From Candidatus Jacksonbacteria bacterium RIFOXYB2_FULL_44_15 (GTDB lineage: Bacteria > Patescibacteriota > Patescibacteriia > UBA9629), in contig MHJY01000044.1 of NCBI GenBank assembly GCA_001818235.1, forward strand, positions 1 through 37,212: a DNA stretch of 37,212 bases. Direction: 5' to 3'. The translations under genes were made by a program, and so were the position numbers. The notes under the pieces are model-generated. The model had not been told where the DNA came from and did not search any database. It saw only the letters and a list, made by a program, of their open reading frames with translations. Below are positions 1-37,212 of this stretch, one piece after another (position 1 is the stretch's first letter; each line of letters opens with the position of its first letter).

Positions 1-2335
1 TGGTGCCGGCTTTGTATTCAAGTTTAGCTTTAATGTCATTGTCATCGCCGTCATCAACTTCGATTGAAAGGTTGACTTTGCCAGTGCCATTGGTCAACTC
101 GCTCGCACTGTTAATCGCTCCGGTCGGCGCGGTGTTGATATCATATTGAATGCCAGCTTGATATACAGTTGATGTATTAGCTCCTGTTGAAGTTAACGTA
201 ATTTTATAAGTTAGCCACCGATCATTACTGCCGCCGGTAAAAACAGCTGGAATAGCATTGCAAGATACATTACTCACCCCTGGAGTTCCGCTGGCGCTTT
301 TACTGCAACCGCCAGCTGTCGTATTCGCGCTATTCCAGTAAGTGCCAGTAGTTCCGTCTGGCCCAAAAAAGCCGGTAGCAGATCCAGTGTTCGGCGCTGA
401 TGCGCCATTGTCCGGCGCTGTTTGCATGGTTAAACGAACATCAGTGCCGCTTGGTAAACTTGTGGGCTCCTGCCAAGACACTGCGCCGACGACCTCTGCC
501 TCACTACTGGTATTATACCAAGAAGAAGTTAAGACTTTGGAAGATGGATACTGATCGTAATTAATAGTTACATCTTGTAAAGTTGGCGTTTGACTGGTGT
601 CAGCAGTAGAAAGCGTTGCTTGATATTGAATGTACCTCTGCCCGTCTGTAACGCAATTATTGGAAGAAATGTCTGCATTCTTAGTAACTGTATTACACGA
701 ACCCCAGACTGTAGCGTCGGATAGATTACTTTGGTTGCCGGTTCTCACTCTCATGGCAATAGTTTGCACGCCATCGTCGGACCAGGTCAATGTACCAAAG
801 CCAGCGTTAGCTGTGGTGTCTTTGATGGCAGAGGTGAGGGTGCCAGTGGAATTATATGGCGCAGAATATTTGGCAAGTTTGAGATCTTGATTAGTGCCAT
901 CATAATAACTAATAAAAATGGTGTTAGCGTCAAGGGCGGCAATAGAAGAATACAAACCAACATCTCCTATTGAGTCTAATGTTGATGTGGTCCAGTTAGT
1001 GCCACCATTAGTTGACTGAGCGAACTTAAGGTCATAAACGCTGGCTCGATAATGACTAATAAAAATGGTATTAGCGTCAAGGGCGGTAATGGAAGTAGGA
1101 CCCCAACCAGTGTTTGGGGTCGCGTCAGCAGTTGACGTAGTCCAGCTAGTACCACCATCCGTTGATTTGGCGAATTTGAGTTTAATATTAGTAACGTCTC
1201 CATAACTAATAAAAATGGTGTTAGTATCAAGGGCTTTGATGGAAGTCCATTGCCCAACATCGCCCGTCGCGTCTAATGTTGACAATGTCCAGCTGGTTCC
1301 GCCATTGGCTGAGTTAGCGAATTTAAGGTTAGTGTTGGTAAGATCATAATAACTGATGAACAAAGTATTGGCGTCAAGGGCAGTAATGGAGCTATCGTAC
1401 CCAACGTAGCCAATTGAGTCTACTGTTATCGTGGTCCAACTCGTTCCGCCATTGATTGATTTGGCAACTACCAGATCGCCGGTATAATAGCTAATAAAAA
1501 TAGTATTAGCATCAACGACAGTAATGGATGTGCCACTTGAAGTACTATACCCGGCAATGGTTTGTATTGTTGATGTGGTCCAGCTTGTTCCACCATTAAT
1601 TGATTTGGCGAATTTAACACGAACATAAGAACTAGCATCGCAACCGCCTTCGCCATCATCACCACAATAATATTCATAATAACTAATAAAAATCGTGTTA
1701 GCGTCAAGGGCGGCAATGGAGGTATAATAGCCAACGACACCAGTGGCATCAACTGTCGATGTAGTCCAGCTGGTGCCACCATTGATTGATTTGGCGAATT
1801 TGAGATCATAATTGGGAGCATCATCAAAGTAACTAATAAAAATAGTATTAGCGTCAATTGCTTTTATAGAGCTATATTGTCCAACACTGTCAGTTGTTTG
1901 TACTGTTGATGTGGCCCAAGAAGCGCTTCCTTTGCTTAGTGTCGTATTGCCTAGGCTTATGGTTGTAGTGGCAGCGGTTGCTCCAGTAAAATCAGTGTCT
2001 GCCCATGAACTGGAGGCCGTAGCCGCGGAAATCTGGCCAACAGTGGAAGTAGTGTCGATACCACTTTCTTTGGCTTCATATTTTGTCCAGCCAGTTTGGT
2101 CAGTATTATGGCTGGCATAAACACTGCTGGAAGCGGTCGCATCCCAAGCAGTTTGGGTCCAAGTATAAGGAGCGGCCAGGGCTTCAGGCAATCCTAAAAA
2201 AGGTGCCCCGATTAAATTAGTCACTAAACTAATAACTAAGGCAACCGTCGCTAAAACCTTAACCTTCTTCTGATATTTTTGCTGAGCGCCAATAACCAAA
2301 ATTTTCCTAAACAAAAATTTAAGAATTCCAAGCAT
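1..2335 (-). CDS. Secreted protein with seven Asp-box (BNR-like) repeats, 3' end outside window
   Basis: The frame is open from an ATG at 2335 to the left edge, 778 codons without a stop, so the C-terminus is missing. Residues 23-55 form a hydrophobic signal or anchor segment ending in ALAAP. Residues about 138-490 hold seven copies of a 45-60 residue repeat with consensus DANTIFISYYD, a variable insert, LKFAKS, then SINGGTSW. The last part matches the Asp-box S-x-D/N-x-G-x-x-W of sialidase/BNR propellers, so seven repeats suggest one seven-bladed beta-propeller. After it come Ser/Thr/Gly-rich modules with four Cys (about residues 530-700) and a start of an Ig-like stretch. No catalytic residues are recognised, so an adhesive or surface role is inferred. 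No clear SD is present upstream. Confidence 0.8.
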   Translation of the reverse strand, partial: MLGILKFLFRKILVIGAQQKYQKKVKVLATVALVISLVTNLIGAPFLGLPEALAAPYTWTQTAWDATASSSVYASHNTDQTGWTKYEAKESGIDTTSTVGQISAATASSSWADTDFTGATAATTTISLGNTTLSKGSASWATSTVQTTDSVGQYSSIKAIDANTIFISYFDDAPNYDLKFAKSINGGTSWTTSTVDATGVVGYYTSIAALDANTIFISYYEYYCGDDGEGGCDASSYVRVKFAKSINGGTSWTTSTIQTIAGYSTSSGTSITVVDANTIFISYYTGDLVVAKSINGGTSWTTITVDSIGYVGYDSSITALDANTLFISYYDLTNTNLKFANSANGGTSWTLSTLDATGDVGQWTSIKALDTNTIFISYGDVTNIKLKFAKSTDGGTSWTTSTADATPNTGWGPTSITALDANTIFISHYRASVYDLKFAQSTNGGTNWTTSTLDSIGDVGLYSSIAALDANTIFISYYDGTNQDLKLAKYSAPYNSTGTLTSAIKDTTANAGFGTLTWSDDGVQTIAMRVRTGNQSNLSDATVWGSCNTVTKNADISSNNCVTDGQRYIQYQATLSTADTSQTPTLQDVTINYDQYPSSKVLTSSWYNTSSEAEVVGAVSWQEPTSLPSGTDVRLTMQTAPDNGASAPNTGSATGFFGPDGTTGTYWNSANTTAGGCSKSASGTPGVSNVSCNAIPAVFTGGSNDRWLTYKITLTSTGANTSTVYQAGIQYDINTAPTGAINSASELTNGTGKVNLSIEVDDGDDNDIKAKLEYKAGT

Positions 2336-2412
2336 AAATTTGCTGATAGAAATATATCGCTTAAAAAACCTGTCTTATTTTATATTTTACCTCTTTACGT
2401 TGAATATGACAA

Positions 2413-3582
2413 TTACTTCCCGAACACTTGGGCGGCGATTCGCCGGATTCCTTCACGCAGATCTTTTTCTTTCACGGCAAAACAAATTCGAACGTATTTC
2501 TTCGCCTGACTGCCAAAAGTTGCTCCCGGAGCAACAGCCACCTGGCGGTCCCTCAGTAATTTTAAAGCGAATGTTTCGGAGTCCAAACCGCTTTTTGAAA
2601 TATCTATTAAAATGTAAAAAGCGCCTGCCGGCGTATATTGATATAAACCGTATTGTTTGAGTAACTGCACTACCAGGTCACGCCGCTTTTTATAGGAATT
2701 GACCATCTGGCGAACCGAAGTCTGGGGTCCTTCGAGCGCCGCTTTGGCGGCCCACTGGCAAAAGGTGGGAACGCAGGCAATTTGGCACTCGTTTAACTCT
2801 CGAATTTTGTTGGCGACCTCTAAATTTGATATGGTGTAACCAACCCGCCAGCCGGTCATCGCGTACGTTTTGGAAAAACTCCGCACGACCACCACTCTTT
2901 TTGGATCCAAAACAAACGGCGAAAAATGTTGCCCTTCAAAAATTATCGCCTCATAACACTCATCGCAAATAATCCACAAATCATGTCTCTTCGCTATCTT
3001 GACAATCGCCTCTAAAACAACCCGCGGAATTACCGCGCCGGTCGGGTTAGCCGGGGTGTTAAGCAAAATTACCTTGGTTTTGGCGGTAATCTGACTTTCA
3101 ATATCAGCCGGCCGTGGCACAAAATTATTTTTAACGAATAGAGGATAAAACTTAAACTTCACGCCCTGCGCGAGCGGTATCATAAAAAAATTCGGCCAAC
3201 CGGGATTCGGCAAAATAATCTCGTCGCCAGGATCGAGCAAAGCGTTGATGCAGGTCGAGAGCGCCCCCATCCCGCCGGCGGTTAATACCACTTGCTCATA
3301 ATTAATAACGTCCCGACGTTTAGATCGGGACATTAATCGAAATTGTTGATTTGTTTTTTTCGCCAAAGCTTGGCGGACAGGCGTTTCACCGGCGTTCGGT
3401 GAATAGGCGGTTAAATTTGATTCAATGGCCGCGCAACCGGCAGTTTTGATGTTTGCCGGCGTAAAAAAATCTGGAATGCCAATATGAAGTTTAATGCAAG
3501 CCGGGATTTTATCGGCCAGTCCGGCAATCACCCTAATGCCTGATGAATGTAATTTTTGTACGCGTTTAGCCAATATGGGCAT
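2413..3582 (-). CDS. Class I/II PLP-dependent aminotransferase (AspC-like)
   Basis: The 389-aa product has the fold-type I aminotransferase landmarks: NTPANPTGAV in the PLP-binding region, CDECYE, and SFSKTYAMTGWRVGY, whose Lys forms the Schiff base. Length is normal. It probably moves amino groups between glutamate and an oxo-acid; the exact substrate (aspartate, alanine or aromatic) cannot be read from sequence. Residues about 84-91 (MSRSKRRDV) are coded by a perfect palindrome at 3310-3331 that looks inserted in frame into an otherwise ordinary N-terminal region. The gene follows rpsG with a 24-nt gap and may be read from the ribosomal promoter. Confidence 0.9.
   Translation of the reverse strand: MPILAKRVQKLHSSGIRVIAGLADKIPACIKLHIGIPDFFTPANIKTAGCAAIESNLTAYSPNAGETPVRQALAKKTNQQFRLMSRSKRRDVINYEQVVLTAGGMGALSTCINALLDPGDEIILPNPGWPNFFMIPLAQGVKFKFYPLFVKNNFVPRPADIESQITAKTKVILLNTPANPTGAVIPRVVLEAIVKIAKRHDLWIICDECYEAIIFEGQHFSPFVLDPKRVVVVRSFSKTYAMTGWRVGYTISNLEVANKIRELNECQIACVPTFCQWAAKAALEGPQTSVRQMVNSYKKRRDLVVQLLKQYGLYQYTPAGAFYILIDISKSGLDSETFALKLLRDRQVAVAPGATFGSQAKKYVRICFAVKEKDLREGIRRIAAQVFGK
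3310..3331. repeat. Palindrome inserted in frame in an aminotransferase gene
   Basis: Stem GTCCCGA (3310-3316) pairs with TCGGGAC (3325-3331) across an 8-nt loop. It resembles the stems of the intergenic REP-like elements in this window (for example TTCCCGA...TCGGGAA near 25496) but lies inside a coding sequence, adding about eight residues without breaking the frame. Confidence 0.6.
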
Positions 3583-3606
3583 GACACTCGTTGTTACTTT
3601 GAATGA

Positions 3607-4074
3607 TTACCTCGCAAAATGGGCAAAAGCGCGATTCGCTTCGGCCATTTTTTCGACGTTTGATTTAAATTTTAGAGCTTCTCCTTCGTTGCGACTCGCC
3701 GCCATAATCTCATCCTTTAATTTATAGCTCATATTCTTGCCCTTTCGTCGATTAGTTGCGGCAATCAGCCAGCGCAGTGCTAGCGACAGCCGCCGATCAC
3801 CCTTAACTTGATAAGGCACTTGATAGTTGGCACCGCCTACGCGGCGCGAGCGCACCTCCACGTCTGGGGTAATATTTTTTAAAGCTTTATTAAACAAACC
3901 CAACGGGTCCTCGCCGGTTTCTACTCTGATAAAATCAAAACAATCATAAATAATCCGTTCGGCGGTTGCTTTTTTCCCGCCCCGCATTATTTGATTGATA
4001 AATTTCGCAATAGTTAAACTTTGAAATTTAGGATCAGGAGCGCATATTTGCTTTTTAGGTCTTTTCCCGCGCAT
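3607..4074 (-). CDS. rpsG: 30S ribosomal protein S7
   Basis: S7 binds the 3' major domain of 16S rRNA and nucleates assembly of the 30S head. The sequence shows the family pattern: PDPKFQSLTIAKFINQIMRGGKK at the N-terminus, a VEVRSRRVGGANYQVP beta-hairpin and RWLIAATNRRKGKNM. I start at the ATG at 4074 (155 aa, near the usual 156) rather than the in-frame TTG at 4086, because the extra residues are not family-like. Neither start has a clear SD. It lies 80 nt after rpsL; the usual fusA/tuf partners are not downstream. Confidence 0.96.
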   Translation of the reverse strand: MRGKRPKKQICAPDPKFQSLTIAKFINQIMRGGKKATAERIIYDCFDFIRVETGEDPLGLFNKALKNITPDVEVRSRRVGGANYQVPYQVKGDRRLSLALRWLIAATNRRKGKNMSYKLKDEIMAASRNEGEALKFKSNVEKMAEANRAFAHFAR

Positions 4075-4154
4075 TCTTAGTGGCAAAGCTATTAAAGCAT
4101 AAAGCCAAAAACTTTTTCAGTTATTTGACATTACAACTTAATAGCTATCTTGTT

Positions 4155-4565
4155 TTACTCGGCACGTTTCGCGCCATAAAGCGAACGGCCTTGTTTTCGG
4201 TTTTCCACGCCTTTACTGTCGTAGACTCCGCGCACAATATGATAACGGACACCAGGCAAATCCTTAACTCTGCCGCCGCGAATCATCACAATCGAGTGTT
4301 CCTGCAAATCATGGCCGACGCCCGGAATATAAGCGGTCACTTCTTGACCATTGGACAAGCGAACACGGGCAATTTTGCGCATGGCCGAGTTTGGTTTCTT
4401 GGGGGTAGTAGTTGTAACTTTCGTGCACACTCCCCGTTTAAACGGCGAATTTACCGTCGTACGCGTCCGGCTATGGGGATTAAAAATAGTTCCCAAAGCT
4501 GGGGTTTTCGATTTATTTTTTTTATGTTTTCGTCCTTTACGAATTAATTGATTAATTGTCGGCAC
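4155..4565 (-). CDS. rpsL: 30S ribosomal protein S12
   Basis: S12 sits at the decoding centre. Diagnostic motifs are [30 protein letters not shown] (with the Lys linked to streptomycin response), LQEHS and [10 protein letters not shown]. The product has 136 residues, about 12 more than in E. coli; the extra residues lie between PALGTIF and SPFKRGV, a place where CPR S12 proteins often carry an insert. It is the first gene of the S12-S7 pair. The 145 bp upstream are AT-rich, with a possible TATAAA near 4600 but no convincing -35. Confidence 0.97.
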
Positions 4566-4710
4566 AGAATAAATCTATAAACTCAAAACTTAAAAGTAAA
4601 ATTTTATACTTTTTTTCAAGCTTTGAATCTTGAATTTTTAATTTCAACTATTATTTAATAAAATGATACGCTTAAAACTTTTTATAGCTTATCACAAAAC
4701 CAGCGCCGTG

Positions 4711-5352
4711 TCAAAGCCCTCCAGTTAGAGAATAATAAACCGGCCCTAAAAATAATTGATTTAAAAAACTGATTACCGGCTGGATAAAATCAAAGCCAAT
4801 AAACAGCAAAGCCAAAAGAATAATAATGCCGTATTGATTCAACCACTGGCGTAAAACCAAATTTTCTTTGGGAATAAATAAATATAGTAATTTTGAACCA
4901 TCCAGCGGCGGAATCGGTAATAAGTTAAAAACCGCCAGCGCGATATTGGCCATCACTATTAACGAGAAAAAGTAGGCCATGCCCCCTACCGTCGGTGACA
5001 AATAGATTAATCGCGCAATGGCCGCGAATACAGCCGCCAACAGAAAATTTGCCGCCGGCCCGGCCAGCGAAACCTTAAGCTCATCAAGGCCTGTTTTTAA
5101 ATTGTAAGGATTATAAGGTACCGGCTTGGCATAAGCAAAAATAAAAGCTCCTTTGGTGAAAATTAATAAAAAAACCGGCAATAAAATTGTTCCCCAAAGG
5201 TCAATATGCGCAATCGGATTTAACGTTAGCCGCCCGGCGCGTTTGGCCGTATCATCACCTAACCATAAAGCGGCCAAACCATGCGCGACTTCGTGAACGA
5301 TAGCCGAAGGAATAATAATGATAAAGTAAAAAAGCAGTTGAAAAATATTCAT
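4711..5352 (-). CDS. Site-2 protease family (M50) membrane metalloprotease
   Basis: The 213-aa product is mostly membrane segments. HEVAH at residues 20-24 gives the two His ligands and catalytic Glu of M50 proteases. NLLPIPPLDGSKLL further on is the conserved N-x-x-P-x-x-x-LDG motif carrying the third metal ligand. There is no PDZ or CBS domain, so this is the short CPR/Firmicute-type S2P. It would cut transmembrane substrates within the membrane; its target is unknown. Confidence 0.9.
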   Translation of the reverse strand: MNIFQLLFYFIIIIPSAIVHEVAHGLAALWLGDDTAKRAGRLTLNPIAHIDLWGTILLPVFLLIFTKGAFIFAYAKPVPYNPYNLKTGLDELKVSLAGPAANFLLAAVFAAIARLIYLSPTVGGMAYFFSLIVMANIALAVFNLLPIPPLDGSKLLYLFIPKENLVLRQWLNQYGIIILLALLFIGFDFIQPVISFLNQLFLGPVYYSLTGGL

Positions 5353-5450
5353 AGTATTTATCTTGCTAATCTCGAATTAATGTGCTAGCATTATGTTTAT
5401 CGTTCTTGATTCTTAAATCGTAAATCGTAAATCTTGATTCTAAATCTTCT

Positions 5451-5624
5451 ATGTCAGAATGCAATTTTTGCCAAAAAACTCACGGAACCGGTAACAATGT
5501 ACCACACTCCAAGAAAAAAACCAAGCGCTCTGTTCGCGCTAATTTACAAACTCGCACCGTTAAAGGTTGCCGAGTTAAAGTGTGTACTACTTGTATTAAG
5601 TCTTTGCCAACCCTAACTCTTTAG
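5451..5624 (+). CDS. rpmB: 50S ribosomal protein L28, short zinc-binding form
   Basis: This 57-codon ORF reads MSECNFCQKTHGTGNNVPHS and continues KKKTKRSVRANLQTR. It has the L28 core (G-N-x-V-x-H-S, K-T-K-R, N-L-Q) and two Cys pairs, CNFC and CTTC, that would hold a zinc ion as in the four-Cys form of L28. It stands alone on the plus strand, has no clear SD, and its last 29 nt overlap tail to tail with the next minus-strand gene. Its small size makes it easy to miss. Confidence 0.93.
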   Translation: MSECNFCQKTHGTGNNVPHSKKKTKRSVRANLQTRTVKGCRVKVCTTCIKSLPTLTL

Positions 5625-6165
5625 GCTGGCTTAAAGCTAACACGCGATCGGTTTTGATCTTAGCTTCTTGTTCCAAGAAAAAACGGTTAACCCCGGGGAT
5701 AAATTTGAGCCAACTTTTTATCCACGACAAGATTTGCTTGATCTTAATTTTACCGGCCGCGATAACACGTTCTATCCGACGGGCGACTTCCTCGCCCTTA
5801 TTTTTAAATTTGATCTTATCCGGCGGGTCAAGCCGGTCGTAAATGTCGCCTAAACCGTCGGCTAAAATATTTTCGATCTCCAACAAAAATTCGCTTTTTT
5901 CGGCAGTTGGCGCAATAGCCGCAATCCCGGGTGTAGATGATGCGGGCGTCGTCACAGCTACGGTTTGATGCAATTCTTCTTGAAAATTCTCGGTCTCCTG
6001 TCTGGCCTGCTCGCGAGCCTCCTGTTTTATATATTGGCTGATAATCTCTTCCTGGCTCGAGGCGGCCTCTCGAATAGCGCCAGAAGCGACAATATTCTCA
6101 CGATCCCAATCAGCATCTTGGGGTGTTATTTCTGGCGCATTTTGAGTTTGCTTGATGATCGGCAT
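5596..6165 (-). CDS. Hypothetical charged coiled-coil protein
   Basis: I do not recognise a family for this 189-aa protein. The N-terminal third is acidic and Gln/Glu-rich with a likely coiled coil (residues about 35-65), followed by a Thr/Ala/Pro linker. A conserved-looking C-terminal half contains ADGLGDIYDRLDPPDK, a basic helix GEEVARRIERVI and an amphipathic Trp-containing stretch (SWIKSWLKFIPGVNRFF) that could touch the membrane. No signal peptide is visible. It converges on rpmB with a 29-nt overlap. Confidence 0.75.
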   Translation of the reverse strand: MPIIKQTQNAPEITPQDADWDRENIVASGAIREAASSQEEIISQYIKQEAREQARQETENFQEELHQTVAVTTPASSTPGIAAIAPTAEKSEFLLEIENILADGLGDIYDRLDPPDKIKFKNKGEEVARRIERVIAAGKIKIKQILSWIKSWLKFIPGVNRFFLEQEAKIKTDRVLALSQPKELGLAKT

Positions 6166-6232
6166 AAGAACAATTGCATTATATCAAAAAACGAAAACTC
6201 CTGCCATTGTTTTGATTTCTCTTGACTATAAC

Positions 6233-7144
6233 CTAAACTTGCACCAGCCATTTTACATACTCCGGCAATCGGCCGTGAACCGCATCAAAAAAGATCTTTT
6301 GCAGTTTCTTGGTGATCGGTCCAAGTCGACCATCGCCGATTTGTCGGCCATCAATTTCTGAAAAATAGGCTACCTGGCAAGCAGTGCCGGTCAAAAATAC
6401 CTCATCGGCAATATACAGTTCACTGCGATCGATGCACCGCTCGCAAACCCCAATCCGTTCGCGACCAGCGACTTCCATCACTAAACTGCGAGTCACTCCT
6501 TCTAAAATATTGGCTGATACCGGCGGCGTAATCAACTGTCCGGCGCGGACAATAAAAATATTTTCGCCACTGCCTTCGCAAACACTGCCGTCTTGATTCA
6601 AAAAAATCGCCTCATCCGCTCCGCACATGGCCGCTTCTTGCCGCGCTAGAGATGAATTAACATAGGCTCCGCAAACTTTTGCCCGTGGCGGAATCATAGT
6701 ATCGTCAATCCGTCGCCAGGAGCTCACCTTGCCTTTTAATCCTTTATCGGTGGCCAAGTAATCGCCTAAACTAATCATATACATCGCGAGGCTCGGTTCA
6801 AAATCAGGCGAGATTATCGGCGCAACCTTGGTGGCCGCTTGATATATAAAAGGCCGGACATAAATATCACTCTCTAGAGCATTTTTCTTAACCAACTTCT
6901 TTAAAATTTCGGTCATTTCAGCTGGTGTTTCTTTAACCGCAAGGCCCAAAATTTTCGCCGAATTAACCAAACGTTCAAAATGTTCCAGAGGCTTTAACAG
7001 TAGCATTGCCTTTTTTTGTTCGAGCCAGTACCCGCGCACGCTGTCAAACACGCCGGTTCCATACTGCAGGGCGTGAGTCGCAAGCGGCACGCGCGCTTGT
7101 TCTTCCTCAACAATTTCACCTTTAAAATAAACAAAGTTTTTCAT
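6233..7144 (-). CDS. ilvE: Branched-chain amino acid aminotransferase (class IV)
   Basis: This is a fold-type IV PLP enzyme. YFKGEIVEEEQARVPL and GTGVFDSVRGY form the N-terminal domain, the Schiff-base Lys lies in RAKVCGAYVNSSLARQEA, and GSGENIFIV with ILEGVTRSLVMEVA form the cofactor pocket. The start at 7144 is preferred over an in-frame ATG at 7171 because AGGTGA lies about 11 nt upstream and family proteins begin at MKNFVYF; it gives 303 aa. It is last in a leuB - aminotransferase - ilvE cluster, fitting leucine/valine/isoleucine metabolism, though a D-amino-acid or aminodeoxychorismate-type activity cannot be excluded. Confidence 0.9.
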   Translation of the reverse strand: MKNFVYFKGEIVEEEQARVPLATHALQYGTGVFDSVRGYWLEQKKAMLLLKPLEHFERLVNSAKILGLAVKETPAEMTEILKKLVKKNALESDIYVRPFIYQAATKVAPIISPDFEPSLAMYMISLGDYLATDKGLKGKVSSWRRIDDTMIPPRAKVCGAYVNSSLARQEAAMCGADEAIFLNQDGSVCEGSGENIFIVRAGQLITPPVSANILEGVTRSLVMEVAGRERIGVCERCIDRSELYIADEVFLTGTACQVAYFSEIDGRQIGDGRLGPITKKLQKIFFDAVHGRLPEYVKWLVQV

Positions 7145-7174
7145 AAAAATATATTCACCTATCAAACTCACGCA

Positions 7175-7250
7175 TCAAATTCATATTAGCTTTTGATATT
7201 TGACATTTGGGCTTGATTTGATATTTGTCATTTGGATTTTGACATTTTTT
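7175..7250. repeat. AAATCCAAA-type low-complexity repeat
   Basis: Reiterated ATTTGACATTTGG / TTGATTTGATATTTG words fill the gap between ilvE and the aminotransferase. The same words occur at 29345-29412, 35350-35405 and 35763-35815, so this is a dispersed repeat family and not a gene. Confidence 0.65.
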
Positions 7251-8463
7251 TGTTACTCCACCATTTTTCAATGCGGTTAAACGCTTCGTTAATCACATCC
7301 TCGGTCTGCGCGAAACAAAAACGCAAATGTCTCTTACCTGTCGGACCGAAAGCACTCCCTGGCACCGCCGCCACCTTGGCTTCTTTCAGCATATCCAAAG
7401 CGAATTGATAATCCTCAAACGGCGGAATAATTTTAACAAAAATATAGTAGGTCCCGGCTGGCGTCTGATAACTAAAAAGATCCGGCAATTGATCCAAGCG
7501 TCGGCAAATCAATGCCCGGCGCTTAGCAAATTCCTTAACAAAATAACTCACTTCGCGCGTTCCATGAGTTAAAGCTAGAGTAGCCGCATATTGCGACGGC
7601 GTGGCCGCGGCCAGCGCTAAAGCATCGTGTACTTTAAGCATTTGATTAACCACGTCAGCGGCGGCATAAATGTATCCGACGCGAAAACCGCTCATCGCGT
7701 ACTCCTTGGAAAAGCTATAGCAAGCAATTAACTGATTTCTTATTTCTGATATTTGTAAAATGCTAAAATGGGCTTTCCGATCATAAACTAAAAAATCATA
7801 AGGTTCATCGGTAATAATCCAAAAACCATTTTTTTTAGCTAAGACAGCTATTGACCGAAGATCCTGCTCAGTCAGTAAACTCCCGGTGGGATTATTAGGA
7901 TTGCAAATCACGACTGCTTTGGTTCTGGCGCTAATCTTATTTTTAAATGCCGCCAAATCCAATGTCCAACCGGCGGCTTCATTTAGCGGAATAAAAATTG
8001 GCCGCCCCTCTGCCAACTCGATTTGCATGATATGAGAAGGGAATCCCGGCGAAAAAATTAAAACCTCATCTTTAGGATCAACTACTGTTAAGATAGCGGC
8101 CGCGACTGCTTCCATCGCTCCAACCGTAACTAAAATTTCCGTATCAGAATTTACTTTAATGCCGTGCTGGCGCTTTAATTTACTGGCAATCGCTGATTTC
8201 AACACCGGCAAACCGGCAAATGGTGCATACTTGCCAATTTGGGGATTATTCATTAATTCTTGTCCGAGTTCGAACCGGACAGAGTGGGGAGTTAAAAAAG
8301 TCGGCGTTCCCTGAGCTAAAGAAATCACTCCAGGAATTCCCTGCGCTAAATGCATCATCTCTTTTATTGCCGATACCGTTAATTTTTTTACCCGTTTAGA
8401 AATGCCTGCTTGCCGCATTTTAAAACCAGATAGTTCTAAAGCTGACTGTCTTGGATAAGCCAT
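7228..8463 (-). CDS. Class I/II PLP-dependent aminotransferase
   Basis: The 411-aa protein has ISLAQGTPTF near the N-terminus, ICNPNNPTGSLL, ITDEPYDFLVY and the Schiff-base motif YSFSKEYAMSGFRVGY. It is a second, distinct member of the AspC-like group in this window. It starts 16 nt after leuB, so it is very likely co-transcribed with it. The repeat DNA at 7175-7250 reaches into its 3' end, so the last Lys/Ser residues may be repeat-derived. Substrate is unknown. Confidence 0.9.
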   Translation of the reverse strand: MAYPRQSALELSGFKMRQAGISKRVKKLTVSAIKEMMHLAQGIPGVISLAQGTPTFLTPHSVRFELGQELMNNPQIGKYAPFAGLPVLKSAIASKLKRQHGIKVNSDTEILVTVGAMEAVAAAILTVVDPKDEVLIFSPGFPSHIMQIELAEGRPIFIPLNEAAGWTLDLAAFKNKISARTKAVVICNPNNPTGSLLTEQDLRSIAVLAKKNGFWIITDEPYDFLVYDRKAHFSILQISEIRNQLIACYSFSKEYAMSGFRVGYIYAAADVVNQMLKVHDALALAAATPSQYAATLALTHGTREVSYFVKEFAKRRALICRRLDQLPDLFSYQTPAGTYYIFVKIIPPFEDYQFALDMLKEAKVAAVPGSAFGPTGKRHLRFCFAQTEDVINEAFNRIEKWWSNKKMSKSK

Positions 8464-8479
8464 AAAAAAATATTGCTGG

Positions 8480-9556
8480 TTAATTAATTCCTTTTGGGAT
8501 AATCTGTTTTACCACTAAATCCCCGATCTCTTTAGTTGTCACCACTTTTTCCGGCTGCAGGTCCGGCGTCCCATAGCCTTGCTGTAAAACCTTCTCGACT
8601 GCCTGCTCAATCATAAAAGCGCCATCCAAAAGTTTTAGAGAGTGGCGTAATAGCATCGCGGCCGAAAGAATTGTCGCCAGCGGGTTGGCAGTTCCCAAAC
8701 CAGTGTGTTTAGGGGCTGAACCATGAGCCGGCTCGTACATCCCAAAACTGCTTCCTCCCCAACTGCCGGAAGGTATCATGCCGAGTGACTTAGCCCACAC
8801 CGCCGCCTCATCAGATAAAATGTCGCCAAACATGTTTCCTGTGACCAAAACGTCAAATTGATCTGGATTTTTTGCGATTTGATAGGCGGCATTATCGACA
8901 AACATATATTTAAGTTGAATATCCGGATATTTCATCACTAATCGCTCGGCTACTCGGCGCCAAAGTTTGGACGTTTCCAGCACATTGGCTTTATCAACCA
9001 AAGTAACCTGTCTTTTTCGCGTACCCGCTAATTTAAATGCCACTTCCAAAATTCGCTCAATTTCGCTGGTGTTATAATACATTACGTCGACAGTTTCCTC
9101 GCTGGACAATTCATCAAATTTAATCAGGTGGCGCGCTTTAACATTGCCAAAATAAATATCCGACGTAAGCTCGCGGACAATTACAAAATCCGCGCCTTCG
9201 CCTTTGATTGGGCGAATATTGGCGAATAAATCAAACTCCGAGCGCAACCCTAATATAACATTGCGTTCCACTCCAGCCCATTTTTCTTTGGTCGCTTCTT
9301 CCACCGGCCCGCCGACAGCGCCGAATAATATCGCTTGCGACTGCTGGCAAACCGCGACCGTTTCTTCGGGCAGGTGTTTCCCAAATTTATCCCAAGCCTC
9401 GCCGCCAGCCAAAAGATGTTTAAAAATAAATTGACACGACAATCGCTTTGCCACTGCCTCTAAAACCTTAACTGCCTCGACAGTTATTTCCGGGCCGATG
9501 CCGTCACCGCCGATAACGGCAATTTGATATGTCTTTTGATTTTCTGCTGTTTTCAT
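8480..9556 (-). CDS. leuB: 3-isopropylmalate dehydrogenase family
   Basis: This is an NAD-dependent beta-decarboxylating dehydrogenase, oxidising 3-isopropylmalate in leucine synthesis if it is a true LeuB. The 358 residues include GGDGIGPEIT, FANIRPIKG, VRELTSDIYFGN, KANVLETSKLWRRV, NMFGDILSDEAA (metal-binding Asp residues) and EPAHGSAPKHTGLGTANP (cofactor loop). The usual LTGGIYFG is LTSDIYFG here. No leuA, leuC or leuD is in the window, so a related hydroxy-acid dehydrogenase role remains possible. It lies between parB and an aminotransferase. Confidence 0.87.
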   Translation of the reverse strand: MKTAENQKTYQIAVIGGDGIGPEITVEAVKVLEAVAKRLSCQFIFKHLLAGGEAWDKFGKHLPEETVAVCQQSQAILFGAVGGPVEEATKEKWAGVERNVILGLRSEFDLFANIRPIKGEGADFVIVRELTSDIYFGNVKARHLIKFDELSSEETVDVMYYNTSEIERILEVAFKLAGTRKRQVTLVDKANVLETSKLWRRVAERLVMKYPDIQLKYMFVDNAAYQIAKNPDQFDVLVTGNMFGDILSDEAAVWAKSLGMIPSGSWGGSSFGMYEPAHGSAPKHTGLGTANPLATILSAAMLLRHSLKLLDGAFMIEQAVEKVLQQGYGTPDLQPEKVVTTKEIGDLVVKQIIPKGIN

Positions 9557-9616
9557 AATAATTAACTTACTAAAAAATACGCATACATGTCAACTGTATT
9601 TGATATTTTGATTCCG

Positions 9617-10576
9617 CTAAAAACTATTAACAATCCGTTCCAACTCCTCCTGGCTAAAATATTCCACAACTATCTGCCCCTTAGCAAGCCCGCCTTTAAT
9701 TTGTGCCCGCGTACCCAAACGTTCCTCCAAACGCGCCTCATAAGCCGACACATTTGGATCGCGCTGGCGTAGCCGCCGAGAATGGCTGATAACTTTAACT
9801 TGCTGTGCCTCCCGCTCGGCCAAGCGCACTGTTAAATTATTTAAAGTGATTTTTTTCCATAAATTCAAACGCGCTTGCTGTTCTTCTAAACTAAGAATCG
9901 CTTTAGCGTGACCTTCGGTGATTTCACCGGAAATTATTGAGTTTTGAATTTCTACCGGTAAATCCTGCAGTCGCAAAACATTAGCCACTTGTGGCCGCGA
10001 TTTGCCTACTGCGCTAGCCAGTTGCTCTTGGGTCAAACCAAAATCGCTTAATATTTTTTGATAACTGCGCGCCAGTTCCATCGGGTTAAGATCTTCCCGC
10101 TGCAAATTTTCGATTAGCGACCATTCCAATTTTTGCAAATCCCCGGCTTGTCGAACTATTACCGGCACTTCTTTAAGCCGCAAATCCAAAGATGCGCGGA
10201 GCCGCCGCTCACCGGCAATTAATTCCAAGCGCCCGTCATCGTGTTTAGTTACTAAAAGCGGAGAAAGAATTCCGTGCTGGCGAATGGAATCAGCCAGCTC
10301 TTGTAATTTGTCCTGTTCAAAAGTGCTTCGAGGTTGATAGGGATTTGCTACAATCTTAGCTGGGTCAACCAATAAAACTCGCATCTCATTCGCGACCGGC
10401 GATGATTCAAACTTTTCCCTCAAATTTACCAAGGTCGGCTGGTCTGATGGAACTCCTTTTAAAAATGCCTCAGTGTTATCGATAATTTCCCCAGCTGTCT
10501 GATCTATATCTTTCGATTGTCTATTGGGGATAATGGCCGAAAGCCCTCTGCCTAATCCCCGTTTTAGTGATGACAT
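9617..10576 (-). CDS. parB: ParB/Spo0J chromosome partitioning protein
   Basis: ParB is a CTPase clamp that loads at parS sites and works with ParA. The 319 residues start with the conserved KRGLGRGLSAII, then the N-terminal CTP-binding domain with NPYQPR and GERRLRAS, the ENLQREDLNPMELA linker, and a helix-turn-helix (TQEQLASAVGKSRPQVANVL). A C-terminal dimer domain ends in the FSQEELERIV region. No parA is adjacent and no parS-like 16-mer was noticed. It is divergent from the CAP-domain gene across 59 bp. Confidence 0.95.
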   Translation of the reverse strand: MSSLKRGLGRGLSAIIPNRQSKDIDQTAGEIIDNTEAFLKGVPSDQPTLVNLREKFESSPVANEMRVLLVDPAKIVANPYQPRSTFEQDKLQELADSIRQHGILSPLLVTKHDDGRLELIAGERRLRASLDLRLKEVPVIVRQAGDLQKLEWSLIENLQREDLNPMELARSYQKILSDFGLTQEQLASAVGKSRPQVANVLRLQDLPVEIQNSIISGEITEGHAKAILSLEEQQARLNLWKKITLNNLTVRLAEREAQQVKVISHSRRLRQRDPNVSAYEARLEERLGTRAQIKGGLAKGQIVVEYFSQEELERIVNSF

Positions 10577-10585
10577 GGAATTGAA

Positions 10586-10614
10586 TTGACGATTAATTTA
10601 ATATATGATATAAT
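10586..10614 (+). promoter_or_regulatory. Sigma70-type promoter of the CAP-domain gene
   Basis: TTGACG (10586-10591), a 17-nt spacer and TATAAT (10609-10614). The expected start of transcription near 10621 leaves a leader of about 15 nt before the GTG at 10636, with no SD. Confidence 0.75.
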
Positions 10615-10635
10615 TATAGGGCAATTAGCAAAATA

Positions 10636-11499
10636 GTGCAAAATAAAAACAAAAAAACCCTATTTAATCAACAAATTTCGTCGTTTCTAACTATAACTTC
10701 TAAGGTACTCTTGATTGGTGCCTTATTTTTAATTCCGTTTGGTTCTCTCGAGGCTAAGGCTGACATAATCACGCCAGACGAGCTTATTAATTTAACCAAT
10801 CAAGAAAGGGTGAAAGCCGGACTTGCCAGCCTTAAGTCTAACACCTTGCTAGAATTAGCGGCTTACAACAAAGCGGTTGATATTTTAGAAAATAATTACT
10901 TTGCCCACACCAACCCGGCAGGTAAACCTTTTTATTTTTGGATCCAGGAAACTGGTTATGAATATCAAAGCGCCGGTGAGAATTTAGCCATAGATTTTTC
11001 TAATGCCCCAGACATTGTGGACGCTTGGATGGCTAGCCCGACCCACCGCGAAAATATTCTCGAATCAAGCTACCAAGAAATCGGATTGGCGATTTTATCC
11101 GGAAAATTTGGCGATCATGAAACAATAGTCGTTGTTCAGGAATTTGGAGAACCAATTACACCTTTGCCCTCAACGCCTCCCGCCACGCTCGCCATGGAAT
11201 CTGCCACTACCATCAAACTGGTGGCCGGGCAAAGTACACACACGCCCATGTTGGCTAATTCGAATTTGCCAACAAATCCGTTGCCATGGGCCAAGCGCAT
11301 ACAAAATCTCTTAAATTTAGCAGTGATGATTATTTTTTCCGCCGTGGTAATTCTCTTGACCGAAAAAAGCATAGCGCTTTCTCTCCAACCATTGCCGCGT
11401 TACACCAGTGGCCGGCCGGTCATTTCCGGCGGTAAAGGAACACCCATAATTTTTAATATCGTCGGCGCGACATCGGCCAATACCCCGCGCGGCGTGTAA
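10636..11499 (+). CDS. CAP (SCP/PR1-like) domain membrane-anchored surface protein
   Basis: A GTG start is required; there is no other Met in the N-terminus. Residues about 18-40 are a signal or anchor helix. Residues 48-170 are a CAP domain: LINLTNQERVKAGL, the His in YFAHTNPAG, SAGENLA, and the signature AWMASPTHRENIL with EIGLAI. A Thr/Pro linker follows, then a transmembrane helix (about residues 225-250) and a short basic tail. The domain should lie outside the membrane; functions of bacterial CAP proteins are poorly known. The last 100 nt, coding the tail, overlap the converging phosphoglycerate mutase gene. Confidence 0.88.
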   Translation: MQNKNKKTLFNQQISSFLTITSKVLLIGALFLIPFGSLEAKADIITPDELINLTNQERVKAGLASLKSNTLLELAAYNKAVDILENNYFAHTNPAGKPFYFWIQETGYEYQSAGENLAIDFSNAPDIVDAWMASPTHRENILESSYQEIGLAILSGKFGDHETIVVVQEFGEPITPLPSTPPATLAMESATTIKLVAGQSTHTPMLANSNLPTNPLPWAKRIQNLLNLAVMIIFSAVVILLTEKSIALSLQPLPRYTSGRPVISGGKGTPIIFNIVGATSANTPRGV

Positions 11500-12953
11500 G
11501 TGCTTAAATCAGGAACCGTCGGTTTTTCTTCAACGAAACCCTTACCGACAATAATGCAGGGCACCGGATTCGACGAGTGCTCTTTATTTATTTCCCCGGA
11601 TTGCGGATCAAATAAAATTTCCGCATTACCGTGATCGGAAGTTAACATCACTACTCCGGAAAGCGACAAGACCAACTCAATTATCCGCTTAAAACAAGTA
11701 TCCAAATACTCAACCGCGGCAATGGTCGCTTTTAAATTGCCGGTATGGGCGACCATATCCGGGTTGGCATAATTAACGACCGTGAATTCAAACTGACCAG
11801 AAGACAACTCGCGCATCAACCGGCTGGTTACTTCGGCCGCCGACATCTCCGGTACTTCCGCATAATCACAAACCGGCGGCGAAGGAACTAAAATTCGCTG
11901 TTCGCCAGGAAAAGAATCCTCACGCCCGCCATTTAAGAAAAAGGTGACATGGGCGTATTTTTCCGTTTCGGCAACATGCAACTGCCGCACCCCATTATCG
12001 CTTAAAACCTTAGCCAAGGGATTCGTCACCAACTCCGGCGGAAAAGCGATTTCGGCCGGCAGGGCTTTTTCGTATTCAGTCATCGTTACCACCAGCAAAT
12101 TCTGAAGATACTCTCCCCGATCAAATTTATTAAAATCCGGCAAGGTCACGCTGGTAGTCAATTGACGCATTCGGTCCGCCCGGAAATTAAAAAAAATCAT
12201 AACGTCATTGCTTTTAACCGGCATCTCCGGCGTTATGACGATTGGCGGTATCTGTTCATCGTAGATTTCCTGCTTATAGTAAAAACGAATTGCCTCCTTA
12301 GGGTCGGTAAATGTTTTTGGGGCTTTGCTTAAAAAAATCGCCTGATACGCCGCCATTGTTCGGTCCCAACGATTATCGCGATCCATCGCCCAATAGCGTC
12401 CGGTAAGTGTTGCGATCCGGGCCGGCAATTTAGCTTTGATTATCCGCGCCTCCAGATCCTCAATAAAACCTAAGGCGCTGTTATAAGCCACGTCGCGGCC
12501 ATCAAGAAAACAATGCAGGGCTATATGTTTAACGCCTTGGTTGGTTGCTGATTCCAATAAGGCGTAAGCATGCTCAACATGCGAATGCACGCCGCCATCC
12601 GAGATCAATCCAGCCACATGCAAAGTGCTGTCATTTTGTTTGACCCGTTCAAAAGCTTGTAAAAATTTGGCGTTTTGAAAAAAAGAGTGATCAGAAATCG
12701 CCTTGGTAATCCGCGGCAAATCTTGATAAATAATCTTACCGGCTCCGAGCGATAAATGACCGACCTCAGAATTTCCCATCTCGCCCCACGGCAGTCCTAC
12801 CGAGTCTCCGCTGGCCTGCAATACTTGCACCCAATAATTCTTTAATAAATGATTGTAAACCGGCAATTTAGCCTGGCTAATGGGGTTAGACCGCGCCGTC
12901 GTTGCGATGCCCCAGCCGTCGCAGATAATTAATAAAAAAGGTGTATTTTGCAT
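11400..12953 (-). CDS. gpmI: 2,3-bisphosphoglycerate-independent phosphoglycerate mutase (canonical copy)
   Basis: It interconverts 3- and 2-phosphoglycerate. All iPGM marks are present in its 517 residues: metal-binding D12 (ICDGWG), nucleophile S62 in NSEVGH, SDGGVHSH, DGRD, TGRYWAMDRDNRWDR, FRADRMRQLT, EKYAHVTFFLNGG, NYANPDMVAHTGN and SDHGNAE. It is the third gene of eno - gpmI-like - gpmI, 56 nt after its paralogue. Its 3' end overlaps the CAP gene by 100 nt on the other strand. Confidence 0.96.
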   Translation of the reverse strand: MQNTPFLLIICDGWGIATTARSNPISQAKLPVYNHLLKNYWVQVLQASGDSVGLPWGEMGNSEVGHLSLGAGKIIYQDLPRITKAISDHSFFQNAKFLQAFERVKQNDSTLHVAGLISDGGVHSHVEHAYALLESATNQGVKHIALHCFLDGRDVAYNSALGFIEDLEARIIKAKLPARIATLTGRYWAMDRDNRWDRTMAAYQAIFLSKAPKTFTDPKEAIRFYYKQEIYDEQIPPIVITPEMPVKSNDVMIFFNFRADRMRQLTTSVTLPDFNKFDRGEYLQNLLVVTMTEYEKALPAEIAFPPELVTNPLAKVLSDNGVRQLHVAETEKYAHVTFFLNGGREDSFPGEQRILVPSPPVCDYAEVPEMSAAEVTSRLMRELSSGQFEFTVVNYANPDMVAHTGNLKATIAAVEYLDTCFKRIIELVLSLSGVVMLTSDHGNAEILFDPQSGEINKEHSSNPVPCIIVGKGFVEEKPTVPDLSTYTPRGVLADVAPTILKIMGVPLPPEMTGRPLV

Positions 12954-12968
12954 TGAAATAAATTGATC

Positions 12969-13000
12969 GGTTAACTCGTTAACCCGTTAACTCGTTAACT
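12969..13000. repeat. GTTAAC-type tandem repeat
   Basis: Alternating GTTAACTC and GTTAACCC units fill the gap between the two mutase genes. Related stretches lie at 15928-15957, 30213-30250 and 33640-33670, always between genes. Confidence 0.7.
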
Positions 13001-13009
13001 TAATAATTA

Positions 13010-14596
13010 TTAAACTATTAACGATTCTCCTGTCATCACAGGGGGCTTTTCTATCCCCACCAAATCCAGCATCGTCGGGGCAACATCAGCTAGGCGTCCG
13101 CCAGGCTCGTCGCTAGTTTGATTTTTTAACTTAATTTTTTTGGTGGTAAAAACAACGAACGGCACCGGCGAAGTCTCGTGAGTAGTATTGATTATCTCTT
13201 GTCCAGACGCAGTTACGGCGCCCATGATTTCGGCGTTACCGTGATCCGCCACAATCACCGCCTCACCGCCCATAGATTTGACGGCCTCCAAAATCTGCCC
13301 CAAACATTGGTCCGCTATTTCGCAACCCAGTCGCGCCGCCGCCACGTTGCCGGTATGGCCTAACATATCGGCATTGCATAAATTAACGCAGACAAAATCA
13401 TAAAGTTGATGCTGAAGGCTTTCCACGATAACGCCGGTAATTTCCGGTGAAGACATTTTTGGCGTGGTATCATACGAATCAACCTTCGGTGATTGCACCA
13501 AAATCCGGTGCTCTCCGGCTAAAGGCTCTGGATAACCGCCGTTGAAAAAGTAAGTAATATGAGCATACTTCTCCATTTCGGCAATATAAAGCTGATGATA
13601 ATGCGAGCCTAAAACAGCTGGCAATGTTTGCGGTAAATCGCGGGCCGGAAATGCCGTGAGCACGATATCAACATCCGGGCCGAAATCTGTCATGGCGATA
13701 AAGCGTATATTGCGAAGAATTTTCCGCCGCGCGAATCCCCCTTGATTTAGCTCTTCGAAATCACCCTGCACGAATGGTTTGGTTAACTGGCGCGCCCGGT
13801 CTGATCGTAAATTGTAAAAAATGATGACGTCGTTATCGGCGATATTATCGCGGGCCGTCACAAAATTATTTCGAATTAAAGTCGGCGCGATAAATTCATC
13901 GGTCTCCCCGCGTTCGTAAGCCTGCTTTATAGCCTCCTCCAAATCACGCGCCGTATGGGAAGCATCGCCTAAAACTAAAGCATTATATATTTGCTCGGTT
14001 CGTGCCCAATCTTTTTTGCGATCCAAATAAAGCCGCCCGGCAACCATCCCGACCCGTTTAAGCTCCGGCACCATCGCCGCTTTTAATTTTTGCCACTCTG
14101 GCAAAGCCGCGTGCGGCAAACTGTCGCGGCCGTCCGTAAAAAAATGCCAAATCGCATCAATTTTATGCGAGTCGATAAATTTGCTTAAAGCAATCACGTG
14201 ATCCGGCGACATGTGCGGACACTGGTCACCAGACAAAATGCCCATTAAATGCAACTGGGAATTATATAATTTAACGTGACGCACCGCCTCTAAAAAAGCC
14301 GGGTTTTTATAAAACGTCCCGTCGGCAATCGCTTCGGATATGTATACCGAATCTTGAATCACCTTCCGGCCAGCTCCCAAATTTAAGTGGCCAGCTTCGG
14401 AATTGCCCACCTGCCCGGCAGGCAAACCAACTTCAGAGCCGTGAGCAGACAGTTTAGTATGCGAATAATTCTCCCATAAATTATCAAAATTAGGCGTATT
14501 CGCTTGGGTTATTGCATTATAAGGACCAGGCGGCGCCAATCCCCAGCCGTCGAGGATAATCAAGGCCAAAGGCGGGCGTTTAATATTTTCCAGCAT
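13010..14596 (-). CDS. Divergent second iPGM-family phosphoglycerate mutase
   Basis: This 528-aa paralogue keeps the metal and nucleophile set (D16 in ILDGWG, S66 in NSEAGH, ADHGNAE, CNADMLGHTGN) and the DGRD and EKYAHITYFFNGG motifs. It differs where substrate is held: the canonical SDGGVHSH is SGDQCPHMSP, and GRYxAMDRDxRW is GRLYLDRKKDW, one residue shorter. It may be a functional mutase with changed loops or act on another phospho-compound. It starts 15 nt after eno and precedes the canonical gpmI, so the three are probably one operon. Confidence 0.92.
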   Translation of the reverse strand: MLENIKRPPLALIILDGWGLAPPGPYNAITQANTPNFDNLWENYSHTKLSAHGSEVGLPAGQVGNSEAGHLNLGAGRKVIQDSVYISEAIADGTFYKNPAFLEAVRHVKLYNSQLHLMGILSGDQCPHMSPDHVIALSKFIDSHKIDAIWHFFTDGRDSLPHAALPEWQKLKAAMVPELKRVGMVAGRLYLDRKKDWARTEQIYNALVLGDASHTARDLEEAIKQAYERGETDEFIAPTLIRNNFVTARDNIADNDVIIFYNLRSDRARQLTKPFVQGDFEELNQGGFARRKILRNIRFIAMTDFGPDVDIVLTAFPARDLPQTLPAVLGSHYHQLYIAEMEKYAHITYFFNGGYPEPLAGEHRILVQSPKVDSYDTTPKMSSPEITGVIVESLQHQLYDFVCVNLCNADMLGHTGNVAAARLGCEIADQCLGQILEAVKSMGGEAVIVADHGNAEIMGAVTASGQEIINTTHETSPVPFVVFTTKKIKLKNQTSDEPGGRLADVAPTMLDLVGIEKPPVMTGESLIV

Positions 14597-14611
14597 TGGG
14601 TATAAAATTTG

Positions 14612-15910
14612 TTATTTTAGTCTAATCCGTTCTTCTATCTCCATCAGCCGATTATACTTGCAGACGCGCTCACCGCGGGAAATGCCTACTTTTACCATCT
14701 GGCTTCCCATGGCCACGGCCAGATCAATCATCGAAGTATCGTTTGTTTCACCGCCGCCGCGATGGGAAACTATCGTCCAAAAGCCGGCCGAATGTGCTTG
14801 CTTCATCGTATCGATTGTTTCCGAAAGTGTACCGATTTGATTTAGTTTAATCAAAATACCGTTGCAGGCCTTAGTTTTGATGGCTAGCTCCAGACGCTTG
14901 GGATTAGTTACCAGCAAATCATCGCCGATGATACGGACTTTTCCACCCAAAACGGCCGTGGCCTGCGTCCAGTTTTCCCAATCGTCCTCAGACAAAATAT
15001 CTTCCAAACTGACGAACGGGTACTTTTCGATCCAGCCGGCAAAATAGCTGATCAAATCCTGGGGCGAAAAAACCCGATTTTCTTTTTTAACTTGATACTG
15101 TTTGATGTCGCCGGAATCGTCGCTGACTAAAATTTCATTGCATGCCGGATCAGCGGCGAGCATCACGTCGATTCCCGGGCGATAACCGGCGGTCTTGATG
15201 GCTTCTAAAATCAACTGCCAAGGCGCTTCGTTCGAGGGCATCCCAGACGGAGCATAAGCACCCTCATTGCCGACATTAGTGTTGAAACCATTGGCTTGCA
15301 AAATCTTTTTTAAGGCTAAGTAGACTTCGGCGCCGGCGCGAACGCTTTCTTTTACCGAAAGCACTCCCCGGTCGTCATAAATTTGTGGCACGACCAGATA
15401 TTCCTGAAAGTCTGTGGAATTGTCCGCGTGCTTACCGCCCTCAATCACCACAATCATCGGCGCCGGCAATTTGACTTCTGCCCCGTCTTGACGGGGGTGA
15501 TTAGAAATCAAACCAATATACTCATATAATTCCATCTTCTGACTGACACTTGCCGCCTGCGCTACTGCCAAAGACACGCCTAAAATGGCATTGCCGCCTA
15601 AGTGAGCTTTATTGGGAGTTCCGTCCAGATCGATCATGCGCTGATCAATGGCTCTTTGGTCTTCGACCTCTTGCCCAATGACGACACCGGCGATTTCGTT
15701 ATTAACGTTGGTAACCGCCTGCAACATTCCTTGTCCGCCATAGCGCGTGCCACCATCGAATAAAACAACGGCTTCGTGGCTACCGGCCGAGACGCCGAAC
15801 GGCACTGAAGCGCGGCCGCAGACGCCGGACTCTAAAACTACTTTCACCTCCAAAGACGCGGTTCCCCCGGAGTTTAAAATCTCCCGGGCGTGGATATGGA
15901 TAATTTTCAT
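14612..15910 (-). CDS. eno: Enolase, divergent
   Basis: Enolase converts 2-phosphoglycerate to phosphoenolpyruvate. The 432-aa length is typical and the main catalytic residues can be aligned: GGKHADNSTDFQEY, NEGAYAP, SLEDILSEDDW, GDDLLVTNP, IKLNQIGTL (catalytic Lys), SHRGGGE and VKVGISRGER. Unusual points are the N-terminal signature AREILDSRGNPT, here AREILNSGGTAS, loss of the first Ser of the mobile loop (VPFGVSAG instead of VPSGAST G), GDEGG changed to GNEGA, and one extra Gly after SHR. The Mg-binding Ser41 is kept. It heads the eno - mutase - mutase operon. Confidence 0.94.
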   Translation of the reverse strand: MKIIHIHAREILNSGGTASLEVKVVLESGVCGRASVPFGVSAGSHEAVVLFDGGTRYGGQGMLQAVTNVNNEIAGVVIGQEVEDQRAIDQRMIDLDGTPNKAHLGGNAILGVSLAVAQAASVSQKMELYEYIGLISNHPRQDGAEVKLPAPMIVVIEGGKHADNSTDFQEYLVVPQIYDDRGVLSVKESVRAGAEVYLALKKILQANGFNTNVGNEGAYAPSGMPSNEAPWQLILEAIKTAGYRPGIDVMLAADPACNEILVSDDSGDIKQYQVKKENRVFSPQDLISYFAGWIEKYPFVSLEDILSEDDWENWTQATAVLGGKVRIIGDDLLVTNPKRLELAIKTKACNGILIKLNQIGTLSETIDTMKQAHSAGFWTIVSHRGGGETNDTSMIDLAVAMGSQMVKVGISRGERVCKYNRLMEIEERIRLK

Positions 15911-15927
15911 AAATTAGCGATTATGCA

Positions 15928-15957
15928 GTTAACGAGTTAACGGGTTCACGAGTTAAG
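15928..15957. repeat. GTTAAC-type tandem repeat
   Basis: GTTAACGAGTTAACGGGTTC-like units just upstream of eno, of the same family as 12969-13000. Confidence 0.65.
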
Positions 15958-15980
15958 AAATGTAAATTAAGTAATGGCCA

Positions 15981-16412
15981 TCAAACATTATGACTGGTTA
16001 AAAATTTCCTTATACTAGAAACAAATTTCGGAATACATTCAAAATCTTTTGTATATATTTGATAAATTCTTTCCAAAGGCAACGTTGAATAAGCATGCAC
16101 CAACTTATTTCGAAACTCCGTCAAACGCTGCAGTTTTAACGCCAGCGTAAGATTGATTATGCCGGCCTCGGCTAAAATGTCAAAAGTTTCCCGATAGATC
16201 TCCGGCTTCTTTAACTTAGCCAAGCCTATCACCATTTCTCCTATTTCGATAATGCTTTCAATCGACAACTGCAACAAACGCTCGACTGAATAATAAATAT
16301 GCCAATCTTGTTTAAAATCCGCCAAGCTATATTTTTGGCTTTTAGTTAATTTGGCTAAATAATTCTCTAACTCGTCGATGGTTTTTAATATTCTAGCAGT
16401 TTTTGGAGACAT
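15981..16412 (-). CDS. hepT: HepT-like HEPN toxin (first copy)
   Basis: The product is an all-helical HEPN (DUF86) RNase toxin of 143 aa when started at the ATG at 16412; a longer in-frame start at 16460 would add repeat-coded residues. The RX4-6H active site is R101-NKLV-H106, followed by A-Y108, the Tyr that MntA adenylylates in characterised pairs. It lies downstream of mntA, separated by 131 bp of AT-rich repeat, an unusually wide gap for this operon. Confidence 0.9.
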   Translation of the reverse strand: MSPKTARILKTIDELENYLAKLTKSQKYSLADFKQDWHIYYSVERLLQLSIESIIEIGEMVIGLAKLKKPEIYRETFDILAEAGIINLTLALKLQRLTEFRNKLVHAYSTLPLERIYQIYTKDFECIPKFVSSIRKFLTSHNV

Positions 16413-16439
16413 ATAACCAAGATACAATAACCAAGTTTC

Positions 16440-16540
16440 CAAATAATAACAAATAACCAATTACCAAACTATTTTGAATTTTAGAAAATTGATTATTGGA
16501 ATTTGTTTGGATACTTGTTTCTTGGTTATTGATTATTAAA
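16440..16540. repeat. AT-rich dispersed repeat between mntA and hepT
   Basis: It contains GATACTTGTTTCTTGGTTATTGATTATT and AATAACCAATTACC words. The region 35818-35905 has the same words (ACTTGTTTCTTG, GGTTATTGGTTATT), so it is a dispersed family. In one orientation it adds spurious codons before hepT. Confidence 0.6.
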
Positions 16541-16543
16541 AAT

Positions 16544-16972
16544 TTAGCTAGTTAGTATCTCTTGCATTAACCGATTATGATGTGGTTGCCAGTCCAACCA
16601 GCGACAAATAGCATCTGCTTCGAAGTAAACTCTGGTGGAATCGTTTTTAACGTAAAGTAACTTACCGTCGTAAACAATACTGCGCTCTAAGGCCGGCGGC
16701 AACTCTTGATTTAAAAGAACTAAATCTATTTTATCCGGTAAATGCAAAAGGGCTTCTACCTCACCGCGAATCTGGCCAACGATTTCATCCTTTTTGGCCG
16801 CACTTAAATCATACCTTAAATAAACCGCAATATCCAAATCAGAAAGCGGACCAACAGAACCTTGAGCGTAAGACCCAAAAAGATAGGCAAATTCAACTGG
16901 ATATTTTTGAAAAACACCTTTGAGCAAAGTAGTTAAAAAAAATATAGATATTTGTGGGGTTTGTTTCTTCAT
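16544..16972 (-). CDS. mntA: MntA-like nucleotidyltransferase antitoxin (first copy)
   Basis: A minimal nucleotidyltransferase of 142 aa. G33-S34 of GSYAQG and D45-x-D47 of SDLD form the NTP/Mg site, with a third Asp in KIDLVLL. In known MntA-HepT pairs it AMPylates the HepT Tyr and silences it. I start at the ATG at 16972 because the longer frame upstream would read through the promoter. It is the first gene of the pair. Confidence 0.9.
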   Translation of the reverse strand: MKKQTPQISIFFLTTLLKGVFQKYPVEFAYLFGSYAQGSVGPLSDLDIAVYLRYDLSAAKKDEIVGQIRGEVEALLHLPDKIDLVLLNQELPPALERSIVYDGKLLYVKNDSTRVYFEADAICRWLDWQPHHNRLMQEILTS

Positions 16973-16992
16973 AACGCTTAATCTTGACAACA

Positions 16993-17021
16993 ATTGTAGC
17001 ATGCGAGTTATGAGCAGTCGA
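16993..17021 (-). promoter_or_regulatory. mntA promoter, minus strand
   Basis: Read on the minus strand: TCGACT, 17 nt, TACAAT. The sequence TGTCAAGTCTCGAC around the -35 recurs upstream of the second mntA (near 26455-26470), so it may be a shared operator. Confidence 0.55.
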
Positions 17022-17024
17022 GAC

Positions 17025-17053
17025 TTGACAAGATTTTGAATATGTGCTATATT
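17025..17053 (+). promoter_or_regulatory. Promoter of small RNA A
   Basis: TTGACA (17025-17030), 17 nt, TATATT (17048-17053), back to back with the mntA promoter. The downstream ATA-AAGTCGC matches the start region of the RNA at 29231. Confidence 0.75.
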
Positions 17054-17055
17054 AT

Positions 17056-17181
17056 AAAGTCGCAAAAAAAATGAACCCTCCAAAATTTTCTACTGAAAAC
17101 TTAGGCGGGTAAAGAGTGTTGTCTATATAATGTGTATTTTTTGACTCCTCTTCCATTAATTTTGCGCGGGAGAGGATTTTT
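17056..17181 (+). ncRNA. Candidate small structured RNA A
   Basis: It begins AAGTCGCAAAAAAAA and ends in an intrinsic terminator: TCCTCTTCC (17146-17154), 13-nt loop, GGGAGAGGA (17168-17176), then T5. AGTC-AAAAAA near the 5' end can also pair with TTTTTTGACT (17137-17146), which overlaps the terminator's 5' arm. A 36-bp palindrome (17075-17110) is embedded. No gene follows before the 3' end of hicA, which is antisense. It shares its promoter type, first 13 nt and layout with the RNA at 29231-29344. A 13-codon ORF at 17071 lacks an SD and is not called. Confidence 0.55.
17075..17110. repeat. 36-bp ACCCGCC...GGCGGGT palindrome family, copy 1
   Basis: Ends ACCCTCC and GGCGGGT flank AAAATTTTCTACTGAAAACTT-type sequence. 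A nearly identical 36-bp copy is at 29789-29824, and related ones lie at 23480-23518, 29629-29686 and 30123-30154. Confidence 0.75.
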
Positions 17182-17383
17182 GTTCTCTCCAAGGTAATCG
17201 CTTCTACTGTGCCACAACCAGCAGGGCGAGTGCCTAAAAATACTTATTTTGACGCTAATTTTAGGGGCCATGCCCCGCACCAATTCTTAAAAAAAGCTTT
17301 GACTGGCCGATAAGCAAAGCCGAAGGCGACTTCGCGCATGTAACGCTTTAAATTTATTGATGTTAATGGAATTTGGTGTGGGG

Positions 17384-17416
17384 TTGACTATATTATAGCA
17401 AAGTGATATAATATAG
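17384..17416 (+). promoter_or_regulatory. Promoter with built-in palindromic operator, pointing antisense into hicA
   Basis: TTGACT (17384-17389), 17 nt, TATAAT (17407-17412). CTATATTAT (17388-17396) and ATAATATAG (17408-17416) are a perfect 9-bp inverted repeat spanning the spacer and -10. The transcript would start near 17419 and run antisense to hicA and hicB. I see no ORF it could serve. The stretch 17182-17383 has no recognisable gene; it contains CCTAAAATTAGCG-type hairpin sequence only. Confidence 0.65.
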
Positions 17417-17444
17417 CCATCATTAAAAATCTCATTTGACAAAC

Positions 17445-17465
17445 AAAAAAGCCCGTGTTATGGGC
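17445..17465 (-). terminator. Intrinsic terminator after hicA
   Basis: On the minus strand GCCC-ATAACAC-GGGC is followed by T6, starting 11 nt after the hicA stop. It closes the vapB - vapC - ORF - hicB - hicA operon. Confidence 0.8.
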
Positions 17466-17475
17466 AAAAGAGTAA

Positions 17476-17706
17476 TTATTTGATTAAATCGATTAAGTAT
17501 TCTTCTGTCCAACTAGCTTGATCCAGTATATTTTTCAAAGTTTTCCGGCGAAAACTGTCGCTAGGATCATGCATTGGCAGAATAACCACGCAATTATTTT
17601 TGACAAACATTTTATGACTGCCTCTTTGGTGGGCGACAAAAAAGCCATCTTTCAAAAGGGCTTTCTCCAATTTACGGGCAGTAATCGAATGTAATTTAGA
17701 GTGCAT
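17476..17706 (-). CDS. hicA: HicA-family mRNA interferase toxin
   Basis: The 76-aa product is a double-stranded-RNA-binding-like HicA (YcfA) fold: SITARKLEKALLKDGF, then GSHKMF with the catalytic His, VVILPMHDPSD and RRKTLKNILDQ. It would cleave mRNA when not bound by HicB. It overlaps hicB by 11 nt, as the last gene of the TA operon, and an intrinsic terminator follows. Confidence 0.9.
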   Translation of the reverse strand: MHSKLHSITARKLEKALLKDGFFVAHQRGSHKMFVKNNCVVILPMHDPSDSFRRKTLKNILDQASWTEEYLIDLIK

Positions 17707-17962
17707 CTTTCAGGGAAACGACCATGGCTGGTTGTGTTAATTCTCGAAGATACTTTTTCTGCCGAAGAAATAGTAAAGCGTATTTATTTTTATCTAGCCG
17801 CTCCCAACCTTCTAAGTAACACAAAACTGCCTCTTTAATGTTTTGATAGGCTTCGTCGTAGGTTTTGCCCCAGCTAATACAGCCGGGCAACGCGGGACAA
17901 GACGCAGTAAAAACATCTTCATCTTTTTCTATAACAAGTTGTAGTAAAATTTGTTTAGCCAT
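17696..17962 (-). CDS. hicB: HicB-family antitoxin
   Basis: The 88-residue product (start at 17962; an upstream in-frame Met at 17992 is less likely because it lies within the preceding ORF) shows the partial RNase-H-like HicB fold: LVIEKDEDVFTASCPALPGC, SWGKTYDEAYQNIKEA. The tail has no clear DNA-binding domain, so autoregulation may depend on another operon member. It precedes hicA, the reverse of the E. coli order but common elsewhere. Confidence 0.88.
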   Translation of the reverse strand: MAKQILLQLVIEKDEDVFTASCPALPGCISWGKTYDEAYQNIKEAVLCYLEGWERLDKNKYALLFLRQKKYLRELTQPAMVVSLKDAL

Positions 17963-17969
17963 ATAAATT

Positions 17970-18107
17970 TTACACACTGTTGGTGCGGGCATGATATTTA
18001 TTTAGTGCTTCGGCGGAAAATCGGGCTATAATAGTCTGCCCATCTGCCAATTCTGCCTCTCCTTGGGCGATAATTGTGTCTATAGACTGTTGAGTTGATC
18101 TTGTCAT
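17970..18107 (-). CDS. 45-aa ORF, possible antitoxin fragment, between vapC and hicB
   Basis: The ORF reads MTRSTQQSIDTIIAQGEAEL and continues ADGQTIIARFSAEALNKYHA. Its ATG overlaps the vapC stop as ATGA, and it ends 7 nt before hicB, so it sits in the operon as if translated by coupling. The LADGQTI...SAEAL pattern is vaguely like small addiction-module antitoxins (A-x-G-R-T-x-S-x-E-E), but this is weak. It may be a remnant of a third antitoxin. Confidence 0.5.
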   Translation of the reverse strand: MTRSTQQSIDTIIAQGEAELADGQTIIARFSAEALNKYHARTNSV

Positions 18108-18508
18108 AATACGCTGGAAATCAATTTTAAATTTGGAATCTTAGAAAAGTGTCTGGTGTTTTGGGTAATCAGCATTGCTTGATTAATTACTGTGGTAGCG
18201 GCGATTAGAGCATCTAGTAATGGCACTTCAAAATCCCGAGTATATTTGCCGGCTAATTCTGCTATATCTGCCGTCACCGGCACTAGTGTAAAAAAATTAA
18301 AAAGCGCATTGATCTTTATCTGCTGTTTTACAATCTTAGAGCTACGACCAGCAAATACCTCAGCCTTGCTAATTACCGAAACCATAAAAACAGCGCTGTT
18401 AACAGCTAAGGGCGATAAGACATCAAAAAGATTACAAAATTTTCGCAGATGGTTAATGAGCATATCCGTATCAACGAGATAAATTTTGCCACCGCCGGTT
18501 ATTGCCAT
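18104..18508 (-). CDS. vapC: VapC-like PIN-domain ribonuclease toxin
   Basis: PIN-domain acidic residues are visible: D13 or D15 in YLVDTDMLINHLR, the Glu of SKAEVFAG, the Asp of VPLLDALIAATT and the TQNTRHFSKIPNL end. Length (134 aa) is typical. It would be a Mg-dependent endoribonuclease on tRNA or rRNA. It overlaps the preceding antitoxin gene by 10 nt and the next small ORF by 4 nt. Confidence 0.9.
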   Translation of the reverse strand: MAITGGGKIYLVDTDMLINHLRKFCNLFDVLSPLAVNSAVFMVSVISKAEVFAGRSSKIVKQQIKINALFNFFTLVPVTADIAELAGKYTRDFEVPLLDALIAATTVINQAMLITQNTRHFSKIPNLKLISSVL

Positions 18509-18768
18509 AACTGCTTAACCCTGATATCAGCTTTGTCCCTTAGCTGCCTAACATATCTAACTCCTTCTGGAATATCGGTTATTAGGCCATACGTTTTATT
18601 TAAAACCGCTTTCATCCTGGCCTTATAATCTGTTGTTGGTTGCTCTAGCGGAATAAGTTGAAGAATAACTTTATAGCTGGAGTAGTCACCGGTGTAAGGC
18701 AACTCTTGCTCCAGGAATAAAGCCTTCTTGGCTCTGCTATATTGGGCGATAGTAGTGATAGTTTGCAT
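18499..18768 (-). CDS. Probable antitoxin partner of the PIN toxin
   Basis: I do not recognise the family of this 89-aa basic protein. Its role is inferred from position: first gene of the operon, 10-nt overlap with vapC, usual antitoxin size. The MQTITTIAQYSRAKKALF start could be a short DNA-binding segment, and the Tyr/Lys-rich C-terminus could wrap the toxin. Its promoter (18777-18805) is back to back with that of the TerY-P leader. Confidence 0.7.
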   Translation of the reverse strand: MQTITTIAQYSRAKKALFLEQELPYTGDYSSYKVILQLIPLEQPTTDYKARMKAVLNKTYGLITDIPEGVRYVRQLRDKADIRVKQLWQ

Positions 18769-18776
18769 ATAAATTT

Positions 18777-18805
18777 ACTATAATTCATTTAATTAGTTAG
18801 GACAA
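18777..18805 (-). promoter_or_regulatory. Promoter of the vapBC-hicBA operon
   Basis: Minus strand TTGTCC, 17 nt, TATAGT. Its -35 lies 2 nt from the -35 of the plus-strand promoter at 18808, so the two must compete for polymerase. Confidence 0.6.
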
Positions 18806-18807
18806 TA

Positions 18808-18836
18808 TTGACATAAATATAATAAAATGATATAAT
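18808..18836 (+). promoter_or_regulatory. Consensus promoter of the structured leader / vWA gene
   Basis: TTGACA (18808-18813), exactly 17 nt, TATAAT (18831-18836): a perfect sigma70 consensus. Transcription should start near 18843, 9 nt before the first helix of the structured RNA. Confidence 0.85.
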
Positions 18837-18842
18837 ACACTT

Positions 18843-19010
18843 ATTCTTTCGCTGAAATTAAAGGATGGAAAAATACAGGCTTTCTTCCCCCTTGCATTAA
18901 AAATAAGGCGGCAAAAGCCAAAATCCATCTACTATTCGTGAGGGAGGAGGGTAAATCCTCCTCCCCACACGATTCCTTCCTTTAACTTCAGCAAAAGCTG
19001 AAGAATTGTT
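18843..19010 (+). ncRNA. Structured leader RNA with three-way junction and competing hairpin
   Basis: Helices read directly: P1 GCTGAAATTAAAGG (18851-18864) with CCTTTAACTTCAGC (18979-18992), one mismatch; P2 TGGA/TCCA (18866-18869/18924-18927) leading to P3 GGCTTT/AAAGCC (18878-18883/18914-18919); P4 CGTG-GGGAGGAGG (18937-18950) with CCTCCTCCC-CACG (18957-18971). The 3' arm of P1 (CTTCAGC, 18986-18992) can instead pair with GCTGAAG (18997-19003) over an AAAA loop, so the two folds exclude each other. It is the 5' end of the vWA transcript or a free RNA; there is no T-run after the second hairpin. It does not resemble tmRNA, RNase P, 6S or SRP RNA as far as I can see. Confidence 0.6.
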
Positions 19011-19102
19011 CTTTACAATATTATCTCGCCCAAGCCCCGTGAGGGTGTAAGCGGATAAATTATATTAGCGCAGATTAAATTAAGTGCTTTCTTCCTATTG
19101 GA

Positions 19103-19299
19103 ATCAAAGCAGCTTTGATCGCGGCCCGGCGCATGTTTGGAATTTTTAATTTTTAATTTGTAATTTTTATTGAATGTTTAATGACTTAATTTCTAATTTA
19201 AAAATTTAACATTAGAAATTAAATAGAAATTAAGAATTAGAAATTAAAAATTTTCCAGGCCTTTGCCGGGGCTCGATCAAAGCAGTTTATTGCTTTGAT
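19103..19299. repeat. Long fold-back inverted repeat in the leader
   Basis: CTTTGATCGCGGCCCGGC (19113-19130) pairs with GCCGGGGCTCGATCAAAG (19265-19282), 16 of 18 positions. Inside, GGAATTTTTAATTTTTAATT (from 19139) faces AATTAAAAATTTTCC (to 19256), so nearly the whole 180 bp can fold back. Smaller palindromes ATCAAAGC-A-GCTTTGAT (19103-19119) and ATCAAAGCA/TGCTTTGAT (19276-19299) sit at both ends. No ORF is inside. It may be a MITE-like insertion or part of the leader. A further hairpin GCACC/GGTGC (19313-19326) precedes the SD. Confidence 0.65.
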
Positions 19300-19361
19300 G
19301 TTTTCGCAAAGCGCACCAAAATGGTGCAAATATTAGTTACTACTCTTTTAGGAGGTACACC

Positions 19362-20210
19362 ATGTACACAGCTGAAATTTCTAGAAACAACCCTGCTAGT
19401 GCAATTTTTCTATTAGACAGATCTGGTTCAATGGATGAACTAATCGCTGGAGGGCAAATAACCAAAGCCCAAGCTGTCGCAGACGCTGTTAATAAATTGC
19501 TCCAAAATTTAGTTATTAAATGTTCCAAGGGAGATGACGTCAGAAATTATTTTGACGTCGGAGTTATAGGATATGGCATGCAAACAGCTCCAGCCGTCGG
19601 TCCAATTTTCACAGGCGCGCTCGCGGGAAAAACTTTGGTCACGATCAGTGACATCGCAACAAACCCTGCTAGGCTCGTAGAGCGAACAAAAAAGGTATCT
19701 GACGGAGACGGCGGGTTAGTTGACTCAATTGTCAAATCACCAATCTGGTTCGAACCAGCGAGTGAGGGTGGTACGCCCATGACAGAAGCATTTGGTTTTT
19801 TAAAAACCATAATTGAACCCTGGATCCAACAGCATCAGCAAGCATTCCCTCCAATTGTCATTCACGTTTCTGACGGAAACTCCACAGATGGGGACCCGAG
19901 TCAAGCTGCTAAGAATGTGCAGTCTTTAACGACTACTGATGGTGGAGTTCTTATTTTTAACTGCAACATCTCTAGCTTGGGTGGTAATAGTGTGCTCTTT
20001 CCTAGCTCAACCGCAGGCATAAGTGACCCATTTGCTGAAATGTTATTCAACATTTCGTCTGTTCTGCCAGAGCCCATGGCAAAGGCTGCAAACACTGAAG
20101 GTTTCAAAATCGAACCAGGTGCTAGGGGCTTTGCCTATCAAGCCGACCTCGTCGAACTAATTCAGTTTATAGACATAGGGACTAAACCTGCACAAACAAA
20201 TCTGCGCTAA
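19362..20210 (+). CDS. TerY-like von Willebrand factor A domain protein
   Basis: The 282-aa vWA protein has the MIDAS D-x-S-G-S in FLLDRSGSMDE (residues 19-23), a Thr in the GGTPMTEAFGF loop and the third motif HVSDGNSTDGDP. No signal peptide or transmembrane helix is seen, so it is cytoplasmic. In TerY-P systems such a protein is the phosphorylated partner of the kinase and PP2C encoded next. AGGAGGT sits 7 nt before the ATG, a strong SD of a kind missing from the core genes here. A leader of about 500 nt precedes it, and hairpins separate it from the PP2C gene. Confidence 0.87.
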   Translation: MYTAEISRNNPASAIFLLDRSGSMDELIAGGQITKAQAVADAVNKLLQNLVIKCSKGDDVRNYFDVGVIGYGMQTAPAVGPIFTGALAGKTLVTISDIATNPARLVERTKKVSDGDGGLVDSIVKSPIWFEPASEGGTPMTEAFGFLKTIIEPWIQQHQQAFPPIVIHVSDGNSTDGDPSQAAKNVQSLTTTDGGVLIFNCNISSLGGNSVLFPSSTAGISDPFAEMLFNISSVLPEPMAKAANTEGFKIEPGARGFAYQADLVELIQFIDIGTKPAQTNLR

Positions 20211-20222
20211 ACGCACAACAAC

Positions 20223-20289
20223 CGGTGTGTGATGGTAAAAAATCATCAAAATCAAAAAATCTCATGACGCAAAAAATCATCACACACCG
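20223..20289 (+). terminator. Hairpin after the vWA gene, possible terminator
   Basis: CGGTGTGTGATG (20223-20234) and CATCACACACCG (20278-20289) form a perfect 12-bp stem; TCTTCTCTTCTTTTT follows. The large loop and late U-tract make it a moderate terminator. Confidence 0.55.
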
Positions 20290-20319
20290 CGTCTCTTCTC
20301 TTCTTTTTATAAGTATAAG

Positions 20320-20357
20320 GGATTCCTCGACTTCGCTCCGCTCCGCTCGGAATGACA
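20320..20357. repeat. REP-like element
   Basis: GGATTCCTCGACTTCGCTCC ending CTCGGAATGACAA: the common GATTCC...GGAATGACA palindrome family. Another copy with the same arms is at 34265-34302. Confidence 0.75.
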
Positions 20358-20374
20358 ATTGGGAGTCAGGCTCG

Positions 20375-20442
20375 TTTTTTAAGGATTGATATGATATGAG
20401 TATAATACACGATAGTCATATCATACCAGTCCTTATTTTTTT
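20375..20442 (+). terminator. Bidirectional intrinsic terminator before the PP2C gene
   Basis: AAGGA...TATGATATGA (20381-20399) pairs with TCATATCATA...TCCTT (20416-20434) with a 4x4 internal loop, and is followed by a T7 run; T6 lies on the other side. It suggests that the PP2C-kinase pair is a separate transcript. Between it and the PP2C start are hairpins TTGTC/GACAA and AAGTTTC/GAAACTT. Confidence 0.65.
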
Positions 20443-20523
20443 AAGGAAACCTGGAGTTACTAATTTGTCCTTTGACAAGTTTCTTTGATTAGAAACTTAA
20501 TATAAAAAACGGAGGTAAATTCG

Positions 20524-21270
20524 ATGAAAGTCGAAATCAGATCTTTTTATGTACAGAAATTGGGCAACAAACTGGAAGAATTTGAAGATGCGTTTGATTA
20601 CAAACTAACCCCAGACAATCTGCTACTAGCCATGTCTGATGGCGCCACCGAAGCGAGTTTTTCTCGCGAATGGGCGCAAATTCTGACCCACGGTTTTATT
20701 AATGAAAAAGTCCATTGTTGGAAAAGAAATTTCCGAAAAAGAGAAAAAAACATAACCGATTGGCTAAAAGTGCTACAAAAAACATGGCACGCCGGAATTG
20801 ACTTTAAAAAATTACAATGGTTTGCCGTTGACAAGGTTAGTAAAGGAGCATTCGCATCGCTCCTCGGTTTAAGACTGACTCTTAAAACAGGTTATTGGCA
20901 GGCATTAGCTGTCGGAGATACAAATTTATTCGTTATTAGAAACGACAAAATGATCTTATCTTGGCCATTAACCATGCATGAGGAATTTGGATCAACGCCG
21001 GTAATAGTTGGGTCAAACCCTGCACAGAATGAATTGTCATTAAGCGCTATTAAAACCGCACACGGAAAAATACAAGCCGGTGATATATTTATCATCGCCA
21101 CGGACGCAATAAGCGATTTAATAGTCAGAAGTTACAAAAACTCATGGCAAGAAATTGCCGGCATTAGTTCGCAAACAGAATTCGAAAGTTTCGTTAGCCA
21201 AATGCGCTCTCAAAAAGAGCTTAAAAATGACGACACGACATTGGTCATCGTCAAAATAGAGGAGGTATGA
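20524..21270 (+). CDS. PP2C-family serine/threonine phosphatase
   Basis: A single-domain, 248-aa PP2C: EDAF near residue 20, LAMSDGATE (Mg-binding Asp), ASLLGLRL with ALAVGDTNLFVIR, IIATDAISDL (second metal Asp) and a closing KNDDTTLVIVKI. No membrane segment. In TerY-P triads it reverses phosphorylation by the neighbouring kinase. CGGAGGT 9 nt upstream is a strong SD. Its stop is 3 nt before the kinase start, whose SD (GAGGAGGT) lies inside this gene, implying coupled translation. Confidence 0.9.
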   Translation: MKVEIRSFYVQKLGNKLEEFEDAFDYKLTPDNLLLAMSDGATEASFSREWAQILTHGFINEKVHCWKRNFRKREKNITDWLKVLQKTWHAGIDFKKLQWFAVDKVSKGAFASLLGLRLTLKTGYWQALAVGDTNLFVIRNDKMILSWPLTMHEEFGSTPVIVGSNPAQNELSLSAIKTAHGKIQAGDIFIIATDAISDLIVRSYKNSWQEIAGISSQTEFESFVSQMRSQKELKNDDTTLVIVKIEEV

Positions 21271-21273
21271 CAA

Positions 21274-23310
21274 ATGCCTTGGCCATCGGGAAGCGACTAT
21301 CAAACCGCGGTGCAAAATCCCCAGACCGCATTTAAAGTTCCGAAGTTACAGAAGTGTACACCCAGGATGGGAAAAATGGGGATGCCCTGGGTTGCGAGTG
21401 GCAACTTTGCCTCTGTGTATTGTATGGAGGATCCGAGCAGTACGACAAAGTATGCAACCAGAGTATTCAATCGCCCGGTCACTGTGCAAAAAGCACGCTA
21501 TCAAGCGATCAGTGATCACTTGGGTGGCATTTCGCACCCATTTATGGTCGAGTTCGAATTTGTAGAAGAAGGCATATTAGTCGCCGGCACTTGGTACCCA
21601 ATTGTTATCATGGAATGGTGCGAAGGCCCAGATTTTGGGAAATACGTTGAAATAAACGTAAGCAACCCCCAAACCTTACTGTATTCAGCGGCGCAGTTCC
21701 GGGCAGTAATCACTGGATTACAGGGTGCCCATATGGCCCACGGTGATTGCCAACATGGGAACGCAAAAATTATAGCGACCGGTGACATAAAGCTCGTTGA
21801 CTATGACGACTTCTATGTTCCGGCTCTAAAGGGTGAAAAGGCTATCGCATTAGGAATGCCTAATTACCAGCACCCGGCACGGACAGCTGACGACTTTAAC
21901 GAACATGTAGATAACTTTTCCGCAATACTAATCTACATGTCCTTGGGCGCCATCGCAGCAGATAAAACTCTATTTGCCAAATATAATAACGGGGATAATC
22001 TGATTTTAAAAGAGGCCGACTTTAAAGACCTCAACTCCCCAGCTTGGATTGACCTTGCAAAAATTCAAGATCAAGTTGTTAAGGATCTTGTTGACGCCCT
22101 GCGCGACGCCTGCACAAAACCCATCGACCAAGTGCCATGCTTGGAAGATGTAATTAAACAAACCGGTGCGCTCGCTAGAGGCACCAAACCGGCAGTTCAG
22201 CCGCAACAGCAACAGACGACCACCACTACAGGAGGCACTGCCGCAGGAACCACTACAACAGGCACAGGCCAGCAACACCAACCAACCACTGCGCAACCGC
22301 CGCAAATCGCGTTACCAAACGCCAACGTGAACTTTGGACCGCAACGCACCGGCAAGGCAACCGAACAAAAGTTCGAGATCAAGAATACCGGAAACGGAAC
22401 GCTTAATCTCACGTCTGTTACGGTTACTACAGCCGGCTCGCCGTTTAGGGTAAAAGCGTTACCGTCGACCGCAATCGGTTCGAATGGGGCGATGTTGGTA
22501 ACGGTCGAATTCCAGCCACAGACAAAAGGACAGCACAGCGCAGTTGTGGAGGTCATATCAAATGACCCGAACAATAGGACATTGTCTGTTAACTTGTCTG
22601 GCCAAGGTGTGGAGCCGGAAATGATAATTTCGCCAAGAGCGATCGATTTCTCAGGGATGGAGGTTGGACAATCGTTTACCTTAACGGTGAACATTGCCAA
22701 CAATGGTGATGATACACTTGGCAACATCAACATCACCTCCTCTGACCCGTCGTTTGTTGTTGGCACCACCTATCACTCGTCCCTCCCGCCTCGCGACAAC
22801 CAAGATGTTGCAATCACTTTCAACGCAACCCGGCCAGGCGCTACTTCTGCGCAAATCAGAGTTGAAAGTGATGATGCCGTAAAATCTCCGATAACCGTCG
22901 CCGCCACCGCTGATGTGCAACCGCTGCAACCAGTGGTGATCACGTCGATTTGGCCGGTGACGGTCGGACAAGGTGGGACAACCGAGATTGAAATTCACGG
23001 AGAGCACTTGTCTCCGCAAACGCGATTTGATTTTGGAGCCGACGTTCAAAGGGGTGCGATCAAAAGTGTAACCTCAGACACGATGATAGTCGAGGTCAAG
23101 GTTGACGCCGATACCCCGCTCGGTGTGCCGCATACATTGGTCGCCCAGAACCCCGGAACTCCGGTAGCAAAAATGCCGGACGCATTCACAATTGCTGAAC
23201 CGCCGCTCCCACCAGGAATGATGCGGTGCCCGCACTGTAAACGTCCCCGCCCACGACCCACGCCCGCCAATCCTGCAGTGCTCTGTCCCAACTGCGGACG
23301 GACGCCGTAA
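21274..23310 (+). CDS. Atypical protein kinase with ASH-ASH-IPT domains and C-terminal zinc ribbon
   Basis: Residues about 1-300 are a kinase: glycine loop ASGNFASVYC, the beta3 position usually Lys reads YATRVFN (Arg), catalytic loop HGDCQHGNAKI (Asp and Asn kept, Lys replaced by Gln) and VDYDDFYVP in place of DFG. A Gln/Thr/Gly/Pro linker (about 305-345) follows. Two ASH/HYDIN-like beta-sandwiches (about 349-448 and 449-548; VNFGPQRTGK, IDFSGMEVGQ), one IPT/TIG domain (about 552-645) and a zinc ribbon CPHC...CPNC (about 651-675) complete it. There is no membrane segment, so these Ig-like domains are cytoplasmic. The zinc ribbon is typical of TerY-P kinases. GC content looks higher than in neighbours. 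Confidence 0.9.
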   Translation: MPWPSGSDYQTAVQNPQTAFKVPKLQKCTPRMGKMGMPWVASGNFASVYCMEDPSSTTKYATRVFNRPVTVQKARYQAISDHLGGISHPFMVEFEFVEEGILVAGTWYPIVIMEWCEGPDFGKYVEINVSNPQTLLYSAAQFRAVITGLQGAHMAHGDCQHGNAKIIATGDIKLVDYDDFYVPALKGEKAIALGMPNYQHPARTADDFNEHVDNFSAILIYMSLGAIAADKTLFAKYNNGDNLILKEADFKDLNSPAWIDLAKIQDQVVKDLVDALRDACTKPIDQVPCLEDVIKQTGALARGTKPAVQPQQQQTTTTTGGTAAGTTTTGTGQQHQPTTAQPPQIALPNANVNFGPQRTGKATEQKFEIKNTGNGTLNLTSVTVTTAGSPFRVKALPSTAIGSNGAMLVTVEFQPQTKGQHSAVVEVISNDPNNRTLSVNLSGQGVEPEMIISPRAIDFSGMEVGQSFTLTVNIANNGDDTLGNINITSSDPSFVVGTTYHSSLPPRDNQDVAITFNATRPGATSAQIRVESDDAVKSPITVAATADVQPLQPVVITSIWPVTVGQGGTTEIEIHGEHLSPQTRFDFGADVQRGAIKSVTSDTMIVEVKVDADTPLGVPHTLVAQNPGTPVAKMPDAFTIAEPPLPPGMMRCPHCKRPRPRPTPANPAVLCPNCGRTP

Positions 23311-23339
23311 AAAAACTGGTCATTCAGACTGTAAGTCGA

Positions 23340-23518
23340 AGACTATTGTATAGATTTCACCCAGAGGGTGATCAGCCTTTGGCTGACCTCCTTTCGCATG
23401 AATGACAAAAAATAGTCCGAGACTTCGCCACGTTCGCTCTCGAGCGACGTGGTAAAGTCGGAATGACAAAAAAAATAACACCCGCCAAAATCCGCCTCCT
23501 CGGTGGACTTAGACGGGT
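23340..23518. repeat. Nested REP-like palindromes downstream of the kinase gene
   Basis: Three elements follow each other: GATTT...GAATGACA with internal CACCC/GGGTG and TCAGCC/GGCTGA hairpins (23355-23406); GACTT...AAGTC with inner CCACGT/ACGTGG and CGCTC/GAGCG (23422-23458); and an ACCCGCC...GACGGGT copy (23480-23518) with CCGCC/GGTGG inside. No ORF here is convincing. Confidence 0.7.
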
Positions 23519-23520
23519 AA

Positions 23521-23602
23521 AGTTGCTAAATACTAGCGCATGCTTTTCGGAGAAATCATCAAAATTTCTCCACAGCTGCCACATTTAGCAACTTTTTTCT
23601 TT
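23521..23602 (+). terminator. Terminator of the PP2C-kinase transcript
   Basis: AGTTGCTAAA (23521-23530) pairs with TTTAGCAACT (23584-23593), with inner GGAGAAAT/ATTTCTCC (23549-23556/23564-23571), followed by T6CT5. Its 3' arm is part of the 36-bp direct repeat around the SWIM gene. Confidence 0.6.
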
Positions 23603-23611
23603 TTGCTTAAA
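23576..23611. repeat. 36-bp direct repeat, left copy
   Basis: Starts CTGCCACATTTAGCAACTTT and ends TTTTTGCTTAAA; identical over 36 bp to 25431-25466. The two copies flank the SWIM gene exactly. Confidence 0.85.
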
Positions 23612-23645
23612 CTGAAAAAATTAATTAAATCAATGTGTGATGAAA

Positions 23646-25415
23646 TTAAATCAATCCGCCTATTCTCATATCTTCAATAAGCTTGCGCCGACGCGAATAT
23701 GTGCCCGAGATCCAATCAATGAAAATTTTAAAATCCGACGCCATTCCAATTTTCCGCATTTGTTTGAGGTGATAAACGGCTACCGCATATATCCTAACAT
23801 TTGCTTCTCTTAGCAAATTCTCGATTTTCTTTTTATAATTAATAAAGCTTTCCTGCGGGTAAGTTTTTAAAATCGCCGCAATCATATCTGGAAAACAAGC
23901 CGCATTTTCATATTTCCCTGTCAACTCAAGGATTTCCTCTTCTTTCCCTTCCAATTCAAACACCTTAAACATGGTTTCAATTTCATTTTCCCGGTTTAAA
24001 GCTTTTTTCATTCTTTTCCAAAAATTTTCTTTTTCCAAGCCACTCCGATAAGTTTTTGCCAATTCTTTATAATCTCCTATCTTTTTATTTTCAAGGAATA
24101 ACTTTTCCAAATTTTCGATAATTTGAGGATACTCGGTCTTGGGATCAAAAATATTTTTCAAAAATTTCCTGATTTCGATCTCAAGATCAGCGCTGTAAGA
24201 ATACCATTCAGACGCTGTCTCTCTTTTAGAAAAACGATTAAGCACTATGCCAGCGATTTTTAAAATATCTGCCCTGCGGTTATGCCTTTGGTAAAATTTC
24301 AGTAAATCCAATGTTAACCACGGATTATCTTTCAGATGATCCACGCTTATCCTTTCAAATTTACCTTCATCGTCGACCAGTAAATATAAATGCGCCAAAA
24401 GTGTGCTTTCTGGGATTGATAATTCGCGCTTTGTGATTATATTTGATAACGCGTGAAGGCAAATTTCCGCTTCAGACCTATTTTTTACTGCTTGTTCCAA
24501 TCCCTTGTCCACTTCTCCTTGATATTCTCCAAGCTCAAATCGTTTGTCCTCGAATAAGCGGCAAAGATATTCAAGCCCGGCTTTCTTCGTACCTGGATCA
24601 TCGGTGGCCGCTAAAACCGGATAATACGCGTTTAAGGCGCTGTCAGCTTCAGCAAAAAACCACTCAGCTACGTCCTCATGGCTTTTAGTAACTGTAGCTT
24701 CTTTTGCCAAAAAAGCTTCGATTACCGCCTGAAAAATTTTTGCGCTTTCTGCGTAATTTTTATTATCAGAATATTTTTGCGCTTCTTCAATAAAAGGCTG
24801 CGCTATCAGAGTCAAAGTTTGTTCATCATATTCCTCTACATGAATGCGATATCCCGGTTGATAATCATAAAAATCATCGCCAGAGTTGTACCAAGCTTCT
24901 TCCAAGGCATCCAAGTCAAGCTCATCCAGCTTTCTAACAATCATGGCTTTATAAGACTGGACGGTAGCCGAAGTTTCTTTAGGTCCTTGTAAGAACATAT
25001 CAAAATCATGCGCGACACGGTTATCGCTTTCCAGCAACTGTTTAAAAAATTTTCTTATTTGCACGTTACTACCCCGCTTAATTAGGTCTTCCGCGACTTG
25101 TTTTTTCTCGGTGTCTTTAGCCGGTAAATCAACTTCCGCCAGCTTTGGACTTTTGGCAAACTCCAAAATGGCCGCCACTATATGCTTGCAAATCCCTTCT
25201 CCCTCGTACGGGCAATTACAAATAGCCTCTATATCATCTTCATCAGCAATTGAAATGCTTACATTATAACGCCTAGCTCCTTGAACAATGGCCTTATAGA
25301 CACCCTTCTGTTTCCAAATTTTATTTACCGAACCAGTTGCAAAATATTCCTCCCCTTTGCGAAATGAAGAAGGTGTTGCCAAACGAAAAGCTGTCTCGGA
25401 TGAAAATTTAAGCGC
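23646..25415 (-). CDS. SWIM zinc-finger protein with long helical-repeat region
   Basis: A SWIM motif C-x-C-x(n)-C-x-H lies at about residues 70-85 (CNCPYEGEGICKHI), followed by about 480 residues of charged helices that look like TPR-type repeats (for example YSDNKNYAESAKIFQAVIEAF, split into helix pairs). SWIM domains bind DNA or proteins; the role here is unknown. I start at the Met at 25415 (589 aa) because the eight residues before it are coded by the direct repeat. It is flanked by perfect 36-bp repeats and lies tail to tail with the TerY-P kinase, so it could be a separately acquired unit. Confidence 0.85.
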   Translation of the reverse strand, partial: ALKFSSETAFRLATPSSFRKGEEYFATGSVNKIWKQKGVYKAIVQGARRYNVSISIADEDDIEAICNCPYEGEGICKHIVAAILEFAKSPKLAEVDLPAKDTEKKQVAEDLIKRGSNVQIRKFFKQLLESDNRVAHDFDMFLQGPKETSATVQSYKAMIVRKLDELDLDALEEAWYNSGDDFYDYQPGYRIHVEEYDEQTLTLIAQPFIEEAQKYSDNKNYAESAKIFQAVIEAFLAKEATVTKSHEDVAEWFFAEADSALNAYYPVLAATDDPGTKKAGLEYLCRLFEDKRFELGEYQGEVDKGLEQAVKNRSEAEICLHALSNIITKRELSIPESTLLAHLYLLVDDEGKFERISVDHLKDNPWLTLDLLKFYQRHNRRADILKIAGIVLNRFSKRETASEWYSYSADLEIEIRKFLKNIFDPKTEYPQIIENLEKLFLENKKIGDYKELAKTYRSGLEKENFWKRMKKALNRENEIETMFKVFELEGKEEEILELTGKYENAACFPDMIAAILKTYPQESFINYKKKIENLLREANVRIYAVAVYHLKQMRKIGMASDFKIFIDWISGTYSRRRKLIEDMRIGGLI

Positions 25416-25430
25416 CATATTTACACAAAA

Positions 25431-25466
25431 CTGCCACATTTAGCAACTTTTTTCTTTTTGCTTAAA
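25431..25466. repeat. 36-bp direct repeat, right copy
   Basis: Perfect copy of 23576-23611, here immediately upstream of the SWIM gene start. Confidence 0.85.
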
Positions 25467-25489
25467 GGTTAGATCCCCAATGCTATTTT

Positions 25490-25518
25490 ATAGATTCCCG
25501 ATCAAGTCGGGAATGACA
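25490..25518. repeat. REP-like element
   Basis: GATTCCCGATCAAGTCGGGAATGACA, written here as arms GATTCCCGA and TCGGGAATGACA; it lies 8 bp from the hepT copy's stop. Confidence 0.75.
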
Positions 25519-25525
25519 AAAAAAA

Positions 25526-25956
25526 CTACTTTTTGACTAGTTCACTAACTACAGTTAAAAATTGATCTAATGCCAATAGATTATGCTGCCAAATATCAAA
25601 AATCTGCTGATGATTTAAAATCAAATATTCATGCACTAGTTCATTTCTAAAAGCGGCAAGTTGCTGTAAATTCTCTGATAATTTAAGATCTACCAGCCGG
25701 TTCCGGGCTAAAATGATAAATACTTCTTTATATGAATCGGTTTTTGCCAGCCGCCAGCCGCGATCACTTCTTTACCAATATCAATAGCGCAGTCAATTGC
25801 TAATTGCAACCCCCGCTCCACTTGCCATTGAATCTCGATATCTTCTATAAATTGATGTTTAGACAGTTGGGGATTTTTTTCGCGCAATTTGGCTAAATGA
25901 TGTAAATATAATTGCAACTGCTTAATTAATTTGAGAACAATTGCTTTATTTGGCAT
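25526..25956 (-). pseudogene. HepT-like HEPN toxin, second copy, frameshifted
   Basis: The ATG at 25956 opens 82 codons that match HepT up to GKEVIAAGGWQKP, then stop at 25708. In the -1 frame the missing part continues seamlessly: TDSYKEVFIILARNRL, then the active-site motif FRNELVHEY (R-x4-H, then Tyr) and a normal C-terminus with stop at 25526-25528. The switch lies at a run of five A (T5 at 25741-25745 on the plus strand), where tRNA-Lys could slip back by one. It may be a dead toxin, a sequencing indel or a programmed frameshift. It overlaps mntA by 31 nt. Confidence 0.8.
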
Positions 25957-26402
25957 ATATCTAAAATTGGTCTATTAATATTCTCTAAAATCGCTTGATT
26001 AAACTGATCATCATACCATTTCCAATCCAGCCACTTACCCATGGCTTGGGCCTCAAAATGCGCCCGGACACCGTCATCCACATTATAAATTATTTTACCT
26101 TTATAAACAATCTCGTGCAGTAAAAACGGCGTAGCATCGTTTAAGCAAATTAAATCCAGATTTTCTCCGATCTTTAACGCTCGCACCAGTTCGTCGCGAA
26201 TGTCGGCAATCATTTCTTGCCGCGCCTTTTGTTCGGGTACTTGATTGTAATCCAAATACACCGCCAAATCCAAATCCGAAAGCGGTCCGACGCCACCGCT
26301 GGCATAAGAACCAAAAATATAGGCCACGACTACAGAAGGATGTTTGGCTAGAACTGTAGCTAGCTGTGTTTTTATCACTTGAGACGATAACTTTTGAGGC
26401 AT
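25926..26402 (-). CDS. mntA: MntA-like nucleotidyltransferase antitoxin (second copy)
   Basis: This 158-aa minimal nucleotidyltransferase has G31-S32 (GSYASG) and D43-x-D45 (SDLDLAVYL), and the third Asp in NLDLICLND. It is clearly related to the copy at 16544 (shared FGSYAxGxVGPLSDLDxAVYL) but is not a recent duplicate. It should AMPylate and silence its HepT. Upstream, TGTCAAGTCTCGAC followed by TACAAT matches the other mntA promoter. It is intact although its toxin frame is broken. Confidence 0.9.
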   Translation of the reverse strand: MPQKLSSQVIKTQLATVLAKHPSVVVAYIFGSYASGGVGPLSDLDLAVYLDYNQVPEQKARQEMIADIRDELVRALKIGENLDLICLNDATPFLLHEIVYKGKIIYNVDDGVRAHFEAQAMGKWLDWKWYDDQFNQAILENINRPILDICQIKQLFSN

Positions 26403-26503
26403 AAGCGAGCAGGTTAATTACCTAATTATGATTGTAACATACGCCTTGCGGGAGTGTCGAGACTTGACACTTTTTTCTTTTTATGGTAAAAAATCCATAT
26501 TCC

Positions 26504-26532
26504 TTGACTTTCGACGAATATCGAAATATAAT
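26504..26532 (+). promoter_or_regulatory. Promoter-operator of the winged-helix/NTase pair, leaderless
   Basis: TTGACT (26504-26509), 17 nt, TATAAT (26527-26532). TTTCGA-N6-TCGAAA (26509-26526) is a perfect inverted repeat filling the spacer, ideal for a repressor. The ATG at 26542 is only about 3 nt from the expected start of transcription, so the mRNA is nearly leaderless. Confidence 0.8.
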
Positions 26533-26541
26533 CATATTAGT

Positions 26542-27141
26542 ATGAAAAAAATCGAAACAATTTGGCATCATATTTTATGGTCCGCTTTAGAAAAACGGCA
26601 ATTTAAGCATACTCAAAAATCTTTAGCCGAATTTTTTGGCTATTCTTTAAGCACTGTTAATCATGCTTTAACCGTTCCCAGCCAGACTGGAGCCATTAGA
26701 AAGGAAACTAAATTTTTTGTCCTGGCTGATTTTAAAAAATTACTCTACTATTGGGCAAGTATTCGTAATTTAGAAAAAGACATCATTTATAAAACTAACT
26801 ATGAAGCCAGCATTCCAGAAATTGAAGGTTTACTTCCGGCTTCGGCTATTTATGCCGGGTATAGTGCCGGGCGATTTATTCTAAAGGAAGCGCCAGCTGA
26901 TTACGCCAAAGTTTACTTTTATTTAGACGAAGCCGACTTGGGCATGGCAAAAGACCGTTTCCCGGAGAACAAAAAAAATCCGCCAAACTTATTTATTCTC
27001 AAAGCAAGCCCGACCACAAAAAAATACGGTGCCATTACTACCCTGCCGCAAACCTTTGTTGACATTTGGAATCTTAAGGACTGGTATGGCCAAGATTTTA
27101 TCAAAAAATTAACCGAAAAAATCGATGGAATATTATCATAA
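26542..27141 (+). CDS. Winged-helix protein, likely antitoxin/regulator of an AbiE-like pair
   Basis: The 199-aa product begins with a helix-turn-helix (FKHTQKSLAEFFGYSLSTVNHAL) and has a mixed alpha/beta C-terminal part (PASAIYAGYSAGRFILKEAP, then VYFYLDEADLG) like AbiEi-type antitoxins. I start at 26542 because the promoter lies directly before it; the longer frame back to 26428 would cover that promoter. It overlaps the nucleotidyltransferase gene by 17 nt. It probably represses its own promoter. Confidence 0.75.
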   Translation: MKKIETIWHHILWSALEKRQFKHTQKSLAEFFGYSLSTVNHALTVPSQTGAIRKETKFFVLADFKKLLYYWASIRNLEKDIIYKTNYEASIPEIEGLLPASAIYAGYSAGRFILKEAPADYAKVYFYLDEADLGMAKDRFPENKKNPPNLFILKASPTTKKYGAITTLPQTFVDIWNLKDWYGQDFIKKLTEKIDGILS

Positions 27142-27808
27142 TATAATTACGCAAAAAAGCTGGGATGAATTAATCGTTTTGCGCGGCAAACTGGACTTTG
27201 TTTTGATTGGCGGCTGGGCAGTTTTTCTTTACGCCAAAACTTTAAAATCAAAAGACATTGATATTATCATTGCTTTTGAGGGACTACCGGTATTGGAAAA
27301 AAATTATCAATTGTCCAAAAACGAGCGCTTGAACAAATACGAAGCCCGCAAAGATGAAATCGAAATTGATGTCTATTTGCCGCACTACTCAAAATTAGGA
27401 ATACCGGTGGAAGATCTGCAAACAAAAGTCCTGCAATTAGAAGGTTTTAAAGTTTTAAAAGCAGAATATTTAATAGCCTTAAAAATCTATACTTTATCCC
27501 AGCGGGGCAGAAGCGCAAAAGGCCGCAAAGACTTGCTAGACATTATTTCTCTTATTACCAGCCGACAAGGTATCTGGCCGAAAGTAAAAATTATCATCGC
27601 GCGCTATAGCCTAGAGAGCGAGCAGAAATTATTTCTAGAACTGCTAAATGAAAATAGCGAACTCATAGAACTAAATATTAATAAGCATTATTTAGCCAAG
27701 ATTAAGAAAGCCATTGAATTGGAAGAGGATGTTATCCTACTGCAAGTTGCCAAGGAACGTGAAAAAAGTAAACAGGCACACGAGTCTCATAAGCAAATAT
27801 GGAAATAA
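27125..27808 (+). CDS. Nucleotidyltransferase, likely AbiEii-like toxin
   Basis: The 227-aa protein carries the NTase core FVLIGGWAVFLYAKTLKSKDIDI (GG, then S-x-D-x-D), a third acidic strand EIEIDVYLPHY and a helical KGRKDLLDIISL region. Such enzymes next to a winged-helix gene are type IV (AbiE-like) toxins that transfer nucleotides to RNA. The C-terminus is a long charged helix. It is co-transcribed with the upstream regulator. Confidence 0.8.
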   Translation: MEYYHNIITQKSWDELIVLRGKLDFVLIGGWAVFLYAKTLKSKDIDIIIAFEGLPVLEKNYQLSKNERLNKYEARKDEIEIDVYLPHYSKLGIPVEDLQTKVLQLEGFKVLKAEYLIALKIYTLSQRGRSAKGRKDLLDIISLITSRQGIWPKVKIIIARYSLESEQKLFLELLNENSELIELNINKHYLAKIKKAIELEEDVILLQVAKEREKSKQAHESHKQIWK

Positions 27809-27864
27809 AGGTGTGAGTAGAGCGAGAAATTTGAGCTTAAATTAACCCCCTCCTTCCTCCTTCG

Positions 27865-28569
27865 CTACCTCTTGACTAGTTCACTTTCCAACATCAATTT
27901 AAATAAAAAAATCGTATCGGAAATTAAATGCTCTCTGGCCCAATCTTTTTGTTTCTGGGATAAGAGCTCCCCCATCCCAGCCAAGACTTGCCTGGCGCTA
28001 AAATTCTCCAAGGAATCAATGCTTTGCTGAACTACTTGATTAAATGACATGCTCGCTCTTTGTTCGACAATTTTCTTATTTATCGGCCAGTTGTTTTTCA
28101 AAAAAAACCAAATATCATAAATGTCGCGATTAGCCTTACCTATCCGCTCGCTCATGGCCAGTAATTTATGGGCAAACATATCTTGGCGCGCCATTACTAG
28201 CATCGAAATACCCAGATATGTCTTTAACTCATACTGCGAACCAAATTGCCGGCGATTAATTTCGATTTTTATATTCTGCTGGCGCTCCTCATACGAAAGC
28301 AAAAAAAATAAATTGAATCGCTTTTTCCTGGCATCTTTAATTTGTCCGTATTTTTTAACAATCTGTTGAACTTTCAAAAAAACTTGCTCCTCTTTGGCTT
28401 GATCAAGCAAATCAAAATCAAGATCAACCGAGAAACGATCTAGATTATAAAACAAATAAGCTGCGGTGCCGCCCTTAAAACCTAACACGGCGGCAATACT
28501 CGTATCAGTAAAAATTTCTTTCAGAATCTGCAATAATATTTTATTGTGCGTTGTCGGATCGTAAGGCAT
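27865..28569 (-). CDS. abiEii: AbiEii-family nucleotidyltransferase toxin
   Basis: The 234-aa product has the family signature GFKGGTAAYLFYNLDRFSVDLDFDLL, with the GG-T loop and the D-x-D metal pair, a KIEINRR strand with further acidic residue, and RDIYDIWFFL. AbiEii toxins use NTPs to modify tRNA or other RNA and stop growth. Its start overlaps abiEi by 29 nt. It lies tail to tail with the other NTase pair, so four TA genes are packed into 2.6 kb. Confidence 0.9.
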   Translation of the reverse strand: MPYDPTTHNKILLQILKEIFTDTSIAAVLGFKGGTAAYLFYNLDRFSVDLDFDLLDQAKEEQVFLKVQQIVKKYGQIKDARKKRFNLFFLLSYEERQQNIKIEINRRQFGSQYELKTYLGISMLVMARQDMFAHKLLAMSERIGKANRDIYDIWFFLKNNWPINKKIVEQRASMSFNQVVQQSIDSLENFSARQVLAGMGELLSQKQKDWAREHLISDTIFLFKLMLESELVKR

Positions 28570-29128
28570 AAAATTGTTTAACTTTTTCCGTCATTCGGCG
28601 GTTTTGATAGATGGGCAGGATCACAAATATTTGCTCCCAATCCAGCGGCAACAAATTATCAAAATGATAATCTTTGTTGATATAAATTGTATCTAAAAAA
28701 GCCCGCTCTTTCGTGGCCATGGCAACCTCCTGCCGATGCTCTACGCCAATTGAATTGGTTAAAATATTATCTTTGATTTTTCGAAAAGCATAATTTTGCG
28801 CGTCGCATACAATCGCCCGGCTTAAATAAGAAGCTACAAAAATCTGGCTGTAATATTGAAAAGTAATGCCGGCTTGGCCTAAAACCGTCTCGAAGCTAAC
28901 ATACGACGGAGTGAATATTCTGGTAGCCAGCTCGAGCTTGCTATAATCTTTATTCTTGGCATAAAAACCCCGACGAATTTTACATAGCTGGCCGTTTTTA
29001 ACATAATAATTAATTCTGACGCGCGCAGTTTTAGAGTCAATATCTTGCCATAACAAAGAAATGTCTTTAAAAGTAAAAACTGTTTTTTGTGAACGCAGAA
29101 TTGCGGCTAAATAAGCACCCTTTTTCAT
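28541..29128 (-). CDS. abiEi: AbiEi-family antitoxin
   Basis: A 195-aa protein with an N-terminal winged helix (FTFKDISLLWQDIDSKTARV), the typical beta-hairpin KIRRGFYAKN and the AbiEi C-terminal domain YVSFETVLGQAGI. It is the first gene of the pair. AbiEi represses its own promoter through repeats, and three GTTTAT half-sites lie just upstream. Confidence 0.9.
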   Translation of the reverse strand: MKKGAYLAAILRSQKTVFTFKDISLLWQDIDSKTARVRINYYVKNGQLCKIRRGFYAKNKDYSKLELATRIFTPSYVSFETVLGQAGITFQYYSQIFVASYLSRAIVCDAQNYAFRKIKDNILTNSIGVEHRQEVAMATKERAFLDTIYINKDYHFDNLLPLDWEQIFVILPIYQNRRMTEKVKQFYALRSDNAQ

Positions 29129-29129
29129 A

Positions 29130-29193
29130 AGTATAAACTAAAGGTTAGGTTTATCCTTACTTCCAGTTTATATTACCTATAAAAAGCTGTCAA
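29130..29193 (-). promoter_or_regulatory. abiE promoter and putative operator
   Basis: Minus strand TTGACA (29188-29193), 17 nt, TAAACT (29165-29170). Downstream, AAGTATAAAC and GTTTATCCTT (29129-29158) form an inverted repeat, and a third AGTTTATATTACC half-site overlaps the -10. Confidence 0.6.
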
Positions 29194-29196
29194 CTA

Positions 29197-29225
29197 TTGA
29201 CAATGTCTAGTGGATATGCTATTAT
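29197..29225 (+). promoter_or_regulatory. Promoter of small RNA B
   Basis: TTGACA (29197-29202), 17 nt, TATTAT (29220-29225), back to back with the abiE promoter. Confidence 0.8.
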
Positions 29226-29230
29226 ATAGA

Positions 29231-29344
29231 AGTCGCAAAAAATAAGGAGTATTGTGCTAACTCGATTTCCCGGTTAGTGGGTTTACGAACCCCTTTCTTT
29301 ATTCTTGCGACTATTATCAGGCGAGGATAGAGAAGGGGGTTTTT
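29231..29344 (+). ncRNA. Candidate small structured RNA B with intrinsic terminator
   Basis: AGTCGCAA (29231-29238) pairs with TTGCGACT (29305-29312), enclosing CTAAC/GTTAG (29257-29261/29273-29277) and GGGTT-TACG-AACCC (29279-29292). The terminator CCCCTTTCTTTATTC (29290-29304) with GGATAGAGAAGGGGG (29325-29339) and T5 competes with these helices. No gene follows, so it is more likely a free RNA of about 114 nt than a leader. It shares promoter form and the first 13 nt with RNA A. Confidence 0.65.
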
Positions 29345-29573
29345 ATGGTTTTAAATCCCAAATCCAAAATTTCAAGCTCCAAATAAATTACAAATCCAAA
29401 ATTCTAAAATCAAAACATAAAGAAAGCAACAACATCGTATCTATACCTTGAATTATGAGACTGGATTCCTGCTTTCCCTCCTTCGCTCAAGGCTTCGGAA
29501 GGGCACGGCGCAGGAATGACAAATTCCAATTTTCCAGCTCTCATCGTCCCGGGCATAGGTACGAGTCCGCTCC
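29345..29573. repeat. AAATCCAAA repeat and REP-like element, no gene
   Basis: 29345-29412 has CAAATCCAAAATT words of the dispersed family. 29459-29522 is a REP-like element (GGATTCCTG...CAGGAATGACAA) with an internal GGCTTCGGAAGGG-type insert. I see no credible ORF. Confidence 0.6.
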
Positions 29574-29606
29574 GAAAATAAAACCCTAAACCACAAGGGT
29601 TCAGGG
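29574..29606 (-). terminator. Intrinsic terminator on the minus strand
   Basis: Minus strand CCCTGAACC-CTTGT-GGTTTAGGG followed by TTTTATTTT. About 20 nt upstream is GTCGCAAAAAAATA, reminiscent of RNAs A and B, and AAAGAGTATTGTTATT lies near 29700, so this may end a rearranged third member. Confidence 0.55.
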
Positions 29607-29628
29607 CTAGAAATATTTTTTTGCGACA

Positions 29629-29824
29629 CCCCGCCTTCGCCACCTCCTACGCTAAAGCTTCGGAGGTCAAGAAGGCTTCGGCGGGTAAAAAAATAACAAT
29701 ACTCTTTCATTTTATAACGGAGCGGCTCGGACCTAGACGTCCACCTACGCCAAGGCTACGGTGGATGCTCATTGAAAAATAAACGTTTACCCGCCAAAAT
29801 TTTCTACTGAAAACTTAGGCGGGT
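29629..29824. repeat. ACCCGCC...GGCGGGT palindromes, two copies
   Basis: 29629-29686 is a long version with CCTTCGCC/GGCTTCGG and CCTCC/GGAGG inner arms; 29789-29824 is a 36-bp copy nearly identical to 17075-17110. Between them is a GTCCACC/GGTGGA palindrome (29740-29764). No ORF. Confidence 0.7.
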
Positions 29825-29873
29825 GTTCCAGCGCACATGTTTGGGAGTAAAAGCAAAATAAAAAAAGCTAGTG

Positions 29874-29946
29874 TGGACCCGAGGGGATTTGCACCCCCAA
29901 CCTCATGTGTATCAAACATGTGCTCTAACTATTGAGCTACGGGCCC
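29874..29946 (-). tRNA. tRNA-Ile (GAT anticodon)
   Basis: A 73-nt cloverleaf: acceptor GGGCCCG/CGGGTCC with one G-T pair, D stem GCTC/GAGC, anticodon stem CATGT/ACATG with loop TTGATAC (anticodon GAT, A37), 5-nt variable loop, T stem GGGGG/CCCCT with loop TGCAAAT (G in place of the usual T55). The discriminator is A and CCA is not encoded. Confidence 0.95.
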
Positions 29947-29973
29947 AGATCCAACTAGCAAAGCTAGTATAAC

Positions 29974-30004
29974 AAAAAGGCACTTGCACCGCAAGCACCT
30001 TTTT
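29974..30004. terminator. Bidirectional terminator-like hairpin beside the tRNA
   Basis: AAAAAGGCACTTGC (29974-29987), ACC loop, GCAAGCACCTTTTT to 30004. T-runs occur on both strands. A small ACTAGC/GCTAGT hairpin (29954-29968) lies between it and the tRNA. Confidence 0.6.
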
Positions 30005-30022
30005 GAAAGGTTACCCGTTATA

Positions 30023-30058
30023 CTCAATAGTATTAACGAGCACACATGTTTGATACAC
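30023..30058 (+). repeat. Degenerate inverted copy of tRNA-Ile D and anticodon arms
   Basis: CTCAATAGT, a small insert, then GAGCACACATGTTTGATACAC on the plus strand matches tRNA-Ile CTCAATAGTTAGAGCAC and ATGTTTGATACAC on the minus strand. It keeps the anticodon loop but no acceptor or T arm, so it is not a tRNA gene. Confidence 0.75.
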
Positions 30059-30122
30059 CAATAAAAGTATAGAGCATTGCTTAAAAATGTCAAGGGCTCT
30101 CAAATACGCGCGCTGGATTAAT

Positions 30123-30267
30123 CCCGCTAAAATTTTTACGGAAAATTTAGCGGGTAAACCCAAAGGACTGACTATGAATACTAGCTCATTTCAGAGTTAG
30201 TTAAGGTTCTTCATTAACCCGTTAACTTTTTAACCCGTTAACTGATTAACTGAATCATAGCCAGTCC
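30123..30267. repeat. Palindrome copy and larger hairpin upstream of the second SD cassette
   Basis: 30123-30154 is CCCGCTAAA...TTTAGCGGG. GGACTGACTATGA (30165-30177) and TCATAGCCAGTCC (30255-30267) are an imperfect 13-bp inverted repeat enclosing GTTAAC repeats (30213-30250). No gene. Confidence 0.65.
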
Positions 30268-30310
30268 GGGGTTAACGTTTTATATCTAAATAAAAACAAA
30301 AACAAAAAAC

Positions 30311-30354
30311 ATCACCAAAAATCTCTCTAATGGTTAGAGGCGGTTAATGGTGAT
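30311..30354 (+). promoter_or_regulatory. 5' leader hairpin before the IPT protein gene
   Basis: ATCACC (30311-30316) pairs with GGTGAT (30349-30354), with inner CTCT/AGAG. It ends 8 nt before the AAGGAGA SD of the 30374 gene. A promoter is not obvious; TATATCTAA at 30281 is a weak -10. Confidence 0.45.
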
Positions 30355-30373
30355 AAAGAAAAAGGAGACAAAA

Positions 30374-30973
30374 ATGAGGACAAGAATACGGTTTCCACAA
30401 ATTACTACCGTCAGGGGGCTAATAGTAGTCGCGATACTAACGCTTCTGCTAACAATCGGCATAACGTTGGCCGTGATCCAGTTGCGCGGAAAACCACAAG
30501 GCGCCAATGGACCGGCGAACATCGCTGTCATCGCGCCCGAAACGCTACCGCAAGGTTACAAAAAGCAAAGCTTAACCGTAATCGGGACAGGCTTTGATGA
30601 TGGAATGACAATATTTGTCGAGAAAAAACGGCTGGAAGGTACGGCCTACCAAAAATCGGTTGAAAAATCGAAAACTACAGACTACCTAACAGCGACCTTG
30701 CCACCGGGTTTGAGAGCCGGGCAATATGACGTAAGCGTGCAATCAGGAAAAAACACGATCGCCAAAGCCGAAAAAGGGCTCACGATAACGGGGAATTCAT
30801 ATCCCCCCATTCTCCCCCGCCAGCCCAACTGGGTTTGGACGTTGTTAGCAATCTTAATTTTTCTAGCCATTGCAGGTGGAGTAATCGGATACGGTATTCA
30901 CAAAAAAAATCAAGCAAAAAAAGCAAGCGCAGCACAGCAGGGTCAAGGTGGAACCCCTGTGATTACCCCATAA
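30374..30973 (+). CDS. Membrane protein with one IPT/TIG domain
   Basis: The 199-aa protein has a transmembrane helix at about residues 16-37, an IPT/TIG Ig-like domain at about 46-140 (IAVIAPETLPQGYK, LTVIGTGFDDGMTIFV, LPPGLRAGQYDVSV), a second helix at about 152-175 and a basic, Ala/Gln/Gly-rich tail. The domain therefore lies outside with both ends inside. The start at 30374 has SD AAGGAGA. An IPT domain also occurs in the TerY-P kinase. It is the first of three genes with SDs and short gaps. Confidence 0.8.
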   Translation: MRTRIRFPQITTVRGLIVVAILTLLLTIGITLAVIQLRGKPQGANGPANIAVIAPETLPQGYKKQSLTVIGTGFDDGMTIFVEKKRLEGTAYQKSVEKSKTTDYLTATLPPGLRAGQYDVSVQSGKNTIAKAEKGLTITGNSYPPILPRQPNWVWTLLAILIFLAIAGGVIGYGIHKKNQAKKASAAQQGQGGTPVITP

Positions 30974-30987
30974 AGGAGGGTATTGTA

Positions 30988-31812
30988 ATGGGATCGACGT
31001 TAAGCAAATGGATCGAAGGACTAGACCTAGCGTTTGACGCAGGTCTATTTGTTACAAACTTAGAGATTCTACTAAATCGAATCACTAAGTTGCCTGGGGC
31101 CAAGCAGACTGCCGAATTGGTAAAAAACCACGGCAAAAAAATTGTCGAAAAAAGCCAGTACATCGAAAACGGCAGAGCATTCGTCGTGCTCGCATTAAAA
31201 GATGTCTGGATCGGCGCAGTTGGTGTACCAGGCACGCCAGGATATCAAGCAGGATATTACCTGCAAAGGTATCCCAAGTTCTATGAACTATATCAAAAGT
31301 TCATAGTCGAAAAAAACCTAAGGGCACCGAACGTACAAATCGGATCAGTGTCCATGGCACACTTTCCAAACGAGAATAAACTCGTTGAGATGGTCCTGAA
31401 ACTATCTCATGTGCCAAACCAAGTAGAGTCCAACACTCCGGAAGAACGAGAAAAAATTGTTACACAAATAAGAGAAACTCTCGACTGGATGGAGGGAAGC
31501 ATGCAAGCCGGCCTGATGACTGATGAAGCTATCTATATGATGTTCAAGATCATGGACCATGATCCTATTAGGTCCGCGATTAAGGACATGCTTTCCCTCG
31601 CCAAGGCGCATATGGGAAATGCGCTAACAAGCAATCCAGTCTATGCCCAAGTGCAGCAAACTATCCAAATGCTAGACAAGAGCTTGGATCATTTGGAGAA
31701 TGAAAGTGCGAAGCTGGCCGCTAGGACTAAAGCGGCGAGGATAGAATCGGAACGAAAACTTAAAGAATGGCAAGAGAAACCAGCATGGAAAAAATTGTTG
31801 TGGCCATTCTAG
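30988..31812 (+). CDS. Hypothetical soluble helical protein
   Basis: I do not recognise the family of this 274-aa protein. It has no signal peptide or membrane helix. The first part includes RAFVVLALKDVWIGAVGVPG, the middle is helical with LDWMEGSMQAGLMTDEA, and the C-terminus is a basic coiled coil ending in KPAWKKLLWPF, which could touch a membrane. AAAGGAGGG 8 nt upstream is a strong SD. It lies 14 nt after the IPT gene and 26 nt before the next, so all three are one operon. Confidence 0.75.
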   Translation: MGSTLSKWIEGLDLAFDAGLFVTNLEILLNRITKLPGAKQTAELVKNHGKKIVEKSQYIENGRAFVVLALKDVWIGAVGVPGTPGYQAGYYLQRYPKFYELYQKFIVEKNLRAPNVQIGSVSMAHFPNENKLVEMVLKLSHVPNQVESNTPEEREKIVTQIRETLDWMEGSMQAGLMTDEAIYMMFKIMDHDPIRSAIKDMLSLAKAHMGNALTSNPVYAQVQQTIQMLDKSLDHLENESAKLAARTKAARIESERKLKEWQEKPAWKKLLWPF

Positions 31813-31838
31813 AAAAATGACATATAAAGGAGAAAAAA

Positions 31839-33503
31839 ATGTTAGTAGAAATTTTGATCGGGATTTTGGCGGGTGTATTAGCTTGGACGCATCCACAACT
31901 ATTGGTAGATCTCACGGTTTCGGCGATTGATTTCGCCACCACGACCGTAAACAATGCGCGAAGGCACTTGAGCCACTTAATGTGGATTACTCTCTGGCTC
32001 GCGGCGATTACTTTCGTGATCGTGCTTCTCGCCACTCTCACCCACTCTCGTGGGTTAGCCTTGGTAGGTCTCGTACCTTTCGGAATTTGGTCATACTTGA
32101 TCATGTATTTATTCTCGGCGCTAGTCGACGCGGCTGAAGTGGCCTATCCAGGCAGCAAGTCGATTCTCCATGAATTAATGCGGCCAGTTGCCACGTTAAT
32201 TATGGGAATAGGTGCCCTAATCCTGTGCTGCGCAATGTGGCCGGGGTTACTGGGAATGTTCTCATTCCTAATTGTGGGTTTCGTGCTTATCACCGGCGGC
32301 GCCGGAATCTACTTTGGAACCAGAACTCATCTGTTCCAATGGCTGATGATCGTTTTCTTGATCATCACAATACTGTTCGCAGGGGCTGGCGCTTGGCTAC
32401 AGGGAAGCGTAATTGGCCGAGCTGCCAATGATTGGTTAAAAGAGGAAAATAGCCTCGTAGCTAGCAAAATTGGAGCATCGGCAGTTCAAAAAGCTGTCGA
32501 GAGGTTCTTTACTGGCAAAAAAGGCGAACTGGCTGGAGAAGTCATTCGCCAGGTAAAGTATGACCAATGGGAAAGCCTCGGCTGGGGCGCTGTACCGGTG
32601 TATAACCAAGAAGGTAATGAGGGACCGAACCTCAACCTAAAATGGGTATTAATTATTGAAAAAAATACCACGGTGCCGGAGGTAATAAAAAATAAGGTGA
32701 CGGATGAGGTCAGCATGACCAAAATCCGTTTAACGCCGCAAAACAAAGCGGCCACCTATTATTTACCCACCCGGGCTATCGACCTGGACACACCCCCACC
32801 AGCAAACCGCCTAGACCTCGCGAAGAGAGGCACCGCCGGATCCGTCTTTGAAAATGAGGTTGGGGTTGAAGAAACCAAAGCTCCGATAAACACGGGTGTC
32901 CGGCGCGTGAAGGTTGGCGGGGAATGTTGGATAAACGGCAAAAAGATCGACAACCTAACCTACGGTGAGTATGAGGTCATCAGTGCCACCAACCCACCAC
33001 AAGGCAAAAACTGCCCCGAAGAAGCCTTGCCGGCCAACATTCGCATCTCCGGTGGTGCGATAAAAATTGACGTCAACGGCGACGAGGGCTGGGTTCCGGC
33101 ATTCCACGCTGAGTGGCTAACGGACGCGTTCACGCAGTCACAATCGACTGCACCGGGAACTGGAGACACTACGGCAGCCGCAACGCAAGGACGGTATGTC
33201 TCAACCACAGTGGTTTTCGAGGATGAAAATCATAAGTGGCCAATCCAGAGTGGCTCAAAGGACGCCGATCCCACTCCAATGGCAGGACTCACTGTCCCAG
33301 GCGAAAAGGAGAAAATATCACTGTATACCGATGCCCCTGTCGATATGCAAATTCAATTTTTTTTCAAAGGGGGTAGTCGTTGGGTATCAATGACTACTAA
33401 TTATATCCATTATGCCGGGGCAGGCTACGACCTGCTAGGCGCTAAAGGGGATAGAAATAAAGGAAAAAAAATTGGTGTGAAATGTTATCAACCTGATAAC
33501 TGA
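31839..33503 (+). CDS. Hypothetical polytopic membrane protein with large soluble C-terminal part
   Basis: About six transmembrane helices fall in residues 1-190 (for example WITLWLAAITFVIVLLATL and LMIVFLIITILFAGAGAWL), then about 360 soluble residues of mostly beta character: GELAGEVIRQVKYDQWESLGWG, a CWINGKKI...GYEV-like small barrel near 365-425 ending GDEGWVPAFHAEWL (SH3-like in look), a Ser/Thr/Gly linker and a final beta domain. No known family. SD AAAGGAG lies 9 nt upstream. It may anchor or sense for the cassette. A strong terminator follows. Confidence 0.78.
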   Translation: MLVEILIGILAGVLAWTHPQLLVDLTVSAIDFATTTVNNARRHLSHLMWITLWLAAITFVIVLLATLTHSRGLALVGLVPFGIWSYLIMYLFSALVDAAEVAYPGSKSILHELMRPVATLIMGIGALILCCAMWPGLLGMFSFLIVGFVLITGGAGIYFGTRTHLFQWLMIVFLIITILFAGAGAWLQGSVIGRAANDWLKEENSLVASKIGASAVQKAVERFFTGKKGELAGEVIRQVKYDQWESLGWGAVPVYNQEGNEGPNLNLKWVLIIEKNTTVPEVIKNKVTDEVSMTKIRLTPQNKAATYYLPTRAIDLDTPPPANRLDLAKRGTAGSVFENEVGVEETKAPINTGVRRVKVGGECWINGKKIDNLTYGEYEVISATNPPQGKNCPEEALPANIRISGGAIKIDVNGDEGWVPAFHAEWLTDAFTQSQSTAPGTGDTTAAATQGRYVSTTVVFEDENHKWPIQSGSKDADPTPMAGLTVPGEKEKISLYTDAPVDMQIQFFFKGGSRWVSMTTNYIHYAGAGYDLLGAKGDRNKGKKIGVKCYQPDN

Positions 33504-33514
33504 CACGTGAGACT

Positions 33515-33545
33515 GTAACCTGGTTACAAGTAATAACCAGGTTAC
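33515..33545. promoter_or_regulatory. Perfect 12-bp palindrome after the membrane-protein gene
   Basis: GTAACCTGGTTA and TAACCAGGTTAC with a 7-nt loop. There is no T-run, so it is a stem-loop or binding site; 3' mRNA protection is one option. Confidence 0.6.
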
Positions 33546-33570
33546 GTCTACGACACGCCAACCAACTATA

Positions 33571-33625
33571 AAAGGGATAGAATAGATGATCTGTAATCAT
33601 TTATGTCTATCCCTTTCTTTTTTTT
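33571..33625 (+). terminator. Intrinsic terminator of the second SD cassette
   Basis: AAAGGGATAG (33571-33580) pairs with CTATCCCTTT (33607-33616), with inner GATGAT/ATCATT, followed by CTTTTTTTT. Confidence 0.85.
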
Positions 33626-33639
33626 AGACTCAGTTATTC

Positions 33640-33670
33640 GGTTAACGGGTTAACGAGTTAACGGGTTTAC
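33640..33670. repeat. GTTAAC-type tandem repeat
   Basis: GGTTAACGGGTTAACGAGTT-type units, fourth member of the family at 12969. Confidence 0.65.
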
Positions 33671-33685
33671 TAAAAACTTACAAAA

Positions 33686-33919
33686 CTATAGGTTTTTGAT
33701 TAAATCTTCCAGAGAAATATCAGTCGCTTTTAAAATCGATTTTAATGTGCCTTTAGGAATATCCCTTCCGCCATGGATGGGTACAATGGTCCATCGGCCA
33801 TCAGGATGCTTTAACATTAAGTGCGATGAACTTTTATGCCGCAACTCCACAAAACCAAACTTCTTAAGAACGCCGACCATTTGCCGAGAGTTGATAATTG
33901 GCAATTTAGGCATAGGCAC
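33686..33919 (-). CDS. hicA: HicA-family toxin, second copy
   Basis: A 77-aa HicA: NSRQMVGVLKKFGFVELRHKSSSHLML has the catalytic His after Ser-Ser-Ser, followed by VPIHGGRDIPKGTLKSILK. It overlaps hicB by 14 nt. Two close ATGs (33919, 33913) are possible starts. It is a different lineage from the hicA at 17476. Confidence 0.9.
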   Translation of the reverse strand: MPMPKLPIINSRQMVGVLKKFGFVELRHKSSSHLMLKHPDGRWTIVPIHGGRDIPKGTLKSILKATDISLEDLIKNL

Positions 33920-34172
33920 ATGGATTTTTTAGCTCGGCTTGAATTTCCGAATCAGTAATAGTTTGGAGAAACTCGTAACCAGTCTCTTCTGGAATAGGCT
34001 CTTGGTCATCCATCATATTCATCAAATAAATCTTAAGAGCGTCCTGGACATTAGCTTTAGTTTCTTCGATTGATTCGCCCCAAGTATTTAGCCCGGGCAA
34101 AGAAGGCACAAAGCCGTGATAAGTTTTGTTTTCGTCGGGCTCGATGATAACCCGAAAAGTGTAGATCTTCAT
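33906..34172 (-). CDS. hicB: HicB-family antitoxin, second copy
   Basis: An 88-aa HicB core: FRVIIEPDENKTYHGFVPSLPGL, then TWGESIEETKANVQDALKIYL. No DNA-binding tail is visible. It is the upstream gene of the pair. Confidence 0.9.
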   Translation of the reverse strand: MKIYTFRVIIEPDENKTYHGFVPSLPGLNTWGESIEETKANVQDALKIYLMNMMDDQEPIPEETGYEFLQTITDSEIQAELKNPCAYA

Positions 34173-34224
34173 ATGACGGCATTATAACAAAGTAATTTTA
34201 AAAGTCAAAAAAGTATACTATTGC

Positions 34225-34426
34225 ATAGATTCCCGCTTTCGCGGGAATGACAACACCAAGAAAGAGATTCCTCGACTTCGCTTCGCTACGTTCGGAATGA
34301 CAAGAGAGCGATTCCTCTGATGGTCATCGGAGGGATCCAGTATTTAAGCCAAACATTATTTACGAATGGATCCCCGCTTATGCAGGGATGACAAGTTAAG
34401 TTTAGATGACAAATTAGGTTTATTTG
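34225..34426. repeat. Cluster of REP-like elements upstream of hicBA
   Basis: GATTCCCGC/GCGGGAATGACA (34228-34252), GATTCCTCGACTTCG/CGGAATGACA (34265-34302), and GGATCCCCGC/GCAGGGATGACA (34367-34393). Another inverted copy (34425-34450) overlaps the end of the next gene. Confidence 0.8.
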
Positions 34427-34738
34427 TCATTCCTGCGAAAGCGGGAATCCAGATTCATTACCATATAAATCCTGCCAGTCCGGATTCACTGCCTCGATCA
34501 ATTCTAATTTCCACCGCCTTTCCCACTTCTTTATTCTTTTCTCTCTCAAAATAGCATCATAAATATCATTATAGACTTCATAATAAACTAAATGGTGAAC
34601 TCCGTATGCTGATGTAAAACCTTTAATTAAATTACTTTTGTGCTGATAGACTCTATTTTCTAAATTACTTGTAACTCCCGTATATAATGTGCCGTTTCTC
34701 TTGCTAGCCAAAATATAAACGTAATACTTTTTTGGCAT
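34427..34738 (-). CDS. GIY-YIG domain endonuclease-like protein
   Basis: A 103-aa single-domain GIY-YIG protein: YYVYILASKRNGTLYTGVTSNL has the paired Tyr motif, followed by NRVYQHKSN, YYEVYNDIYDAILREKRIKKW. The start at 34738 is chosen because the preceding in-frame residues (SFPRKRESI) are REP translation. The last residues, SGFPLSQE and the stop, are also coded by a REP element. Such small proteins are common in CPR genomes; a role in DNA repair or mobility is not shown. Confidence 0.88.
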   Translation of the reverse strand: MPKKYYVYILASKRNGTLYTGVTSNLENRVYQHKSNLIKGFTSAYGVHHLVYYEVYNDIYDAILREKRIKKWERRWKLELIEAVNPDWQDLYGNESGFPLSQE

Positions 34739-34756
34739 AGAAATTACTATTTGTAT

Positions 34757-34783
34757 AGATTCCCGCTTTCGCGGGAATGACAA
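34757..34783. repeat. REP-like element
   Basis: GATTCCCGC...GCGGGAATGACA just upstream of the GIY-YIG gene; same arms as 34228-34252. Confidence 0.8.
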
Positions 34784-34818
34784 ACAAAATCCATCACCAA
34801 TGACAAAAATCCATCACT

Positions 34819-35328
34819 TTACGCGCTGGGTTGGGAGACCGCGGTGCGCATAAAGTACATAACGAAAGTGATAACACTCCAGGCAATCATAATAAAGACC
34901 AGGCCAATCAATGCCCAGGTGAGAATGTTCTTGCCCTTAGTAACCCGCTCCGGGGAGCCGGCAGAAGTTGCCCAGGTAAAGCCGCCGAAAATTACCATAA
35001 TCAAAGCAATCAATGCGGTAAAACCTAAAGCATATTGCAAAATCGTTATTAAAACCTCGCGAAAATCCGGCGAATTGCATATTTTAACCTTCTGTTTTTC
35101 TCTAACCTCCTCCGTACACTTTACTATACCGACGAGTTCGGCCAACTTATTTAAACCAAAATTTTCGTACCGCAGTTTAACAATATTACTTGGTGATTCC
35201 TGAGCACCTTGATCAAGTGGCGGCGTCTGAACCCCGGACTGCGCGGCCGCGACCATGGGCAACGCCAAAGGCAAGGCGAGAAAAATAAAAAATAATAGGG
35301 AGAGTAAAAATGAGGGTTTTTTGAACAT
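34819..35328 (-). CDS. Pilin-like (TrbC/VirB2-type) membrane protein
   Basis: The 169-aa protein has a cleavable signal peptide (about residues 1-29, ending MVAAAQ), a 60-residue external part with two Cys (KCTEEV, ICNSPD) that may form a disulfide, then two hydrophobic helices (LQYALGFTALIALIMVIFGG and ILTWALIGLVFIMIAWSVI) joined by a short loop ATSAGSPERVTKGKN. This is the layout of the T4SS-pilin-like family common in CPR. No other secretion genes are in the window. Confidence 0.8.
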   Translation of the reverse strand: MFKKPSFLLSLLFFIFLALPLALPMVAAAQSGVQTPPLDQGAQESPSNIVKLRYENFGLNKLAELVGIVKCTEEVREKQKVKICNSPDFREVLITILQYALGFTALIALIMVIFGGFTWATSAGSPERVTKGKNILTWALIGLVFIMIAWSVITFVMYFMRTAVSQPSA

Positions 35329-35349
35329 ATATGTAAATAACCAATAATA

Positions 35350-35405
35350 AAAGAAATTTAAAATCCAAATGTCAAATCAAGCTCAAAGTTCAAAATCCAA
35401 AATCA
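35350..35405. repeat. AAATCCAAA-type repeat
   Basis: AAAATCCAAATGTCAAATCA and similar words, shared with 7175-7250, 29345-29412 and 35763-35815. Confidence 0.6.
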
Positions 35406-35789
35406 TTTTTTAATTTGTTTACTACGCGCAACAATAGTAGAAAAAATTAACACCAGTTCATGAACCTCCTTATAAAACTCGCGGCAGGTATCAGTCTTGT
35501 CTATATTGGCTTTCGCCAACATCCGCAGCCAATGCATTGTTTCTTTGGCTTCTTTTTTACAAAGATTGATTTTATGCTGAAAATCTTTTTTTGATTCCGC
35601 GGCGTCTGCTTCCATATAATTAGCGCCAATACTAGTACCAGCTCTGACAATTTGGTTAATAAGCGGCCTGTTAATAACTGTGTTGGGCAAAATTTTTGCA
35701 AAATCAATAATATTCTCGCCAAACTTTGCCGTTCGCTCTGTTAAATCATACAGCTTTTTGTTATTTGAATTTTGGATTTGATTTGACAT
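35403..35789 (-). CDS. Four-helix-bundle protein (23S rRNA intervening-sequence type)
   Basis: The 128-aa product matches the S23/IVP four-helix bundle: LYDLTERTAKFGENIIDFAK, NQIVRAGTSIGANYMEADAAES, KDFQHKINLCKKEAKETMHWL and a final HELVLIFSTIVARSK helix. First found in 23S rRNA insertions, it is a free-standing gene in CPR. Its function is unknown; nucleic-acid binding is assumed. The first ten residues (SNQIQNSNN) are coded by the AAATCCAAA repeat. Confidence 0.9.
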   Translation of the reverse strand: MSNQIQNSNNKKLYDLTERTAKFGENIIDFAKILPNTVINRPLINQIVRAGTSIGANYMEADAAESKKDFQHKINLCKKEAKETMHWLRMLAKANIDKTDTCREFYKEVHELVLIFSTIVARSKQIKK

Positions 35790-35905
35790 TTGGATTTTGT
35801 CATTTGAATTTTGTTTGCCCTGCTTAGAAATTTGGAAATTCTAACGAGGGTTGGACACTTGTTTCTTGCATGCCATGGCGGCATGCCATGGGTTATTGGT
35901 TATTC
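35763..35905. repeat. Two dispersed repeats, with a duplicated GCATGCCATG
   Basis: 35763-35815 has AAATCCAAA-family words. 35818-35905 matches the 16440-16540 repeat, interrupted between CTTGTTTCTTG and GGTTATTGG by GCATGCCATG-GCG-GCATGCCATG. Confidence 0.6.
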
Positions 35906-37212
35906 TGAAACAGATTCAGCATCACTATCAGGGGCAACAGCAGGCTCGGTTTCGTGCCCAGTAGGCACTTCGGCTCCCGGCTGTTCCGCCAAAAGACCAG
36001 CAGTCCTTAAACTATCTTCCATCGGCGCCATGCCTTTAATAGCCTCCAATTTGAGATCCAAATCCCCGTCTGGCACCTGTTCACTCCACAGTTTATTCTG
36101 CGCTTGCTCTAAATTTGTAGCCTGGTCAAAATAAAAAGCTGCTGGCTGGCCGTTATTGTCAAAAATCATCACCCCATGCTCTGGGCCTTGAATATAAATT
36201 CCCGGATGATCATTGAGCGTAAACGCCTGCACGACTTTGGCATCAGGACTCAAATACACTTGACTATTGAAGCCAAAATCAAGCAAGCGCGACTCCGGCG
36301 ACGCGGCGAAATAACGGATATTGCCGATTTGGGCGTAGGTTTGCTCGTTTAAATTAAGCTTAGAGGCGATCTCATCTACCTTACTGATTGGAACTTCTTG
36401 CAGTGCCTCTCCCTCATTCCCAGGGAAAAACAAGGATTTAATCTTGGCCTGGTCGACAACTTTGTTATTGTCGCTATCAATAAAATCGGCAGTTGCATCA
36501 GGCTGACCATCATGATTGATGTCTAAATAATAAAGGTGATGTTCAGCATCATATTTTGTATAAATGATCTCCAGTATACCATCGCCCATTAGATCTACTT
36601 GATCAATTTGCCAGCCAGCTATCGGCTCTCGGACGCGTCCTTCTTCTGCTTCTATCTCCGCCTTTGCTTCAAGTAATTGCGCCAAATGCCGCTCGACCAA
36701 CATATCCTCAAGCGGCGAATGCGGATAAACATCTGACTTAATGGTCTCTAAATCAATCGCTGGCAACGCTACCTCGGGTATCTCTGTTGCTGGCTTAAGT
36801 TCTTCAACTGGCGGTAGATCTAGAGGCGGTGGCCCTTGTTCATAACCACCGGGCATGGTCACCGTAGTGTCCTCAACTTTATTCTCGCCTTCACCCACGC
36901 CGATGGCAGTTCCGGCGGTGGCTACCTGGTGGGTTTCTCTAGTCCCAACAGGTACAGTGTATTCCCCGGCCTCGGTCGCCTCGCCAGCCGGCCGAACCTC
37001 TTTAATATGGTAATAACCATCATCATTTATTTTGAGATCGATCTCTTTTAACACTGGCGCGCCATCAGCACCCTTACTTAAAACAATACCCACCTCATCC
37101 GCAGAATTAATGCGCGTTTCCTGCATTTGTCCTTGATCTGATTTATAAACAATCCCCTTCTCCAACGCTAATACGTGCGCCACCCGTCCAGCCCAGTCGT
37201 GAACTTCTTCGC
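35900..37212 (-). CDS. Acidic protein with EF-hand-like Asp repeats, 5' end outside window
   Basis: A GTG at 37183 is a possible start, but the frame stays open to the window edge (EEVHDWAGR before it), so the N-terminus is probably missing. The visible 437 residues are acidic, with a Pro/Glu-rich linker (about residues 120-165 after the GTG) and a calcium-loop-like stretch DINHDGQPDATADFIDSDNN, as in EF-hand or FG-GAP-type loops. The C-terminus ends in a Glu/Ser/Ala tail without an anchor. It is probably exported or exposed, but no family is recognised. Confidence 0.75.
   Translation of the reverse strand, partial: EEVHDWAGRVAHVLALEKGIVYKSDQGQMQETRINSADEVGIVLSKGADGAPVLKEIDLKINDDGYYHIKEVRPAGEATEAGEYTVPVGTRETHQVATAGTAIGVGEGENKVEDTTVTMPGGYEQGPPPLDLPPVEELKPATEIPEVALPAIDLETIKSDVYPHSPLEDMLVERHLAQLLEAKAEIEAEEGRVREPIAGWQIDQVDLMGDGILEIIYTKYDAEHHLYYLDINHDGQPDATADFIDSDNNKVVDQAKIKSLFFPGNEGEALQEVPISKVDEIASKLNLNEQTYAQIGNIRYFAASPESRLLDFGFNSQVYLSPDAKVVQAFTLNDHPGIYIQGPEHGVMIFDNNGQPAAFYFDQATNLEQAQNKLWSEQVPDGDLDLKLEAIKGMAPMEDSLRTAGLLAEQPGAEVPTGHETEPAVAPDSDAESVSE

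Follow-up and report, generated by a model that had tools for sequence, protein, structure and literature searches.

A probably passive nested inverted repeat predicted to head the long leader of a TerY-P operon in a Candidatus Jacksonbacteria genome

TerY-P triads are phosphorylation-dependent signalling modules and, in the form with an OB-fold kinase, a stand-alone antiphage system (PMC11090510). The other described systems closest to our locus are transcription attenuators and riboswitch leaders. These also have a folded, promoter-proximal leader with an alternative hairpin. To our knowledge, few regulatory RNAs have been described in the bacterial group considered here. We analysed a stretch of 37,212 nucleotides from a Candidatus Jacksonbacteria genome (hereafter, the window). 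The locus of interest is a fold between a promoter and a TerY-P operon; the coordinates of all features are in Table 1. PADLOC places TerY, PP2C and STK_OB genes together, in agreement with the TerY-P assignment of the initial annotation, and their order is that of the known TerY-P system (PMC11090510). Unlike in that system, the kinase here matches STK_OB over residues 1-316 only; Ig-like domains, and C-terminal CxxC-type motifs, replace the rest.

Table 1. Positions in the window of the promoter, the leader features and the TerY-P genes.
Feature	Positions	Strand	Basis
Sigma70-type promoter, TTGACA-17-TATAAT, TG before -10	18808-18836	+	12/12 matches
Closing helix, 5' arm (left arm of inverted repeat)	18846-18870	+	MFE, register
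Junction helix 2, GGCTTT/AAAGCC, inner CCTTG/TAAGG hairpin	18878-18919	+	pair probability 0.95
Junction helix 3, TCGTG/CACGA plus GGGAGGAGG/CCTCCTCCC	18936-18972	+	inner stem pair probability 0.99
Closing helix, 3' arm (right arm of inverted repeat)	18973-18997	+	MFE, register
Alternative 7-bp hairpin, CTTCAGC-AAAA-GCTGAAG, exclusive with outer 6 bp of closing helix	18986-19003	+	scanner, ensemble
Large AT-rich palindrome between fold and TerY gene	19107-19288		inverted repeats
AGGAGG Shine-Dalgarno (SD) sequence and spacer of TerY gene	19350-19361	+	folds locally with start codon region
TerY-like vWA protein, TerY-P system	19362-20210	+	PADLOC TerY, E 2.3e-92
PP2C phosphatase, TerY-P system	20524-21270	+	PADLOC PP2C, E 1.5e-34; Pfam PP2C_2
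TerY-P kinase, Ig-like domains after kinase	21274-23310	+	PADLOC STK_OB, E 1.4e-65; Pfam HYDIN Ig-like

TerY was found in 1 of the 380 genomes of our phylum sample. The plasmid-encoded proteins most similar to it (47% and 36%) come from cyanobacteria, and the one in Acaryochloris is followed by a PP2C gene. Hence, the TerY-P operon was probably acquired horizontally. Near-match pattern searches with the vWA protein covered 84,980 species as well as viral contigs and gave no relative. Upstream, an aminotransferase-to-enolase block is common to a sister genome. The window also encodes toxin-antitoxin-like proteins (HepT-like with a nucleotidyltransferase, HicB-like, PIN and AbiE-like) and so has the character of a defence-type island. 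Between the TerY and PP2C genes, at 20380-20435, a TAAGGATTGATATGATATGAGTAT/ATAGTCATATCATACCAGTCCTTA hairpin precedes a T-run and is possibly an intra-operon terminator.

The perfect sigma70 promoter described in the initial annotation is indeed a match at every consensus position, and the TG before its -10 element is an additional feature. The pattern TTGACA-N16-18-TATAAT occurs 20 times in the 1.25-Mb genome, compared with 0 times for the reversed control pattern. Hence, the promoter very probably works. Its sequence predicts an RNA start at 18843. Between 18837 and 19362, on the forward strand, there is no further sigma70-like site with at least 9 of 12 matches. We therefore infer, as a fair reading of the sequence, that transcripts from 18843 read through into TerY and carry a leader of about 519 nt.

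The predicted head of this transcript (18843-19010) folds into a three-way junction with an energy of -61.5 kcal/mol (z -6.7), equalled by 0 of 200 shuffles (MFE). The junction had been noted before, with a closing helix of 14 bp. The junction stands, but those 14 bp are the 6+8 part of an imperfect helix of 6+8+4 bp, interrupted by single A.C and U.U mismatches. Over the full 25-position register, the two arms form 22 Watson-Crick pairs, 2 A.C oppositions and 1 U.U. Within junction helix 3, formerly called P4, the GGAGGAGG/CCTCCTCC stem is present at 18942-18965 as first drawn. Note that the reverse complement of the folded stretch reaches -76.1 kcal/mol (z -8.1), at least as good as the forward strand, and that the two A.C mismatches of the closing helix become G.U pairs on that strand. 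Since both strands fold, the fold cannot tell which strand matters; this is expected of a DNA inverted repeat. No sigma70-like promoter precedes the element on the reverse strand, and we rejected that strand as a functional RNA on these grounds.

A 25-position inverted repeat, with a better fold on the reverse strand, would also suit a DNA-level element, such as a MITE or similar insertion remnant, for which strand and transcription are irrelevant. We compared the leader repeat with the rest of the genome, surveyed over 357 kb sampled as 20 stretches. Folding of this kind is common. A window with z of -5 or below occurs in 29% of the 116 intergenic regions of at least 142 nt, and the region containing our fold ranks 7th of 116; each z value is the best obtained over several windows on either strand, with 20 shuffles per window, and is therefore optimistic, equally so for all regions. 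A significant intergenic fold is thus, in this genome, no evidence on its own of a regulatory RNA. The 357 kb contain 54 intergenic inverted-repeat pairs of at least 15 bp around 60-200 nt, many of them AT-rich and overlapping. Some are nested multi-hairpin elements of 92-173 bp. These, and the MITE-like elements of the genome, share with the leader repeat a long closing helix around internal hairpins and an intergenic position. Within the leader itself, the core of the large palindrome (19141-19252) is a dispersed repeat, with 32 own-genome matches, counted on both strands and of low complexity.

Two families of repeats were seen elsewhere in the genome. One is a dispersed nested inverted-repeat element with GCGTTTGG/CCAAACGC-type arms, found at L072:3112-3239, L087:1592-1713 and L075:4861-4955. 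The first two copies resemble each other over their whole length (fold z of about -11 to -12), and the third shares the arms only. The other is a MITE-like element of 135-139 bp, with copies at L081:13316-13454 and L072:10095-10229. Its inverted ends, GGCTTTGTTGAATAAAT, are about 18-22 nt long and, we presume, resemble IS903-type ends.

The existence of both families counts in favour of a DNA-level element. Unlike the MITE-like elements, however, the leader repeat is single copy and lies directly 3' of a consensus promoter. No second copy was found in its own genome, where the only related arm within 3 mismatches is one single arm with 2 mismatches, on C53. Similarly, no target-site duplication of 5-12 nt flanks the repeat. 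Hence, despite its inverted ends, the repeat does not qualify as a MITE-like insertion; a single copy with no target-site duplication does not establish a mobile-element origin. We consider a purely DNA-level element unlikely.

The initial annotation had proposed that the RNA may switch between two exclusive states. The alternative hairpin and the closing helix do exclude each other, but the exchange does not involve the whole helix. The hairpin can displace only its outer 6 bp (18851-18856 with 18987-18992), and the core stays intact. Thus, at every length tested, pair probabilities were at least 0.94 for the inner 8 bp, and at least 0.95 for junction helices 2 and 3. For the segment 18843-19019, the form with the closing helix has an energy of -64.4 kcal/mol and that with the hairpin -61.4 kcal/mol. 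When the hairpin has just emerged, the default fold is the closing helix (0.96). With other 3' ends, the probability of the hairpin is 0.04 (19010), 0.98 (19361) or 0.41 (19420). Because the winning outer state shifts with the chosen 3' end, the bistability is as much a property of the calculation as of the RNA.

Exclusive pairing, close energies and a closing helix formed by default would fit a lineage-specific attenuator, or riboswitch-like element, placed directly after the promoter. The outer closing helix would then be the antiterminator and the 18986-19003 hairpin the terminator. Any ligand, protein or ribosome opening the closing helix would turn the antiphage operon off. A terminator scanner does list this hairpin as terminator-like. 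However, 4 of its 7 pairs are GC and the tail, AATTGTTCTTTA, is a poor U-tract. Judged by these features, the hairpin is a poor terminator. Neither are terminator-like sites clearly enriched in the region (5 found, 3.0 +/- 2.0 in shuffles). The confinement of the exchange to 6 bp also speaks against attenuation.

Transcription could also stop for good at the same hairpin and give a small RNA of about 160 nt in its own right, in which case there would be no leader. The promoter is strong, the fold is compact and closed, and other 12/12 promoters of the genome (L045 and L056) would give hairpin-terminated short transcripts. Conversely, the terminator is weak, no conservation was found in relatives, and the TerY operon would be left with no forward-strand sigma70-like promoter of at least 9/12 matches between 18837 and 19362. 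This makes a small RNA distinctly improbable.

Control of translation was considered too. It had been suggested that the CCTCC of junction helix 3 might reach the SD of the TerY gene. In the ensemble this pairing has essentially zero probability. The CCTCC remains in its own stem (0.99). In all three constructs, the SD (around 19350-19355) is instead paired with the nearby start region (19364-19373), whether the element is present or absent. As no leader segment pairs with the SD in these constructs, we rejected a translational switch by SD sequestration. We also rejected leader-peptide attenuation. None of the leader open reading frames checked has a properly spaced SD; in the single SD-like candidate, MEKYRLSSPLH (18865), AAAGG is right against the ATG. 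With no SD control, a poor terminator and no frame with a spaced SD, no control output is evident. The leader may nonetheless cause weak attenuation.

We also searched for relatives of the RNA. No Rfam family matched over the stretch at the gathering threshold, in agreement with the earlier statement that no known class was recognised. Matches below threshold were weak; most were to models of microRNA precursors and lay on the long AT palindrome. A covariance model built from the single sequence found no convincing relative in 381 genomes of the class and 380 of the phylum (overlapping samples, about 760 genome searches). The best scores, 29 bits with E 7e-4 per genome, are at about chance level over some 760 genomes, and the reverse strand of the element itself reaches the same 29 bits. 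The most sequence-like match, at L034, was rejected since it belongs to another type of intergenic palindrome. With laxer filters, 12 nearer or candidate genomes yielded no homologue, and the model matched nothing at the two loci in cyanobacteria that encode the proteins closest to TerY. At the DNA level, most of the matches obtained by similarity in 192 related genomes were short, AT-rich and promoter-like, and a pattern search of genome and viral contigs gave none. Note that a model from one sequence misses distant homologues, and that the lineage is thinly sampled (1 relative of the same family and 2 more of the same order); hence, absence of matches is not proof.

These searches bear on attenuation as well. 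Unlike described attenuators and riboswitch leaders, the leader has no convincing terminator, SD control, homologue or Rfam match. With the weak stem and no leader peptide having a spaced SD, this makes the attenuator quite unlikely. The more specific proposal, that an RNA attenuator senses an infection signal and controls the acquired TerY-P operon through exchange of the outer helix and the 18986-19003 hairpin, is very improbable. If the leader did work as a switch, a phosphorylation-based antiphage system would here be under RNA control. The layout given in the initial annotation, a promoter followed by a fold at the head of the TerY-P leader, is borne out. A new structured RNA or switch is not supported: no homologue was found, no SD output is seen in the ensemble, the terminator is poor and similar repeats are common.

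We favour, with a probability of about one half, the explanation that the long leader of the acquired TerY-P operon is headed by a transcribed nested inverted repeat whose role is probably passive. The first 150 nt or so of the leader, transcribed from the consensus promoter, would owe their fold to a nested inverted repeat in the DNA that is single copy and of a kind frequent in the intergenic gaps of this genome. It would most likely act passively, as a stable structure at the 5' end that may protect the transcript, with no ligand sensing. A fold that beats shuffles on both strands, the abundance of similar repeats and the dispersed palindrome in the leader all support a passive repeat, and from them we infer the passive role. 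Two observations argue against it. The fold is placed right at the head of a strong promoter's transcript, a position that a random element has no need to occupy, and this inverted repeat has neither a second copy in the genome nor a target-site duplication.

Other candidate RNAs were apparent. At 29197-29343 of the window, on the forward strand, a TTGACA-17-TATTAT promoter-like site precedes a stretch with exclusive pairings (fold z -4.6). Here, GTCGCAAAAAATAAGG could pair with CCTTTCTTTATTCTTGCGAC, or CCTTTCTTTATTCTTGCGAC could form a 22-bp terminator hairpin (29287-29342) ending in GGGGGTTTTT. The stretch also contains AAGGAG, followed by a short open reading frame (GTG-CTA-ACT-CGA-TTT-CCC-GGT-TAG). 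No similar DNA was found in 95 relatives, and no gene lies close downstream on the forward strand. As a candidate attenuator, this stretch is better than the leader fold at 18843-19010. Elsewhere in the genome, the perfect promoters of L045 (C10:15951) and L056 (C36:26367) are followed, about 100-140 nt on, by strong intrinsic terminators; neither has an Rfam match, and their transcripts are candidate short RNAs or attenuated leaders.
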